Positions 1-64,000 of a DNA stretch of 64,000 bases are shown here, in pieces; within the stretch, counting starts at the first letter, position 1, and every line of letters starts with the position of its first letter. The translations under genes and the position numbers were made by a program. The notes beneath the pieces are model-generated. The model was not told where the DNA came from and did not search any database. It worked only from the letters and a program-made list of their open reading frames with translations. The stretch comes from Paramecium tetraurelia (lineage: Eukaryota > Ciliophora > Oligohymenophorea > Peniculida > Parameciidae), in contig NW_001799620.1 in NCBI RefSeq assembly GCF_000165425.1, forward strand, positions 197,202 to 261,201. Reading direction: 5' to 3'.

Positions 1-623
1 TAGAAGGAAGCATCTTCTACAATCATACAAAAAGCTATTTGCCATGCCAGTTCAAAATAGGATGGGATACTTGAAGAATCATGTCTGAACTTTTGGCCGC
101 CATAAACACTGCCAACAGTTAGGAGGGAGGAAATTGTGGAATTAAGAATCCAATTAAGAAGAACTTTCTTTTTGGTTTGGTTCCATGATTCCTAGCTCTT
201 TTCCCAAGGCCAAGGATTCTAAGAATATTATGATATTTTTAAATTACATTATCAACTTTATATCTTTCGAAGAATGGCAATTTCAAAGAGTAGATGATGT
301 ACATGTAAATGTTTCCAATTACATAACTTAGGTTGGTTGTACTCAACTAAACAAGTAGGAATATTTTAATTTCTTAAAAATATAATCTTATTTATTACCT
401 TCCATACCTTCTAGATAGGAATGAACAAATAACATAATGTGAGGAACTGTCAAATAAGTGGATAGAGCTATGAAGATGGCCACGATTAATCCATAACCTT
501 ATTTTAATTAAGTGTAAAACCTTTGCGTACATATCGGTTCTTATCTTTTTGAATGGCATCATCGATGGCTTCGATAGTGGCCAAGGAAGCGATTGAGAGA
601 TCGCTTTAACTAGATGCTTCCAT
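1..623 (-). CDS. Fatty acid hydroxylase / sterol desaturase-like membrane protein, 3' part beyond window
   Basis: Start chosen at the ATG at 623 (MEASSQSDLS). Three exons are joined by introns of 23, 26 and 29 nt. Two hydrophobic segments (GLIVAIFIALSTYL and SYVIGNIYMYIIYS) are followed by NPWPWE, a Trp/Lys-rich stretch, then IPSYFELAWQI and VEDASFY at the window edge. The last block resembles the part of fatty acid hydroxylase superfamily enzymes just before the first histidine box (usually ED..FYW.HR), so the family call rests on pattern similarity; the histidine boxes that would bind the di-iron centre lie outside the window. If right, it is an ER membrane oxygenase acting on sterols or fatty acids. 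It lies 46 bp from the stop of the next gene, same strand. Confidence 0.55.
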
Positions 624-669
624 AAATGTAAATTATAATAATGAAATCTTTAAATTAGAATTATTAATA

Positions 670-1804
670 TCATTTTCTCATTACATTTGTTCTTAATGTT
701 CCATTGCTTAAAATGGAAGTAGACATGTTTTTAAAAACTGAAGGCTGTTCATATGTGCCTGGTCCAGGAGTCTTATCATTCTTGGTGAAGTCAGACTTTT
801 TGCCATATCCTAAGGTGATCTTATTAAATCTTGAAGGTTCAATGATCTAAGTCTTGATTTCATAAGTGTTCGAGGCAGGAACCTTCTCTTAGAAAGTGGC
901 CAATGGCTTAATCTTTGATCCAATAGTGCATGCGGGCTATAAATAATGCATTTTCAATTTACTTTATTTGCACCAATCAACTAGGTGACTTCATATGAGT
1001 TGGGACTAGGTCCTTGGACAGTATGCGACATCTTGAATCTCTCGCTTTAGGACCAATTGGTCCTTCGGTATTGGGATGGCTATTTGATTTCTTCTTTGAA
1101 GTAAGCATCAGGAGGTGGATTCTATTCAGCATTCCTTTGAACATATAAGGGAGAAATGAATTTGCCGCCATATCCAAAGCCAGTTGATCGGCCTTGGGAT
1201 CCAACGGAGTCTGGAATGCTGTAATTGAACTCAGTTCTGAGAGTTAAGTTTTTATCGAATCTAAAATAATGACAGTGCTGACCTCTGAGCTTTTGAAAAG
1301 GACACTTCAGGTATGCTGTGTCTGAGTGAGGAAGCAGATTGATACATTGAGGTTCCTTTGCCTTATTCAACTAATTTGTGTCTCAATTGGGATAGCTACA
1401 AAGTCGATAAAGTTGATCCATTCATAGCTGAATTGCCTGTTACTCCTTGAGTGTTGGCATTGCCACTCCTGACTTTGAAGGACAATGCAAAGGTATCTCC
1501 TGGTTGAATTGGTTCTTATTTAAGTTACCCATTTTCAAGTAACAATTTATATGTTGACTACATTTCAAGATTGTCTGGAAGGATTTCAGCATTGTAATCA
1601 TTTACCTTAATTGTAATAGGTTAATTGCCTTCAATTACTGGAACCAGAATATTGATTGGTGATCGATCTAAAAGCTATGCGGCTATAAAAACCTGCTTTG
1701 GTAACAAGGTTGAAGAGTATGTCATCTTGTTGTTTCAATTCTACCTTGATTGGTGAATTGTCTTTAACAAGAAATAACTTCATGTCTTATAATCGAATGC
1801 TCAT
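670..1804 (-). CDS. SHIPPO/STPG-repeat ciliary protein
   Basis: A 353-residue protein from ATG 1804 to TGA 670, with introns of 25, 22 and 26 nt that close exactly in frame. The C-terminal half carries several sperm-tail PG-rich (SHIPPO) type repeats: STGFGYGGKF, NPPPDAYF, QGPSPNSYEV and the classic PGPGTYEQPS, each spaced by basic, phenylalanine-containing segments such as SFSKAQRF. Proteins of this family (ODF3, STPG1/2) lie on or inside doublet microtubules of cilia. The N-terminal half, with two proline-containing beta-rich stretches, is not recognised. It sits 19 bp downstream of the CFAP161 gene on the same strand, so two axonemal genes are in tandem. Family assignment is by visible motif only; the exact orthologue is not determined. 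Confidence 0.75.
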
Positions 1805-1823
1805 TATTTTTTATTAATAATTA

Positions 1824-3400
1824 TCATAAATTCCATGATTTCTTTAAAATAGCCTCGAAAGTCTCATCCTGCTACACAGAAGAGGAAACATCCTAATCAA
1901 TAGACACAAGAAGTCATACTTAATAGAACTCTCCAAATTCTTAGAACGATATCACTCTATCAGGATTACTCTTATTCCAATGAGATACGAAGTCCTAAAA
2001 CACTTGTCTTTCAGTTTTATATCCTTTCAATACATCTGGGTGTTCCTTTACATTGATCAATCTACCCATTGTCTCTAATGTGACCTTCCCTGCCTTTTAC
2101 TCAATAGATGCATAAGCTCTTTATACATAGTAAAGTCTTTTATCACTCATTTATAACTAATTATATTCCTAGAAATACTCTGAAGGCATCCAAAAATTCA
2201 TTGAATTCAATTCTGCCATTGCCATTTTTATCAAATGTTTAGAAGATCATTTTGGTCTCATCTTCCGATAGAGTCAACCCAAAATTCCTCAAACCCCACT
2301 TGAAATCGTTATACTCAACTACGCCATCTAAAATAATATATCATAAAATCTAACTATTATTTTAATCCATTTCTAAAAATATTTTAGCCAATCCTCTCAA
2401 TCCATAAGCTCCTTTGCCAGTGATTTGTTATTTGACTCTAATCATTAAATTCTTCACATTCCTATTGTCATCCATCACAGATTCATCAAATTCCTCGTTT
2501 TATTTTCTGGCCACCTAAAACTTCCATAGGTTTTATGGCCTATTAAAATTAACTATTCTATTACTCTTGATTTCTTAAAGGGATATCAATGGTGGTTCTG
2601 CCTTCCTTCTCAGCTATCAAGTTTTAAGTTTTGTTCAAACATTGATAGGAATGCACAAAGACTTCTCTTTCTCTTCCAAAATCATTTTGATACACTATAT
2701 CATCACTGGCTAACCAATGTTAAGTGAAGGAATGCTTAATCAATACAGTATCATCCGATCTGATTGGTTGTCCTTCCATTTCGAATCTGATTTTTGGATC
2801 AGCATGTTCAAATTTCCAAACTGTATTGAATACATCACTCTCGATTGCACAAACCTCCTGTTTTCTAGATATCTTAGCACATCTGGTTGGTGTTTAAGGA
2901 AGTGAATGAAGATAGAATGTTTTATTATTAGATATTCTGGGATTTGCCACTACTCTGAAATGCTATCCGTAATGCAATATATCATCTCCATAGTAATTTG
3001 GTTCTTTAGTATAGGGGAGTATAACGAACACTGATCTCACTGTGGGTTGTGTGGTTTATGCAGTTGTAATATTGTAGGCTTCTTCCTATAATTTCAATTT
3101 CTCCTGAATGTCTATCGAGAGATACCCTTAAGTCTTCAAATTCTAGAGCATCAAATGGAATCCAAAATGGATGTACTCGTCTTGGGGAAATGTTAGAGAC
3201 GCCAATCTTAAACTGAAATGTGTCTTTGTGTCTTTCACTATGCTTGCCAGTTATCCATTTTATCTATTTTTCAAGTAGTCCTTCTTCCTATATAATTTAT
3301 GTACAAATGATCACTTGGTTTCATCCAATTCCCATTCTTCAAACCAATTTCCAATACGGGTCTAGAACTTATATTTATGATCGACGTTGTAATTGTGCAT
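1824..3400 (-). CDS. CFAP161: CFAP161-like ciliary protein with C-terminal EF-hands
   Basis: A 482-residue protein from ATG 3400 to TGA 1824 after removing introns of 27, 25, 27, 22 and 27 nt. The N-terminus has the family hallmark RIGNWFEEWELDE. The middle part has MIR-like repeats (DDILHYGQHFRV, PQTPTRCAKISR, HWLASDDIVY). The C-terminal third has EF-hands: MDQNNNGVVEYNDF and FDKNGNGRIEFNEF are complete calcium loops, followed by two less perfect ones. CFAP161 is known as a microtubule inner protein of ciliary doublets. The EF-hand extension resembles calcyphosin-type domains and suggests calcium sensing in the cilium (inference). The gene is divergent to the nuclease gene, with start codons 19 bp apart. 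Confidence 0.8.
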
Positions 3401-3419
3401 AATTAATATATATATATTT
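3401..3419. promoter_or_regulatory. Ultra-short divergent intergenic region
   Basis: Only 19 AT-rich bases, with a TA dinucleotide run, separate the start codon of CFAP161 (minus) from that of the EEP-family nuclease (plus). Any core promoter must lie within coding sequence or work in both directions. No specific box can be named. Confidence 0.4.
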
Positions 3420-4151
3420 ATGAATACTTTAAAAATACTCCAATGGAATACATTAGCTGACACTCTTTCAGATGCTTTTCCACTTATCAACAAACAATTT
3501 CTACAGTGGAATCACAGATCATAATTAATAGCTCAATTTTTAAAACAACACCCATGCGATGTCTATTGTTTTGAAGAAGTAGATCACCCAGAATTCTTTC
3601 AATAAGTCCTCGTAGATCATCTATTTATTTATCAAAAAAAACAACATAACAGTGATGGCATTTTGATTGCCTATAGAAAAGACTTGAAATTACAATCAGT
3701 CAACATTGTACCGTTTCTAGAAAACAACAAAGTTTCCAATTAATTCTTCATTAAAGTAGACTTTCTAGATTTCATATTGGTGGTCACTCATCTTAAAGCT
3801 AAAACAGACTTTGAGAAAATCAGAAGGAATTAATTAGAATAATTAAATAAATGCGTCAAAGAGGACAAGGTTATTCTATGTGGTGATTTCAACACTTAAC
3901 CTGAATTGGAGGCAGTATCTAATTTTCTAGAAATATCAGGTATGAAATGCACCAATACAACTGTGCCAACCACTTCTAAAAATAGAGGGAAATTGGAAAC
4001 AAATATAAAGGATTACATTTTGTATAAGGGAGTTCATTTGAGACAGAGTCAGGTCGGTCCAACAGAGGGTGTGCAAATAAATGAGAGTGGATTACCTAGT
4101 GAATTGTTCCCTTCTGACCATATCTTTTTAATTGGAGAGTTTGAAATCTGA
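3420..4151 (+). CDS. Endonuclease/exonuclease/phosphatase family protein (CCR4/nocturnin/ANGEL-like)
   Basis: A single-exon frame in code 6 gives 243 residues. Family signatures appear in order: LQWNTLA near residue 6 (metal-binding Asn), CFEEVD (catalytic Glu), DGILIAYRKD, LVVTHLKAK, LCGDFNTQPE (catalytic Asp and Asn) and PSDHIFLIG (the terminal Asp-His pair). All catalytic positions seem present. This fold hydrolyses phosphodiester or phosphomonoester bonds; the closest named groups are the CCR4-type deadenylases, nocturnin and ANGEL. There is no N-terminal leucine-rich repeat and no targeting signal, so the protein is just the catalytic domain. Substrate is not determinable from sequence. 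Confidence 0.8.
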
Positions 4152-4201
4152 TATGACAAAAAATAATTACATAACAAATAAATAAGTTTAATATAATATA
4201 A

Positions 4202-5424
4202 ATGTACTTTGAATAAGAATGTCGAAAATTTTTGAGACCTCGTAGATTAGAATATCAAATTTTTGATTTGGGTAAGGATTCAAAATTATTGAAGGTCCTG
4301 AAAGACTCCCACTTACAAATGGAACACTATTCAAACACGAAATTAGTATTATAAATCGTTAGGGTCATCAATTAAAGTGCTCTTTTTTTGAGATTAATCC
4401 AATTAGTGATTGTTGCATAATCTATTGCCATGGTTTTAACGGTTGTCGTGTAGAAGGTGTCAAATATGCCCATGTTGCTGCTCAATATAATCTAAACTTT
4501 TGCACCTTTGATTTTCAAGGATGTGGCCATAGTTAAGGAGATCTCATCACCTTTGGGTAACACAACTCATTTAAATAGTTATTTAGAACAGAATGACATC
4601 ACATGTATCATTTTGGACATCAAGAAAAGATTCTAATAAAATTAATTCATCTTATGGGGAAGATCATTGGGAGCGACTACCATCCAATTGAAGAAATAAC
4701 CATATGTAAGTGGTTACGTACTGGATTCTTGTTTCACCGATCTCAACAAGGCTTGTGTGAGAATGATGTAAAAATCCACTTCCCTACCAAAGCTAATCAT
4801 CAAAAGTGTTCTATATCTTTTGAAAGGTATCGATCATTTTCAATCATCCTAGGGAAAATCGAATCACAAGGCAATTTTAAGTTTGATGATATCAAGATAC
4901 AAAGGGCTGACTCCAGTGTTCCAACTCTCTACATTTGTAGTGATTAAGATACATTGATCAAATCCAAAAATACTATTGGATTATACTAGTAGCACAATGG
5001 TTTAAGAGACCTCATCAAAATCTAAGGAGAACACAATGATTCCAGATCTCTCGAGTTGATTAACCAAATCTGTTGTTGGTGCAAAGAACGATTCCAAATC
5101 AATCGTCAATACTCCTGTCATGAAACCTCCCCATTAGAAATTCGAAAAAAATATCAGCATTTAGCGGGGAGAAACAGTCTAATTCGTACTCCTTCAGATA
5201 TCATAAACAAGTATGATTTAAACAGATAAAATCTCAATCATTGTTAGACCTAATCTACTTCAGTGCTCAAATACAATAATCAACACATCATCCAACCAAA
5301 AAAATTATACTTTCAAGAATCTCCTTAAAAAATTATTGGCTCATAGGCCAAAATCTTAAAATAATAAATGAGTTAGGAAATAGGGCACAACAATAAGTTT
5401 ATTCGCAAACCCATATTTGATTGA
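4202..5424 (+). CDS. Alpha/beta hydrolase (ABHD17/Bem46-like serine hydrolase)
   Basis: A 383-residue protein after removal of introns of 23, 22 and 26 nt. The core has the oxyanion strand CIIYCHGFNG, then FDFQGCGHSQGD, the nucleophile elbow LWGRSLGATT (serine), LDSCFTDL, TLYICSDQDTLI (catalytic Asp) and GEHNDSRS (catalytic His), so the triad is complete. The arrangement matches the serine-hydrolase group that includes ABHD17/FAM108 depalmitoylases and Bem46. About 110 residues follow the His, rich in Asn, Gln and Lys, with no recognised domain. A cytosolic or membrane-associated hydrolase is likely; the substrate is unknown. Confidence 0.8.
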
Positions 5425-5429
5425 ATAAT

Positions 5430-6010
5430 TAATTATATTATATATTGATTCAGAACTTTGCTTTCTCCACAACTGGGAGTCTTGAAAAATGTTGCAAAAA
5501 CCCCTGATTAGAGAGGTGTCCTGCCTCGAAAAAACTATTAATGCCATCTCTCCCATTTAGTTTCTTTAATATCTCCTTCCCTCCAGAATTATACTCAGAA
5601 ACTCTGTTAGATCATATAGTCATGTCTCATTAATCTGTATGACTGTACCATTTTCCAAAAAGTTAAATAATTATTTATTGCTTTAATAAAATTATTAAAT
5701 ATATAAGAATTGAAAATAAGAAATACTTAATTTCAAGATCACACGTATAATTTCCATTAATTTATCTTTCTTATGAAATGATGCAATAAAATTTGTACTG
5801 AATTGATAGCCTCATCATTTCAATATTTTATTCTTGTCTCAGAATGCAATCAGGTATGATTTGAGTTTATTTTTAACTGATTTGAGCGAGCTCTCAATTA
5901 TTTCTTATTGTTTGCCGTCTCTCCTTCTTATATATGATTAAATTAATTTAATTTTTATTGTGTAATCTCTTTCAAATCTATTCAATAACCAAATTAATCA
6001 TCTTATTATG
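5430..6010 (-). pseudogene. Decayed coding remnants including a cytochrome b5-like domain
   Basis: On the minus strand two stretches look protein-coding but are broken. Between about 5440 and 5660 the pieces ENGTVIQINET, LYDLTEFL and then, in another frame, SGGKEILKKLNGRDGINSFF and EAGHLSNQGFL follow the order of a cytochrome b5 domain (Y-D-V-T-x-F, H-P-G-G, second haem His). A TGA separates the first two pieces and a frame change the next. The first haem ligand position reads Asn (YNSGG) and only the second His (GH) is kept. Between about 5830 and 6000 a further 50-codon fragment (RRRDGKQ, ESSLKSVKNKL) is closed by TGAs. No micro-intron restores the frames, so I take the region as a gene relic. 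Confidence 0.5.
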
Positions 6011-6056
6011 CTTTATTATTTTTATAAAAACTCCAAGATTCAAAATAAAAATCAGA

Positions 6057-9000
6057 ATGGATGTGTGCTTCTAAAAATTAATCAAAGTATTTTCACAAAT
6101 CATAGATTAATAAGAGAAAAATCAATATATTTTCCCTTAAGAATTAATCCTAGTCTTAAACATATAATAATAACTCTTGCCTTTGTCATATATTTATGGG
6201 TCTTCGGAATTCTCATATTTAACCATTTTTACTGCATTTGCAAGACCCTAAATTTACATTCCTTAATCCATTTTTGGTTCATGCATCACTTTTATAATAG
6301 CTTTGATATGTGTGCTAAACTTTATACCTTTACTTAATTTAAAGTATACTGGGATAATTGTTTAGTTGCTTAAATGTGGGATGCTTAACTTTTTCTTTGA
6401 AATTACATCTGATCAGTTTCAAATACTACCCCATATTTTAATTATTCTTGTCTCATTAATCAACTCGGTCATACTTGAGGGAACATTAAATATAAAAATT
6501 GAAAATTTTTAAAAAATACAGTTGTCAATTAAAGATGCTCTGTTAGTAGTACTCAATATTTTGATTATGATACTTTTTAAATATACTTACTCGCAAATTG
6601 CTACAGATATCATTGCTTTTTGTATAATATTGTTCTAGATTATGAATTTAATTATTGGACAACCATCCATTTCAATAAAGAACAAGGCTATTTTTCTAAT
6701 TATTAATCTTTTTTCTCTTTACTTTGGCATTATAAAGAGTTTTGGTTTAAAGAGTAACACTTAAATAGAAATGATTATGCTTCCGTTAATTTATAGAATA
6801 TCACTGTATGGCTATGAATATTTATTTCGAAATTATAAGTATTAAAATATAAAAGGGCTTCCTACCTCTATCAGTTAAATTGTATTTTTCATTAAAAATA
6901 TTGACAACTATTCTCAATTATAGGTCTAGGCACCAGACAGTATTGAACATCAAATTATATTTTCGACTATTAAAATGGCCAAAAATCTAAATTACTTAGC
7001 ATACAAGGATTTGGTATCACTAAAACATAATAACAATATTTTATTGAACTTAAAAATAAACCCAATATTATAGCAATGTTTGAGGAAAATTAGTTATGAT
7101 ACATAAAATAACAGTAAGCCAGCTAATGGCATCACATAAATCTCTAAGTAATTAATAGAAAACGAAAATTAAAGTTTTGAAACTTAGTTAAACATTATTG
7201 AACTTCTTCATGATAAAATTGAATGCATGAGGTTGTTGATGGAAGAAAACTATATAGTTTAATTTGATCATTTACTAAACTACATTGAAAAACTCATAAA
7301 AATTTAGAAAATATTAGTAAAGTAATATGAAACCTTTCCATGTGAAAGAACACAATGTGCACTAGGGTTTTTTTATACTGAATTGTTGAATGACTATTTA
7401 GCAGCAAATCAATTGTTTAGTGTTTTGGCTATATCTGATGAAAAAATGAAGAAAATTACCTTGAATCAAGATGTCTTCAATAGTAAGATGATTTATTTAT
7501 TAACTGAATTTAATGGGAAGATGAAGATAAAATGCTCATCATATGATGCTGATTCATTTTTAGGTATTTCGAATGAATCAATTACTAATAAAATCATAGA
7601 TGATTTAATTCCACCAGGAATAAGTGAAAATCATGATGAGATGATTATAGATTTCTTAAAAAATGGTAAATCGAAATATCTCAGATAATTATAAGTTAAC
7701 TTTTTGTACTATAAATATTAGCAATACATGATGGAAATAGATTTTGCAATTGAAACCAATCTAATTTAAGAACTCAATTTCATTGTTTTTATTCAACCCA
7801 CAATGAGTTAGATTCTATCTATTGTTTTGGACATAAATTTGGCAATTGTATGCATGAGTAAAGCTTTTATCTAAGAATTGGACTTGTAAGAGAGCATCAA
7901 ATTTTATTTGGGGATGAATATTTAAAAAATAATCCCATCCTTCCGAAATAACATCCTAGAAAATCATTTTATCGAAAATGCAGAAGCCCACTTTGAAAAT
8001 TATGATGTAAGATCAAGTTCATCTTCAAGAGATCATCCTTATCATACATCCTATTATATTAGAACAAAGAAAATAGATGATAGAATAGCATTCTATTATG
8101 TGTAATTTGAGTATTTCAAGAAAAACGCAATTGGTTAAGTTTCCAGTTCAGCCGATTCTGTAAACACGAGTCACCATTTAGTCTTAGACTATATATATGA
8201 GGATAATATTAATGAAATATGCGAAGAAGCCCCTGTTGAGATTCCTATTGAAGATGAAGTTAAAAGAGAGCATCCCTAATTAAATTATGTTGGAGGTTAA
8301 TATTCAGAACAAAGTCATGTGATTAATGAATTTAAATATGAATAAACTAATATCAAAAGTACTCTTAGATGCAATTAGACACTCTTGGAATAAAAGTACT
8401 CCAATGTGAATAAAAATCCATCAAAAGTGTTGATTTCTCATAAAAATGAAAGCGATGTTCATGATGATCAAATCAAGGTCCATTAATTAGATGAGTGTTA
8501 ATCTTCCTAGATTTCCAGTTTACAAGGCTTGAGACGATCAGAATTCTACAAAAAATATGAATTATACTAGAAACTTAGATTTCAAGTTGGAAATTCGAAA
8601 TACCATAAATTGTTCATTATTACTTTTACTTTGAGTTTAATTAGTTAAGTGATAATTTAATCGATTGTAAGTTTTTCATTAATTTTAGTAAATAGCAAAG
8701 TTAAATATCAACTTATAGCTTCTGGCTGCTGATATAGACTTACTGTAAGTAAAGAATCTTGTATATTAGCCATTAGAATCCTTTTTATTAACCAGATGGA
8801 CTATATTTAATTATATATAAATGGAGATCGCAGGAGAGATTACACAATAAGAATTCAACTATCTTGTGGAGTTTCCTAGGTCGAATCTCAATCTAGGTTA
8901 TGATTAATTAGATTCTAATTTGAAACAAGTATTGGATAGGATAAGCGTTTCTGGTTTTTTTGAAAACAAATCTTTAGATATTTATGTTTATGTATCTACA

Positions 9001-10406
9001 GGCGAAGGTGAACTTTATAATTTAACGTTAAGGAATGGCATTCAAATATTGCTAAACTATTTATATGAGATTAAGAAGAGATATTAGATTGAAGGAACAA
9101 TTGTCTCAGATAGTCCTTATGTCTACTATTCCTATAAGAATTATTTAACTATGAAATCAGAATTTAGCCAATTGAACTAGTAAATTTTAAGTAGTACGAT
9201 TACCAAGTCATAGCAAGAATAATCATAAGAAGAGTTTATTTTTATAGTTGCAGTAGGAATTGCTTTTATATAATTTTGTATAACTTTTAATTATTTTATT
9301 CAAATTTAGAAATTAATTAATAAATTTTATGGTCTCATTTAAAATATGGATGCTGATTACACCTATTAAGAAATTACTAGATTGAAATTTATATCTAGTC
9401 GTTTAAATAAAAGTTCAAACATGTTATTTAGATTCTAAATCAACATCGAGTAAAGGGAAAAGGAATTCCAACATAAATCATTTGATTTGAACATCAAGAA
9501 AAAAGTGTTACATAGACCTTATTATTTGAAATAGTACTTTGCTTATTATTTATATTTTATTTTTGTATTAGCGTTGATGTTTGGGAATGCATTATTAACT
9601 TTTTAAGAAAGTGGTGAATATTTAAACAAATATCCAGCAACTGCTCAATTTTTCAAAGCCATCTCAGATGTGGGTACAGATATACCAACCATGTATGCTT
9701 AAAGGGATATTCTCTATAATATTGGGCTAATAGCTCCTTTTTTGAATGCCACTGAAAAAGCTAGGCTTCTATAAGAAATCAAAGATTCTCTCAACAGAAC
9801 TAATACATTTATAACTTTGGACTTTAATCTAGACAGGTACATCAAAATCTAATAATTAAGTTTAATCATTTCAACAGAGTTCAAAAATTATTACTATCAG
9901 ATTTAGAAAGAGAACCTTTGCAATTTTCTGCCAAATTATATAAGTTCGAAATCATAAACTCTATGTCCTTAAATTATGGATTAAAATTTGGAAAGAGGCC
10001 TTTTAGGATTGTTGATTTATATCAGTAATTTCATCAATACTGATATGGCTCTAAATCAATTTACAAATAAATTGCAATAAAGCTATTTAGAATTGGAAGG
10101 TGCCTTTTTGGTCTCCTACATTATCAAAGATATAAATACTAGCTTTCACTTTGATTTACAATCCTAGACTCAGTTTTATATTGACAAAATCAGTGTAAAA
10201 TTACTTATTGATTATTAAATTAGGTGCATAATCTAGCAATTCTCATATTTTTATGCATCTTGGTTGTGCTTACATTAACAAAGATCAAGAATAAGCTAAT
10301 TTAAAAATTATATTTGGCTTAGAGACTTCCATACTTGATGCCGATAAAAACAGTCGTATTTAACGATGGCTTTGAAAGGAATCTAAGATAACTCATCCAA
10401 AAATGA
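6057..10406 (+). CDS. Large multi-pass membrane protein with PAS-like region, copy 1
   Basis: A 1426-residue protein. The start is ATG 6057, chosen by alignment with the tandem copy at 10691 (SLSYIYG and ARPQ motifs match). Introns of 22, 18 and 29 nt lie near 8660, 9860 and 10196. Order: six or more hydrophobic segments within the first 280 residues; a cytoplasmic alpha-helical part; around residues 430-560 a PAS-like block (NDYLAANQLF, DEKMKKIT, then IPPGISENHDEMI with GKSKYLR); a low-complexity linker; a membrane segment near 8600; a long predicted exterior loop with SDVGTDIPTM and AQRDILY; then two membrane segments and a short basic tail ending LIQK. It belongs to a large ciliate-restricted family of PAS-containing membrane proteins by appearance. 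Sensory function is inference only. Confidence 0.75.
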
Positions 10407-10690
10407 ATAATAAATTTTAATTTATATAATAATAATTCAAGAAAATTAAAAATTCTTTAGAAATCAACTAATATTTATAGTATACGTTTTATATATATAT
10501 TTATAATTTAATACACTATTCTAGTAGAAGTCAAGAATTTTCTAACTATTCTACTCAGTTTTCATAATATGTAACATTAATTGCTAATTGTAGAAATGCT
10601 AAGCACTTAATTAATCAATCATTTTTTATAATAATTAACACTTCCTATACATATATTTATAATAAATTAGATACTTCAAAATTTGTGATA

Positions 10691-13600
10691 ATGAAGGAAG
10701 TTTTTCAAAAGTTGACAAATTACTTGATAAGAGTATACTTAAAAAATGAAGAAATCTAAATAGTTTTTCCACCTTATGTTATATTGCTCTTCAGAGTTCA
10801 ACAAGCCTTTTTAAGTCTGTCATACATCTATGGGCTAAGCAATAATTACTATATTTATGTGATATCGCTATATGCTAGACCCTAGTAGTTATTTATAGAC
10901 TCAGAAATCCCATAATACATCATCCTAATATTAAGTGTCATTTATATATTTACACTACTAACAATAATTCCATATAATAATATAATAGGGATATTTGGAT
11001 AATTATTACGTTGCAGCATGCTAAATTTCTTTTTTGAAATATCCAAAGGATCTATCTCAATAATTACTCACACTCTGTTAATTATGATATCATTTTCGGA
11101 AACTTTGATTATTTCTGGAACATTGAATGTCTAAACCAAAAACTTTTAGCATACTAGATTTACAAATTTAGATTTAATTGTAGTAATTTTAAATTATTTA
11201 CTAATGATTTTATATTCTTACTAATTTCCTTAACAGATCATCGTGATTCTAGCAATTATTTTAAATATATTGAGAATCATAAATTAATTGTTATTTTCAT
11301 CTTTTAAAAATCTAATTACTAAATCCATACTCTTAACTATAAAAGTTATGACTTTATTTTTTGGCTAGTTTTGGCTTTAAATTAATTTGTCTGCTTAAAT
11401 CATAATGATACCATTAACTTATAAAATGATCTACACCTACTATTAAAATCAACTTAAAAAGATTATGTACGACAACTTAAAGCAGATACCATGCCATATA
11501 ATCAGCCTATTAGCTTTTCTTGAAAACGTTAAAGAAATCTAAAATCTATATGTTTCGAAACCTAAAAAACCAAGAGATAGAATTATTTACTCATCATTTT
11601 TAATGTATTAGAGCAAGAATTATCAAGCATTCTTAGAACTAAACAGTATTTAAGATGATCAATTAAGTTTGATTGAGAGTTTTAAAAAAAAAATAATTTT
11701 ACAAAAATGTATAAAAAATATTTAACACACCATCCTTGGAACAAATAATATTGATAACATTGCTCACACAATTAAATTATTATTGAATAGTGAAGAACAA
11801 AATTATTCAACTTAGAATGATATTGTAGAAATAGTTAAAAATAAGATTCATTGTCTGGAATTATTTACATAAAATCCATCTCATAGTTCTTATGAGAACT
11901 ATCATGAGATTACAAAAAAAATTATTCTTTTCAAAGAGAAATTGGAAAAGCAATACAAAGAATTTCCATGTGAAAAAACTTAAGGAATTTTGGGGTTTTA
12001 TTATGGAGAGATAATGAATGATTATCTTTAAGCAAACTAATTATTTAGTCTGTTAGCTATGCAAGATGAAAAAATGAAGAAAATCACTTAAAATTAAGAT
12101 ATTTTTTCTAACAAAATGATTTATTTAATTTTAAGATTTGATGGTAAATTAATTATTAAAAGACCTTCAAATGATGCGGCTTAATTTTTATAATTATCAA
12201 ATCAATAGTTAAAAGGATTAGAATTATTATACTTTATTCCTAAAGGTGTTTCAGAAATCCATGATGATCTAGTTTTAGATTTTCTAAGGTTTGGAAAATC
12301 AAAATACATGAGATAATTAAATTAATCTCTATTATATAGTCATGAGATGGAATGTATGAGTTCGGTAGAATTATTGTTTGATATTAATTTTGTTGACGAA
12401 TTGAATTTCATAGCATTCCTATAACCTCCTGCCAATCAAACTCTAAATCTAATTTTAAATGAATAACTTCTAATAAAGTGTTTAAGTTAATAACTCATCT
12501 AAGACTTGGGATTAGAATAATAATATAAGTAGTATTAGGGCTATCCCATCAATAAACTGATTCCTTATTTCCCAAAATATTTATTTGATAAACAATAAAT
12601 TGAAAATACAGAGATTTTTATTGAAAAAATTGATGAGCAATCATAAACATCCAGTCATCCTTTAGTATTCATAACAACCTTTAATTTGCACTTTGGAATT
12701 GTAAATGATATTACAAAATATTATGTTATATCTTTTGACTTTATAAAAAGATCTCCTTTCTATTAATGGTAAAATAATTCAATGTCAGTTCCATTTCTAA
12801 GCCCATTAATCAAAAAGCAAAATCATGGTTCTTTTGCCATCATTAATGATGAAAGCACAATACATATTCCTTATCAAGAGAATGAATTGATGAGAAATCA
12901 ATATATGTATTAGTTGAATTAACAAGACTTTAATTTTTTAGATAATACTCCAACTGTATAATGTTAAAAGAAATAAGAAACAAAATTGTTATCTACACTT
13001 GAATACACTAATATTAAAACTACAACCAAACAGAATGAATTATTATTAGCCGAGTAAAGATTCTTTTCAAAACAAAAAAATAAATCCTCTCTTTCCAAGT
13101 AAAGATGAATCATTATTGTTAGCGGAGATCAAGTAGTAATTATATAAGAAGTACAGTCCTCTTATGTTTCAAGTTTATAAGGAGTCAGAAATTCAAAGTA
13201 TTTTAGATAATTTGAATTGATGGCAAAAATAAAAGATTTAAATAGTTTTTCTAGATTGCATCGAACCTTCCTTGCTTCAATCATCCTATGTGTTTTATTT
13301 CAATTTATAATTCAAATTATTGTAAATATTTTTATAATTTTAGTAAATAATTGAGCTGAATTTTAATTTAAACGAACTTGTTTCTGATATAGATATATTG
13401 CAAATAAAGAATTTTGTATTTTAACCACTAGAAACCTTCCTATTAACCAGATGGACAATATTTAATTACAAATTACTGAACGACGCTGGAGAAATATCAA
13501 ATCTAGAATATTAAAATTTGATTCAATTCCCTTTATCTAATTTAAATTTAGGCTATGATTCATTAGATAAAAATTTAAAGTAGGTATTTAATAGACCTGC

Positions 13601-15062
13601 ACTTTAAAATTTTCTGGAAAAAACCTACATAGACATATATGAATACGTCTCAACTAACTAAGGAGAAATCTATAATCTCAACCTTAGAAATAGCATTAGC
13701 ATTTTGAAGAACTTTTAATATTCATTCAAAATGGCCTATGAGTTAGATGGTGGAATAGTCTCAGATAGTCCTTATGCTTACTTTCAATATAAGAATTATT
13801 TAACAATAAAACAACAATTCTCAGAATTAAATAGCATAGTGTTAGATTAAACGTTAAAAAGATCACTTCAAATTTAATCTAAATTGTCAATAATTACTTT
13901 TATTTGCTTCGGAGCCTTGACTATTTAATATGGTTTTGCGGTTTTTTATTTTATTTTATTATAAAAAGTAGTGCTTAAACATTACTCACTCGTCTAATAT
14001 ATACAAATTAAATACATTGATTTCGAGATAAATTATTTAAAAAAACTAATCGATGGAGTGAATTAGAATTAAAATTTATTATTTAGATATTAATTTCGTT
14101 TAGAAAATAAGGAATCACTTTTAGATACTTCCAACATTAAACTGTATTAAAAAAAGCGAGCTAGTAAATGACCTAGTATCCTCAACTATCACGATATATA
14201 CTATTACCTATTTTTTATATTTTTTCTTGGGCTTACAGCAGGAAATGCTTCATTGACCTATTACGAGGGTTGGAATTATTTAGAAAAATATCCAGAAACT
14301 GCTAAATTTTATAAAGAAGTTTCTGATGTAGGAACTGATGTGCCAACCATGTTTGCCTAAAGAGATGTTCTGTATAGTAGAAAGGGCTATAATTTCATAT
14401 TTCAATTTAAAGAGAGTCTGACAGTTTATTAGAAGAAAATAGTTGAATCATTAAATCGAACCAAGGCCTTCATTTAAGATGACTACAATTTTGATAAGTA
14501 CATTATTCAAATTGATTAGATATGTGGTTTCTGATTCATTTAAAGAATTCTTTTTTTAAATCTAGAACGACAACCTTTGTGACTTTATCCCAGATGAATT
14601 AAAGAATAAGTCTAATACTATTTGTCAGATTGTTTTAAATTAAAATATGAGGAGAGGACTATAGGCATTACTTATTTATATTATAAATCATATTACTACA
14701 GATATGGAAATTAATTAGTTCACTTCAAGAAGTCAAGCAAGTTATCTAGAGTTAGAAGGAGCATTTTTAGTATCAAATATAATTAAAGTCGTAAATGATA
14801 AATTTAACATTGATTTAATGGATTAAACTACCTATTTTATGAATTTAGCCAATGTAATTTTCAATCTTATTTTTAGATGCATAACATCATTATGTTTATC
14901 AATTTATTTTTCTTAGGAATCTTAATACTAACTCTCATTAAAAATAAATTAATTGAAAAACTCCACATAGCCCAAAGATTGACCTATATAATGCCATCAA
15001 AATCAGTTATTTTAGATTCAAATTTTGAACGGGCCCTCAGATCACTCTTAAAAGAATAATGA
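10691..15062 (+). CDS. Large multi-pass membrane protein with PAS-like region, copy 2
   Basis: A tandem paralogue of the preceding gene, 1415 residues if five introns (24, 22, 33, 22, 23 nt) are removed. The same landmarks occur in the same order: SLSYIYGLSNN, PYNNIIGIFGQLL, FPCEKTQGILGFYYGE, NDYLQANQLFSLLAMQDEKM, IPKGVSEIHDDLV, SDVGTDVPTMFAQRD, ELEGAFLVS and an NLIEKL-type C-terminal helix (KNKLIEKLHIAQRL). A TGA at 14169-14171 lies in frame; it disappears if a 33-nt GT...AG intron (about 14147-14179) is accepted, otherwise the copy is truncated there. The gap to copy 1 is 284 bp of AT-rich DNA with nothing recognisable. Function unknown; membrane sensor is a guess. Confidence 0.7.
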
Positions 15063-15250
15063 AAATTATATTATAAACTTGTTTTTTAGATACTAAATTG
15101 TAATATTTAATTATAATTTTTTAATTTGGATTTTTTATTGTTTTAGAAATATCTTGCTTCATAATGTTTAGAGAACTAGTGAAGTTTAATTTTATAAATT
15201 ATTATAGATACTATGTTATGATGCAAGCATACGAAAAGTTCTATTACAAT

Positions 15251-17486
15251 TCAAGAAGTGAAGACTAATTAAATGGTATCAAAATCAAAGTCGCCTCCCA
15301 TAATTTCTGCCTTATCAACGAATAATGTTTGTGGTAATTCAAAAATAACTTTTGTCTTTTTTTTTGATTGAGAACGATATATTTTTATTTGGTTATTATT
15401 ACCTCCTAATATCTTAATCAGTTTCTAGGATGCAGCTAAGCCTAATTTACAATCATCAAGTCTTTTTGAATTTATATTATCATCTGTTAAACCGCATCCA
15501 TAATCAATTATCTCAAAACGAATATTTTACTCATCGTAATTCTTAAGTACAATTTTAACTCGCTTTTTTATCTTTGAATTTTCAAGATCGTCTTCGTATG
15601 ATTTAATTGAATTGTAGATAATATTAAATAATAATTGTTTCAATCGTCTATATAATTTATATATATATATAAACCTTATATCTGTTATTATGCATCTATT
15701 TTTTAATTAATCCCGCATAGTGATACTAATTTTCTATCCAATAACTATTTCGTCGTAATGAAACTAATTAATTAACAAATTAATAGTCTGAGTTATATCT
15801 ACTTTGTTCTTTTCTAGCTAAACGAACTCATTTAAAGAGAAAACTTCAAAATAGTTAAAGTTGTTCTGCGTTATTTTCATAAATTAAAATTATAATTATT
15901 TGATGAATTAAGTTATTTAACAATTTTTCTAAGCTTTCTCAGAAATTTCTGATAATGCATCATCAATACTATCTTTTTATGAATAAATGGAATTCGTTTT
16001 TACTAAATTAGTACTTTTTTATTTCTAATTTAAAATTTCAGTAATCGTTTTCTCTTGGAGATTTATCTTTTTATGAATGCTCTAAATTAAATCAGCTTAT
16101 TATTTCAAAAATTTTATTGTCGAGTTGATTTTTTGCATGTTTTTCAAATTTGTTTTAATTTATTGAACTTACTTTTCTAAGTCCCGAATGAGAACCGCAG
16201 TCACTTAACGTTAAACACCATCTACTTCCTTTTATAAATACTAAAATTACTTCTTCAAAAAAATTAATTTAAATGTAAAAATTGTAATTCTAAGTTGTTC
16301 CATTATATTTTCCATATAAAAATTTTCTATTTTTTAGATTTGATACTTCAAGAAACCCTGAAATTAACTAAATAGCTGATATGACAGATAATTATTTGTC
16401 GATGAAAGCGCCTATCATCTCTATGGATTATTGGTTAATTTGTTAACTAATAACTAAGTTTTCTTCTAGTCCTCTTTGATAATTTAAATCAGAAAACTTA
16501 AAAGAATTGGCATTAGCCTCAATCCATTCAAAAAAACTAACCTATTTCTTATCTAAATTATTTGATTCATATAATTTAACATTTAAATCATTGCTTACTT
16601 TAATTTATTTAAATAGTGAGGCTAATTGGATTTTGTTGTCTTATAGAAGTTTGTTCATTGAATAATTATTTGATGCTTAATTTATGTTATTTTCTAAATC
16701 GTTCATGCTGAAATAGAATTTACTAATGTAATCTTCACTCTATTCTATAAATTGCTACCACATAGTTTTCTGAGTAGGCGCTTAGATGTCCACTTGATCA
16801 GGCATCAGATGCATTGATGCTTCTTATCTGCTTAATGATCCTTCTTCTTGCAGTTTTACTTTTGATTTTGGTTGCTCTTATTGTTTAGGGATAAATTTGT
16901 TCAGAGATCCATTTAAATTAGCATTACTCGAGAAATACTATTCCTCTTTGTTCGGTTCTATTAACTTGATATTTTATCGATAATTTTGATATTAAATAAA
17001 TAGCATCATTATTATGAGTAGAATACTTGAAACCAATTAATCTTCAAAATAATATATGAATAGGCCAACCAGCAATCCGAATTATACAAATGCTTTTACT
17101 AATTAAGTTACGTGATTTATAAATTTAGTAGGAGTAATACTCATATACTATCCATTACTAAAACCCAGATTATAGAGCCAAAAAATTGCCTAATCTTCTT
17201 TGATATTTTTTATGAACACTACCCTCACTAATGCAAGCGACCAAAAGAAAATAGGCGTATAATCTAAACCATAATAATCCAATTTAATACCTTACTTAAT
17301 CCCAAAAAGTTTTTTTTTTTCCACCAATTTTGCAAATCCAGCCAAAGCCAATAAAGTTATACTAAAATATTGTAATGTATCCAATTTTTATTGCAAATAA
17401 ATTTCTATTCCAATTGAAAGTACGGATATGATATAATCTAACGATAGATCTAATTTATTTAGTAAAGAGCTTGCATTATTGATCAT
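15251..17486 (-). CDS. Membrane histidine-kinase-like protein with intact ATPase domain but no clear phospho-acceptor His
   Basis: A 737-residue protein from ATG 17486 to TGA 15251, with one 22-nt intron. Residues 1-200 hold about five hydrophobic segments. A PAS-like tract ending TAVLIRDLEKQ leads into a coiled coil, then an HATPase_c domain: N-box LLFNIIYNSIKSY, G1 box IDYGCGLTDDN, G2 region CKLGLAASQKLIKILGG, closing KVIFELP. These are the ATP-binding motifs of sensor histidine kinases. The helical hairpin before it (IKQLQFQFMKITQNNF) lacks an obvious H-E-x-R phosphorylation motif, and no receiver domain follows. It may bind ATP without autophosphorylating in the usual way. It starts 14 bp from a divergent unknown gene. 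Confidence 0.7.
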
Positions 17487-17500
17487 TAAAATAAATAATT
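17487..17500. promoter_or_regulatory. 14-bp divergent intergenic region
   Basis: The minus-strand histidine-kinase-like gene and the plus-strand orphan gene have start codons only 14 bp apart; the spacer is all A and T. A shared bidirectional promoter, or promoters inside the opposite gene, must serve both. Confidence 0.4.
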
Positions 17501-18276
17501 ATGAATTTATTTGAAACTTATAAAGTCCTCAAGAAATTTATTTTAAACAAACAATCTTATTAGTAATATAAGATTCTATAGTATATTTTTATAATTAAAA
17601 AGCAGTTCTAAGAATTTATTTTTTTTACTAATTCATTACATGATCTACTTATTTCATTATATTAAGAATCCCCACCAGAAATTAATTCTTTAAACTTAGT
17701 AATTTAATTTTGGGAGGTCTATAAATAAGTCCAAGACTTTTGTCATAATTAAGAAAGATTTTAAGATAACGAATTTCTAATTAGAACTGAATCAAATATG
17801 TATTGTTTTACTTGGATGGATATAGAAGTCCCTTATTATACTTTGACAATATCATCTAAATTATATTTCCCTAGTGATTAATAAATACAAGCAAATAAAT
17901 AAGGAAGATATATTGTATTGATTTTTAATGTAAACTAATTCAGAAAAGCTATTTTGTAATTTTTGATTAAACTTGAATATTATATTTAATGAAGATTATA
18001 TTTCGAACTCATAGATTTTATGAGATTAATTTAGGAAGAATTGAAAGTGTAATTTAATTTTATATTCAATATAAAATGTATTTTCGACAGATTATGTATA
18101 CTATAGAAAAAATTGCAATTTTCAAAATCCTAGAAATAGAGATTATTGGCATCTCGTTTTTGAATTTTTAAATGAAAGCATAAAATTTATTAATTAATTC
18201 TTTAGATTAATAAAGATTTAGAATCCAGGATAGAGGGCAAATATAAAAATATCTAAAATTTTCATAAGATTTTTGA
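17501..18276 (+). CDS. Unknown protein, exon structure tentative
   Basis: From ATG 17501 a clean code-6 frame runs to a TGA at 17990 (163 residues, beginning MNLFETYKVLKKFI and including WEVYKQVQDF and CFTWMDIEVPYYTL). Downstream sequence in the same frame (RLYFELIDFMRL, LKVQFNFIF) still looks coding. A 39-nt intron covering that TGA and a 23-nt intron near 18153 extend the protein to 237 residues, ending at TGA 18274; the total is then a multiple of three. The 39-nt intron is longer than is usual here, so a stop at 17992 is the alternative. No domain recognised. Mostly helical, no membrane segment. Confidence 0.5.
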
Positions 18277-18655
18277 AACAATTATTCAAATTCTTAAACT
18301 GATATCAATTTAGTTGATCTAGAAATTCAAATTGATTATATTTGAATAAATCAGAATGAGCTTAATTCAATGATATCAATAATGCTATCTAGTTTAATAA
18401 TATACTCAAATATAAAATTATATTCAGGATTGCATGTATTTCATTTTTATAATTATCTATAGATTTATTAAATTGAAAAAGATTGATATTACCTGATAAT
18501 GTATTAATTATATTATAATGTAAATATCAGTATTAAGTTAATTATCAATAATAATTCTAATTTAAGCAGCATTATTTAAATTCTATAATTTTAAAAGTTA
18601 ATATAGAAGATATATTTGATAAACTATTTATTATTAATGATTGTACTATAAATTA
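18277..18655. other. AT-rich intergenic stretch, no gene seen
   Basis: About 380 bases between two convergent gene ends. It holds a few short TGA-closed frames with weak coding look (for example around 18280-18340) but none that can be joined by micro-introns. No RNA gene or repeat recognised. Confidence 0.5.
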
Positions 18656-20164
18656 TCAGGCAATCTGCTTCTTTCTAATTGTCCATAAGTTATCATCATT
18701 TTTCTTTATTTAAAAATTCACTAAATCTTCCTTGGTCTTTCTTAAAAAAAAATCAATAATATCAAATAGTTCATCTTCACTTTTAATTTTTGATTTTATT
18801 TTTGGAAAGTTCAATAATAATTTCATGAGCATGTCTAGATGTTTAAATAAATAATACATTTTTCTGGATCTTAAGCAGAGTGTTATAAAATAAAATCATC
18901 TTTTGAATAGTTTTTATCACTATAATAATAATTTATTTATTAGCCGATGCCAAATGGATCTATAACTTCCTTTTATTATGATTATGTGATTTTAGCTGTA
19001 TTACTATCTGATTATAATAATTATTATTGAGTTTCTTATGGTTCATATTTACTATCAACATCTTGAGATAAAACTTTTATGGCTGCTTTTCTAGCTTATG
19101 ATTAAATTGTTGCGACATTAATTTGTAATTCTTAAATTTCACTATAATTAATTTATAGAGTTTCATTTTTATTTGTTTTAATTCTTAGTTTTTTTTCTGA
19201 TTAAGAGTTTTCCTCAACCTTACCAGATATCAAATTACTCACAGAGGGTTCAAATTTTACATCATCTAGATAGGTTTATTTGAAAAGAATTTCATCATTT
19301 TTTTCGATTAAAGTAGGATCATCATTTAAGGTTTATACAGGTAATTTGATATATTCAGTTTACTTTTTAGTAGTTTAAGGTGTGCTTGTTTATTATGCTA
19401 CCTTTTCTTTATTTTAATTTTCAGAAGTTTATTGTTGTTTTTATTAGATAGGGTTTTATTTTTAATTTGGTTTTGTTTATTAAGAAGTTTAAAGACCTGT
19501 GGGCTTTTAGGCATTTTTAGCAAAAGTTTTTTTCCATTCTTATTATTTACTTTTTAACTCCTCCTCTGGGGATAAAATATTTATTTATATTTTGTTAGCT
19601 GGCTATGATTTCTTAATAGGTACATCTTCAGAAGATGACTCTGATTCTGAAACTATCTACCTAATGATTGGATTTATTTATTTTTCATTTTATTATGAGA
19701 GGTTGTCCTAAATTTAATTAGGTTTAGCAATTAAATTAGATTTTATTTGTTATACCTTAGAGTTTTGATTTTAAATTATGGGTTATTTAATTTATACTTG
19801 TTTAATATTTTCTTCACTGGTACTTTCTTAAATCTAATTATTAAAAATTATATATTTACTTATTTTGTTTGCTTCTACTTTAGTTTTGTGTCTTTTTATA
19901 TCATTTTCGTCGAAGATTCATTCACTTCAATAACCCTACGTTATTTTAACAATAATACTGAATTGGCTAGTTATTAATTACTAAATTTTCAACAAGTTGA
20001 TCATTCAATGCTCTAAAGCCCTCGATAAAGATTTATGGATTTTGCAAACAGCAAGTCTTTGATAAATATTTGCATAAGTCCTCAATAGTCTAATTAGGTT
20101 TGCTAAAAAGCAGAATATTATCTGTTGAATTATTCTGATATTGGATAATTAATTTAAGTCTCAT
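18656..20164 (-). CDS. Disordered protein with a possible coilin-type N-terminal domain
   Basis: A 483-residue protein from ATG 20164 to TGA 18656, with introns of 34 and 23 nt. The first 70 residues form a compact beta/alpha pattern: MRLKLIIQY, NILLFSKPNQTIEDLCKYL, then IFIEGFRALNDQLVENL. That matches the ubiquitin-like N-terminal domain of coilin in length and pattern (RxRLxF; I.DL..yL; EGFxLP..E). The rest is low-complexity Gln, Lys, Ser and acidic sequence (SESESSSED) with a short helical C-terminus (MLMKLLLNFPKIKSK). Coilin scaffolds nuclear Cajal bodies, so a nuclear RNP role is possible, but no Tudor-like C-terminal domain was recognised. The assignment is tentative. Confidence 0.5.
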
Positions 20165-20198
20165 AAATTTTATATATAATTATAGTATATATATGATT

Positions 20199-22339
20199 TC
20201 AATTTTTCTATGTTTTCTTTTGAATATTTTTAATAATAGTTTGCAGTTTAACCCTTTCTTAATCTGGATTTTCAATGACATCTGATTCCAGAATACTTTC
20301 AATTTATGAACTAAATTCTTTATCAAATTCCTAATCACTTTTTTTATATTGTTTTTTTTCAGTGTAGCTTTGAAGTAATTCGTTTTATTCTATTACTTAT
20401 TAATACATATCTTAAAGTTTAGCTATCTCTTTTTATTTCATCTACAATCTTTATTCATAAGTTTCTAATATATCCTTCTCAGGAGTCTTGTAAGAATCTC
20501 TAAATGAATGAGATAAGGGTTTTGAGTTTTATAACTAAGTTATAATCATTTTCTTACTTATTATTTATAAATTTTCACTTGGGTTTCTAGTCGATTAATT
20601 TTTTCATGCTAAAATTATATACTTTGCTGTTATTGCTATTCTAGTATTTCCATCTAAACTATATTTTAATTTAATTGATTAAGTTATTCTTATAAGTCTG
20701 AATTTTCATTCTATAGAGACTTGATTTAAGAAATTTGTGTTTCAATTTATTATTATAACCTTCTCTTGTTTTCTGAAAATTAGGTAATTTTTAACTCTAG
20801 ATGTTTTATTTCCTCTTAAAGATTAAATTCATTTTAATACAATTATCTATCTAGCTATTGTTTTTCCTATTGTAATTCTCTATATTATAAGTCCTTTGAT
20901 TATTATATTATATTTGCTTAGGCTAATTATTCTTATAAATCTTAGACTTAAAGTTCTTGTGCTTTAACTGTTGAAGTTAATTAGATAACTTCTTATTCTA
21001 ATTACTTAACAAGGGCTTTCTGATATCTTAATTCTTTGTTTGAAGTTTCAATGGCTGTGAGATTCTAATTATTTACTTAATCAATTTAATCTTGTAAGCC
21101 TTCATTTATTATTTTCAATTTTTCGATTTCTCTATTAAACTTTTTCTTTTCTTACTAATGATTCTAAATTTATTCGATATAATCTTCGATTATTTGCTTT
21201 TGATTATTCACTAATTCTTCTTACTCTGAATATCTAATTTAGTTTTATTTATTCATTTCTGTCTATTCTTCAATCAATTACTTTAAATTCTCAAACTCTT
21301 CTTAATAATCTTCCAATTACTTCTTAAAACGCTATTCCATTTATTTTAAAGTTAACTAATATGAATTTTTTTCTTTGATTGCCTAAAATTAATCCTAATC
21401 TTTATTATCAACTTATTATTATAAATCTTTAATTTGAGAAATCTGCAAGATAATTTCCTAATTTTTTTAGTTAATAGTTGTATTCATTTCTTTAATTAAT
21501 TACTTTTGTGCTGACAATTCTTCTTCTGCTTTAGTTTAGTATTCTTCAAATTCAATTTACAATTCAATCAACTAATCATTACTTTATTATTTAAATTAGT
21601 TTTTGTTTTAAATTTCTTTGAATAGGTTTTAAAATCTCTCGAATTCTTCCTATTATTTTGAGAACTATTCTTTATATTACTAATCCAAAAGGGTCAGTTC
21701 CGAATTCTTCTAATTTAAGAACTAGATTTCTGCCTAATATTTCTTCTCCATTGATAAATATTGTTGATGATTGATCTCCAATTCTTAACCTTTATTCTCC
21801 AATTAAATTAATAGGTTTTCCTTTGTTTGTTGTATTTCTAAAATATATGGTTAGAATACCATCTTCTAAATCGCTATTCTATTAGTTAAGCACTCTCAAT
21901 TCATCATCTTGCTACTTAATTGTTTATTTTAATTAAGCGATCTCAAGATAGAATTGTTTCATGTTTTTATTCTCATTGGAACTTTTATCCTGCTGTTTCT
22001 TTGTTAATTCGTGGAGTTCATTATATTCTAAATATTGAATTTATTAGATATACAAATATCTTTATCTTTTAATTAATTATTTAACAGCATAATTTTATTC
22101 TTAAGTTGTGATATTTCTTACTTTTGATGTCCTATTTCACTCTCCTAATGTTATAACGCAGTTTATTAGTCTTAAATTTTCTATTGAGTTGCTCTTGGAA
22201 CAGAACTCTTCTCAGGTGTAGGATTATTTGATTCCTTCAGTTGAGTGTGAATCTCATACATCTACTCTAATGTCTCTTCGAGCAGCTATTTTATGATCTC
22301 TATTTGGAGACTTTAATATGAATACTTTGTCATACCCAT
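20199..22339 (-). CDS. Long glutamine-rich coiled-coil protein
   Basis: A 689-residue protein from ATG 22339 to TGA 20199; introns of 26, 22 and 23 nt. Nearly the whole length is heptad-patterned coiled coil rich in Gln, Glu, Lys, Asn and Leu (for example NQLKDKDIQYNELHELTKKQ and QLEDYQEEFENLKQL). A less regular segment after the last intron contains KPLSHSFRDSYKTPEKD. There is no catalytic or membrane motif. Such proteins in ciliates are often cytoskeletal, basal-body or centriolar, but nothing specific supports that here. Its stop lies 34 bp from the start of the coilin-like gene, same strand. An alternative upstream ATG in another frame quickly meets a TGA. Confidence 0.7.
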
Positions 22340-22421
22340 CGATATTTGAAATCATTTATTCGAAATTTTCTAACAAATTAGTGAACAGCCCTTTTATTTA
22401 TTGCATTAATTAATTTTTATT

Positions 22422-23195
22422 ATGGAATTTAATGTGATGCATTCAAGAATTCCGACATTAAAATGTAAAGCCTTATTCTTATGCTATATCAAATAGAAGC
22501 CGAAAGTTCTTTCTAGCGCTATCGAAATCCTTTGAACGAATTTCATAACAAAAGTGAATCAAATTCATTCGAACACAAATAAGCAGAATTCCAAATTCCT
22601 ATTGGTTAATATATGTTTTTACCTTCAACACCAATATATCCAATCTTAGGTAATGATTTAAATCATTTTCAGGTGAACAGAAGTATGAAATGTTAGAATA
22701 ACCAAATTATTTTCACAAAAATAACAATCAAGTAGAATTAAATAAGAATGAGTAAGAAGTTGAATACAAGCTAAATCTAACTACATTTGGATGTAAGAAG
22801 GCCTGTTAGATAGATTGCTTATTAGTAGAAAGATATTTCAATCAAAAGTATTGGGTATGGAAACATTCTATATAAAGATATTTTAAAATGCCAATCAATA
22901 TTATAAACTAGATCAAAACAAAAAGAATAATGTAGACTGGCTTAAGGAAAGGTTGTAATATCGCTATAAACCTCAGCTTTATGAGGTATTTGTGGAAATG
23001 ATAGATGGAATTCATAATGAAGGACAATTATAAATGAATGCCAGAAAGGAACCTCTAAAGGTGACAAATTAGAAGATATTCCAAAACTTGGAAAGATAGA
23101 TTTCAAAAGGGCTAAAGTAGGAAAAAACTTTTGATTCTTTCCTTCTTGAGATTCAAAAAGTTATTGCGGAGTTTATATTTACTAAAATAAATTGA
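22422..23195 (+). CDS. Unknown protein
   Basis: A 231-residue protein from ATG 22422 to TGA 23195; introns of 32, 23 and 23 nt close the frame. Beginning MEFNVMHSRIPTLKQ, then a Pro-rich stretch (FLPSTPIYPILGEQ), a possible small cysteine cluster (GCKKACQIDC) and a charged helical C-terminus with VFVEMIDGIHNEGQL. No domain recognised. Divergent from the coiled-coil gene with 82 bp between start codons. Confidence 0.6.
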
Positions 23196-23260
23196 TTTTT
23201 ATTAAAATTGTTATATTAGTTATTTTTAATAAATTACTTTGATTATATATATAAATAAAT

Positions 23261-24970
23261 ATGCTAAATTAGCATTTTTGTGAAATTGACGATGATAGTA
23301 AGTCTCCTGTATAATTATTCTTTAGTTTCTGATGCTACCTCTTTTGAGGAGTCCATTTAGAAGAGATGCATGACGGCTCCTCCAAGACCATTAACCGATT
23401 TGGAGGAATTTAAGAGGTAAATTTGTTAAGAAGTAAGAAGATCAGAAGAATATGAAGCCCTCGAAAAAGCATATAGAAGCCAAAGCCAATTGATTTAGAG
23501 AGACTATCAGAAATACGATTTAGACAATCCAGAAGGATAACATAGTTGCAAGAAATTTCTATACCATCTTGAATATATGTGTAAAGTATTTGATCAAATA
23601 ACTCACAGGTGTATAAAGTGAATGCAGTATCAAGGGATTATAGAGACACATTTTCAAAAGCTTACAAAATATTATACACTGAAGGTGAGTTGTGTTACTT
23701 GACTGAAATTCTTGATAGTGCTTAGGAAGGTAAAAGTTAGTGATTGAAGTTCTAGGCTTCCCATATTTGTGGGTTAATTCAGAAAAATATGCATTTTCGG
23801 CTGATGTATTGGAATCTGGAGTGCGCTTGGTGGAGGCTTTCTATAAAGTCTAACATGTCATCAGATACACGTATTCTGGGACTGGACAAGAGAGTCCCGA
23901 TTTCTCTTCTTAGAAATTGAAAGCTGAAATTCAATTATTGTTAGAGAACTTCGATATAATTTGGGTCAATTTTGAGAAAGTACTTTAAATTTATAATCAA
24001 GTATTATGTCAAGGAGTTAATGCAGATAGAAGCAGAAGCAAGGAGGTTTATACTAAAAGCAATAGAAATAGATAAAGAAATGATCTCGATTGAGGTGCGC
24101 GAGAAATTGAAGGGAAGAATCCTTGTGACCTCTGATAATTATCTACATTATAAAGCTAAAGTAACTCACATACTGAAGCTAGTTATGCAAAGTGATAGCA
24201 CAGATTAATTCGGTCGCTAATGTTGAAGGTAAAGGCAGAGATGATCTCGGTGTAAACATCCTACTTGAAGCAGAAGGTATAACCAGAAGAGTCACTCGAG
24301 AGTAATCTTAGGCTGTTAGAAATCTTGCTGATAGCATCAAAATGAAGTAGACTTGTTATAATAGTTAAGTTTCTCGAAGTTCAGAGAACAGATGAGAAGA
24401 TATGAACGTAATATTGAAATGGTCGATCCACAATTAAAAAATAATTAAGAATTAGTTGAATTATTGATTGAATATGAAACATAATGGGAAAAAGGTTTGA
24501 ATTATTTATTGGATCCAAAGAGATATACACAATTAATGTTGTTTTCACATATTATAGAAACAACAGCAGAGAAATATCAACAATTCAAAGAACAATTAGA
24601 ATGCAGAGATAGCGATATTTTTGTAGCAATACCATGTTTGATCATATTAAAACACCTCGAAGATGAAGATCGCAATATTTGTCTTTACTTCTTACCTATG
24701 TTAAATGATACCTCCTCTAAATTGCATTAATCATTTATGACTCTAAAGCAAGAATTTCAGACTTGGAGAAGACAACATTCAAAATCATATGAATACTATA
24801 ATATTATTGAAAAACTGCTTCTAGGAATTCCGTAATAATAGTTTTCTGAAGTGGAGTCAAATTAAATTTAGAAGATTATGCAAAAAATTAAATTTCTTTC
24901 AATGGAACTACAAAGGTATAATGCTATAGAATGGAATTAATTCATTGATGCTGCAATAAACAATAATTGA
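23261..24970 (+). CDS. Unknown helical protein
   Basis: A 520-residue protein from ATG 23261 to TGA 24970. Six introns of 28, 26, 26, 22, 22 and 23 nt give an exact frame, which strongly supports the gene. The protein is mostly helical and charged; notable segments are MTAPPRPLTDLEEFKRQIC, VLESGVRLVEAFYKVQHVIR, VTHILKLINSVANVEGKG, REQMRRYERNIEMVDP and QWEKGLNYLLDPKRYTQLM. No signal peptide or membrane segment is visible. I do not recognise the family; the repeated alpha-helical layout might be a scaffold. Tandem with the previous unknown gene, 65 bp apart. Confidence 0.7.
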
Positions 24971-25046
24971 TTTATATAATTATAATTCTAATTAATTGAA
25001 AAAACCAAAATATATTTATGTTTCGATATTATATTGCTTAATTTAC

Positions 25047-27019
25047 TCATCTATCAAGTTTTTTGGTTATGAAAACCCTTTCAATTTCAGCAAATACTTT
25101 ATCTATTGAAGGTTCTGTGTTATTCTCAATAAGTCTTTCATCCTTCTTAAACATTTAAATGATCTGGTTTGTTTGAAAATTCAATGTTTCAACCTTCCTT
25201 TAAATAGTAGCTTAGTCCTTTTTGGCTATATTATAATTATTATTATTACCAACATCTGCTGCTATTCTTTTATCAAGTACTTCTTAAGAACATGCAAAAC
25301 ACATAATATATTTTAATTTTACAGGATGATTTTGTTTAAGCATACCAAGCATTTAAGTTGTCTTCATTTCTTGTGGATCCATCAACTATGAAATTTCTGG
25401 CTTTTGATTAACTAATGGCAGCAAGAATCAACTTAACAACTACTTTCCCTGGGATGGGTTAGTTATTTTTTTAGCAGTCTTTTATTGTTTAAGCCTCTTA
25501 TGTGTTTTTCTTAATTTCATCCCTTATAATTATTTTAATTGACAAATGTTGAAATCCAAATCTTTTTGATATTCTTGAAGATTGAACTTGTTTTCCAGTT
25601 CCAGGAGCCCCAACTAAACCAATAATATATTTTCCTTTAGCAGGTCTTTAACCATTTAGTGTGACTGTTAATCCACTAGTTTTAAATATTTTCTTAACAT
25701 TTGAATAAAAAACATCAACTAATTATTCAGAATTGATAACCTTCAATTTATCTAAATATAATTACAAACTTTACTTTATTCTTTAAATATTCCCAAAACT
25801 GGTTTAGTTTCAGAATGGAAAGTAGCTAGTCTTTTTTTGATTGTTTCTTCATTGTCATCCGCTCTTCCTGATGTTTTAGCTCTCTCCAACAGTCTTTTCG
25901 TCATTTCAGCATCAGAACATTCAAAGTAAAGCAAACAATTTACATCCACTAATGTAGCTAAAATTTTATTCCAAGAATCAATATTTTCTTGATTATGAGG
26001 AAAACCATCTAAGAGATATTTCCCTCTAAATTTTCTCCTTAATAATTCTTATGATTTAAATGTTTACTTTACTTTTTTCATCAATTTAACAACAAGATCA
26101 GATGGCACAAGCTTACCTGCTTCCATAATAGATTTTAATTCTGCTTAAATTGGCCCTTCTTTTTTTTATTCTTCTCTCAATAAATCCCCAGTCGATAAAT
26201 GACCATATGAAAAGTCTTTAGCAATTCGAGCACACTAAGTTCCTTTGCCTGAACCTGGTCCTCCCTTGAAATTAAAAAGTGCTTAACTAAAACAAATAAC
26301 ACTTCAGGTCTTTTTGTGGTTAAACACCTTTATTGGATAATGCCTTTTTGACATTTTCATAAACTTCGTCTGGTGATGCTTCAGCACTAACCTTAACAAC
26401 CTTATTCTTCTTCTCAAAATCTGCAACAATGGGTTTGGTTTCGTTGATAAAAGTAGCAAATCTTTTCTTTATTGTTTCTGCATTATCATCTGCTCGACCT
26501 GATGTTTCCCCTCTCTTTAAAAGCCTTTATTCCATTACTGCTTCAGAACATTCAAACATTAACAAAAATGTTGTATCTACAGAATTCCCAATTATTTTGG
26601 TCCAACTTTCCCAATTATCTTATGATCTTGGGAATCCATCCAATATATATCTTCCTGTATTCCCCAAAGATTCAATTTCCTCAAATTATAAAACTTTATA
26701 CTTTTTTGATTAACTTTCTTTCATAATATTTTCCAATTCTTTCGCTTCAGATCCGCCTAATTTAGTATATAAATCTTACCCTTATATCTTTCAGCTCTCA
26801 GTAAATCTCAAGTACTAATGTGCAAAAAGCAATAATCTTTAACCATCCTCTCACATTGTGTACCCTTACCTGATCCAGGTCCTCCCTATATAAAAATAAT
26901 AAAAAAGGAAAAATACCAAAATAAAAATAACTTCAGCCTTAGGTGCATTTCCAGGATTATTTAAGTAGGCACTCTACTTTATAATTAGATAATTTTACAT
27001 TTGAAGTAGAACAACCCAT
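25047..27019 (-). CDS. Three-domain adenylate kinase, N-myristoylation signal, reading frame disrupted twice
   Basis: ATG 27019 gives MGCSTSN, a consensus N-myristoylation start. Three nucleoside monophosphate kinase domains follow. Domain 1: GGPGSGKGTQC P-loop, HIST-stop-DLLRAE, YILDGFPRS, GRADDNAETIKKR. Domain 2: GGPGSGKGTQC, HLSTGDLLREE, YLLDGFPHN, GRADDNEETIKKR. Domain 3, divergent: GAPGTGKQVQSS, IPGKVVVKLI, FIVDGSTRNEDN. Six introns (22, 31, 23, 26, 23, 23 nt). In domain 1 the conserved Gly of STGDLL is a TGA (26808-26810). In domain 3, after NLNAW (about 25345), one extra base shifts the frame; dropping it gives exactly 608 codons. So either a decaying gene or two sequence errors. Multi-domain adenylate kinases balance ATP, ADP and AMP and occur in cilia. 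Confidence 0.8.
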
Positions 27020-27264
27020 ATAAAGATATTTAATTTAAATATAGAATTCATCAATTTATTATCATTAATACCTCTAATTATTATTAATTTTATATAAAAT
27101 AATTAATTTTATACCTGAATATATTATGATCAAATTTATCTAGAAAGCATAATAATCAAAGATAAAATGAAATCATATGTTTCAGTAAATTTAATGAGAT
27201 TAAAAAATTAATATTGAACTCCATTTTTACTTTTGATTTATATTTATTCAATACAATGAATATT

Positions 27265-28391
27265 TCACCATTCAAGGAAGGGATCATCTGCAGGTTTAAG
27301 GGCTGGACTTTAAGTATCGGATTCTGGATATGACGAGAAATTCGACGTATCATTGGGAGCTCTTAAGTCAATTTTTTAAAGAATTACTTAACAACTGGCT
27401 TATAAGGAACTGGCAATTTCTTCTATAATAACAAATTCCAATCAAGATTTCCAAACCATCTATGATTTTTAATATCAGCAGCCCCTAATTAAGATAATCC
27501 CAATCAATTACCATTCTTTAGATTTCCATATCTTTTAGACAAATCTGCAACTAAGAGATGTTTGACTAAGGATTTAGCATTTCTATGTTATTCTTACTCA
27601 ATACTTATCAAAAGATTTTGGAAACTTAACCTTTCCTTTAAGAATTTTTTAGTAAATAGCCATAGGATCTTCATCAGAAAAGGGATCAATTCCTGCATTC
27701 ATTTCATATATCAATATGCCCAATGTCCACCAATCTACTGCTTTACCATGTCCTTTATTCAACAAAATCTCAGGTGCCAAATATTCTGGTGTTCCGCAGA
27801 GTGTATAGGTTCTTCCTTCAACTACTTTAGCAAATCCAAAATCTGTCAGTTTTAAGTATCCGTCATCTGCTATTAATAAGTTTTCCGGTTTTAAATCTCT
27901 GTATATAATATTTTTGGAGTGAAGATATTCAAACATTGAAGCCACTTAAGAAGCATAAAAACTAAATAATGAATTTGCTTAGTTACCCTGCATGTTATGT
28001 ATCAAGTCTTCCTATGCTTCTCAAATAAGTAAATAATTCACCTCCAGAAACAAATTCTAATACTAGATATAGATATCTCGGATCTTGGCAGAATCCTTCG
28101 AAATTAACCTAAGAATTAAAAAAAGAAAGGAATACAATAAAAGGATGCTGCAAGTTGCCCAATATGGTATTCTCATTAATCACATGATCAACTTGCTTTA
28201 AACGTATAATTTCCGCTTTCTTTAAACTTTTTAAGGCAACATATTTATTTGTTTATTTGTTCCTTGCTAATTTGACTCGCCCAAAAGAACCTAACATTGT
28301 TATTTAATGATGAAGTACCTGTGCCAAGTGTTTGAAATACTTCATAATCTGTCAACTTGAGTTTCTTAGGTTTTGCTAGAGATGTACTCAT
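27265..28391 (-). CDS. cAMP-dependent protein kinase catalytic subunit (AGC family)
   Basis: A 323-residue kinase from ATG 28391 to TGA 27265, six introns (28, 27, 25, 22, 27, 26 nt), exact frame. Landmarks: [11 protein letters not shown] loop, VALKSLKK (ATP lysine), [19 protein letters not shown] catalytic loop, LTDFGFAK, activation segment [14 protein letters not shown] with the phosphorylatable Thr, [16 protein letters not shown], and the PKA-type tail [19 protein letters not shown] and a final DDPFLEW in place of the FTEF end. Length and tail fit PKA-C rather than PKG (no cyclic nucleotide domain). In Paramecium this kinase acts in cAMP control of ciliary beating (family knowledge). The last residues are a plausible hydrophobic motif, slightly altered. 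Confidence 0.88.
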
Positions 28392-28528
28392 CAAAAGTCA
28401 AGATTTATATAATAAATAAAATATATACATATAAATAATTAACATTCGTATTAAAACTGAACTCAATCATCAATAAAAAACTAAGTGAAATGTTAATGAA
28501 TATGTCTTATTATACATGATAATAGAAA

Positions 28529-28859
28529 TCATTAATGTAAAATTCCGATAATGTCTGAATCCCTAAATATGAAATACTCTTAATCTGCCAACTTGATTTT
28601 CTATCCTCCATAATCTGGAAGTAAAACAACATCACCAGGTTTGACTAAAGTTGCTATGACATTTCCTTTTGAATCTATTTATCCTGGGCCAGCCTGGAAA
28701 TTTCTAGAATAAAATTCTTACTTCGACGACTTTTCCGACAGCCTATTTGTCTTCTGAACTTTATAAAAGGATTCCTGAAGCTGTTTTTGTTACAGGTTCA
28801 TACTTTTGGATTAAAACTCTGTTGAGGAGAGGTGCCAATTTCTTGAATTAAGATGCCAT
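28529..28859 (-). CDS. Mitochondrial chaperonin 10 (GroES/HSP10)
   Basis: A 100-residue protein with one 28-nt intron, ATG 28859 to TGA 28529. Family landmarks run in order: APLLNRVLIQK at the N-terminus, TASGILL at the mobile loop, then VGKVVEAGPG, VKPGDVVLLPDYGG and the closing ADQEYFIFRDSDIIG. It caps the chaperonin 60 ring and helps fold matrix proteins. Length is typical for the family. The gene lies between PKA-C and CCT gamma on the same strand. Confidence 0.92.
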
Positions 28860-29058
28860 TCTGAATCTACAAATTGAACTTAAATAAAATAAATATCAGA
28901 ATTAAATTTTTAAGTACACAAATAAAAATACTATTTTAGAATTTGCTAGAAAATTTGATCACCTTGATCCTGTAAATCAATTCCATTTCTGTATTTCAAA
29001 AATATATATTAATGTATTCTATTACTATATCTATACTATATTGATATTGATTTATTTA

Positions 29059-30825
29059 TCAACCATCTCTTTGATCTCCAAATGTTTCTTAGGGTTCCTC
29101 CTCTCCTTGACGTCCTGATTATTATTACTTCTTCTTGATTCCTGATACAACATCATCAATTCTCAACAACATACATGCTGATTCGATGGCAGTTTTAAAA
29201 ACTTATCTAAAATGATTTAATAATTAATGTACTTTTTTACAGACAAAGGTTCCCAAACATTAATATCATTCATCTTTGCAATCTTTCCAGTATTTCCATC
29301 AACTCCAAAAAATAATCCTCCAGTTTCACTATGTTTGGCTCTTAACTCTGTCAAAATTCTGACTGTATCAGCTCCACAATTGGCAGAGAGAGTTCTTGGT
29401 ATGATTTCCAAAGCATAGGCAACTAATTAATATATAATTGGTAAATATACCAGCTTTATATGGGCAATTGACCCAATCCTTCAACTTTATTTGCTTTTTC
29501 CAATAATCTAGCACTGACTTCCATTTCAACTGCTCCTCCTCCTGGTAATAGTTTTGGATCTTGATAAATATTTTTAGCAACTGCCAAACAATCATGTAAA
29601 TTTCTTTCCTAATAATATTATTTTAAAATAAATACCATTTCATTCAAAACATCCTTTGATGCACCTCTCAATATGATAGAGCATGCAGTTGGATTTTAGC
29701 AATCTACAAAGAAAGCGAAATAATCATCTCCAATTTTCTTGACTTCAAATGTTCCACATAATGTACCAACGTCGGTTTCCTATAATTCTTCTGGTCTATT
29801 GACAATAGTGGCACCTGAAACTCTGGCAATTCTTGTGTTGTCTGTCTTTCTGACTCTTCTAATGACGGAGACATTTCCTTTTAATAAAAAGTGTTAAGCC
29901 AAATCTGAAACTCCTTTTTCTGTAATAACAATATCAGGTTTGTGTTTCAATATATCATTACACATAAGGGCAACCTCATTAATTTCTTGTTAGAGTGCAT
30001 CAGTCATATCTGATTCCTTTGTCATTTCCATATTAGTCATAGATTCACCTTTCTTGTATTCCAATGTGCAATCCAATAATATAATTCTTGGGTTCTTGAT
30101 TTCTCTTCTCATTCTTGGATGTGTAACATCTTTATTAATCATGACTCCTTCAAGTACACAACTTTCTTCAAGAGTTCCTCCTGGTATTTTTTCTACCTTT
30201 GCATACCTCTTAATTTCTAAATTCAATTTATTAATATTTCCTCCTCTAAGAACTATTCTGGTTGCTTATAAAGAGAGATCACTAATTAATGTTCCCCCAT
30301 CTGAATGCAAATTTAGTACCAATACAAGATTGTAATGCTTTCATAACTTCTTGCTTTTTGTCGGTGTCTATTTATTATGAAATTTCATCCAAGATATTTA
30401 CAGAATCTTCCAAGGCTCTGAAATACCCATTAACAATTTCTGTTGGATGAATATTCTTTTCAATGAATGGTCGTGCTGCTACCATCATTTCACCTGCCAA
30501 TATGATGACGGATGTTGTTCCATCTCCAACTTCTTCATCTTGAGCCTTTAAATTCTTAGTTATTATAATATACTCTTGCTAATTCGATCATGCTCTTTGC
30601 TGCTGGATGCTAAACATCAATCTCTCTCAAAATTGCATTACCATCATTTGTCATTACAATGCCGCCCATTGGATCAAGTAACATTTTTAACATTGATCTG
30701 GGTCCAAGAGTAGTCAATACTATATCTGATACAGCTTTGGCTGCCTAGATGTTTCCTAATTGAGCTTTTCTACCCTATTCTCTTTTTGTGTTAGCATTCA
30801 CTACAATCACTGGAGCTCCTTACAT
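29059..30825 (-). CDS. CCT3: T-complex protein 1 subunit gamma (CCT3), with two apparent single-base insertions
   Basis: ATG 30825 gives [10 protein letters not shown]. Group II chaperonin motifs: [35 protein letters not shown], then the gamma-specific [52 protein letters not shown] and [12 protein letters not shown]. Introns of 28, 27, 28 and 26 nt. Two places need one base removed to keep the conserved sequence: a run of five C on the plus strand (30294-30298), where [11 protein letters not shown] expects four G in the coding strand, and 29462-29464, where GLGQLPYKA expects two C instead of three. Removing both leaves exactly 552 codons, the usual CCT3 length. CCT folds actin and tubulin in the cytosol. 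Confidence 0.85.
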
Positions 30826-30923
30826 ATATTTTTAAATATAAAAACTTTTAATGGATTTGATTATTTTCTTTTATATTTATCAATTCCTATAGAAAACTGC
30901 AAATTTATTATAACAATCAAATA

Positions 30924-31794
30924 TCAAATTTGTTTAATTATATCCTACAGACTGTTTAAGGCTTTGATGATCTCTGCATTAATCTCAGTAGATTCTGGAT
31001 CCACCTTAGTATTTGAAAAGTCAATCAGTTTAATTTTAAAATCATTATCATCACGATAAATCAGCAACAAACTTGTACCTTACCACGAGATCACTTATTT
31101 ACAATGATTAGTAATGAATTGCTTTAGGGATTCTATCTTATCTATGGCTTCTTTCAAGATTTCTAATTTAAAACTTAACTTACTATTTCTATTTTTAAGA
31201 TTAAAAAATGTCTTAAGTGACTCAACTAATTCTTCTACAGAAATGGTTCTACCCCAATGCTTATCCTTAAATATTACTAATTCATTATTTTCTTGTATCT
31301 TCATTCCGCAAATCCTTAGCCCTATTTTAGAGGACGTTGAATTTTCATAACGCTATACATGCGACTCTTTGTGAACTGTGTAACCTAATTTTAAGTCCAG
31401 AATTCTCAAGTTCTATGAATTTTATGTCAGGTTTTCAAGTAACAAATATTCTATATAAGTAAATGTGTATACTAGTATTATTTGGATTATATCTCTTAGA
31501 AATGAGAGAATTTAACCATTGTTATTAAGAGTTGATTGTTTGCTAATTTGATAGTTGCTGGCTTTTCTCTAGGATTACGACACCGTTATATTGAGAGAAG
31601 AACTCTTAGTATCCGTCTATTTGCTGAATCCATTCATAAAAACTAATTAGCGTTCAGAATTACTTTTATTCATTATTGTTTTCTATTGAGTAGGACTTAG
31701 CCACAAATTCGCCATCATTAAGTTTAATAAATATAGAATGTCCAGAGATTTATTATTCGAAAAAAGCTTATTGTAATTATTATTATAAACTCAT
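30924..31794 (-). CDS. Inositol polyphosphate kinase (IPK family)
   Basis: A 275-residue protein from ATG 31794 to TGA 30924, with introns of 21 and 22 nt. Signatures in order: SGHSIFIKLNDGEFVAKS, NFYEWIQ, YLLLENLT, LRILDLKLG (the family D-x-K-x-G catalytic motif), STSSKIGLRICGM, KHWGRTIS and, near the end, GTSLLLIYRDDN with IKLIDFSN (metal-binding Asp). The short length and absence of extra domains fit the inositol polyphosphate multikinase/IP3 kinase group more than the large IP6 kinases. It would phosphorylate soluble inositol phosphates in cytosol or nucleus. The stop lies about 100 bp upstream of the CCT3 start. Confidence 0.85.
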
Positions 31795-32219
31795 AATAAT
31801 AATATATAATCAAAATAAGTTATGTTTGATAAAATTGCGTTTTATTAGCATTCTTAAAAGATATGGCATGAGTGTTGACATTCGGTTCCGATGAGGTTGG
31901 GTATTTGGATATTTGTGGGATTTTTAAATATGGTTTGGATTTTTGTATGTTTAAATTATTTATGATTTAGTTTTGTTTAGAAGAATGGCGATTATTCTAT
32001 TGAATTCTTTTTATGTTGTTTTCGTATTATTATATTTATTTTAAATTAAATTGATTGCTTAATTTACGAATTTCATACTAATTAAAAAAGCATAGCAGAA
32101 TGAGGGGGGTACTAAAAAGAACTATAAATATGTAAATTGTGATTATTAATTCGAATGCAACAGAATTATATGTGATTCATAAAATATTGTATTAAATCAA
32201 AGATATAATTTATTATTAC
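31795..32219. other. Divergent intergenic region, no gene seen
   Basis: 425 bases between the inositol kinase gene and the CDK-like gene, whose starts face away from each other. One patch near 31880-31930 is less AT-rich and contains GTTCCGATGAGGTTGGG, and a run of six G occurs near 32104. No open frame in code 6 and no tRNA-like fold could be drawn by eye. It presumably holds both promoters. Confidence 0.5.
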
Positions 32220-33189
32220 ATGAGTGCCTCTGAGAATGTGAGATATATTAAGATTTAGAAAATAGGAGAAGGTGCCTATGGAATCATTTACAAAGCGCAA
32301 GATGTCCAGACTGAAGAAATAGTGGCACTGAAGAAATTCAAGCTAAGTGTATGAAGATGATATATTCCAAAGGATAATGAAGGTGTTCCCAGCTGCGCTC
32401 TTAGGGAAATCTCTATTTTAAATTAACTCAATCATCCAAATATAATAAAGTAAAAAAATTGAGGTTTAATTTAGGTTGATATCTTAAATAATTATAAATA
32501 AGAAACTTCATTTGGTTATGAACTATTACGATATGGATTTGACAGAGTATTTGAAATTTAATCATGAGGAATCTCACCTCAAAGTATATTCACTATAAAT
32601 TAATTAAGAATATAATTTATAAGATACTATTGGCTGTGGAGTTCATTCATAATAGAAAAATTATTCATCGGGATTTATAACCAAACAATATTCTAATTAC
32701 TAATAATGAACCAGTCCTTATCGATTTCGGATTATCAAGAGTTCTCTCTCCTAATATGACTCCAGGAGTAACTTAATTATGGTATCGTGCCCCAGAATTA
32801 TTATCAAATTGCAATACCTACGATTATGCAATCGACATGTGGTCTCTTGGGTGTATTATAGCAGAAATTGCACTTAATAAACCCTTGTTCATGGGATCCT
32901 CTGAAATCCATCAGCTCTTACTAATCAAAAATATTATAAACGGAAGTATTAACTTAACAGTAACCTTTTAGATGAATGGTTTTTACACAATTCCCAATTT
33001 GCCAAACTCAATAATTTGTTTATTGATTTAATCAATGTATGTATTAGTCTAGAATTTCTAGAAATTATTATAAGTTGATCCATCAAAACGGATAACAAGT
33101 AAATAGGCCTTGTAACATGTATTACTACTTTATTTATTAATTAGCCTTTCTTTTTGGATTAATTTGCATTTATTTACAACAAAGAATGA
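32220..33189 (+). CDS. CDK-like protein kinase with altered catalytic loop (HRDLQPNN)
   Basis: A 272-residue kinase from ATG 32220 to TGA 33189; six introns (24, 25, 25, 26, 25, 26 nt) close the frame. Motifs: [19 protein letters not shown], the cyclin-contact helix [12 protein letters not shown] (PSTAIRE equivalent), [30 protein letters not shown], activation segment [44 protein letters not shown]. The lysine normally found in HRDLKPxN is a TAA codon, read as Gln (32678-32680). The activation loop still has a Thr near the usual position. Probably a divergent cell-cycle or transcription CDK; whether it is fully active is uncertain. Confidence 0.82.
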
Positions 33190-33239
33190 TTTTAATGATT
33201 AAATAATAATGTGTTTTTATTATTTTATGACAAAAATTA

Positions 33240-33692
33240 ATTAATTTTAGAATTCTTTATGTAATTTTACCAAGTCATAATTACAACGATGCTTTCAATT
33301 TAAATCATTTCAATCCATAATACTAAATTACTATCACCAATATATGCCGATGATCTAAAAAATACACCCTCTACATTTAAATCCATTTGAATCCCTACAT
33401 CAGTGGTTTCTCTACTCAAATTTCAAAATTGTAATTCATACCATAGTATTGACTTCATCAAGAGATGTCATCCTCTTTTGAATTTCCTATGTTTTATGCA
33501 CAGGATTTTATTTAAACCCATCCTCTAATATTTAAAACTACTATTGTCAATAGTGTCAATCTGCTTAACCTTATACAAAAATCGACCTCCTCTTTTTAGA
33601 AATAATGTTCGTAATACTTTACTGAAATTAAAAATAATAGTAATAATCACATTGTTTTGACATTTAGGTTTTAGACTATTTTTTCTATTCAT
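33240..33692 (-). CDS. Small unknown gene, exons unresolved
   Basis: Coding look on the minus strand: a start MNRKNSLKPKCQ at 33692 followed by a 29-nt intron, then EDGFKQNPVHKTQEIQKRMT SLDEVNTM in a second frame and REETTDVG-like IQMDLNVEGVFFRSSAYIG in a third. The micro-introns joining these pieces and the stop codon could not be fixed; no TGA closes the last frame before the 3' end of the convergent kinase gene. Function unknown. Confidence 0.35.
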
Positions 33693-33939
33693 GTATAAGT
33701 GGAATCCAAATAAAGAATATCAAGTTTGCAAAAGTAGTTTTATTAAAACACAAGAAATAATGTAGAGAAAATTAATGAAAGCCCCCAAAATTATTTAGAA
33801 TAAAAGAAAATCTACACCAGAAACAATATAACATTTATTTTATAATTTTGCACTTTGAATTCACAACTTCTAATTTGTTTTACTTCAATTGTTTTAATCA
33901 TTTATTGTAAATATATAAAATAATAATTATAATAAATCA

Positions 33940-34426
33940 ATGGAGTATTTCCTTACAAGATTTACAGTTTACGGAAGTCCATTTTATAATCTCAATGCTG
34001 GTAGAGATCATACTGATTGGGAGAATCAATCCAGACTTAGAAAGGCTTTGAGTAGATTTTAATAATCAGAAGGTAATGATTATTTATTTATTGCAGAGGG
34101 ACAAGCATTACCTAAAAAGTTTACAGATTAATAAATTAAAGGAATTAGATGGGGATTACCAGTTGTTGGTCTTTTCGTAAATGATTTTGTTAATAATTTT
34201 AAAGTTTGGCAGATTTATTGGTGATATTTATTGTGCTTAATCATCGATCTACATGAAGGGCATTTTTGCAGTTGTAGGATTAACTGTTTTTAATAAAATT
34301 GGAATGGATATCAGGAATGACAATGAAATCTCATATTGGACATCCAATTATCCCAAGTTGCCATCAGACATTCAGAAGGCTCTTAGTTATGGTGATGCTA
34401 GATACACCGGAAGATGGATTGATTGA
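33940..34426 (+). CDS. Small unknown membrane-associated protein
   Basis: A 144-residue protein, two introns (24 and 28 nt), ATG 33940 to TGA 34426. The N-terminus MEYFLTRFTVYGSPFYN is followed by a charged helix, a hydrophobic stretch GLPVVGLFFGRFIG, then MKGIFAVVGLTVFNKIG, and a polar tail rich in Trp and Tyr (YWTSNYPKLP, YTGRWID). The two short hydrophobic segments and lack of a cleavable signal resemble small subunits of mitochondrial membrane complexes, but no family is recognised. Confidence 0.6.
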
Positions 34427-34480
34427 TTTAATATTGCAATAATATAAAAAATAAATAAAAGAGAAATATTGACTTATAAT

Positions 34481-36642
34481 ATGCTTAGACCCAAATAAGC
34501 CTTCAAGTTGAATCTAAATAAACCCCCATTAGAACGAGTAAATAGGAAGTAGAATAGTTTAAGTTTATGTGAGTAGAGGTAAGATTTTGATTGAATTTTC
34601 AAAGCAATTATTCGTTGAGTGTGACAAAAAATAAAACCAATATTTCTACGACAATAAATTCTATTAATAGAACTACAAACTCCTTTAGAGTTGATCCAAA
34701 AAGGGAAAAGTTATAAACCCATACAATAGAGCATTAAAAAACCACGGATTATGATTTTGGAAACAAAATCAGGTCAACTTTTCAAGAAAGCGGCAGAAGA
34801 AATAGAAAACTAGTACGATTTGTTATGTGATATTAAGAATACATCTTATAGAGAGAAACATGAAAGGCCTATATTGCATAGTAAATCATTAATATGTGGA
34901 TAAAGAGAAATAGAGAATAATGACTAATTAATACAAGAGTATGAATGTTAATAATTAGAAACTTAAATGTTATTCAACAAGGTTTGATTAAAGAACCATA
35001 ACTGCCAATAATTAATGCATATGAAGATCTAAAAAAAGTAAAGGAGTAAGTCAACTCTATGAATAACAATTTGGAACCAGAAACTTTCGAAGTAGATGAG
35101 TGGGTTTATTAGGGAGATTTTGAGAAACTAAAGCTTGATGCATTAAGCTTGGATGATTTAAGATTTTTGGTCTAAGAATTTGAGAAGGAGGAATATGAAA
35201 GAAATTATTTGTAAATGGATAAAACTTTATTAAAGAATAAGTTTTTTTAAAGATTTGGCTAAGGAATCAGAATTGGAATTATGGAAAAAGCTTCTATTGA
35301 AATTCAAGATGCCGGAAAAGTCATTCTACAATTAGGAGCTTGCAGCAATAACCTTTTTGTTATTCTTAGAGGTTCATGTTAATAGACATTGACGATGGAT
35401 ATACAACTGGAAGAATATGAATATTTAACAGTCTAATCTTATAACGATGGGTAAGATTTATCAGAAATCAATTTATTGCAATTAAACAATAACAGAGGAT
35501 ATTCTTCAAATAAATTTATAGATATGGTGGAGGAAATCAAAGATCATCCTAAATTTAAAGGTATCAACTTTAAAATAATTTGAGATATTGTAAAAAATGA
35601 AAGAACTAAATTGATTACTAGCCACATTTCTTGCTCATCGAAAACTTATCTATTGCGAATGGACAATGACCAATTCTAAAAGATTTTAAAGCAATCGATA
35701 GAAAAAGATAAAGAGTTCAAATTGAGCATTCTATCATAAATCAGATTCTTTTAACATACTTCTGCTTCTCAATTATTACATTTAGTGGCAGAATTAGGAA
35801 TTCAAAATTATTTTTAGGGAGATAGTGTTGTGAGAAAGGGAGATCAATTAAACAGAGTGATAATAATTGCTTAAGGTGAATTTGAAATTGTAGAAGAAAT
35901 TGAACTATAGAGAGAAACAAGAAACTATTATTTGGAGAAAAAATTAAAACCCTTTGTCCATAAAAAACCCATAGATAGAAATACTAGGCCATTCATTCCT
36001 AGGGACTAAGCTGATTAAACTTTTGATCAATATTTAAATTAATCTTTTGATTAATCTATTGCTAAACCAAAAGATAAATCAAAAGATTAACCATAAGACT
36101 AAGCAAAAGAATAACCATAAGATTAATCAATAGATTAATCAAAAGATAAACCAAAAGATTAATCAAAAGATAAAACAAAAGATTAAACAAAAGATTCAAG
36201 AAATTCAAAATGCTACTAATATTGTAATAAGTAAATTATAGGCAAGAACGAAATTGCTTATACTCATTTGCATGTTTTGAAAACTTTGAAGAAATGTGAT
36301 GTGATTTGTGGTAGATCATTATTAATCTTATATGATAATGAGTATGACTAAAAATAGGCAAGCAGTGCAAAGTAATCAATTATATATATATATCTATATA
36401 GACTAACTGTAGTTGTCAAGAGTGTATAGGGTAGTGTCTTCTTTTTGGATGAAAAAAGATACTAAAATCTCCCAGAAAGCTTATAAAACCAAATTTTAGC
36501 AGGATTAAGGTCTATAAAAGAATTTGATGATTATGAGATAGATCACATAAGAAAACAAATAAAGTCTTGGGAGAAATACAAGTAGAATTTATACTAATAG
36601 TTCGTATTAGATAAACGTAAAAATTCGTTTAAACTATACTGA
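34481..36642 (+). CDS. Protein with two cyclic nucleotide-binding-like domains
   Basis: 688 residues from ATG 34481 to TGA 36642 with introns of 26, 25, 20 and 24 nt; a 30-nt stretch near 36380 (GTAATC...ATATAG) may be a fifth intron. A basic N-terminal third leads to a helical segment (FLVQEFEKEEYERN) and the first beta-barrel: DAGKVILQLGACSNNLFVILRGS. A second follows: FQGDSVVRKGDQLNRVIIIAQGEFEIV. These match the cNMP-binding fold (x-G-x-x-L-F-x-I-x-x-G), but neither carries the FGE-AL phosphate-binding cassette, so nucleotide binding is doubtful. A Lys-Asp-Gln repeat follows the second domain. No kinase or channel domain, so it is not PKG or a channel. Confidence 0.65.
36067..36195 (+). 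repeat. Imperfect 12-nt coding repeat (Lys-Asp-Gln/Lys)
   Basis: About ten imperfect 12-base units (consensus like AAAGATTAATCA) encode alternating K-D-Q and K-D-K with P, S or T spacers inside the two-cNBD protein. The repeat keeps frame throughout. It looks like a recent slippage expansion forming a charged, disordered linker. Confidence 0.8.
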
Positions 36643-36713
36643 TAATCAGACTTTTTTTTTTATTTTCATTTAATCTCTATTATGTAACTGAATAAAATAA
36701 ATATATATATGAG

Positions 36714-39700
36714 TCAATTTTAAGCTTTTTTTTATAGAATTGAATTTAATTTGTCTGCAATTTTAGAATCTAGCATTAGATTTTATTTGAGCTACAGTAA
36801 GTCTAGAGCTTAAGTTGGTTATTCAACAATTTCATCTTATTAGTCTATTTCACTATAATCATATTTCTCAATTGCATGATTTAACTAATCTTCAAATTGT
36901 TAGAATTCTGGATCTTCGATTTCTGTCTATTTCTTTGAAAGCCTCGTTGTTGATTGCAGATCTAAATCCTCAACTATCTGAACATTGTCTGTGAAAATTA
37001 CTCCTTCAGAGGTTCGTTTAATCCAAGGAGCTTCTGGTTTATTTTCAACAACAGTTGGCTAAAATAGTTAATAATTTATTATACACTGATTGCTTCAAGT
37101 AATTTGTCGTCAAATTTGATGTTCATTTCAGGAATCTCAACTGTGGGCAAACAAAAGGATAACCTCAACAATAAGCTCTATTTATATTTCTTTAAAGGCA
37201 GTTTGACCATTGGATATATTGAGCATAATCTGTTGTGTTATGGAAAGATGATGAATTCAGTCAGCTTTGAAAGCTCAGGATTGATTTCACTTTTAGGATT
37301 CTAATCTTCTTTCAATAATTCAATAAATTATGATAGATGTTCTTAGATTTCTGGTTATGCTATATTTTCATGCAATTATTCTAAATAATCATGTGCCGAT
37401 TCTGTTTATCCTAAGAGTAAATGTACAGTGGCTCTATTGAAATAGTATTCAAATAAATTGTAAGTTCTATCGCTGAATTCAAATTCTTCCAAAGGTTTGC
37501 TTCTACATTCAATCTTCTTCTGAGTTTAATTCAACTACTCTAAAATATATTAGTCTGAATCATTGATAGAACCTAACTCCTTCCTCTATTGATCCTCTTT
37601 AATTTTATATGATTCTCTTAATGCTTATTGGGCACCTTCATATTATTTTAAGTAGAATAGGAATATTCCCTTATAAAATAGGATGTCTGATTTTTTGAAT
37701 ATCTTTCCCTCTGCTCCCTTCTTTAAAATTTGATTAGCACATTGTAGGGCTTCCTAAAACAGATTCTAATCACTATTCGCTGTTGATGTATTCTTTAACT
37801 ATTGCAAGATATTTAAATCCACAATAGCATGGATTTCATTTGATTATTCTACTATTTTTTGCAGATCAAGCATTGAACTATTTAGTTCCTTAATTAAAAT
37901 ATATGTTTTGGCTCTGTAGTACAATACTTGCAAGCTTTTTTCAGAGCTAATACTATTAGAATAGGACTGGATAGCATCTTCATAAGCACCAATCTAAAAG
38001 AACAAATTCCCTATGATAATATCATTCTATGGATCAGTCTATTTAAATTCTTTGTATTTTTGAGCATCATAATAGGCATTTTTCCTATCTCCCAAATATA
38101 GAAACATTTTCGCTCTATTTAAATAGGCATCAACGAATTTCTCATCAAGATTAATTGCTATGGTTAAATCATTAAGAGCAAGTTCAAATGCATTTCTACA
38201 AGCTTATATCATCCCTCGGACGTAAAAATGCTTTGCTACATGATCTTCCGACTTTTCTATGGCCTTATCTAAATCCATTAAGGAATCTTCCAATCTTCCC
38301 TATGCAAAAAGAACAATTCCTCTATAAAACAGTAGATTCGATTGCTCATTTATTTTGACTGCCATGTCCATGTATTTGAGAGCATCATTCAAAAATTTAT
38401 TTTTTTTTTCGACATCATCTTTTGGAATAAGATAACTATAGAATTTGACTAAAGTTGTGGCCTTGTAAAAGTAAGGTTCCATTTTATTGGGCATTAATTT
38501 TTAGGCTTTTAAAAAGAATCCTTAAGATTGTTCGAATTAGTTTGCTACAGCAGCAAGGATCCCTTCAGCTATTAGTTTATTATAAATGGAGGGTTTTTCA
38601 AGTGAAGCCAATTGATTGAGATCATTAAGAGACTTTTAGTACTGCGATTAACAAAAGTATCCATAAGCTCTATATTAAAAGATGAGAGGTTTCAAAAAAT
38701 CTGTAAACTAATGTTTAGTGATCAGGGTTGTCAGAGCCTCAACACCTTCATCGAATTTACGTTTCATTAAGAAAGTAACTCCATCGGTAAAGATTTTGAA
38801 TTTTTCTAAGATCTTTTCATCGACATCTAAATAATCAGCTCGACTCAACTGATAAAATGCCTCGTAAAAGTCCCTTTATTCAATTTTAATTTTAGCAATT
38901 TCATAAAGAGACTTGGACACAGCCTTTTTTGAATTGTTATGTTTGATTGATTACTCATATGCTAGGAAGGCTTCTGAAATTTAATCTAATGGGAATTTTA
39001 ATATAATAATTTACTTCTTTTGGTACAAATGAAACCTTTTATATATAATGCTTCAGAATCACAATGATCTTCTTCTAAAACAGCCTCAATATCTAGTAGT
39101 GCCAAGTCATATTCTTTTAAATCAATGTAGAGCAAAGTTCTTTTGACTAGTGCTTATCTGAAAGCGGAATCCTCGCATTCTATAGCCTGAGTGCATGCTT
39201 AGACACTGTATTTTGGTTGATTCATGTATCGGTAACAATCGGCTTATCCTATATATGCAATTGCCTTTTTTGGTTGTATTTCTACTGCACTAGTGAAATC
39301 CTTCAAGGCACGATCATACTATTTCATTTTCAACAAAAGTTTGCCTCTGTAGATATAGGCATCAAAATATTTGTTAAACTGTTTAATAGCATGAGTTAAC
39401 TTGAATTTAAATTAATTATGATACAGTAGTTAAGGCATCGTTTGGACAATTGGATTTTTTGTAAGCGATTGCTAATAGAATGTAGGCATTTCTTTTATAG
39501 AGTGGTTGTTGTGAAATCAGGAGACTCAGATCGGCAATTGCTTCTGAGAATTCTGATTTACTCAAATGACAGAGACCATTTAAATATCTTGCTTCTGGAT
39601 TGTTACTGACTTGGAGAATGTCTTCAAATAGTTTTTGTGCTTCTTCAGTTTGACCCAAGCTCAAAAGTTTCTTGCCTTCAATTATTTCTTAGGATTTATC

Positions 39701-39790
39701 GGATGGCATTTTATTGGCACGAGCTATGGATTAATTTTGGTATTTTGTACCTTCTGCGTCCATATAATCTTTGAAGGATACGTTGGACAT
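36714..39790 (-). CDS. Large tetratricopeptide-repeat protein
   Basis: From ATG 39790 (MSNVSFKDYMDAEGTKY) to TGA 36714, about 1000 residues after micro-introns (25 nt near 39405, 26 nt near 37075 and others not all mapped). TPR units repeat through most of the length: GQTEEAQKLFEDIL, PEARYLNGLCHLS, AYIYRGKLLLKMKQYDRALKDF, KAIAYIGQADCYRY, LLFYRGIVLFA. The last 150 residues are acidic and not TPR (EAPWIKRTSEGVIF, EYDYSEID-like KYDYSEIDQQDE). TPR arrays mediate protein binding; ciliary and cell-cycle scaffolds are common examples. No specific partner can be named. Convergent with the cNBD gene (72 bp between stops). Confidence 0.7.
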
Positions 39791-39861
39791 GTTGTTAAAA
39801 TGGATATAACAATCCTCATTCTCTTTTTAAACGCTCTCATCTAAATAATTATTTGTATGTT

Positions 39862-40255
39862 TCAATTACAATGATTATAACTAAAGGAATGTATTTTTTT
39901 AGAGCGATTCTTTCCAAAACTACTCTACTTGATGAGTTTGTTCTTGGGTAATAAGGAATTGTGAGTGTCCCCTAACACTTTTTTTGAAGATTTCTATATT
40001 AGGATGGGGATTTAGTATACTTGTATGAGTTTTTAAGCCATGGATTTGGTCTTGGGTCTCGAGTCTCTCTCGGGTAAGATATGGAAACTGCCCTGCTCAA
40101 CTTTGGAAGGCAATTCTACATAATAGACTTGTGGTTTTACTTTTGACATTCTATTAACTTTGCAATTTTAGAATCTAAGAATTTTGATCATTTTCTTTAG
40201 GCTTTTGTCTCGTCTTGAATCTACTAAATGAATTACTTTCTCTTACATTTTTCAT
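39862..40255 (-). CDS. Small basic unknown protein
   Basis: A 124-residue protein from ATG 40255 to TGA 39862 with one 19-nt intron. Strongly basic and rich in Lys, Ser and Asn; segments include KPQVYYVELPSKVEQG, HILPERDSRPKTKS and a Lys-Ser-rich C-terminus. The exact frame over the very short intron supports the model. No domain recognised. Divergent to the CDPK gene (239 bp). Confidence 0.55.
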
Positions 40256-40494
40256 TCTATCTATTGATATTATTATTATATTACTTCCAAATTTACTGTT
40301 AACTATTAATATAATTCAAAAAATTCCATTCGGAGTATTATTTTTAATATACAGAGATATTTTATAAATATACTTTTTAAACCAAAATAACATATACCAA
40401 TTACTCTAAATATAGGATTCCTCTCTAAATTAATTTCTATTTTTGTCTCATTTCTCCAGAGAAGTTTTACTTTGATTATAAAATTAATTAAAAA

Positions 40495-42191
40495 ATGGGA
40501 TGCGGTTCAGCGAAACCATCTGATGTTAATAACCCTCAATACAGTAATATCTTAATTCCATATGTGAGTCAATGACAAATCTCAATTGCGTGTGACATCT
40601 CTAAATTTGGTAACTGAAAAGATCGGACAGATTTCGTAGGATTATCATCTTCTCAAACCTTCCTTAGGAAAAGGTATTTCTCATTATCCACCATTCCCTA
40701 GGAGCCTATGGAGAAGTTCGAAAGGGCATCCACAAATTGACCAATCAAACTAGAGCTGTGAAAATTATCTCCAAAGAAAAGGCCAAAAAGGCTGATATGG
40801 AACGTTTAAAGGAAGAAGTCGACATCCTCAAAAGATTGGTATGTTTAGTTGTCTCACACAAGGATCATCCAAATATTATAAAGATCTATGAATTTTATCA
40901 GGATAATAAAAACATGTATATAGTGACAGAACTGTGTACTGGAGGAGAGCTCTTTGACAAGATCTAAGAATCCAGTTCATTTTCAGAACGCAAAGCAGCA
41001 GAAACTATGAAACAAATCTTGAGTGCTGTCAATTACTTGCATAAAAGCAAAATAGTTCATCGGTATGTATTTGGTTGCATTTATTTCTAAAAGTGACATC
41101 AAGCCAGAAAACATTCTATACGAATCTTCTAAGCCTAATGCCCTACTCAAAATTGTCGATTTTGGGACATCTCGCTTTTACGATCCAGATGTAAAAATGG
41201 ATCAAAAACTTGGAACTGTAATTCTATACCTAATCTAGCCATACTACATTGCACCTGAAGTATTGGAAAGGAAATATGATGAAAAATGTGACATTTGGTC
41301 CTGTGGAGTCATACTTTATATTCTACTCTCTGGAACAGCCCCTTTTAATGGTGATGACGATAATCTAATAATGGAGGCCGTGAAAAGAGGGTTCTACTCA
41401 TTCGACACAGAAGAATGGAGGTTGATTTCAGTCGAAGCCAAAAGATTGATATCAAAAATGCTTGAGAGAGATCCCAAAAAAAGGATATCTGCTGAATAGG
41501 CCTTATAAGATGATTGGATTACAACTTATGTGAAGAAACCAGAAATAGATCTACCTTAATTGACTAGAGTGTTAAATAACATGAAAAATTTTAATGTTGA
41601 AAAGAAGTTCTAAGAAGCTGCTCTTACATTTATGGTCAATTATTTAGCAACTAGTTAAGAAAAGTAGGAATTATTGACATAATTTTAAGCATTAGATTTG
41701 AATGGAGATGGCAGACTAAGTAGGGAAGAACTAGTTATAGGTACTTCTTGTATCATATATTCCAATAGGTTATTCTAAAGTTATGAGCTATACTGATGCT
41801 GAAATTGAAGTTGATAAATTAATGAAGCAAATTGATCAAGATGGCAATGGTAGCATTGATTATTCTGGTAATTTATGATAGTTTCTATGTATATAGAATT
41901 TGTTTTGGCTACTTTTAATAAAGTAAAATTGATAGAAGATAAAAGATTGGAATAAGCATTTAAATTGTTTGATAAGGATGGAAGTGGTACCATATCTATT
42001 GATGAAATCAAACAGATATTTGGACAAAATTCTTAGGTCTCAGAAAAAGTCTGGAAGGATCTAATATAAGAAGTTGATTAAAATGGAGATGGATAAGTAA
42101 ATTGTGTTTTAATTAGATCGAATTTAAAGAATTCAAAGAAATTATTGTCAAAGCTATTTAAAATACTAATGATACTGATGACAAGAAATGA
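40495..42191 (+). CDS. Calcium-dependent protein kinase (CDPK)
   Basis: A 496-residue protein with eight introns (25, 28, 24, 31, 21, 28, 29, 20 nt), exact frame. [10 protein letters not shown] is an N-myristoylation/palmitoylation start. Kinase domain: [76 protein letters not shown] junction helix (VLNNMKNFN) leads to four EF-hands: [39 protein letters not shown] and DQNGDGQIEFKEF cover the loops. Complete catalytic and calcium residues mean a typical calcium-switched, membrane-anchored kinase. In ciliates such kinases are linked to calcium control of ciliary beating and exocytosis. Confidence 0.92.
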
Positions 42192-42343
42192 ACAATCTTT
42201 TATATTTATTATTTTACAAAAGAATTTTAATTTCTATTGCACTTAATCACATTATCCATACAAACTAAAATGAAGACTTAAAAAGTATATAATTCAAATT
42301 AATGTTATCTTATATAATAATAATTATCTATTAAATCGGTGAA

Positions 42344-45300
42344 TCATGTTTTTTTGTATTCTGAAAATTTTTCTTCAAATTTAGTCTTCCATCTGTTGAA
42401 GTAACTATCATTGGCTTCATTGATAGGATATTCTCCAAAAGACAATACTTCATTTAATAGATCCTATGCTTCCATTTGCTTAACAAATTGGATGGGTTTG
42501 AGTGTCTCAGCATATTTGCCTTAAAATTATAAGAATAATAATACTTAGTTCTTTGGTCAAAGTGATTTCGATATTGTAGGAGTCTTTGATAAAGTTGATC
42601 TTTCTATGCACTTCTCTGAGTTACAAATATTGCAATTCAGCACAGAAACCATAAATGATATTCTGGATAAACATTTGTAATAATTCATCTCTGTTGGCTA
42701 TAAATATAACTATGGATAATTACTTGGATAAACACATAATTATTGGAGTCCATTGTATTGGATTTGGAAATCATAATTACCTAAAAGCCATTAATGCATT
42801 TTGATCAAATTATTAATGTATTCAGACTAGGACAGATTTGCAAAGGCATCAAAATTGAATTGAATGAAATTCTATATGTTATTGCCAAAACTATTCCAAA
42901 CATTGTCTTCCAATTAGAAATTGCGATCTACTTCAAAAATATTCATAGAGGCAGCAATACCTTGAATGCTGAAACGACAGAATCTTAAATATTCAACTAA
43001 ACAAATGTATTAAAATAGTGAAATATTGTCAACGTCTCTCTTGAGATTAAATCTTTATCCACCACCTTAGGTTGATTTTCCATCAAAATTTGATGCTTAA
43101 TCTCTTTGATTCGTTCTATGAGGAGAGGGAGTCTAATTTTGTCTCATCATCTAAGCAGATTAGGGAATTGAGAAGTAATCAGACGATTTGATTGCTTCAG
43201 CTTTGGCAAACAATTAATTAAGTTTGGTTTCAAGCAAAGTGTAGGGTTTAAAGCTTTGGAAGAATAACTTTAATTTTTTATGATATCCTAATTGCTGACT
43301 ATATTACCCCATGAATGTGTAGATTATCTTGTCCAAATGCAATTTGAACTGTAATCTCATATTTTTGCATAAGATCAATTCAAGCAAGAATTAAGTGATT
43401 TGAGACAACTCAAAAAAGAGCATGTAACTCTACTAATAGGTTTGAATGTGTTTAAGAGTAAGTCCAGTAACAGCTGTGAATTGGCGAAGTGATTAATATT
43501 ACTAGGTTTGGTCGATTTGAATAATTGCCGAATGCATCCTTTGTTCATGAGAAGTAAAGAATTCCAAAATTGATCTACATTGGGTTTGATCGTATGCTAG
43601 TAATTCTCTGACCAATACAAGGACATGACACCACATTGAATGCTTGTGATTGTATTGTCCATTTTCGTTAGAATTGTATATTTATTCATCAGCAATAAAT
43701 GTGAGTGATTTCAAATATCTTACGTCTACTTTATTCGAAATATTGAATGTGATTATGTCTATCCAACATTGAATGATCGATTAGAAAATCTTAGAGTTAT
43801 TTTAGTTCTTCAATGCTTCTAATTGTAAATTAACAATATCATAAAATCCTTCATTTGGTTTGTCTAATAATTCAGGGTTTGCTGGGTAAACATTTAATAT
43901 TACTGATAGAATCGAGGACAATTATCCAATGAGTTGCTTACAATTAGGATCATTGAAGTCGATTTACAATATGAAATAATGGAAAACTTACACCAACTCT
44001 TGAGGCTCTTGCAATTGATTCTCCTTTACACTTTGTAAGATCAACAACATTGAATGGAAGCATGTAAAAAGTACTTACTTATATTTCCCTTTGTACTCAT
44101 TATTGCAAACCGATTTCAGTTCCAGAACACGTTTAAAGAAGGCAAACTAATGTTTACTCATATTATTAAGCTTTTCATATGGCATCAGAGTTGCTTCTCT
44201 ATTGATATTTTAACTTTTATATTTGCATACCGCTTGTTGACTATACCAGCATAATTAATTCAACACTTCCATGGCGGGTATCATTAATTCTTCATGGATT
44301 TTATTAGTTTCAAGTGCATAGATGCTCTAACTGCCTTTCTGTAAGAAATACAATGCAGCATTGAATGCATATTCAGTTTCACCTAACTAATTGTCTTCCT
44401 AACCAAACAGTTTTACCACTCCTCCTTCTATAATATCCTTACCATTATTAGGAGAGAAAATGGAATCTCCGAGTTCCTTATCATCGTATGTATCTTTTTA
44501 ATAATTGTCGCTAAAAGGAGAACCTGTCAAACCAATTGAAAAAAAGAATTACACAAATTAAGACAATTGGTTAAACGTTGACAACAGTTAAGTGAACCAT
44601 GAAGCCATAATATTGGATTTTTATACTGCAATTGCATTTCCACCTACATAACTCACAGTGTTGCTATCGATTTAAAAGTCACGACCGTAACTGTAAATGA
44701 AATTGGATAAATAATTGAAGACTGTGTTACTTTTAATAACAGGAGTACGTTTTAAAAATTTAGCAAATTCAACATGATCACTGAATTGTATCAGTAACAA
44801 ATACCATTCTCGAATGAAGTTCTTCTAAAACATCGTCTTGACTTATTCTCCAAAAGCCTTTGTTGTCTCTTTAGATTCTTATTTCATTTCATTTATGAGT
44901 AATTTTAAGAAGTACTCTAACATCACTAATTCCTCTATAGCATCTAAAACACAGTTCTCAAAAACACACTATTCAATTGCTGTTCCTGTTTCTTTTGCAA
45001 TGTAGTTTTTGGCATTCTTGTCTGATAAAAATTTAACGAATTTCTCACATTTTCTACGTAAACAAATGTAGACTTCTCTAAAGAGTTTAAGCATCAAAGA
45101 AGCATAAGTTGTTCTACACTCTTTTGCAAATGATTGGTATCTCGATTAATTGACACATAACACTTAATGCAAAAATACTAAGACTAACATGGGAATCTTG
45201 TAATCCTATTCTAAATCTTCATCATAATAAAATATGTTTTGGAATAATTCTAAAATGTATTTGATTCCAGAACTTAGATTGGGATTTTAGGATTTCAGAA

Positions 45301-48300
45301 TGTATTACATAAAAGACTGATTATTCTCCAAACTTATTATTAAGAATTCCATGATTTCTTACTTTTCAATTGAATAGCATTTCTTATCTAATCTATTCAA
45401 TATTGTGTGAAGACTCTAAAATATTAAATGATGATAATGGATTCTCTTATTCAATAACTAATTCTCTTCTGTTTCTATGGTTGTGATACTCTATTCCAAA
45501 TTGTGATTCAACAAAGGTTTCGATAATAAACGTAGAGCACTTGTGAATATAGTACTATATTAAGGAAGGTTTCTGTCTAATATTTGATGATAGTTTTAGA
45601 ATTTCATTGCCTCGTAGGTTTGCTTGGCCATTTGCTATTCTAAATCTTCGAATTCAGGAGGATCTTAACAATTACTTTGAGGTTCACTTATTGTATTCAG
45701 TAGACCCAAAATCGAATGTATAAAATTCAATTTTACTCTGTTATTGACATACCCATTAATATCTTAATGATATGTACTGACTACTTGTTATAAGAAATAT
45801 TGCTCTTCTTAGAAAAACTAGTGCAATTGCTTAATTAAATTTAGGTTATTGCTAAAGGTTTCATCATAGATGGAATATAAGTCAATAAGAGTATTCCAAC
45901 AATCAAGTAAGTTGACTAACAAAGAAGCCACGTGATACTTTATTTTGTCTAAATTTCTCACCTCTTCATATAATTTATTCTTTATTCCAATCATATTGAT
46001 ATTATTCGATAATTGCTTTTAACCTATGTCTTCAAAAAAGGAATCCGTTAAAGTAACATCTAAATTTGTTAATAAGAATTCAAGAATCAATTAACTATTG
46101 ATTTCATTCAATTATTGTTTGATCAGAGTATGCAACTAAGTTTCCTTATATTCTTTGGTATGATAAAACAAAAATTTCTTCAAGATCTTTTACAATGCCA
46201 GATACATACTTGCCTAATATTCAATAGTGACTTCCATCTTATCTTCCTCAAAGATTTTCCATTCTTGCAATTGAAATCTCAAAAAGGTTTCAAGAGTGTT
46301 TTTGACAAATGTATGCTATGTTGATTGATAATAATGACTACTGTTTTGTTATTCAAATAATTGCAAAGGATTGTCTTACCCCATCACTGCACTGCACAAT
46401 TAAGCATAATTTAAATGGATTCTGATAACCTGCTTAACCTTGAATTAATAAGAAGCTTAACACTTTCTGGCTATATGAAATAGTTCGAACAATGGATGAT
46501 AAGAGAACCCTTATTGTCTCTACACTTATTATTCATTGGTAGGCAGCTTATTGATTTCCTCAGCCATTTCTTTTTAAAGCAAGGGATCTTCTAAAACATA
46601 GTTGATAATTTAGACAGCTTCTGAGCCTATTGTCAATAAAATATTGATTAATTAAATAGCTTTCTCTTCTTCCTTATGAGTATCAATAATTAAATCTATC
46701 AATCTTGAACATTCTGATGTTACTTTGAGTATCTATCTATTTATGTTATTTGAACTACACAACAAAGCTATTCTTTTAATTGAATTTGCTGACTTTTTTA
46801 CTTCTCCCTTAATAAATTTAATGGCATGTTTAAACTTATAAACTCTCTTTCCTAGATCATCTATGCCCATTGACAATGTCTTATTTTTTAATTTATTTTA
46901 TTCATTGTAATAATCCATGGAAGCTCTATTACTTTTACCTAAAAAATCTGATGATTTGTATAGATTATTTGTCAACTTACCTTCTGAGAAATCTATCATC
47001 ATATCATGTAAGCTTTAAAATTGATTATGATCATCTGACATTAAATCCAGTGTCTCAGGCTAATTAATTTTACGGAAGACCTTCAACTTATTTAACCTGT
47101 CAAATATAATTTATTCAGCTGAGTCATTTTCTTTCACTGATTCATAGAACTAAGTCCAAAGTGTTTGTAATTATAAAAGAATTGAAAATATCTTTGATAA
47201 GAGTTCAACCTCATCCTCAAAATCATCCTCTTAATACTTATTCTTGTAAAGACAAATCCATTGATATATGCAATTGCATGTACAACTCCAAAAATGGGTA
47301 TTTATTGATGCGTTCTCCAACACTCTCAGAACTTCAACAAAATATTTCAAACTGATTTCGTAATCATTCTAATTTTATACTTCCTTCCTTTCCTACAAGA
47401 TAATTGCAATCTAAAAGATCTTTTAAAATTAATCTGGCTGCATTTATTTAATAGATTCCTCCTTGCTAATCCATAATGGGGGAAGATAGTCTCTACAATC
47501 ATTTTCTCTTAATTAGTGTATAGGTCTAATGCATTAAGATAAAACGAAAATGAATGCTATCTTTTTATACTCTTCCTAAAGTTTAGATGCAAGAGGACTA
47601 TACTCCTAGAATACTAGATGTTCATTTTTATGGAATAATCCTAGGAATTGAGTGGTTTTCATATTATCTAGTAATTTTTAGGTTGGTTTGATGTATACTT
47701 CTTCAAATCTATCAATTTTAAAGTAACTTTATAGGATGGTGAATATCTCTAAGATTTAGGTTTGTTCTGATACGAAATGTTGAAATGTTTAAAAAGTATA
47801 TTCTTCTGAGAATTGTTCTTATTTTAGATAGAAATTCAATGCAAGAGGAACACTTAAAAAGGAATTGGCCAATCCTTCAATGAGACCTCTCTTAAACATA
47901 TCATTTAATTATTTTGATGGCTTTCCAATTTCCTCTTCGTTGATTAAGTTAACAAGCATCAATTTTAATCCAGCAACCAATTAAGATCTTTATTCAGCAT
48001 AGTGATTAAAGAATATATGCTAGAATTTTTTAATTTCATTATCAAAAAATTTAGTTTTTTCTGGTGCTTTCAATTTTCTCTAAAACTAATCATGCAATAT
48101 CTTAACTCTTGATGCCTACAAACTGTCTTTTAAGACATAATAGACTTCACTTTTAATTTTGTTATCAAAGCATTTGGTTCTAATTTCTTAATCAAATGGA
48201 GTATCAGATTGAAGTTAGACTTTATTTTCTGAAAAGGAAAACCAATTTGATCCTTGTATCATAATTTTATACAATGTATCGTCTTCTTTAAATAGACTCT

Positions 48301-49670
48301 AAATTTTAATTTCATCTCTGCAGTTCAAGATTTCCATAATTTTATAGAAATCTCTATTTTTAGAAAGGGGTAATTGTAATTTTTATTAAGGTTGCGGTTA
48401 ACTTGCTGGTTACTGTTGAGAAGCTGGTTGTTGTTGAGTTGGTGCTAATGGTTTCTATTATTGTTGTTATTATGTGCCTTATTATTATGTAGTTGGTTAT
48501 AATGGTTGTGTTTATTATTATTATGGTTATTGGGAGGGCTATTATTAATTTGGTTATGTTCCAATTTAAATGATGCTTGGAGTAGATTAAACTGCTGTTG
48601 GTTATTATGTTGTTGGCTATTAAGTTGCTGGTTATTAGGTTGTCGGTTATTAGGTCGTTGGCTATTATGTTGTTGGTTATTAAGTAGTTGGCTATTTCAT
48701 CCAATTTGATGTGATTGATTGGGTTGGTTATTATTATTATTATTGTGGCTAGGTTAGATTTTAAAGGCTGCTAGTTGTGTTTCCAAACAAATTATTTGAA
48801 GTTCCAAGAGGACTAATTTAGGCTTGACTAGGTTATGCTTGATTTGAAACTTGAGCAGTAGATACTAAAGGATTAGTGGTAGGAGGGGCTGTTGCTTGAT
48901 TAGGCTGATTTAATAAAGTATTGTTATTTTAGGTTGGCTAAGTATTGTTTTGTTATTATCCAAATAATCCTCCAGGTGTTGTTCCTAATCCAGTACCTAA
49001 TCCGGTACCTAATCCGGTTCCTAATCCGGTACTTAATCCAGTTCCTGTTCCTCCTGTTAATGCTCCAAATCCAGCTGTGGCACCACCATTATTAAAGTTC
49101 CCTAAAGTTGTTGGATTAGATGCATGTTGTTGAGTTGGGTTTGGTTGAGATGATTAGGGGTTTTGACTTTAAGTCATTCCTCCAAATAAAGAAGAGGTAT
49201 TGTTTGTTGTTTATGTTGCTTAACCACCTTATGGTTGTTATGAAAGAGAATCTAAACCGCCTAATCCAGTTTGATTTGTTTAAGGGGCCAAATTACCAGG
49301 ATTTTAAAAAAGGCTATTAGTTGTTTATGCAGGTTGTTATTATTATGAAGGTTAAGCTGCCGATGATGCCTATGAAAATAAATTGTTATTGTTTGGCGGA
49401 TTGCTTCCAAATAAATTTAAGTTGGACTATGTATTTCCAAACATATTATTAGCTGTGGATTGTGCTGCTGCTGCCTATGGAGCTCCAGCCAAACTACCTG
49501 GCTAATTGAAGACTGAGCCTTAATTCTATGTTTATCCAACTTAGTTAAAAAGAGATGATCCTTGTCCTACACTTTAGCCAAATAGGTTGGGTACTGACCC
49601 TTGCGCATTCGGAAAAAGCCCTGTTGAACTTAAAATAAACTAAATACACTTACTTATTTTAAGAGCTCAT
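42344..49670 (-). CDS. Large nucleoporin: FG-repeat N-terminus fused to a long helical region
   Basis: One gene from ATG 49670 (MSSQNN, then a 25-nt intron) to TGA 42344; about 2300 residues. The first 430 residues, up to about 48360, are an FG-nucleoporin region: PNLFGQSVG, NMFGNTQ, LNLFGSNP, SSLFGGM, a GTGLGTGL array, GGLFGQQ, NNLFGNTT, then PTTQQ repeats. The frame runs without TGA straight into FYKIMEILNCRDEIKI and a very long alpha-helical, HEAT-like part with many micro-introns (not all mapped), ending FEEKFSEYKKT. Tetrahymena Nup308 is described as a GLFG N-terminal third followed by a helical region; this looks like its counterpart. It would sit in the nuclear pore central framework. 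Whether the 6-kb helical part is a single gene needs transcript support. Confidence 0.7.
48594..48697 (-). repeat. 15-nt coding repeat (Pro-Thr-Thr-Gln-Gln)
   Basis: About seven tandem 15-base units encode PTTQQ with single changes (PATQQ). They form the linker between the FG region and the helical part of the nucleoporin. Glutamines are mostly TAA or TAG codons. Confidence 0.85.
48981..49056 (-). repeat. 12-nt coding repeat (Gly-Thr-Gly-Leu)
   Basis: Four to five 12-base units (consensus GGTACCGGATTA on the coding strand) give G-T-G-L repeats inside the FG region. Restriction-like GGTACC cores recur because of the repeat. Confidence 0.85.
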
Positions 49671-49688
49671 TTTAAATTATTTAAATTT
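49671..49688. promoter_or_regulatory. 18-bp divergent spacer between nucleoporin and importin-alpha genes
   Basis: The ATGs of the FG-nucleoporin (minus) and the importin-alpha-like gene (plus) are separated by only 18 A/T bases. A shared promoter would couple two parts of the nuclear transport machinery. No sequence box is identifiable. Confidence 0.45.
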
Positions 49689-51122
49689 ATGATTGTAAAG
49701 CAGAAAAGGGAAGCATTTCACATTTAAATGCGAAGGAATTAGCGGGAACTCATATTCTCGAAAAAGAGAATACTAGAGCTTCCCATCCAAATATCCGATA
49801 ACAATTAAGCCATACTCATTCTTTAAGGGATTTCCTAAAATCAAATTTCACTCACCACATTTTTCCAACAACTCACCTTACTTCTACCTTAATTTACAGA
49901 ATTACATCTCCAAACACTGCCTTACATTCAACAAGCAACAGCCCAATATATCTATGAAATTGATTAATCAAATAGACAAATCAATGATGATGATCTTGAG
50001 ATTTCAGAATGCACTGTCTTAGAAATGCTTCTCTACCTAAATCAACTCACTTATTATGTCAAAATAGACTTTTCTATGGATGATCTCCTAGATCTCCTCT
50101 TAAAAATATTAAAAGCAACCAATAAATTCAAAATTTTGGATAGAATTTGCCAAGTATTATACAATATTTTGCTTGATTTCCCAGATGCTTAAGCTCTATT
50201 GCTCTAGCAAAACCTTCCAACTATGTTGACCAATAAATATCTAACGAACACGAACTTTGATTTACTTAATCTTAAGAATCTCCTCATGATTTTGCATAAA
50301 TTAGTTAAAATTGGATATCATGAATACAACCTCATCCATCCTATTCTTCACAAATTACAGAACAGTTCAAATGTTCAATAATCACAATATGTAGAAGTTA
50401 TGGAATACTTTTTCTAATTTCTTGCTAATTGTTCTTCCAATTATGATCCTTAAATTATTCAATAGGTTCAATTATTTGAAAAATTCTTAGAATTCTAATA
50501 TGTTAGATGGTCTGTTGATTTGCTTTTTAAATATGATAAAAATTACAATCTTGTATGCAATATCTATCAGTTTCTAAATAACTTGAGTTTAGCAGCCTGT
50601 GGTTCAAGCATGATTGATCAAGGCATTTTGAGTGTCATATAAGTACATTTAAATGAAAAATCAGTACCTCAAATACTTATTTACTCCTTATTGACAAACT
50701 TAATTGTGGATGATCTCACAAGTATTTTACAATGTGGAATTCTTATCAGAATCCCTGCAATGTTTAGGTTAGGATTTCCTAACTCAGACTATATTCCTGA
50801 ATTGATTTATTGTATTACTGCTGCGTTCTCGAAAGCCGATGAAAATTAAATTCAAGACTTGACCAAAATCTAATTGACTGATTGCTTGGTTACTTATGTT
50901 GCAGATTTACCTCAAGAACTATTGGATTTAGAGCTTTGTTAAAAAATATTTCGAATATTGCAATCCATAATACATTTGCAAAATTAGGAATCATAAGAAG
51001 ATAATTATGAATTGGAGAAATTGAAAAACAATACTATGTTTATCATGAGATGCAATCATATCTTTGGATTAAATAAAGATTACTATTGTGAAACCCTGTT
51101 AAATATTCTGTTTGAAATGTGA
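49689..51122 (+). CDS. Importin-alpha-like nuclear import adaptor
   Basis: A 477-residue single-exon protein. The N-terminus (KQKREAFHIQMRRNQRELIF then SKKR) resembles the basic importin-beta-binding (IBB) domain. The rest is a helical armadillo-type array: VLEMLLYLNQLTYYV, LLDLLLKILKATNKF, ICQVLYNILLDFPDAQ, LLKNLLMILHKL-like NLKNLLMILHKLVKI, LIYCITAAFSKAD. Tryptophan-Asn ARM signatures are weak, so it is a divergent member. It would bind nuclear localisation signals and hand cargo to importin beta. Start next to an FG-nucleoporin strengthens the transport context. Confidence 0.65.
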
Positions 51123-51317
51123 AATAAAATCGAACAAATTTTGATAATTAATTTTATACCAATAACTCATAAAACTAGAGAATTTACTCTTTTATTACAT
51201 ACAAATCTAAATACCCTATCATGCATATAATATTATATAAAAATTGATATAAAATTGGATCATAAATTATAAAGAGTATTTCAATAATCTTTCCAAATAA
51301 ATCATTAAAATATGTAA

Positions 51318-52492
51318 TCAATAAAAATTATAAGAGCTGTATTATGTTTAATATCTATCATAAACATCAGTTACAATAGATTCCATCTTCCTTAAGATGT
51401 CATTGTTACTCTAACTAGATTTATTTAGTTCCGATTCCACTTCTGTTAAAGACTTATTAAACTTAAGAAAAGATTAACCTATCCTCTTACGATACTACGG
51501 GGTTTTGAACCTCTTATCAACCTACCCACTTTAATTTTCATAGAAGTTTATCATTGTTTATAGTTTTTTTGTTCTTTCAATGGAAGATCTTTCAGCATTG
51601 CTGTTCACATTCTCTTTAAGCACAGTTTTTTAATTTTCTGAATGTGATTACTATTGAATTTCTTTTTTCTAAGATCTTAATTAAAGAGTCTCACTAATGA
51701 AACAGGTTTGGGGTCTTCCTCTTTGATGATTTGGTGTATATTGAGGATTAATTGACAGTTTGTTTTCTTTTTTGTTCATTTACTCTTAGATTGGCTTATA
51801 TTTTGCAATACAGTGTAATTTCATATTCTTAATGAATTCATTGGTCTTATTTTAATATTTTGAATAATATTTAGAGACTGTGAGTTTGATTGAATTCTAA
51901 TTTTTAGAAAGTAAGCCATTCTCAACCAAGGTGTCAAGATTATATGTACCATTGCCTAATTATGATGCAGTAGATTTGGGGTCAGTTACGAAGTTCTATA
52001 TGGATTAAGTAAGAAAAGTATTGTCAAGCACTCTTTTCATTGGAGCAGCGGTACTCAATGATGAGATGTTCTTGGTTGAATATGTTGAGAAGGAGAGTCT
52101 TTTCTAAGCCTTTTTAGCGGGATCATAATTCAATTGTTTCTATAACCATTCCTCTTCGTTCTTCGTTTTTGTATTATTAAATTCCATTTATATTTAATCG
52201 ATTAACTTCACATCATTCAATACATTAGATTCAACAATTTTTTGTCTGACATCAATAAATGTATTGAGCTCTTTCATATTTTTTAGTTTATCATTAAATC
52301 TCTAATCAACTCGTTATTTTCTATTCTACAATCTAATTTATTTAATCATTACTTAAGTCTCTTTTGTGATTTATCTAGTAACTTTGAAGTAAGTTCCTAA
52401 ATCTTTTATTTTCTATCTTCCTCCTCTTATATTTTTTAAAAATAATCTTTTAATCTATCCATTTACAAAAACTCTGAAACTTTTATGGACAT
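51318..52492 (-). CDS. Basic coiled-coil protein of unknown function
   Basis: A 384-residue protein, one 20-nt intron, ATG 52492 to TGA 51318. The N-terminal 120 residues are a charged coiled coil (DYFQKIQEEEDRKQ, VDQRFNDKLKNMKELN). The remainder is basic and low-complexity, with repeated Ser, Lys and Asn (SFSTYSTKNISSLST, RGRPQTCFISE, TPQYRKRIGQSFLKF). No catalytic motif or membrane segment. Probably cytoskeletal or basal-body related, by composition only. Confidence 0.65.
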
Positions 52493-52727
52493 TATTAAAT
52501 AAAATTTAATTATAATTTTTGGATCATTTTACTCTTAAAGACTATAATCTTATTTTATATTTTCAGATAATCAATTGAAGAAACTAAGTATTTCATTCAA
52601 ATTATATAACATAACCTAAATTAGTTAATGAGTAAATAAAAAATGTAGTTTAAACTTTATGAAAAGATGATAAAATTAGAATATTATATATTTTATTAAT
52701 TAAATTGTTAAGCAAGATAAACAATTT

Positions 52728-54959
52728 TCAAAATTCTGCATGAACAAAAGACCAACCATGAATATGAGATGATGGTTCTAAATGTTCTTATTAAAAAAGA
52801 TTCTAACCAGTTTGTGTATTAATTCGAATCTTTCGCGTTGGTTTAGGAAGCTCCAACTCTTTGTTTTTTACCTTGTCCCAATCAACATCTTAAAAATAAG
52901 GATGTTATTTGATTTCCTTCGAGTCCCCTACTCCTGATCCCAATCTTTTGATTGGATTTCTTTGTAGAAGCTAAAAATGAAAATTATAAGATACTGATTT
53001 AATGAGGTTTCGACCTTCAGGTGAAATATAAGAGGGGATTTTGAGAATAGCATGTTCAATATTGTGAAACAGTTAATCCTTTTCATTATCATAATAAGGG
53101 GGCACTCCAACTAATAGTTCATACATGACTACTCCAAGTAAATACCAATCGACTGCCTTTCCATGTCCTTGTCTTCTAAGCATTTCAGGTGCTAAGTAAG
53201 CAACAGAACCACAAAATGATCTTGCTCCTTGACTTGCATCAAATATTCCCTCTTTTGAGAGTCCAAAATCAGTGAGCATGGCATGTCCATCTGCATCAAT
53301 AACGATATTTTCTGGCTTTAAATCTCTATATATAATATCTCTTTAATGTAGATCTTCCAAAGCAAGGATTACTTCACAAATGTAATTTTTGGCCTGAGCT
53401 TCTGGAAGTCTCTTTTTCTCTTCCAAAAGTTACCCCATATCTCCTCCTGGACAAAAATCTAAAATCATTACGAGTTTTTCTGGAGTTTGAAAGGCATATC
53501 TTAACTTCACAATGAAAGGGTGTGAAGTTATTGATAATACATTTCTCTCAGTCTAAGCATAACGAAACAAATTGTGTTCTACATTATATTTACTAAAACA
53601 TTACTTAATATCATGGATTTATCTAAAACCTTCATGGCATATAATTAATTTTATCTCTTTACAAGATAAACTTGACCAAAACTACCTTTACCAATTAAAC
53701 CTAGGATCTAGAATTAAGAGAGAGAAATTTCCTCTTCATCTTTTATGTTTTTACAAGATTCAGAATAATTGGTTGAGAAGGTCGTTTGTCTTTTTAATCC
53801 TTACATTTAAGTTTTAAATTATTCAAGTTATTGTAATTTGGTTTATAATTATTTGATTTTAGGAGATGGCACCTGTATTTTATCCAAGTTGTTTTATGAC
53901 TTACTTGTTTAAATTAAGTTTTTTTGTTATTTAATATTTTTCCTTTAAAACATTTTTAATATTGTTTCTGTTTATGTTGTTTGTATAATAACTTCTTTAG
54001 TTTGTTTTTCTAAACGTAAATTAAAATTTGTACTTTTTGTTTATTCTTAATAATCTTTGTAGATCTACGCTATGTCTTGATCTTCAATGTAATAATCTGG
54101 ATATTTTTACTCCAGATTTTGTTACAAGACAAGATGTTATTTTTAGAGTAGAAATTCCACAATCGATTTAAAATTAAACTTACAAGCATAATGCAAAGCT
54201 GAGTTGCCATGAATATCTTGATGATTGATGTTAGCTCCAACGTTAACTAATATTTATAAGGTCTCCAACTTCCCACTATGCTATTAAATTCATTAAATAC
54301 TAATAGGCGCTCATTAGCAAGGGTGTCATTTTATCTTCATTCTAGTCATCTATTTGTATATCTTTGTACAGTAATGCCTGGGCAAGATGTGTATTACCAT
54401 TTCTGGCAGCAAAATGAAGAGCTGTGTTACCATTTAAATCTTTTGAAGAAACCGATGCATGAAGCTCCGAATTTACCTTGACTTTGGGAGATAGGTTTAC
54501 TAAGTTTGTTTAGATATTATTACAGAGATTGTGAACCAGAGTAGGTTCAAGAAATTAGAGACAAACACCTGCTCTATTACTCGAGCTTTCCTTTAAAAAT
54601 TGTTCGTTCAATTATGTCCTTAATTTATCTATCCCTTCTTATTTTGGGCTTTTAGACTCAATCGTGGGATTAAATTTGGCTGTTTCGCATTGCTTAAACT
54701 CTTCATCCAAGGACTGTAGCTTAGACAACTTCGGCATTTTAGAAGTGAAAGGAAGATTTATATTTTAATATGTAGAAGTGGATCTATCTGTAAATAGTTT
54801 GTGTTATTGTTATTTCCCAGCAACTTATATCTTGGGAGAGGCCAAATTGGCCTTTTGCTAGGGAGTGTGAAATTTATTCGACTTGGGACTTCTATTCTCT
54901 TGGATTTGCCTTAACTTTGTTTGGTATTCATTAAGTGTTAATTTGCGGTGACCGTTCAT
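52728..54959 (-). CDS. Ankyrin-repeat plus AGC protein kinase fusion
   Basis: 718 residues from ATG 54959 ([13 protein letters not shown]) to TGA 52728; introns of 25, 26 and 24 nt, exact frame. After a basic N-terminus come three ankyrin repeats: [32 protein letters not shown] and [15 protein letters not shown] helical Gln/Lys linker leads to an AGC kinase: [51 protein letters not shown], activation loop [16 protein letters not shown] (Ser instead of Thr), [17 protein letters not shown], then the AGC tail with a possible hydrophobic motif [10 protein letters not shown]. The kinase is nearest to PKB/SGK/S6K. A second in-frame ATG at 54737 (MPKLSKLQ) could also start it. Confidence 0.85.
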
Positions 54960-55188
54960 TATTCCGAAAGGTTTTAAAATAATTAAAATATTTTTTGAAT
55001 CTCATTTCGTTGTTTGGATATAATATAATTTAAGGGCAGTGCTAATTTTAAGTATATTAAAACATAATTGCAATTAAATAATTACGATAATAAATGTTAT
55101 TTATATATGATACAAATATATATATATATCGTCTAAAATAATAATTAAATATATATAAAGATATTAGTATATTAATAATAAATAAACA

Positions 55189-56132
55189 ATGAATTCAAAT
55201 TTAGGTTTTTCTTAACAAATTAAATTATTTTATTTAATGAAAGTAGTTCAAAATCCAACACAATATTTCTTTGAATAATCAAACAATCCACCAACTGAAT
55301 ATTTATCAAAGATCAATGAATTTGTCAGCAAATTGCTTAATCAAAGATAATGCATTTTATGCAAGAATGATTACAATATGAAAGACAGGTTGCCAAGAAT
55401 ATTGATTCATTGTGGACATACAATTTGCACAGCTTGTCTCACCAATTTTTACAGGTACCAACGAATTTTTATAATTTTTGTAGAAATAGAAGAGTAAGAT
55501 GTCCGCTCTGTTTAAAATTAATTAAGCATCTTGATTCAGTTGATAGATTACCAGTAAAAGATTGATATTAATGATAGATTAATCATACTATTTTCACTAG
55601 AATGGCTGACGATATAAACAATAAGAGCAAATAACATGGGGGAACAGAAGTCATAGATCCACAATAATATTTATTTACACAATTCCAATAATCAGCATTA
55701 TAATCACAAAAGGCACGTTAATAACAATAAAATGCATATCCTTAAGTGGATCCAGATTCAGGATTGGAGTTTTGTGAGTTTCATAATGATAGAGTGAAAC
55801 ATTTCTTTTGTATGAAACATAAGGTGACCTGTTGCAGAGTGTGTTCAGAGATGATTCATTCAAAGAAAGTATAAATGAGTATAATTTGAATAGGATTGCA
55901 TTGTGGTGGATTTATATGAAATTGAAGATGTGCCTTAGTTTTTGAAGGAAGCTTACAAATTGAATGAGGATAATGCATAATAGTAAAATCAAAGAAGAGA
56001 AGATATGGGTTTCATTTAGGATGGAGAAGGAAGTATAATTGATTTGTTAAGCATTTAGATGATGGTGACAACTAGTTTAATGATGATGATTTGGAAGATG
56101 AATTTGAGGGAAACAGCGTTCAGAGCATATGA
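55189..56132 (+). CDS. RING finger and B-box zinc finger protein (TRIM-like)
   Basis: 279 residues with introns of 29, 24, 25 and 26 nt, exact frame. The RING spans residues 40-90: CILCKNDY, LIHCGHTICTACL, RVRCPLCLKL, i.e. C-x2-C ... C-x-H-x-x-C-x2-C ... C-x2-C. A Gln-rich linker precedes a B-box-like zinc site: CEFHNDRVKHFFCMKHKVTC and CRVCSEMIHSKKDC. The C-terminus is acidic (NDDDLEDEFEG). RING plus B-box is the TRIM N-terminal arrangement, suggesting an E3 ubiquitin ligase; no coiled coil or C-terminal TRIM domain is present. Confidence 0.85.
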
Positions 56133-56151
56133 ATATTTTAAATATTAATAG

Positions 56152-56781
56152 TCATTTATATCTATAGTTTTGAATCTATTGAATTCTCCTTCTTTTTGAT
56201 TCTTCAATGATATCAAATGTGTAAACAGGTTGATGCTCATTTTGTGAATTATAGATTCTAGAATTATAAAATTAAGAACTATTAAAAGGCTGAGAGAATC
56301 CTTGATATCCTTAATGATGTTAGTTGTCTATCATTACATGTCTTTGTTAAATTGGAATTTGAGATTCATTGTAACGGTCTTATTATTAATTGTAATTGTA
56401 ATTGGGAGGTTATCTTTGAAATTGCTGTTGATTTTAATTTAATTGAGGTTTAGGTTATGTTTAGGGTTACCTATTTTGTTAGTATTGATTGTAACAAAAC
56501 ATAGCTCTAATTATGTGTAAATATATACTAACCCTTTGTCACTCATAAGGAGATTTTTGATAAAGGAATCGAGCAATGTATTTTATTGAGGCAGCTTTTC
56601 TAATTGGCAATCTTAATTAACAGTTTGATTAATGGCTGGATAGGTCTTACCAAGAGTCTTGCACAATCTGAATTATTATTGATTTAATTTACACTTCATC
56701 ATAGAGTTTCATTCTTTCATCTATGCACTGAGATTATCTGATTTTTGGATCTTAACAGAATATTTAGGCTGTTTGTTTCAT
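56152..56781 (-). CDS. Q/N-rich protein of unknown function
   Basis: A 36-nt intron joins an N-terminal helical part of about 90 residues (KIRQSQCIDERMKLYDEVQ, RKAASIKYIARFLYQKSPYE) to a low-complexity tail of Gln, Asn, Tyr and Arg (PNYNYNQQQDRYNE, FSQPFNSSQFYNS) ending KRRRIQQIQNYRYK. The intron is longer than usual but removes an in-frame TGA and keeps frame. The tail is prion-like in composition. The stop codons of this gene and the RING gene are 19 bp apart (convergent). Confidence 0.55.
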
Positions 56782-56851
56782 AACTAGTTTTAGAATGGAA
56801 AATCAATTACATTGTTATTGATTCATTTTATCAAATTTTATTATTATTTTT

Positions 56852-57550
56852 ATGGCTCATAAACTATCATAAAATTGGGTATTTTGGTATGCTCCTAGAG
56901 GCAGAAAAGCTATTGCAGGTTCAGACCATTATGATGTAAATTTAAAAGAAATTGGGGAATTCAATACAGTTGAAGAGTTTTACACATACTATTGTTTCTT
57001 AGGCAGACCTAGCGAAGTAAGCATTGAAAATAACTATTAGATTGAAATTGATAACAAAATAATGTTGTTTAGGAAAGGTCATAAACCAATGTGGGAAGAG
57101 TGTTTGGAAGGAGGCACTTGGATTATTCATTTTAAGAAAAGAGAGAATGAATTATTGAATAGGAAATGGGAAGCCTTGTTATTAGGTATCATTTATTAAG
57201 TAATTGAAAGCATGCATAGGAGAAGAATTCGATGATGACAATGTAATTGGTGTAGTTTTGTCCATTAGAGAAAGAAGAAATTTATTGGAAATATGGTTAA
57301 AAGACAGAAAAGAGAGTGAGAAGTTAAGGATTGGAGAGAAACTAAGAGTGGCTTTGGAAATGGATCCAAACAATCTTACCTTCTTCTTCAAAGAACACAG
57401 CAAGAGCTTGAATGTATAATTGGAACTATGAATTAGGATAAATCAACTATGAAAGGAGCTGAATCTTACACTTTTGTAAAAACTCCACTTGAAACTCCAT
57501 AGACTGAACCAAAAGGACAACACCCAGATCTTGATCAGTTTAAATTATGA
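56852..57550 (+). CDS. Translation initiation factor 4E family
   Basis: 216 residues, introns of 25 and 23 nt, exact frame. MAHKLSQNWVFWY carries the first cap-stacking tryptophan context; FNTVEEFYTYYCFLGRPSEV, then MLFRKGHKPMWEECLEGG has the second stacking Trp and the Glu that reads m7G; GGTWIIHF, EEFDDDNVIGVVLSIRERRNL and WLKD follow. All cap-binding positions look present. The C-terminal extension after HSKSLN (TPLETPQTEPKG) is not part of the fold. It binds the mRNA 5' cap in translation or its repression; which eIF4E class cannot be decided. Confidence 0.88.
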
Positions 57551-57706
57551 TTAATTATTTGCACAAATATATTGGTTACGAATTTATTAATGAATCGATT
57601 TGTCTATCCAGTATGCACTTCAAAAGCGAATTTTTGATGAGATTTATTTATATGATTTATAATTATTTAAGAATTATATTCCAATTTAGGTTTCTATTTT
57701 TATACT

Positions 57707-58291
57707 ATGGAGATTCATTCTGAGTACGTGTTTAACTTTGATTGGGAAACTGATGTTAAAGGATTCTGGAGGAAATACCCTTGCAAAGAATTCTATTTCA
57801 TCAAGTTTAACTAGGTTGTCGACATGGTTCCAAATGATAACAATATAATTTAAGTTAACCGAAGGACTTAAATATTAAGGTATATGCACGTTAATTCGGA
57901 ATTTGGTTTTTAACCTTGAAGCAGATCACTTTTGATCTTGAAAATATGAGTATGGAATGGAAAAAAAGTTACTTAAGACATGTAAATTTTACCAAATCTT
58001 ACAGGGGATGAATGCATTATTTATAGAGCGATAGATAATTAAAAAACTCAATATTCTGTATCTTATTATATTTAATGTAGAAACTATTATCAAATTTTCA
58101 TTAATCATTTTGAAACAAATTATTATCCTAATTCTACAATTCTTTTAGGATTGGCATAGAAGTTGTAGAAGCCAGATGCCGAGATCTATAATATAAGAAA
58201 TGATTAATATTAGAGTTTAGCTATTAATCAATATATATTTTTGAATAATTATGATGAAATACCAGAATCAATAAATTCACTAAAACAATGA
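57707..58291 (+). CDS. PRELI/MSF1 family protein
   Basis: 174 residues with introns of 32 and 28 nt (exact frame). The N-terminus MEIHSEYVFNFDWETDVKGF then WRKYP is the family pattern (vFxxxWxxvxxaFwxKYP). Later parts follow: VVDMVPNDNNIIQVNRRTQI, QITFDLENMNM, LPNLTGDECIIYRAIDNQ, and a C-terminal helix ILLGLAQKLQKPDAE. PRELI-type proteins carry phospholipids (phosphatidic acid, phosphatidylserine) across the mitochondrial intermembrane space. No clear Cys motif for a TRIAP partner is expected in this partner protein. Confidence 0.72.
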
Positions 58292-61200
58292 TCATTTGAC
58301 AGTAAACTCTAACTTATCCAACAAACTCTCAAAATAAACCCAATTTAAACAAAACCAATAATAGCAAGATGAAGAGGATCAGCCCTCACTATACCTAAGC
58401 AAACAATATGACCATTCAAAACCCACATTTCTAAGGACTTTTCCCCAGTAACCAGTCGATTGTTAAGGAAGTGAAGATTTGCTGGCACCTACCATCCTTT
58501 CCAATATACTCTCTGCGGAACAAATAGTTTTTAAGTCAGATCATAAGAAACACTAATAACTAAACCATGGTTACGAGACCTCAAACATATCCTCTTCGTA
58601 AAACTCTGTAATAAATATCATATTTATCTATTTTATAGATGAGGTCTATTTTGGAAAGTAGAAAATGCAAATAAATCAATTAGGAAAAAGTAAAAATGAT
58701 CATAAACTAAATTAAAGTCAAATTGTTGAATTTAATACATTACTCAAAATATAATGACCCTTTATTAACAAAAGAATATTAGGAATGTAAAAATCTTTTT
58801 AATACTTTAGTGTCACCTTTTAAATATCATTACTTCACCATGTACATCTTTCTATCAACCACCATTTCGAATCTTCTGGCCTCAATTTTAATTCCCTTAA
58901 CACAATTCTTTGAGATTTCCTTACTATTTTAAATATTGTCTCAAATAATATTTGGATTTAACTTGATCACCATTTTATAAGATTTATTTTTTCAAAGAGG
59001 TCCTTACAAAATGTGTCGAGGGATCATCAAGGTCAACTATTCAGACGAATCAAAAAAACTACTAGATACGACTCGAATGCTACTTTTAATATTCAATAAC
59101 TTCTTTTAAATAGATCCCAATGTAAAATTGTTGACTATTTTACTAATGATGCTCCTCTCATTGTGGAGGTAGAATGAAAGTTTTGAAAACATATATCGGT
59201 CTACTCATCACTTCATTTTCATTTGTTAACTCTGGATTACAGTGATAGTGTCCTTTGTCTGCACTTACCAAGGTATTATGATTGAATAACTAGAGTTTTT
59301 ATTTTGGATGAAGACATGCCTTTATCCTACAGTATTGTATTGGCAATCTCCTTTCTTACTCACTGTTCGAACATTTGTAAGATTATTACACTTATACACT
59401 TTTAGCGATCGAGATTTCCAATCAAAACTCAGTCTTAATATCAATTTATATGATTCTATCGTATCTAAGTCTTGCCTACACTTCAATGATATTTTACATT
59501 TGGTTGAAACCAGACATAGAGATACAAGAGGAGAAGCAGAAATTGCTTAAAGGATTCGTTGAAAGATTTAGATAGAAATGTGAGAATGATGATCTCCTTA
59601 GGAGGTGTTACTCTTACCTTGAATTTCGAATAGATGTACATGAATTATTTCAACTTTAAAGGAAGATCTTAACAAAGCCAAAGATCAACTAACAAAAAAG
59701 CTGAGTCCAGATTTAGAAGATGAAATAGAACTATCCTTAAGGTCTATTATGATCGAAAAAATAGAATTAATGAATAGGTTTTCTCCACATTTTAAATAGT
59801 AACTATTATATGAAATAGAATAAGTGCAATTTAATCCAGAGGACAACATCATAATAGTATTAATATTATTAGTAACAAAAGGAACATTAAGCAGATGATT
59901 TAGGATTGTTCTACATCTTGAAAGGATAAGTGAAAGTGCGATTTTAAGGGTCCTCCTTTGGGACCAGTAAGAGAGAAGTGACTACCTTATCAGAAGGGTA
60001 GACATTTGGACAGTACTCCTTTATTACTGGAAATCCATCGAATATCAGCATTTTCAGCTCAGGATCAACTATTTTAATGAAATTGAAGAGATCCGATTTC
60101 ACTTCCATAATATCCAACTATCCTACTGATAATGAAATCTTTTGCACCATGAAGGACAATGCATTCTACAATCAGAAAATGTTCGAATGTTACTATTGCA
60201 AAATCAGAGGGCATTACATTGTGGAATGCAAACACATTCAGTATTTCCCCTAGAGATTAAACACCATAGAGAAACACTTATATACAGAGAAGTAGCAGAG
60301 AAGAAGTTGGAACAGAAAATTGCGTAAGTATTTTGCCTGGTAAGATCTAAGTTTAAATTAAGATAAAGCTAAACAATATGCTAACAAACAAAGTTAAGAA
60401 TAGATCTCTGATGAATTACCAGAAATCTCATAATTGCCTTATTCAGAAAGTACTTATCTTTAATAATCATAGATTAAACATATTAGTCGGTGAGTTTTGT
60501 TAGTAATTCTATGGGTCCGAAGAACTTGAGTCCCGAGTAATATCAATCTTACAGCAATGTAGAGAGTTGTGAATAATTTAATATAGACCAAGACATCTAA
60601 GATGAGTAAACTATCCCTTTCCAAGAACATTAGGTTAAGAGTAGTATTCGTAAGAATTCAAATAAGGCAACATTGAAAACAGCTGGATTTGCTATAGAAC
60701 CAAACATGATGAATAATTTATCAATGGCTGATAAGGATGATAAGGAAATCATAAATCAATTGGAGCATCAAATGAACAAAGAAAAAACAATTCTATATCA
60801 GACCTCCAGGAATTACAATACAAACAAATTGACTTTTCAGTTTTAGAAGGAATAATCATAATAAATTCATAGGGAAGATATCATCAAAACTGACTCATTT
60901 TAATAACAACAACAGTCATTGGCAATTTACTAATAACAATAAGCTTCAAATCTCAAGTAGTCTATCAGGTAGACTTCTAATAGATCTAACACTTATTCTA
61001 ATTCAATTTCGAAAGATATTTCAAACAATCCATCTTCCAATTCTAGATAAAATAGGTCTTAAAGATAATCTATGCAATCAAGTCAAGATAGAGTGATGGA
61101 ACAAACAGGGACCAGAAAATTGAATAGTTCTAAGTCTCTCACTAATGAGTAAAATAGAATCAATAATAACAAGAGTTTGAAGTCTTGTACTAAGAGCACT

Positions 61201-61496
61201 CCTAATCAAATGTCATAGTTTTAAGCTTTGACAAGTCCTGAGGTACAATTTATTTATAAGATTAGAACCAAGGGTATTACTTAAATGATGTATTATTTAA
61301 TAAATTCGAAAAAATGTGCGAATATAAGATTTACAATCCGCATAATAATTATAGTTAGGTAATAAACAGATATAAAAAATACATTGAATCGCAGAGTTAC
61401 AATAATTTTTGCAGGAAGAAACATTTGCCAAGTTCATCCTATTCTATAAGATGTTTTGTGGTATCAAAAATTAGAAGAGTGAAGAAATTAGTTTGA
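58251..61496 (+). CDS. Cyclic-nucleotide-gated-channel-like protein with zinc knuckle
   Basis: About 1019 residues if started at ATG 58251 (inside the end of the PRELI gene, other frame); introns of 31, 21, 37, 26, 25, 23 and 23 nt close the frame. An acidic N-terminus precedes six hydrophobic stretches (TMYIFLSTTISNLLASIL, ISLLFQILSQIIF, LLTILLMMLLSLW), a pore-like YPTVLYWQSPFLLTVRTF and SVLISIYMILSYLSLAYTSM. A C-linker (LLKGFVERFRQKCEN, RRCYSYLEF) leads to a cyclic nucleotide-binding domain (DDLGLFYILKGQVKVRF, SEGQTFGQYSFITG). Then CYYCKIRGHYIVEC, a CCHC zinc knuckle, and a long Ser/Gln/Asn tail. The S4 segment lacks regular arginines and the selectivity filter is not TVGYGD. Ciliates have many such channels in ciliary membranes. 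Confidence 0.7.
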
Positions 61497-61799
61497 ACTT
61501 CAAATTTATTTGATTGCTTTATATATATTTATTAATTTCAAAAGTTGGTGTAAAATTATTTTGGTCTTAAATTACTCTTAATTGGGTTTGGCTGCATTAT
61601 TGAAAATTATTGATGAATTATTCACTATCACATTTTAAGGTGATGTTTATTAAATTCGTCATTATGTATTTTTTGAACTTTTATATTTGAATTTTTGAAA
61701 ATGCTTTATAGATAAATATAAAATTAATTATATTTATGTTACAAAAGAACACAGGATAGTATCTTCTCAAAGAATTGTTGATCTTTTTGGCTCTCCTTT

Positions 61800-64000
61800 T
61801 AGGTATTGATTGTTGATAAAGAAGGATTGTATTAATCTCAAGGAATCGATTCAATTTTGCCAATCACCTTAAATTCGACAATTGTTTTAATCTACACGTA
61901 CTTTAAATACAAGAAGAGTACTCACATTAGGTAGATCTGGATAATAAAGATTGTGTTCATTCTAATTCAAATTTCAATAAATATTGAAATGTGCTAATTT
62001 TGCATGATAATTGTGCATTTGATTGAGGATGATATCATCCAAACATTCATTTTGAGCACAGTGTTTCTGATCAATCTAATTTAGGAATAGGAGAATAATT
62101 ATGTGACAGAAATTCCTTTCAATTTATTATATTTCTCTAATGTTCTATTTTTGTTTTGTTTTATGTTTCTGAAGTGGAAATCAGTTAAATCCGAAGATGA
62201 ATTGGTAGATCACACGTTCAAGATGAAATCGTTGGAATGTAAGTATTTGGTTATAATGTGCTATTTAGTAAAGGAGTCAATTAAAAATAGGGATTTGATA
62301 AGCAAATCAAATTAACAATAATCAGTGAGCTAAGAGATAAATGCTATAAAAATGGAATGCAATGATGATGAACTGGTATTATAGAATGTGGCTTGGATTC
62401 AAAACTAGTCTGCTTTAGTTTATAACAAAAAGCTAAACATAGTTTATTAGAATTTATTTTTAGGAAAATTACTTAGACAATCGAATTTAGATGAATAATA
62501 AACACAATAACAATCAAAGCCAGACTACGAAGAGTTGTTCCTTGATTGTCAGATTTTGGTTGGGAGTAAGGAGTTGATGGAAATCAATAGCAACAACAAT
62601 GATTAATCTATGAATAGTGAGTAATCAAATACATTAATAATTTCAAGTGGTTCCTTTTTGCTAAACAGAGTGAATGATTATCATAAATGCCGGATGAAGT
62701 CGAATCTGACCATCAGAGATCTGAGTATTTTGATGCAAAACGAGATCGATAAGTAGTTTAGTTGGAATTAAAAAGAGATGGCGGCCAAGCATGGTGACGT
62801 TGTTTAAATTGAGAAGCGATGTGTTCGATTTTGAGAATATCCAAATTAAGGCTTTTGTGAATAAGGTCAATGAATCCTCCTTTCTAATCTTCCTTTTTGA
62901 ACAGTAGCCTCCTCAACAAAAGAAGTATGACAACACTTAACCGATCATCAACATCTTTTCAACTTTTGTGCATGAATCTGTAAGTTATATTAATTGTATA
63001 TTAACTCTAATTTTGCTCACTCAACACGAGCATGAGAACACTCTCAAAATCTCACTCAAGCATCATTATTATATGCCTATGAGGATGATGAGTTTGAGAC
63101 ACATTCTATTCGTTAACAGTATGAGGGATTATATCTTTTTTATATCAAATTAGTTGTTTTTGAGAATCTCAGCATTCAAACTAAACGACTTGATCGAGGA
63201 ATTGTTGCTTATTTATGATGATAACTTAAAAATCAGAGATGTGAGTTTGACAACATCCATAGATTTGAGTGATAACAATCAGGTGATCTTCAGTGATTTA
63301 GATAGGGTAATATTGTGATTATTAAATTAGTTGAAATAAATCTTAGCATGTTTATTGACCTATTGTTTAAAATACACCTCTGCGTCACAATTAAAACTAG
63401 ATATCAAAAGTTATACTGTCAGTGGTATTATGGTATCTTTTAAAGACAGCATGATAGCCAGAGATGATAATACAAGAAAAGCCATATCTAATTTGGTTAG
63501 ACATCTCAATTCAACTCTCAAATTGAATTCATTTTATGATGTTGATCTTAACAACCCATTGGAACTATAGATTTGTGTGATTTTATGTTGGTAATTGTCG
63601 GGTACATTCAAAAGAGGTCTAGAATTTTTGTATGATAGTTAGGGATATGGCACTTTTACTTTTGTAATAGAATCCTAAACAAATTAAACAAGAATGCAAT
63701 CTCGTCAAGACACAGGTCCCATCAAGATATTAGGTTAAAGGAAATACTATGAAACATCACTATCTATGTTATTGGCTTAAGACAGCAGTGGTTACAGAGA
63801 TGAATCAAAGTAATTACTACATTATATTCTAGATATTTTTCTTTGACTTAGTTGTCAAAACAATTTTCAATGAAATTAGGAGATCCATTTGATGTGTAGA
63901 GTGCTTATTTCTCATAGATTTCAAGAATTAAATAGGATTCTTCGAATTCAAAATAGGTTTAAAATTCTGGATCAGTTCCTCGACAATCGAAGGAATAGAG
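61800..64000 (+). CDS. Histidine-kinase-like membrane protein, 3' end beyond window, 5' end uncertain
   Basis: The frame is open from about 61800 to the window edge apart from introns of 24 nt (near 63307) and 23 nt (near 63810). The start was not fixed; an upstream exon with a 26-nt intron around 61780-61805 is possible. Order: hydrophobic segments (SILPITLNSTIVLIY, ILIQISINIEMCQF, LLYFSNVLFLFCFMF), a PAS-like part (NVAWIQNQSALVYNKKL), a histidine dimerisation-like helix INIFSTFVHESVSYINCIL (His kept, R-T-P-L-N altered), and a degenerate ATPase domain (LKQILACLLTYCLKY, YGTFTFVIES). The D-x-G-x-G box is not recognisable, so ATP binding is doubtful. No receiver domain is seen before the end. 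Confidence 0.6.

Follow-up and report, generated by a model that had tools for sequence, protein, structure and literature searches.

A Paramecium tetraurelia gene joining an N-terminal FG region to a long helical part: a probable counterpart of Tetrahymena Nup308

We identified a gene of Paramecium tetraurelia that probably represents the Paramecium-lineage counterpart of Nup308, that is, a Nup205-like scaffold nucleoporin of the inner ring with its own N-terminal FG domain. The gene is located on the minus strand (49670 to 42344) of the analyzed stretch of contig NW_001799620.1 (64,000 nucleotides; hereafter, the window) and comprises four exons and three introns (25, 26, and 25 nt). Translated with genetic code 6 from the ATG at 49670 to the TGA at 42344, its spliced product has 2416 aa (280 kDa). 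A duplicate on another contig (C209, 240750 to 233454) encodes 2406 aa and carries the same fusion of an FG region and a helical part. The features of the window copy are as follows.

49654 to 49670, minus strand: exon 1 (17 nt, with the ATG at 49670; likewise in the C209 duplicate)
49629 to 49653, minus strand: intron 1 (25 nt; 26 nt in the C209 duplicate)
42724 to 49628, minus strand: exon 2 (unbroken frame, with nearly the whole FG region and the majority of the helical part)
42698 to 42723, minus strand: intron 2 (26 nt; 27 nt in the C209 duplicate)
42545 to 42697, minus strand: exon 3
42520 to 42544, minus strand: intron 3 (25 nt; 23 nt in the C209 duplicate)
42344 to 42519, minus strand: exon 4 (includes the TGA stop)
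48362 to 49670, minus strand: FG region, residues 1 to 428, rich in Q, T, P, N, G, and S (span includes intron 1)
42344 to 48361, minus strand: helical part, residues 429 to 2416 (span includes introns 2 and 3)
48984 to 49046, minus strand: GTGL array (12-nt unit, 4.7 copies at 48984 to 49039; as a 24-nt unit it extends to 49046)
48596 to 48696, minus strand: PTTQQ array (15-nt unit, 6.7 copies)
43031 to 43171, minus strand: polar insertion, about residues 2159 to 2205 (approximately 47 residues), rich in Q, S, T, and R, inside the helical part

The initial annotation of this DNA had placed the gene at 42344 to 49670, with its strand unstated; both end points are exact once the three introns are removed. 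It had also described a code-6 frame passing without a TGA from the FG part into the helical part at about 48360, close to the boundary found here (48361/48362), which lies inside exon 2. The stop-to-stop frame from 49666 to 42557 (2369 codons) is the longest TGA-free run in the six frames of the window, the runner-up having 948 codons, and each of the remaining five frames contains 53 to 88 TGAs over 42344 to 49670. The introns of the window copy end in AAG, TAG, and AAG, of which AAG is an uncommon acceptor end, and the reading frames agree between the two copies. An overlapping 511-codon frame (48315 to 49847, minus strand) was rejected because the FG frame joins exon 1 to the helical part in both copies.

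The FG region is composed largely of Q (23.6%), T (13.6%), P (10.5%), N (10.3%), and G (10.0%) and is nearly devoid of charged residues (4/428 in the window copy and 3/417 in the C209 copy); judged from its composition, it is disordered over several hundred residues. Motif enrichment was gauged against 2000 composition-matched shuffles per region. Residues 1 to 428 of the window copy contain 7 FG dipeptides (shuffle mean, 1.3) and 11 [LIVM]F[GNSQPA] motifs (shuffle mean, 1.1), and neither count was reached in any shuffle (0/2000 each). The same holds for the FG region of the C209 copy, with 6 FG dipeptides and 10 motifs (0/2000 each). Counts in the helical part are at chance level, with 4 FG dipeptides versus 3.5 expected (964/2000 shuffles) and 12 motifs versus 11.2 expected (906/2000) in the window copy, and 5 FG dipeptides (523/2000) and 14 motifs (500/2000) in the C209 copy. 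Of the FG and GLFG motifs initially reported for this region, the former thus stand far above the shuffles, but strict GLFG occurs only once per copy, accounting for 1 of the 11 motifs in the window copy, in which NLF or SLF forms make up 7. The GTGL and PTTQQ arrays noted at the same time are borne out as tandem repeats at the positions listed above; the GTGL array is almost missing from the C209 duplicate.

The helical character of residues 429 to 2416 was assessed with a hydrophobicity table and Chou-Fasman values. Hydrophobic periodicity peaks at 100 degrees (1.55 versus 1.05 in 60 shuffles; z = 7.0), which is an amphipathic helical rhythm, and is small at 160 degrees (0.86); the helical part of the C209 copy has a comparable z of 7.3. 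As controls, a tetratricopeptide repeat (TPR) protein encoded in the window, serving as a helical reference, gave a z of 2.5, and the FG region gave 1.8. When the helical part was divided into eight segments of approximately 250 residues, z ranged from 0.2 to 5.3, and segments 429 to 678 and 1929 to 2178 were without helical rhythm (0.6 and 0.2, respectively). Mean Chou-Fasman propensities did not discriminate, at 1.040 for helix and 1.048 for strand, compared with 1.047 and 1.042 in the TPR control. Because two segments are flat and the propensities are neutral, the helical region of about 6 kb initially proposed is upheld by its overall rhythm and not in every segment. The polar insertion within this part is probably disordered and is highly conserved between the copies, in contrast to the FG region.

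A protein of this layout has been described in Tetrahymena thermophila. According to that report (PMC5450191), Nup308 (TTHERM_00091620) has 2675 aa, with GLFG repeats in residues 1 to 570 and a helical part in residues 571 to 2675, and sits at the pores of both nuclei. Its assignment to Nup205 was based on secondary structure, on coprecipitation with GFP-Nup93, and on a grouping with Nup205 at 72% bootstrap (PMC5450191). The authors termed GLFG repeats in this Nup205 orthologue "unique to Tetrahymena" and proposed that they compensate for the few FG repeats in Nup62 (PMC5450191). Compared with Nup308 by this published description only, the window protein likewise has an N-terminal disordered FG region followed by approximately 2000 probably helical residues, with a total length of 2416 aa versus 2675 aa and an FG region of 428 versus 570 residues. 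Unlike Nup308, the Paramecium gene has one strict GLFG per copy and is present as two diverged genome copies. The length and the order of the parts therefore fit Nup308 as published, and the Nup308-type architecture suggested for this DNA at the outset holds as a likeness of layout.

The window protein also has in common with Nup205/Nup192 (PF11894) a very long helical part with a presumed solenoid rhythm. It differs from Nup205 and Nup188, described in PMC5450191 as having no FG domain, in possessing one and in showing no profile match. Pfam searches with the window protein, used intact and as eight pieces, and with the duplicate, used as two pieces, revealed no match to Nup192 (PF11894), Nup188_N (PF10487), or any other nucleoporin family; the best match, to DUF3045 (E = 0.00063; 20.3 bits against a cutoff of 27), was taken as chance. 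NCBIfam likewise gave no nucleoporin match, only nifH in the duplicate (E = 0.12), also taken as chance, and no chain of the PDB was matched by sequence or by a two-row profile. The Nup192, Nup188_N, and Nic96 profiles detected nothing in the whole genome; 14 control genomes were equally silent, so this silence does not amount to absence. Because the Pfam Nup192/Nup188 and PDB searches were empty, the Nup205-like fold stays an inference, and we file the gene as having a Nup308-type layout rather than as a proven Nup205.

The lack of a nucleoporin profile match in the helical part and in the genome would also suit an FG nucleoporin whose helical part came from Nup188, a transport receptor, or another solenoid, its likeness to Nup308 being convergent or restricted to ciliates. 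The placement of Nup308 itself depends on the three lines of evidence given above (PMC5450191). Nevertheless, we regard such an origin as rather unlikely, because the lengths and order of the parts agree with those published for Nup308, a protein of another ciliate, and because importin-beta/HEAT families, which we judge to be usually detectable by Pfam, were not matched.

Ciliate proteins often have Q/N-rich leaders. A large helical scaffold acting outside the pore (Not1-like, Mediator-like, or of a vesicle coat), in which such a leader contains FG by composition, would be in keeping with the empty Pfam nucleoporin searches as well. This is very unlikely, given that the FG counts of both copies were unmatched in the composition-matched shuffles, that the FG region has almost no charged residues, that a Nup98 of the GLFG type in this genome also contains the GLGTG array (with 12 overlapping matches, versus 3 in the window copy), and that Pfam detected no Not1, HEAT, or coat domain. 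A Not1-like scaffold was rejected on the missing Pfam domain.

Screening the genome (69 Mb; 231 contigs) with the protein (E up to 10; three candidates scored) and with DNA recovered the two copies and no third. These are situated in duplicated regions, as blastn of window positions 30 to 60 kb against 221 to 254 kb of C209 gave a discontinuous series of collinear matches spanning 30001 to 58270. The copies are about 84% identical in DNA across the gene, have introns at three identical positions, and contain no TGA or frame break within the gene. Their helical parts are 89% identical, with dN/dS at 0.061 (dS, 0.97), and are thus under strong purifying selection; dN/dS of the FG region is 0.315 (dS, 0.86). 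Among the 70 gapped columns of the alignment, 69 fall in the FG region and 1 falls in the helical part. The contrast in dN/dS and in gaps is the profile of a disordered domain carried on a constrained scaffold.

Conservation extends over the boundary between the two parts, where 20 consecutive residues are identical between the copies and codons 419 to 438 differ at 2 of 60 bases. The frame, the common intron positions, and this conservation in both copies back the earlier claim of one protein, and a single polypeptide is clearly the strongest interpretation of the sequence. That two neighboring genes, one FG and one helical, were wrongly read as one is extremely improbable and was rejected on boundary conservation: a third-position excess of substitutions is indeed missing on the FG side (17, 13, and 11 by codon position in codons 369 to 398; 11, 9, and 10 in codons 389 to 418) and GC content is ambiguous (60-nt windows of 0.22 to 0.35 at the boundary, 0.13 to 0.25 in the 3' flank, and 0.15 in coding positions 48001 to 48060), but the frame is TGA-free in both copies, the twenty identical residues bridge the two parts, and codons 409 to 448 differ by 4, 1, and 7 at first, second, and third positions.

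For this probable counterpart of Nup308, the place in the pore, the fold like that of Nup205, the binding to Nup93, and the orthology to Nup308 are predicted. The helical part of approximately 1990 residues would fold as an alpha-solenoid and be set into the inner pore ring with Nup93. The FG region of 428 residues, Q/N/T-rich and nearly free of charge, would extend into the central channel, where it would bind transport receptors and contribute to the permeability barrier. Its length would be free to vary (69 gapped columns) as long as the motifs and the low charge are kept, while the scaffold changes little. The union of an FG domain and a ring scaffold in one protein would break the usual division of labor between scaffold and FG nucleoporins. 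The occurrence of this layout in a second ciliate and its retention in both copies argue for an old, selected feature of these ciliates.

As for relatives elsewhere, viral and prokaryote contigs, scanned with two short peptides each, yielded 27 and 203 stretches, respectively, that matched one peptide, and no relative was confirmed among these. For Plasmodium and Toxoplasma, the accessible portions of papers on the nuclear pore mention no Nup205-like scaffold with a fused FG domain. Our searches of the open-licence literature turned up no Paramecium protein of this kind, and other descriptions or a database annotation may exist. As far as these searches show, the following are new: (i) the FG-scaffold layout outside Tetrahymena, (ii) the GLFG-like and NIFN-like Nup98 loci described below, and (iii) the difference in FG flavor between the copies.

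The Nup98 C-terminal domain (PF04096) was identified at five loci of the genome (L009 to L013), all above the curated cutoff. L012, whose domain match spans only positions 3 to 128 of the 148 in the profile, has GLFG-like repeats (TLFG, TGFG, and LGFG, with no strict GLFG) and is the locus with the 12 overlapping GLGTG matches; L009, L010, L011, and L013 have NIFN-like repeats. The frames of L009, L010, and L013 run well beyond the domain, as they would in a Nup98-Nup96 fusion, and that of L011 stops soon after it. The window protein shares FG motifs with these Nup98s and, in the window copy, the GLGTG array with L012. A Nup98 identity was rejected for the window protein, since Pfam gave no PF04096 match to it and five other loci carry that domain; the HFS/HFT motif is missing from both copies. 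The Nup98s of Tetrahymena are divided by nucleus, with the GLFG type in the macronucleus and the NIFN type in the micronucleus (PMC4432229). The split between GLFG-like and NIFN-like Nup98s in Paramecium suggests that this macronuclear/micronuclear pore difference may be shared.

The two copies of the FG-scaffold gene also differ in FG flavor. Isoleucine precedes F in 0 of the 11 motifs of the window copy and in 5 of the 10 motifs of the C209 copy (Fisher P = 0.012 for a contrast picked post hoc), and overlapping GLGTG matches number three in the former and none in the latter. It is conceivable, although quite unlikely, that the copies are specializing by nucleus, the window copy with leucine-type FG motifs and GLGTG resembling the GLFG-like Nup98 and the C209 copy tending toward the isoleucine type of the NIFN-like Nup98s. 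However, the C209 copy is no nearer in composition to the four NIFN-like Nup98s (distances of 0.33, 0.38, 0.36, and 0.46, versus 0.34, 0.36, 0.34, and 0.48 for the window copy) and has no surplus of F[NSQ] motifs (four versus five), and Tetrahymena Nup308 is present in both nuclei (PMC5450191). If such specialization were true, even the scaffold ring would bear a macronuclear or micronuclear filter.

Several neighboring genes were observed. A 477-aa open frame (49689 to 51122, plus strand) is arranged head to head with the FG-scaffold gene, the two ATGs being 18 bp apart. A PDB search with this frame gave no match; its N terminus weakly resembles the importin-beta-binding domain PF01749 (E = 0.027; 15.4 bits against a cutoff of 23.8), and because of this match it is possibly an importin-alpha-like gene. 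In blastn, C209 showed no match to 49726 to 52697, and approximately 40 of its bases resemble the first codons of the 477-aa frame, with a 1-nt gap. An 870-aa frame (36419 to 39028, minus strand) encodes TPR repeats (TPR_2, E = 6.8e-15) and matches the TTC21 ARM-repeat model at E = 4.5e-9, below the cutoff, making an intraflagellar transport protein a possible identity. A convergent gene at about 40456 to 42214 (plus strand) resembles calcium-dependent protein kinases, with kinase and EF-hand motifs recognized by eye. Over 41456 to 42155, its duplicates are 95 to 100% identical in six of seven 100-base windows and 93% identical in the seventh; the adjacent end of the FG-scaffold gene (42352 to 42750) shows 79 to 87% identity, and the high identity stops sharply in the 3' flank. 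This pattern may reflect either gene conversion in the recent past or very strong constraint.
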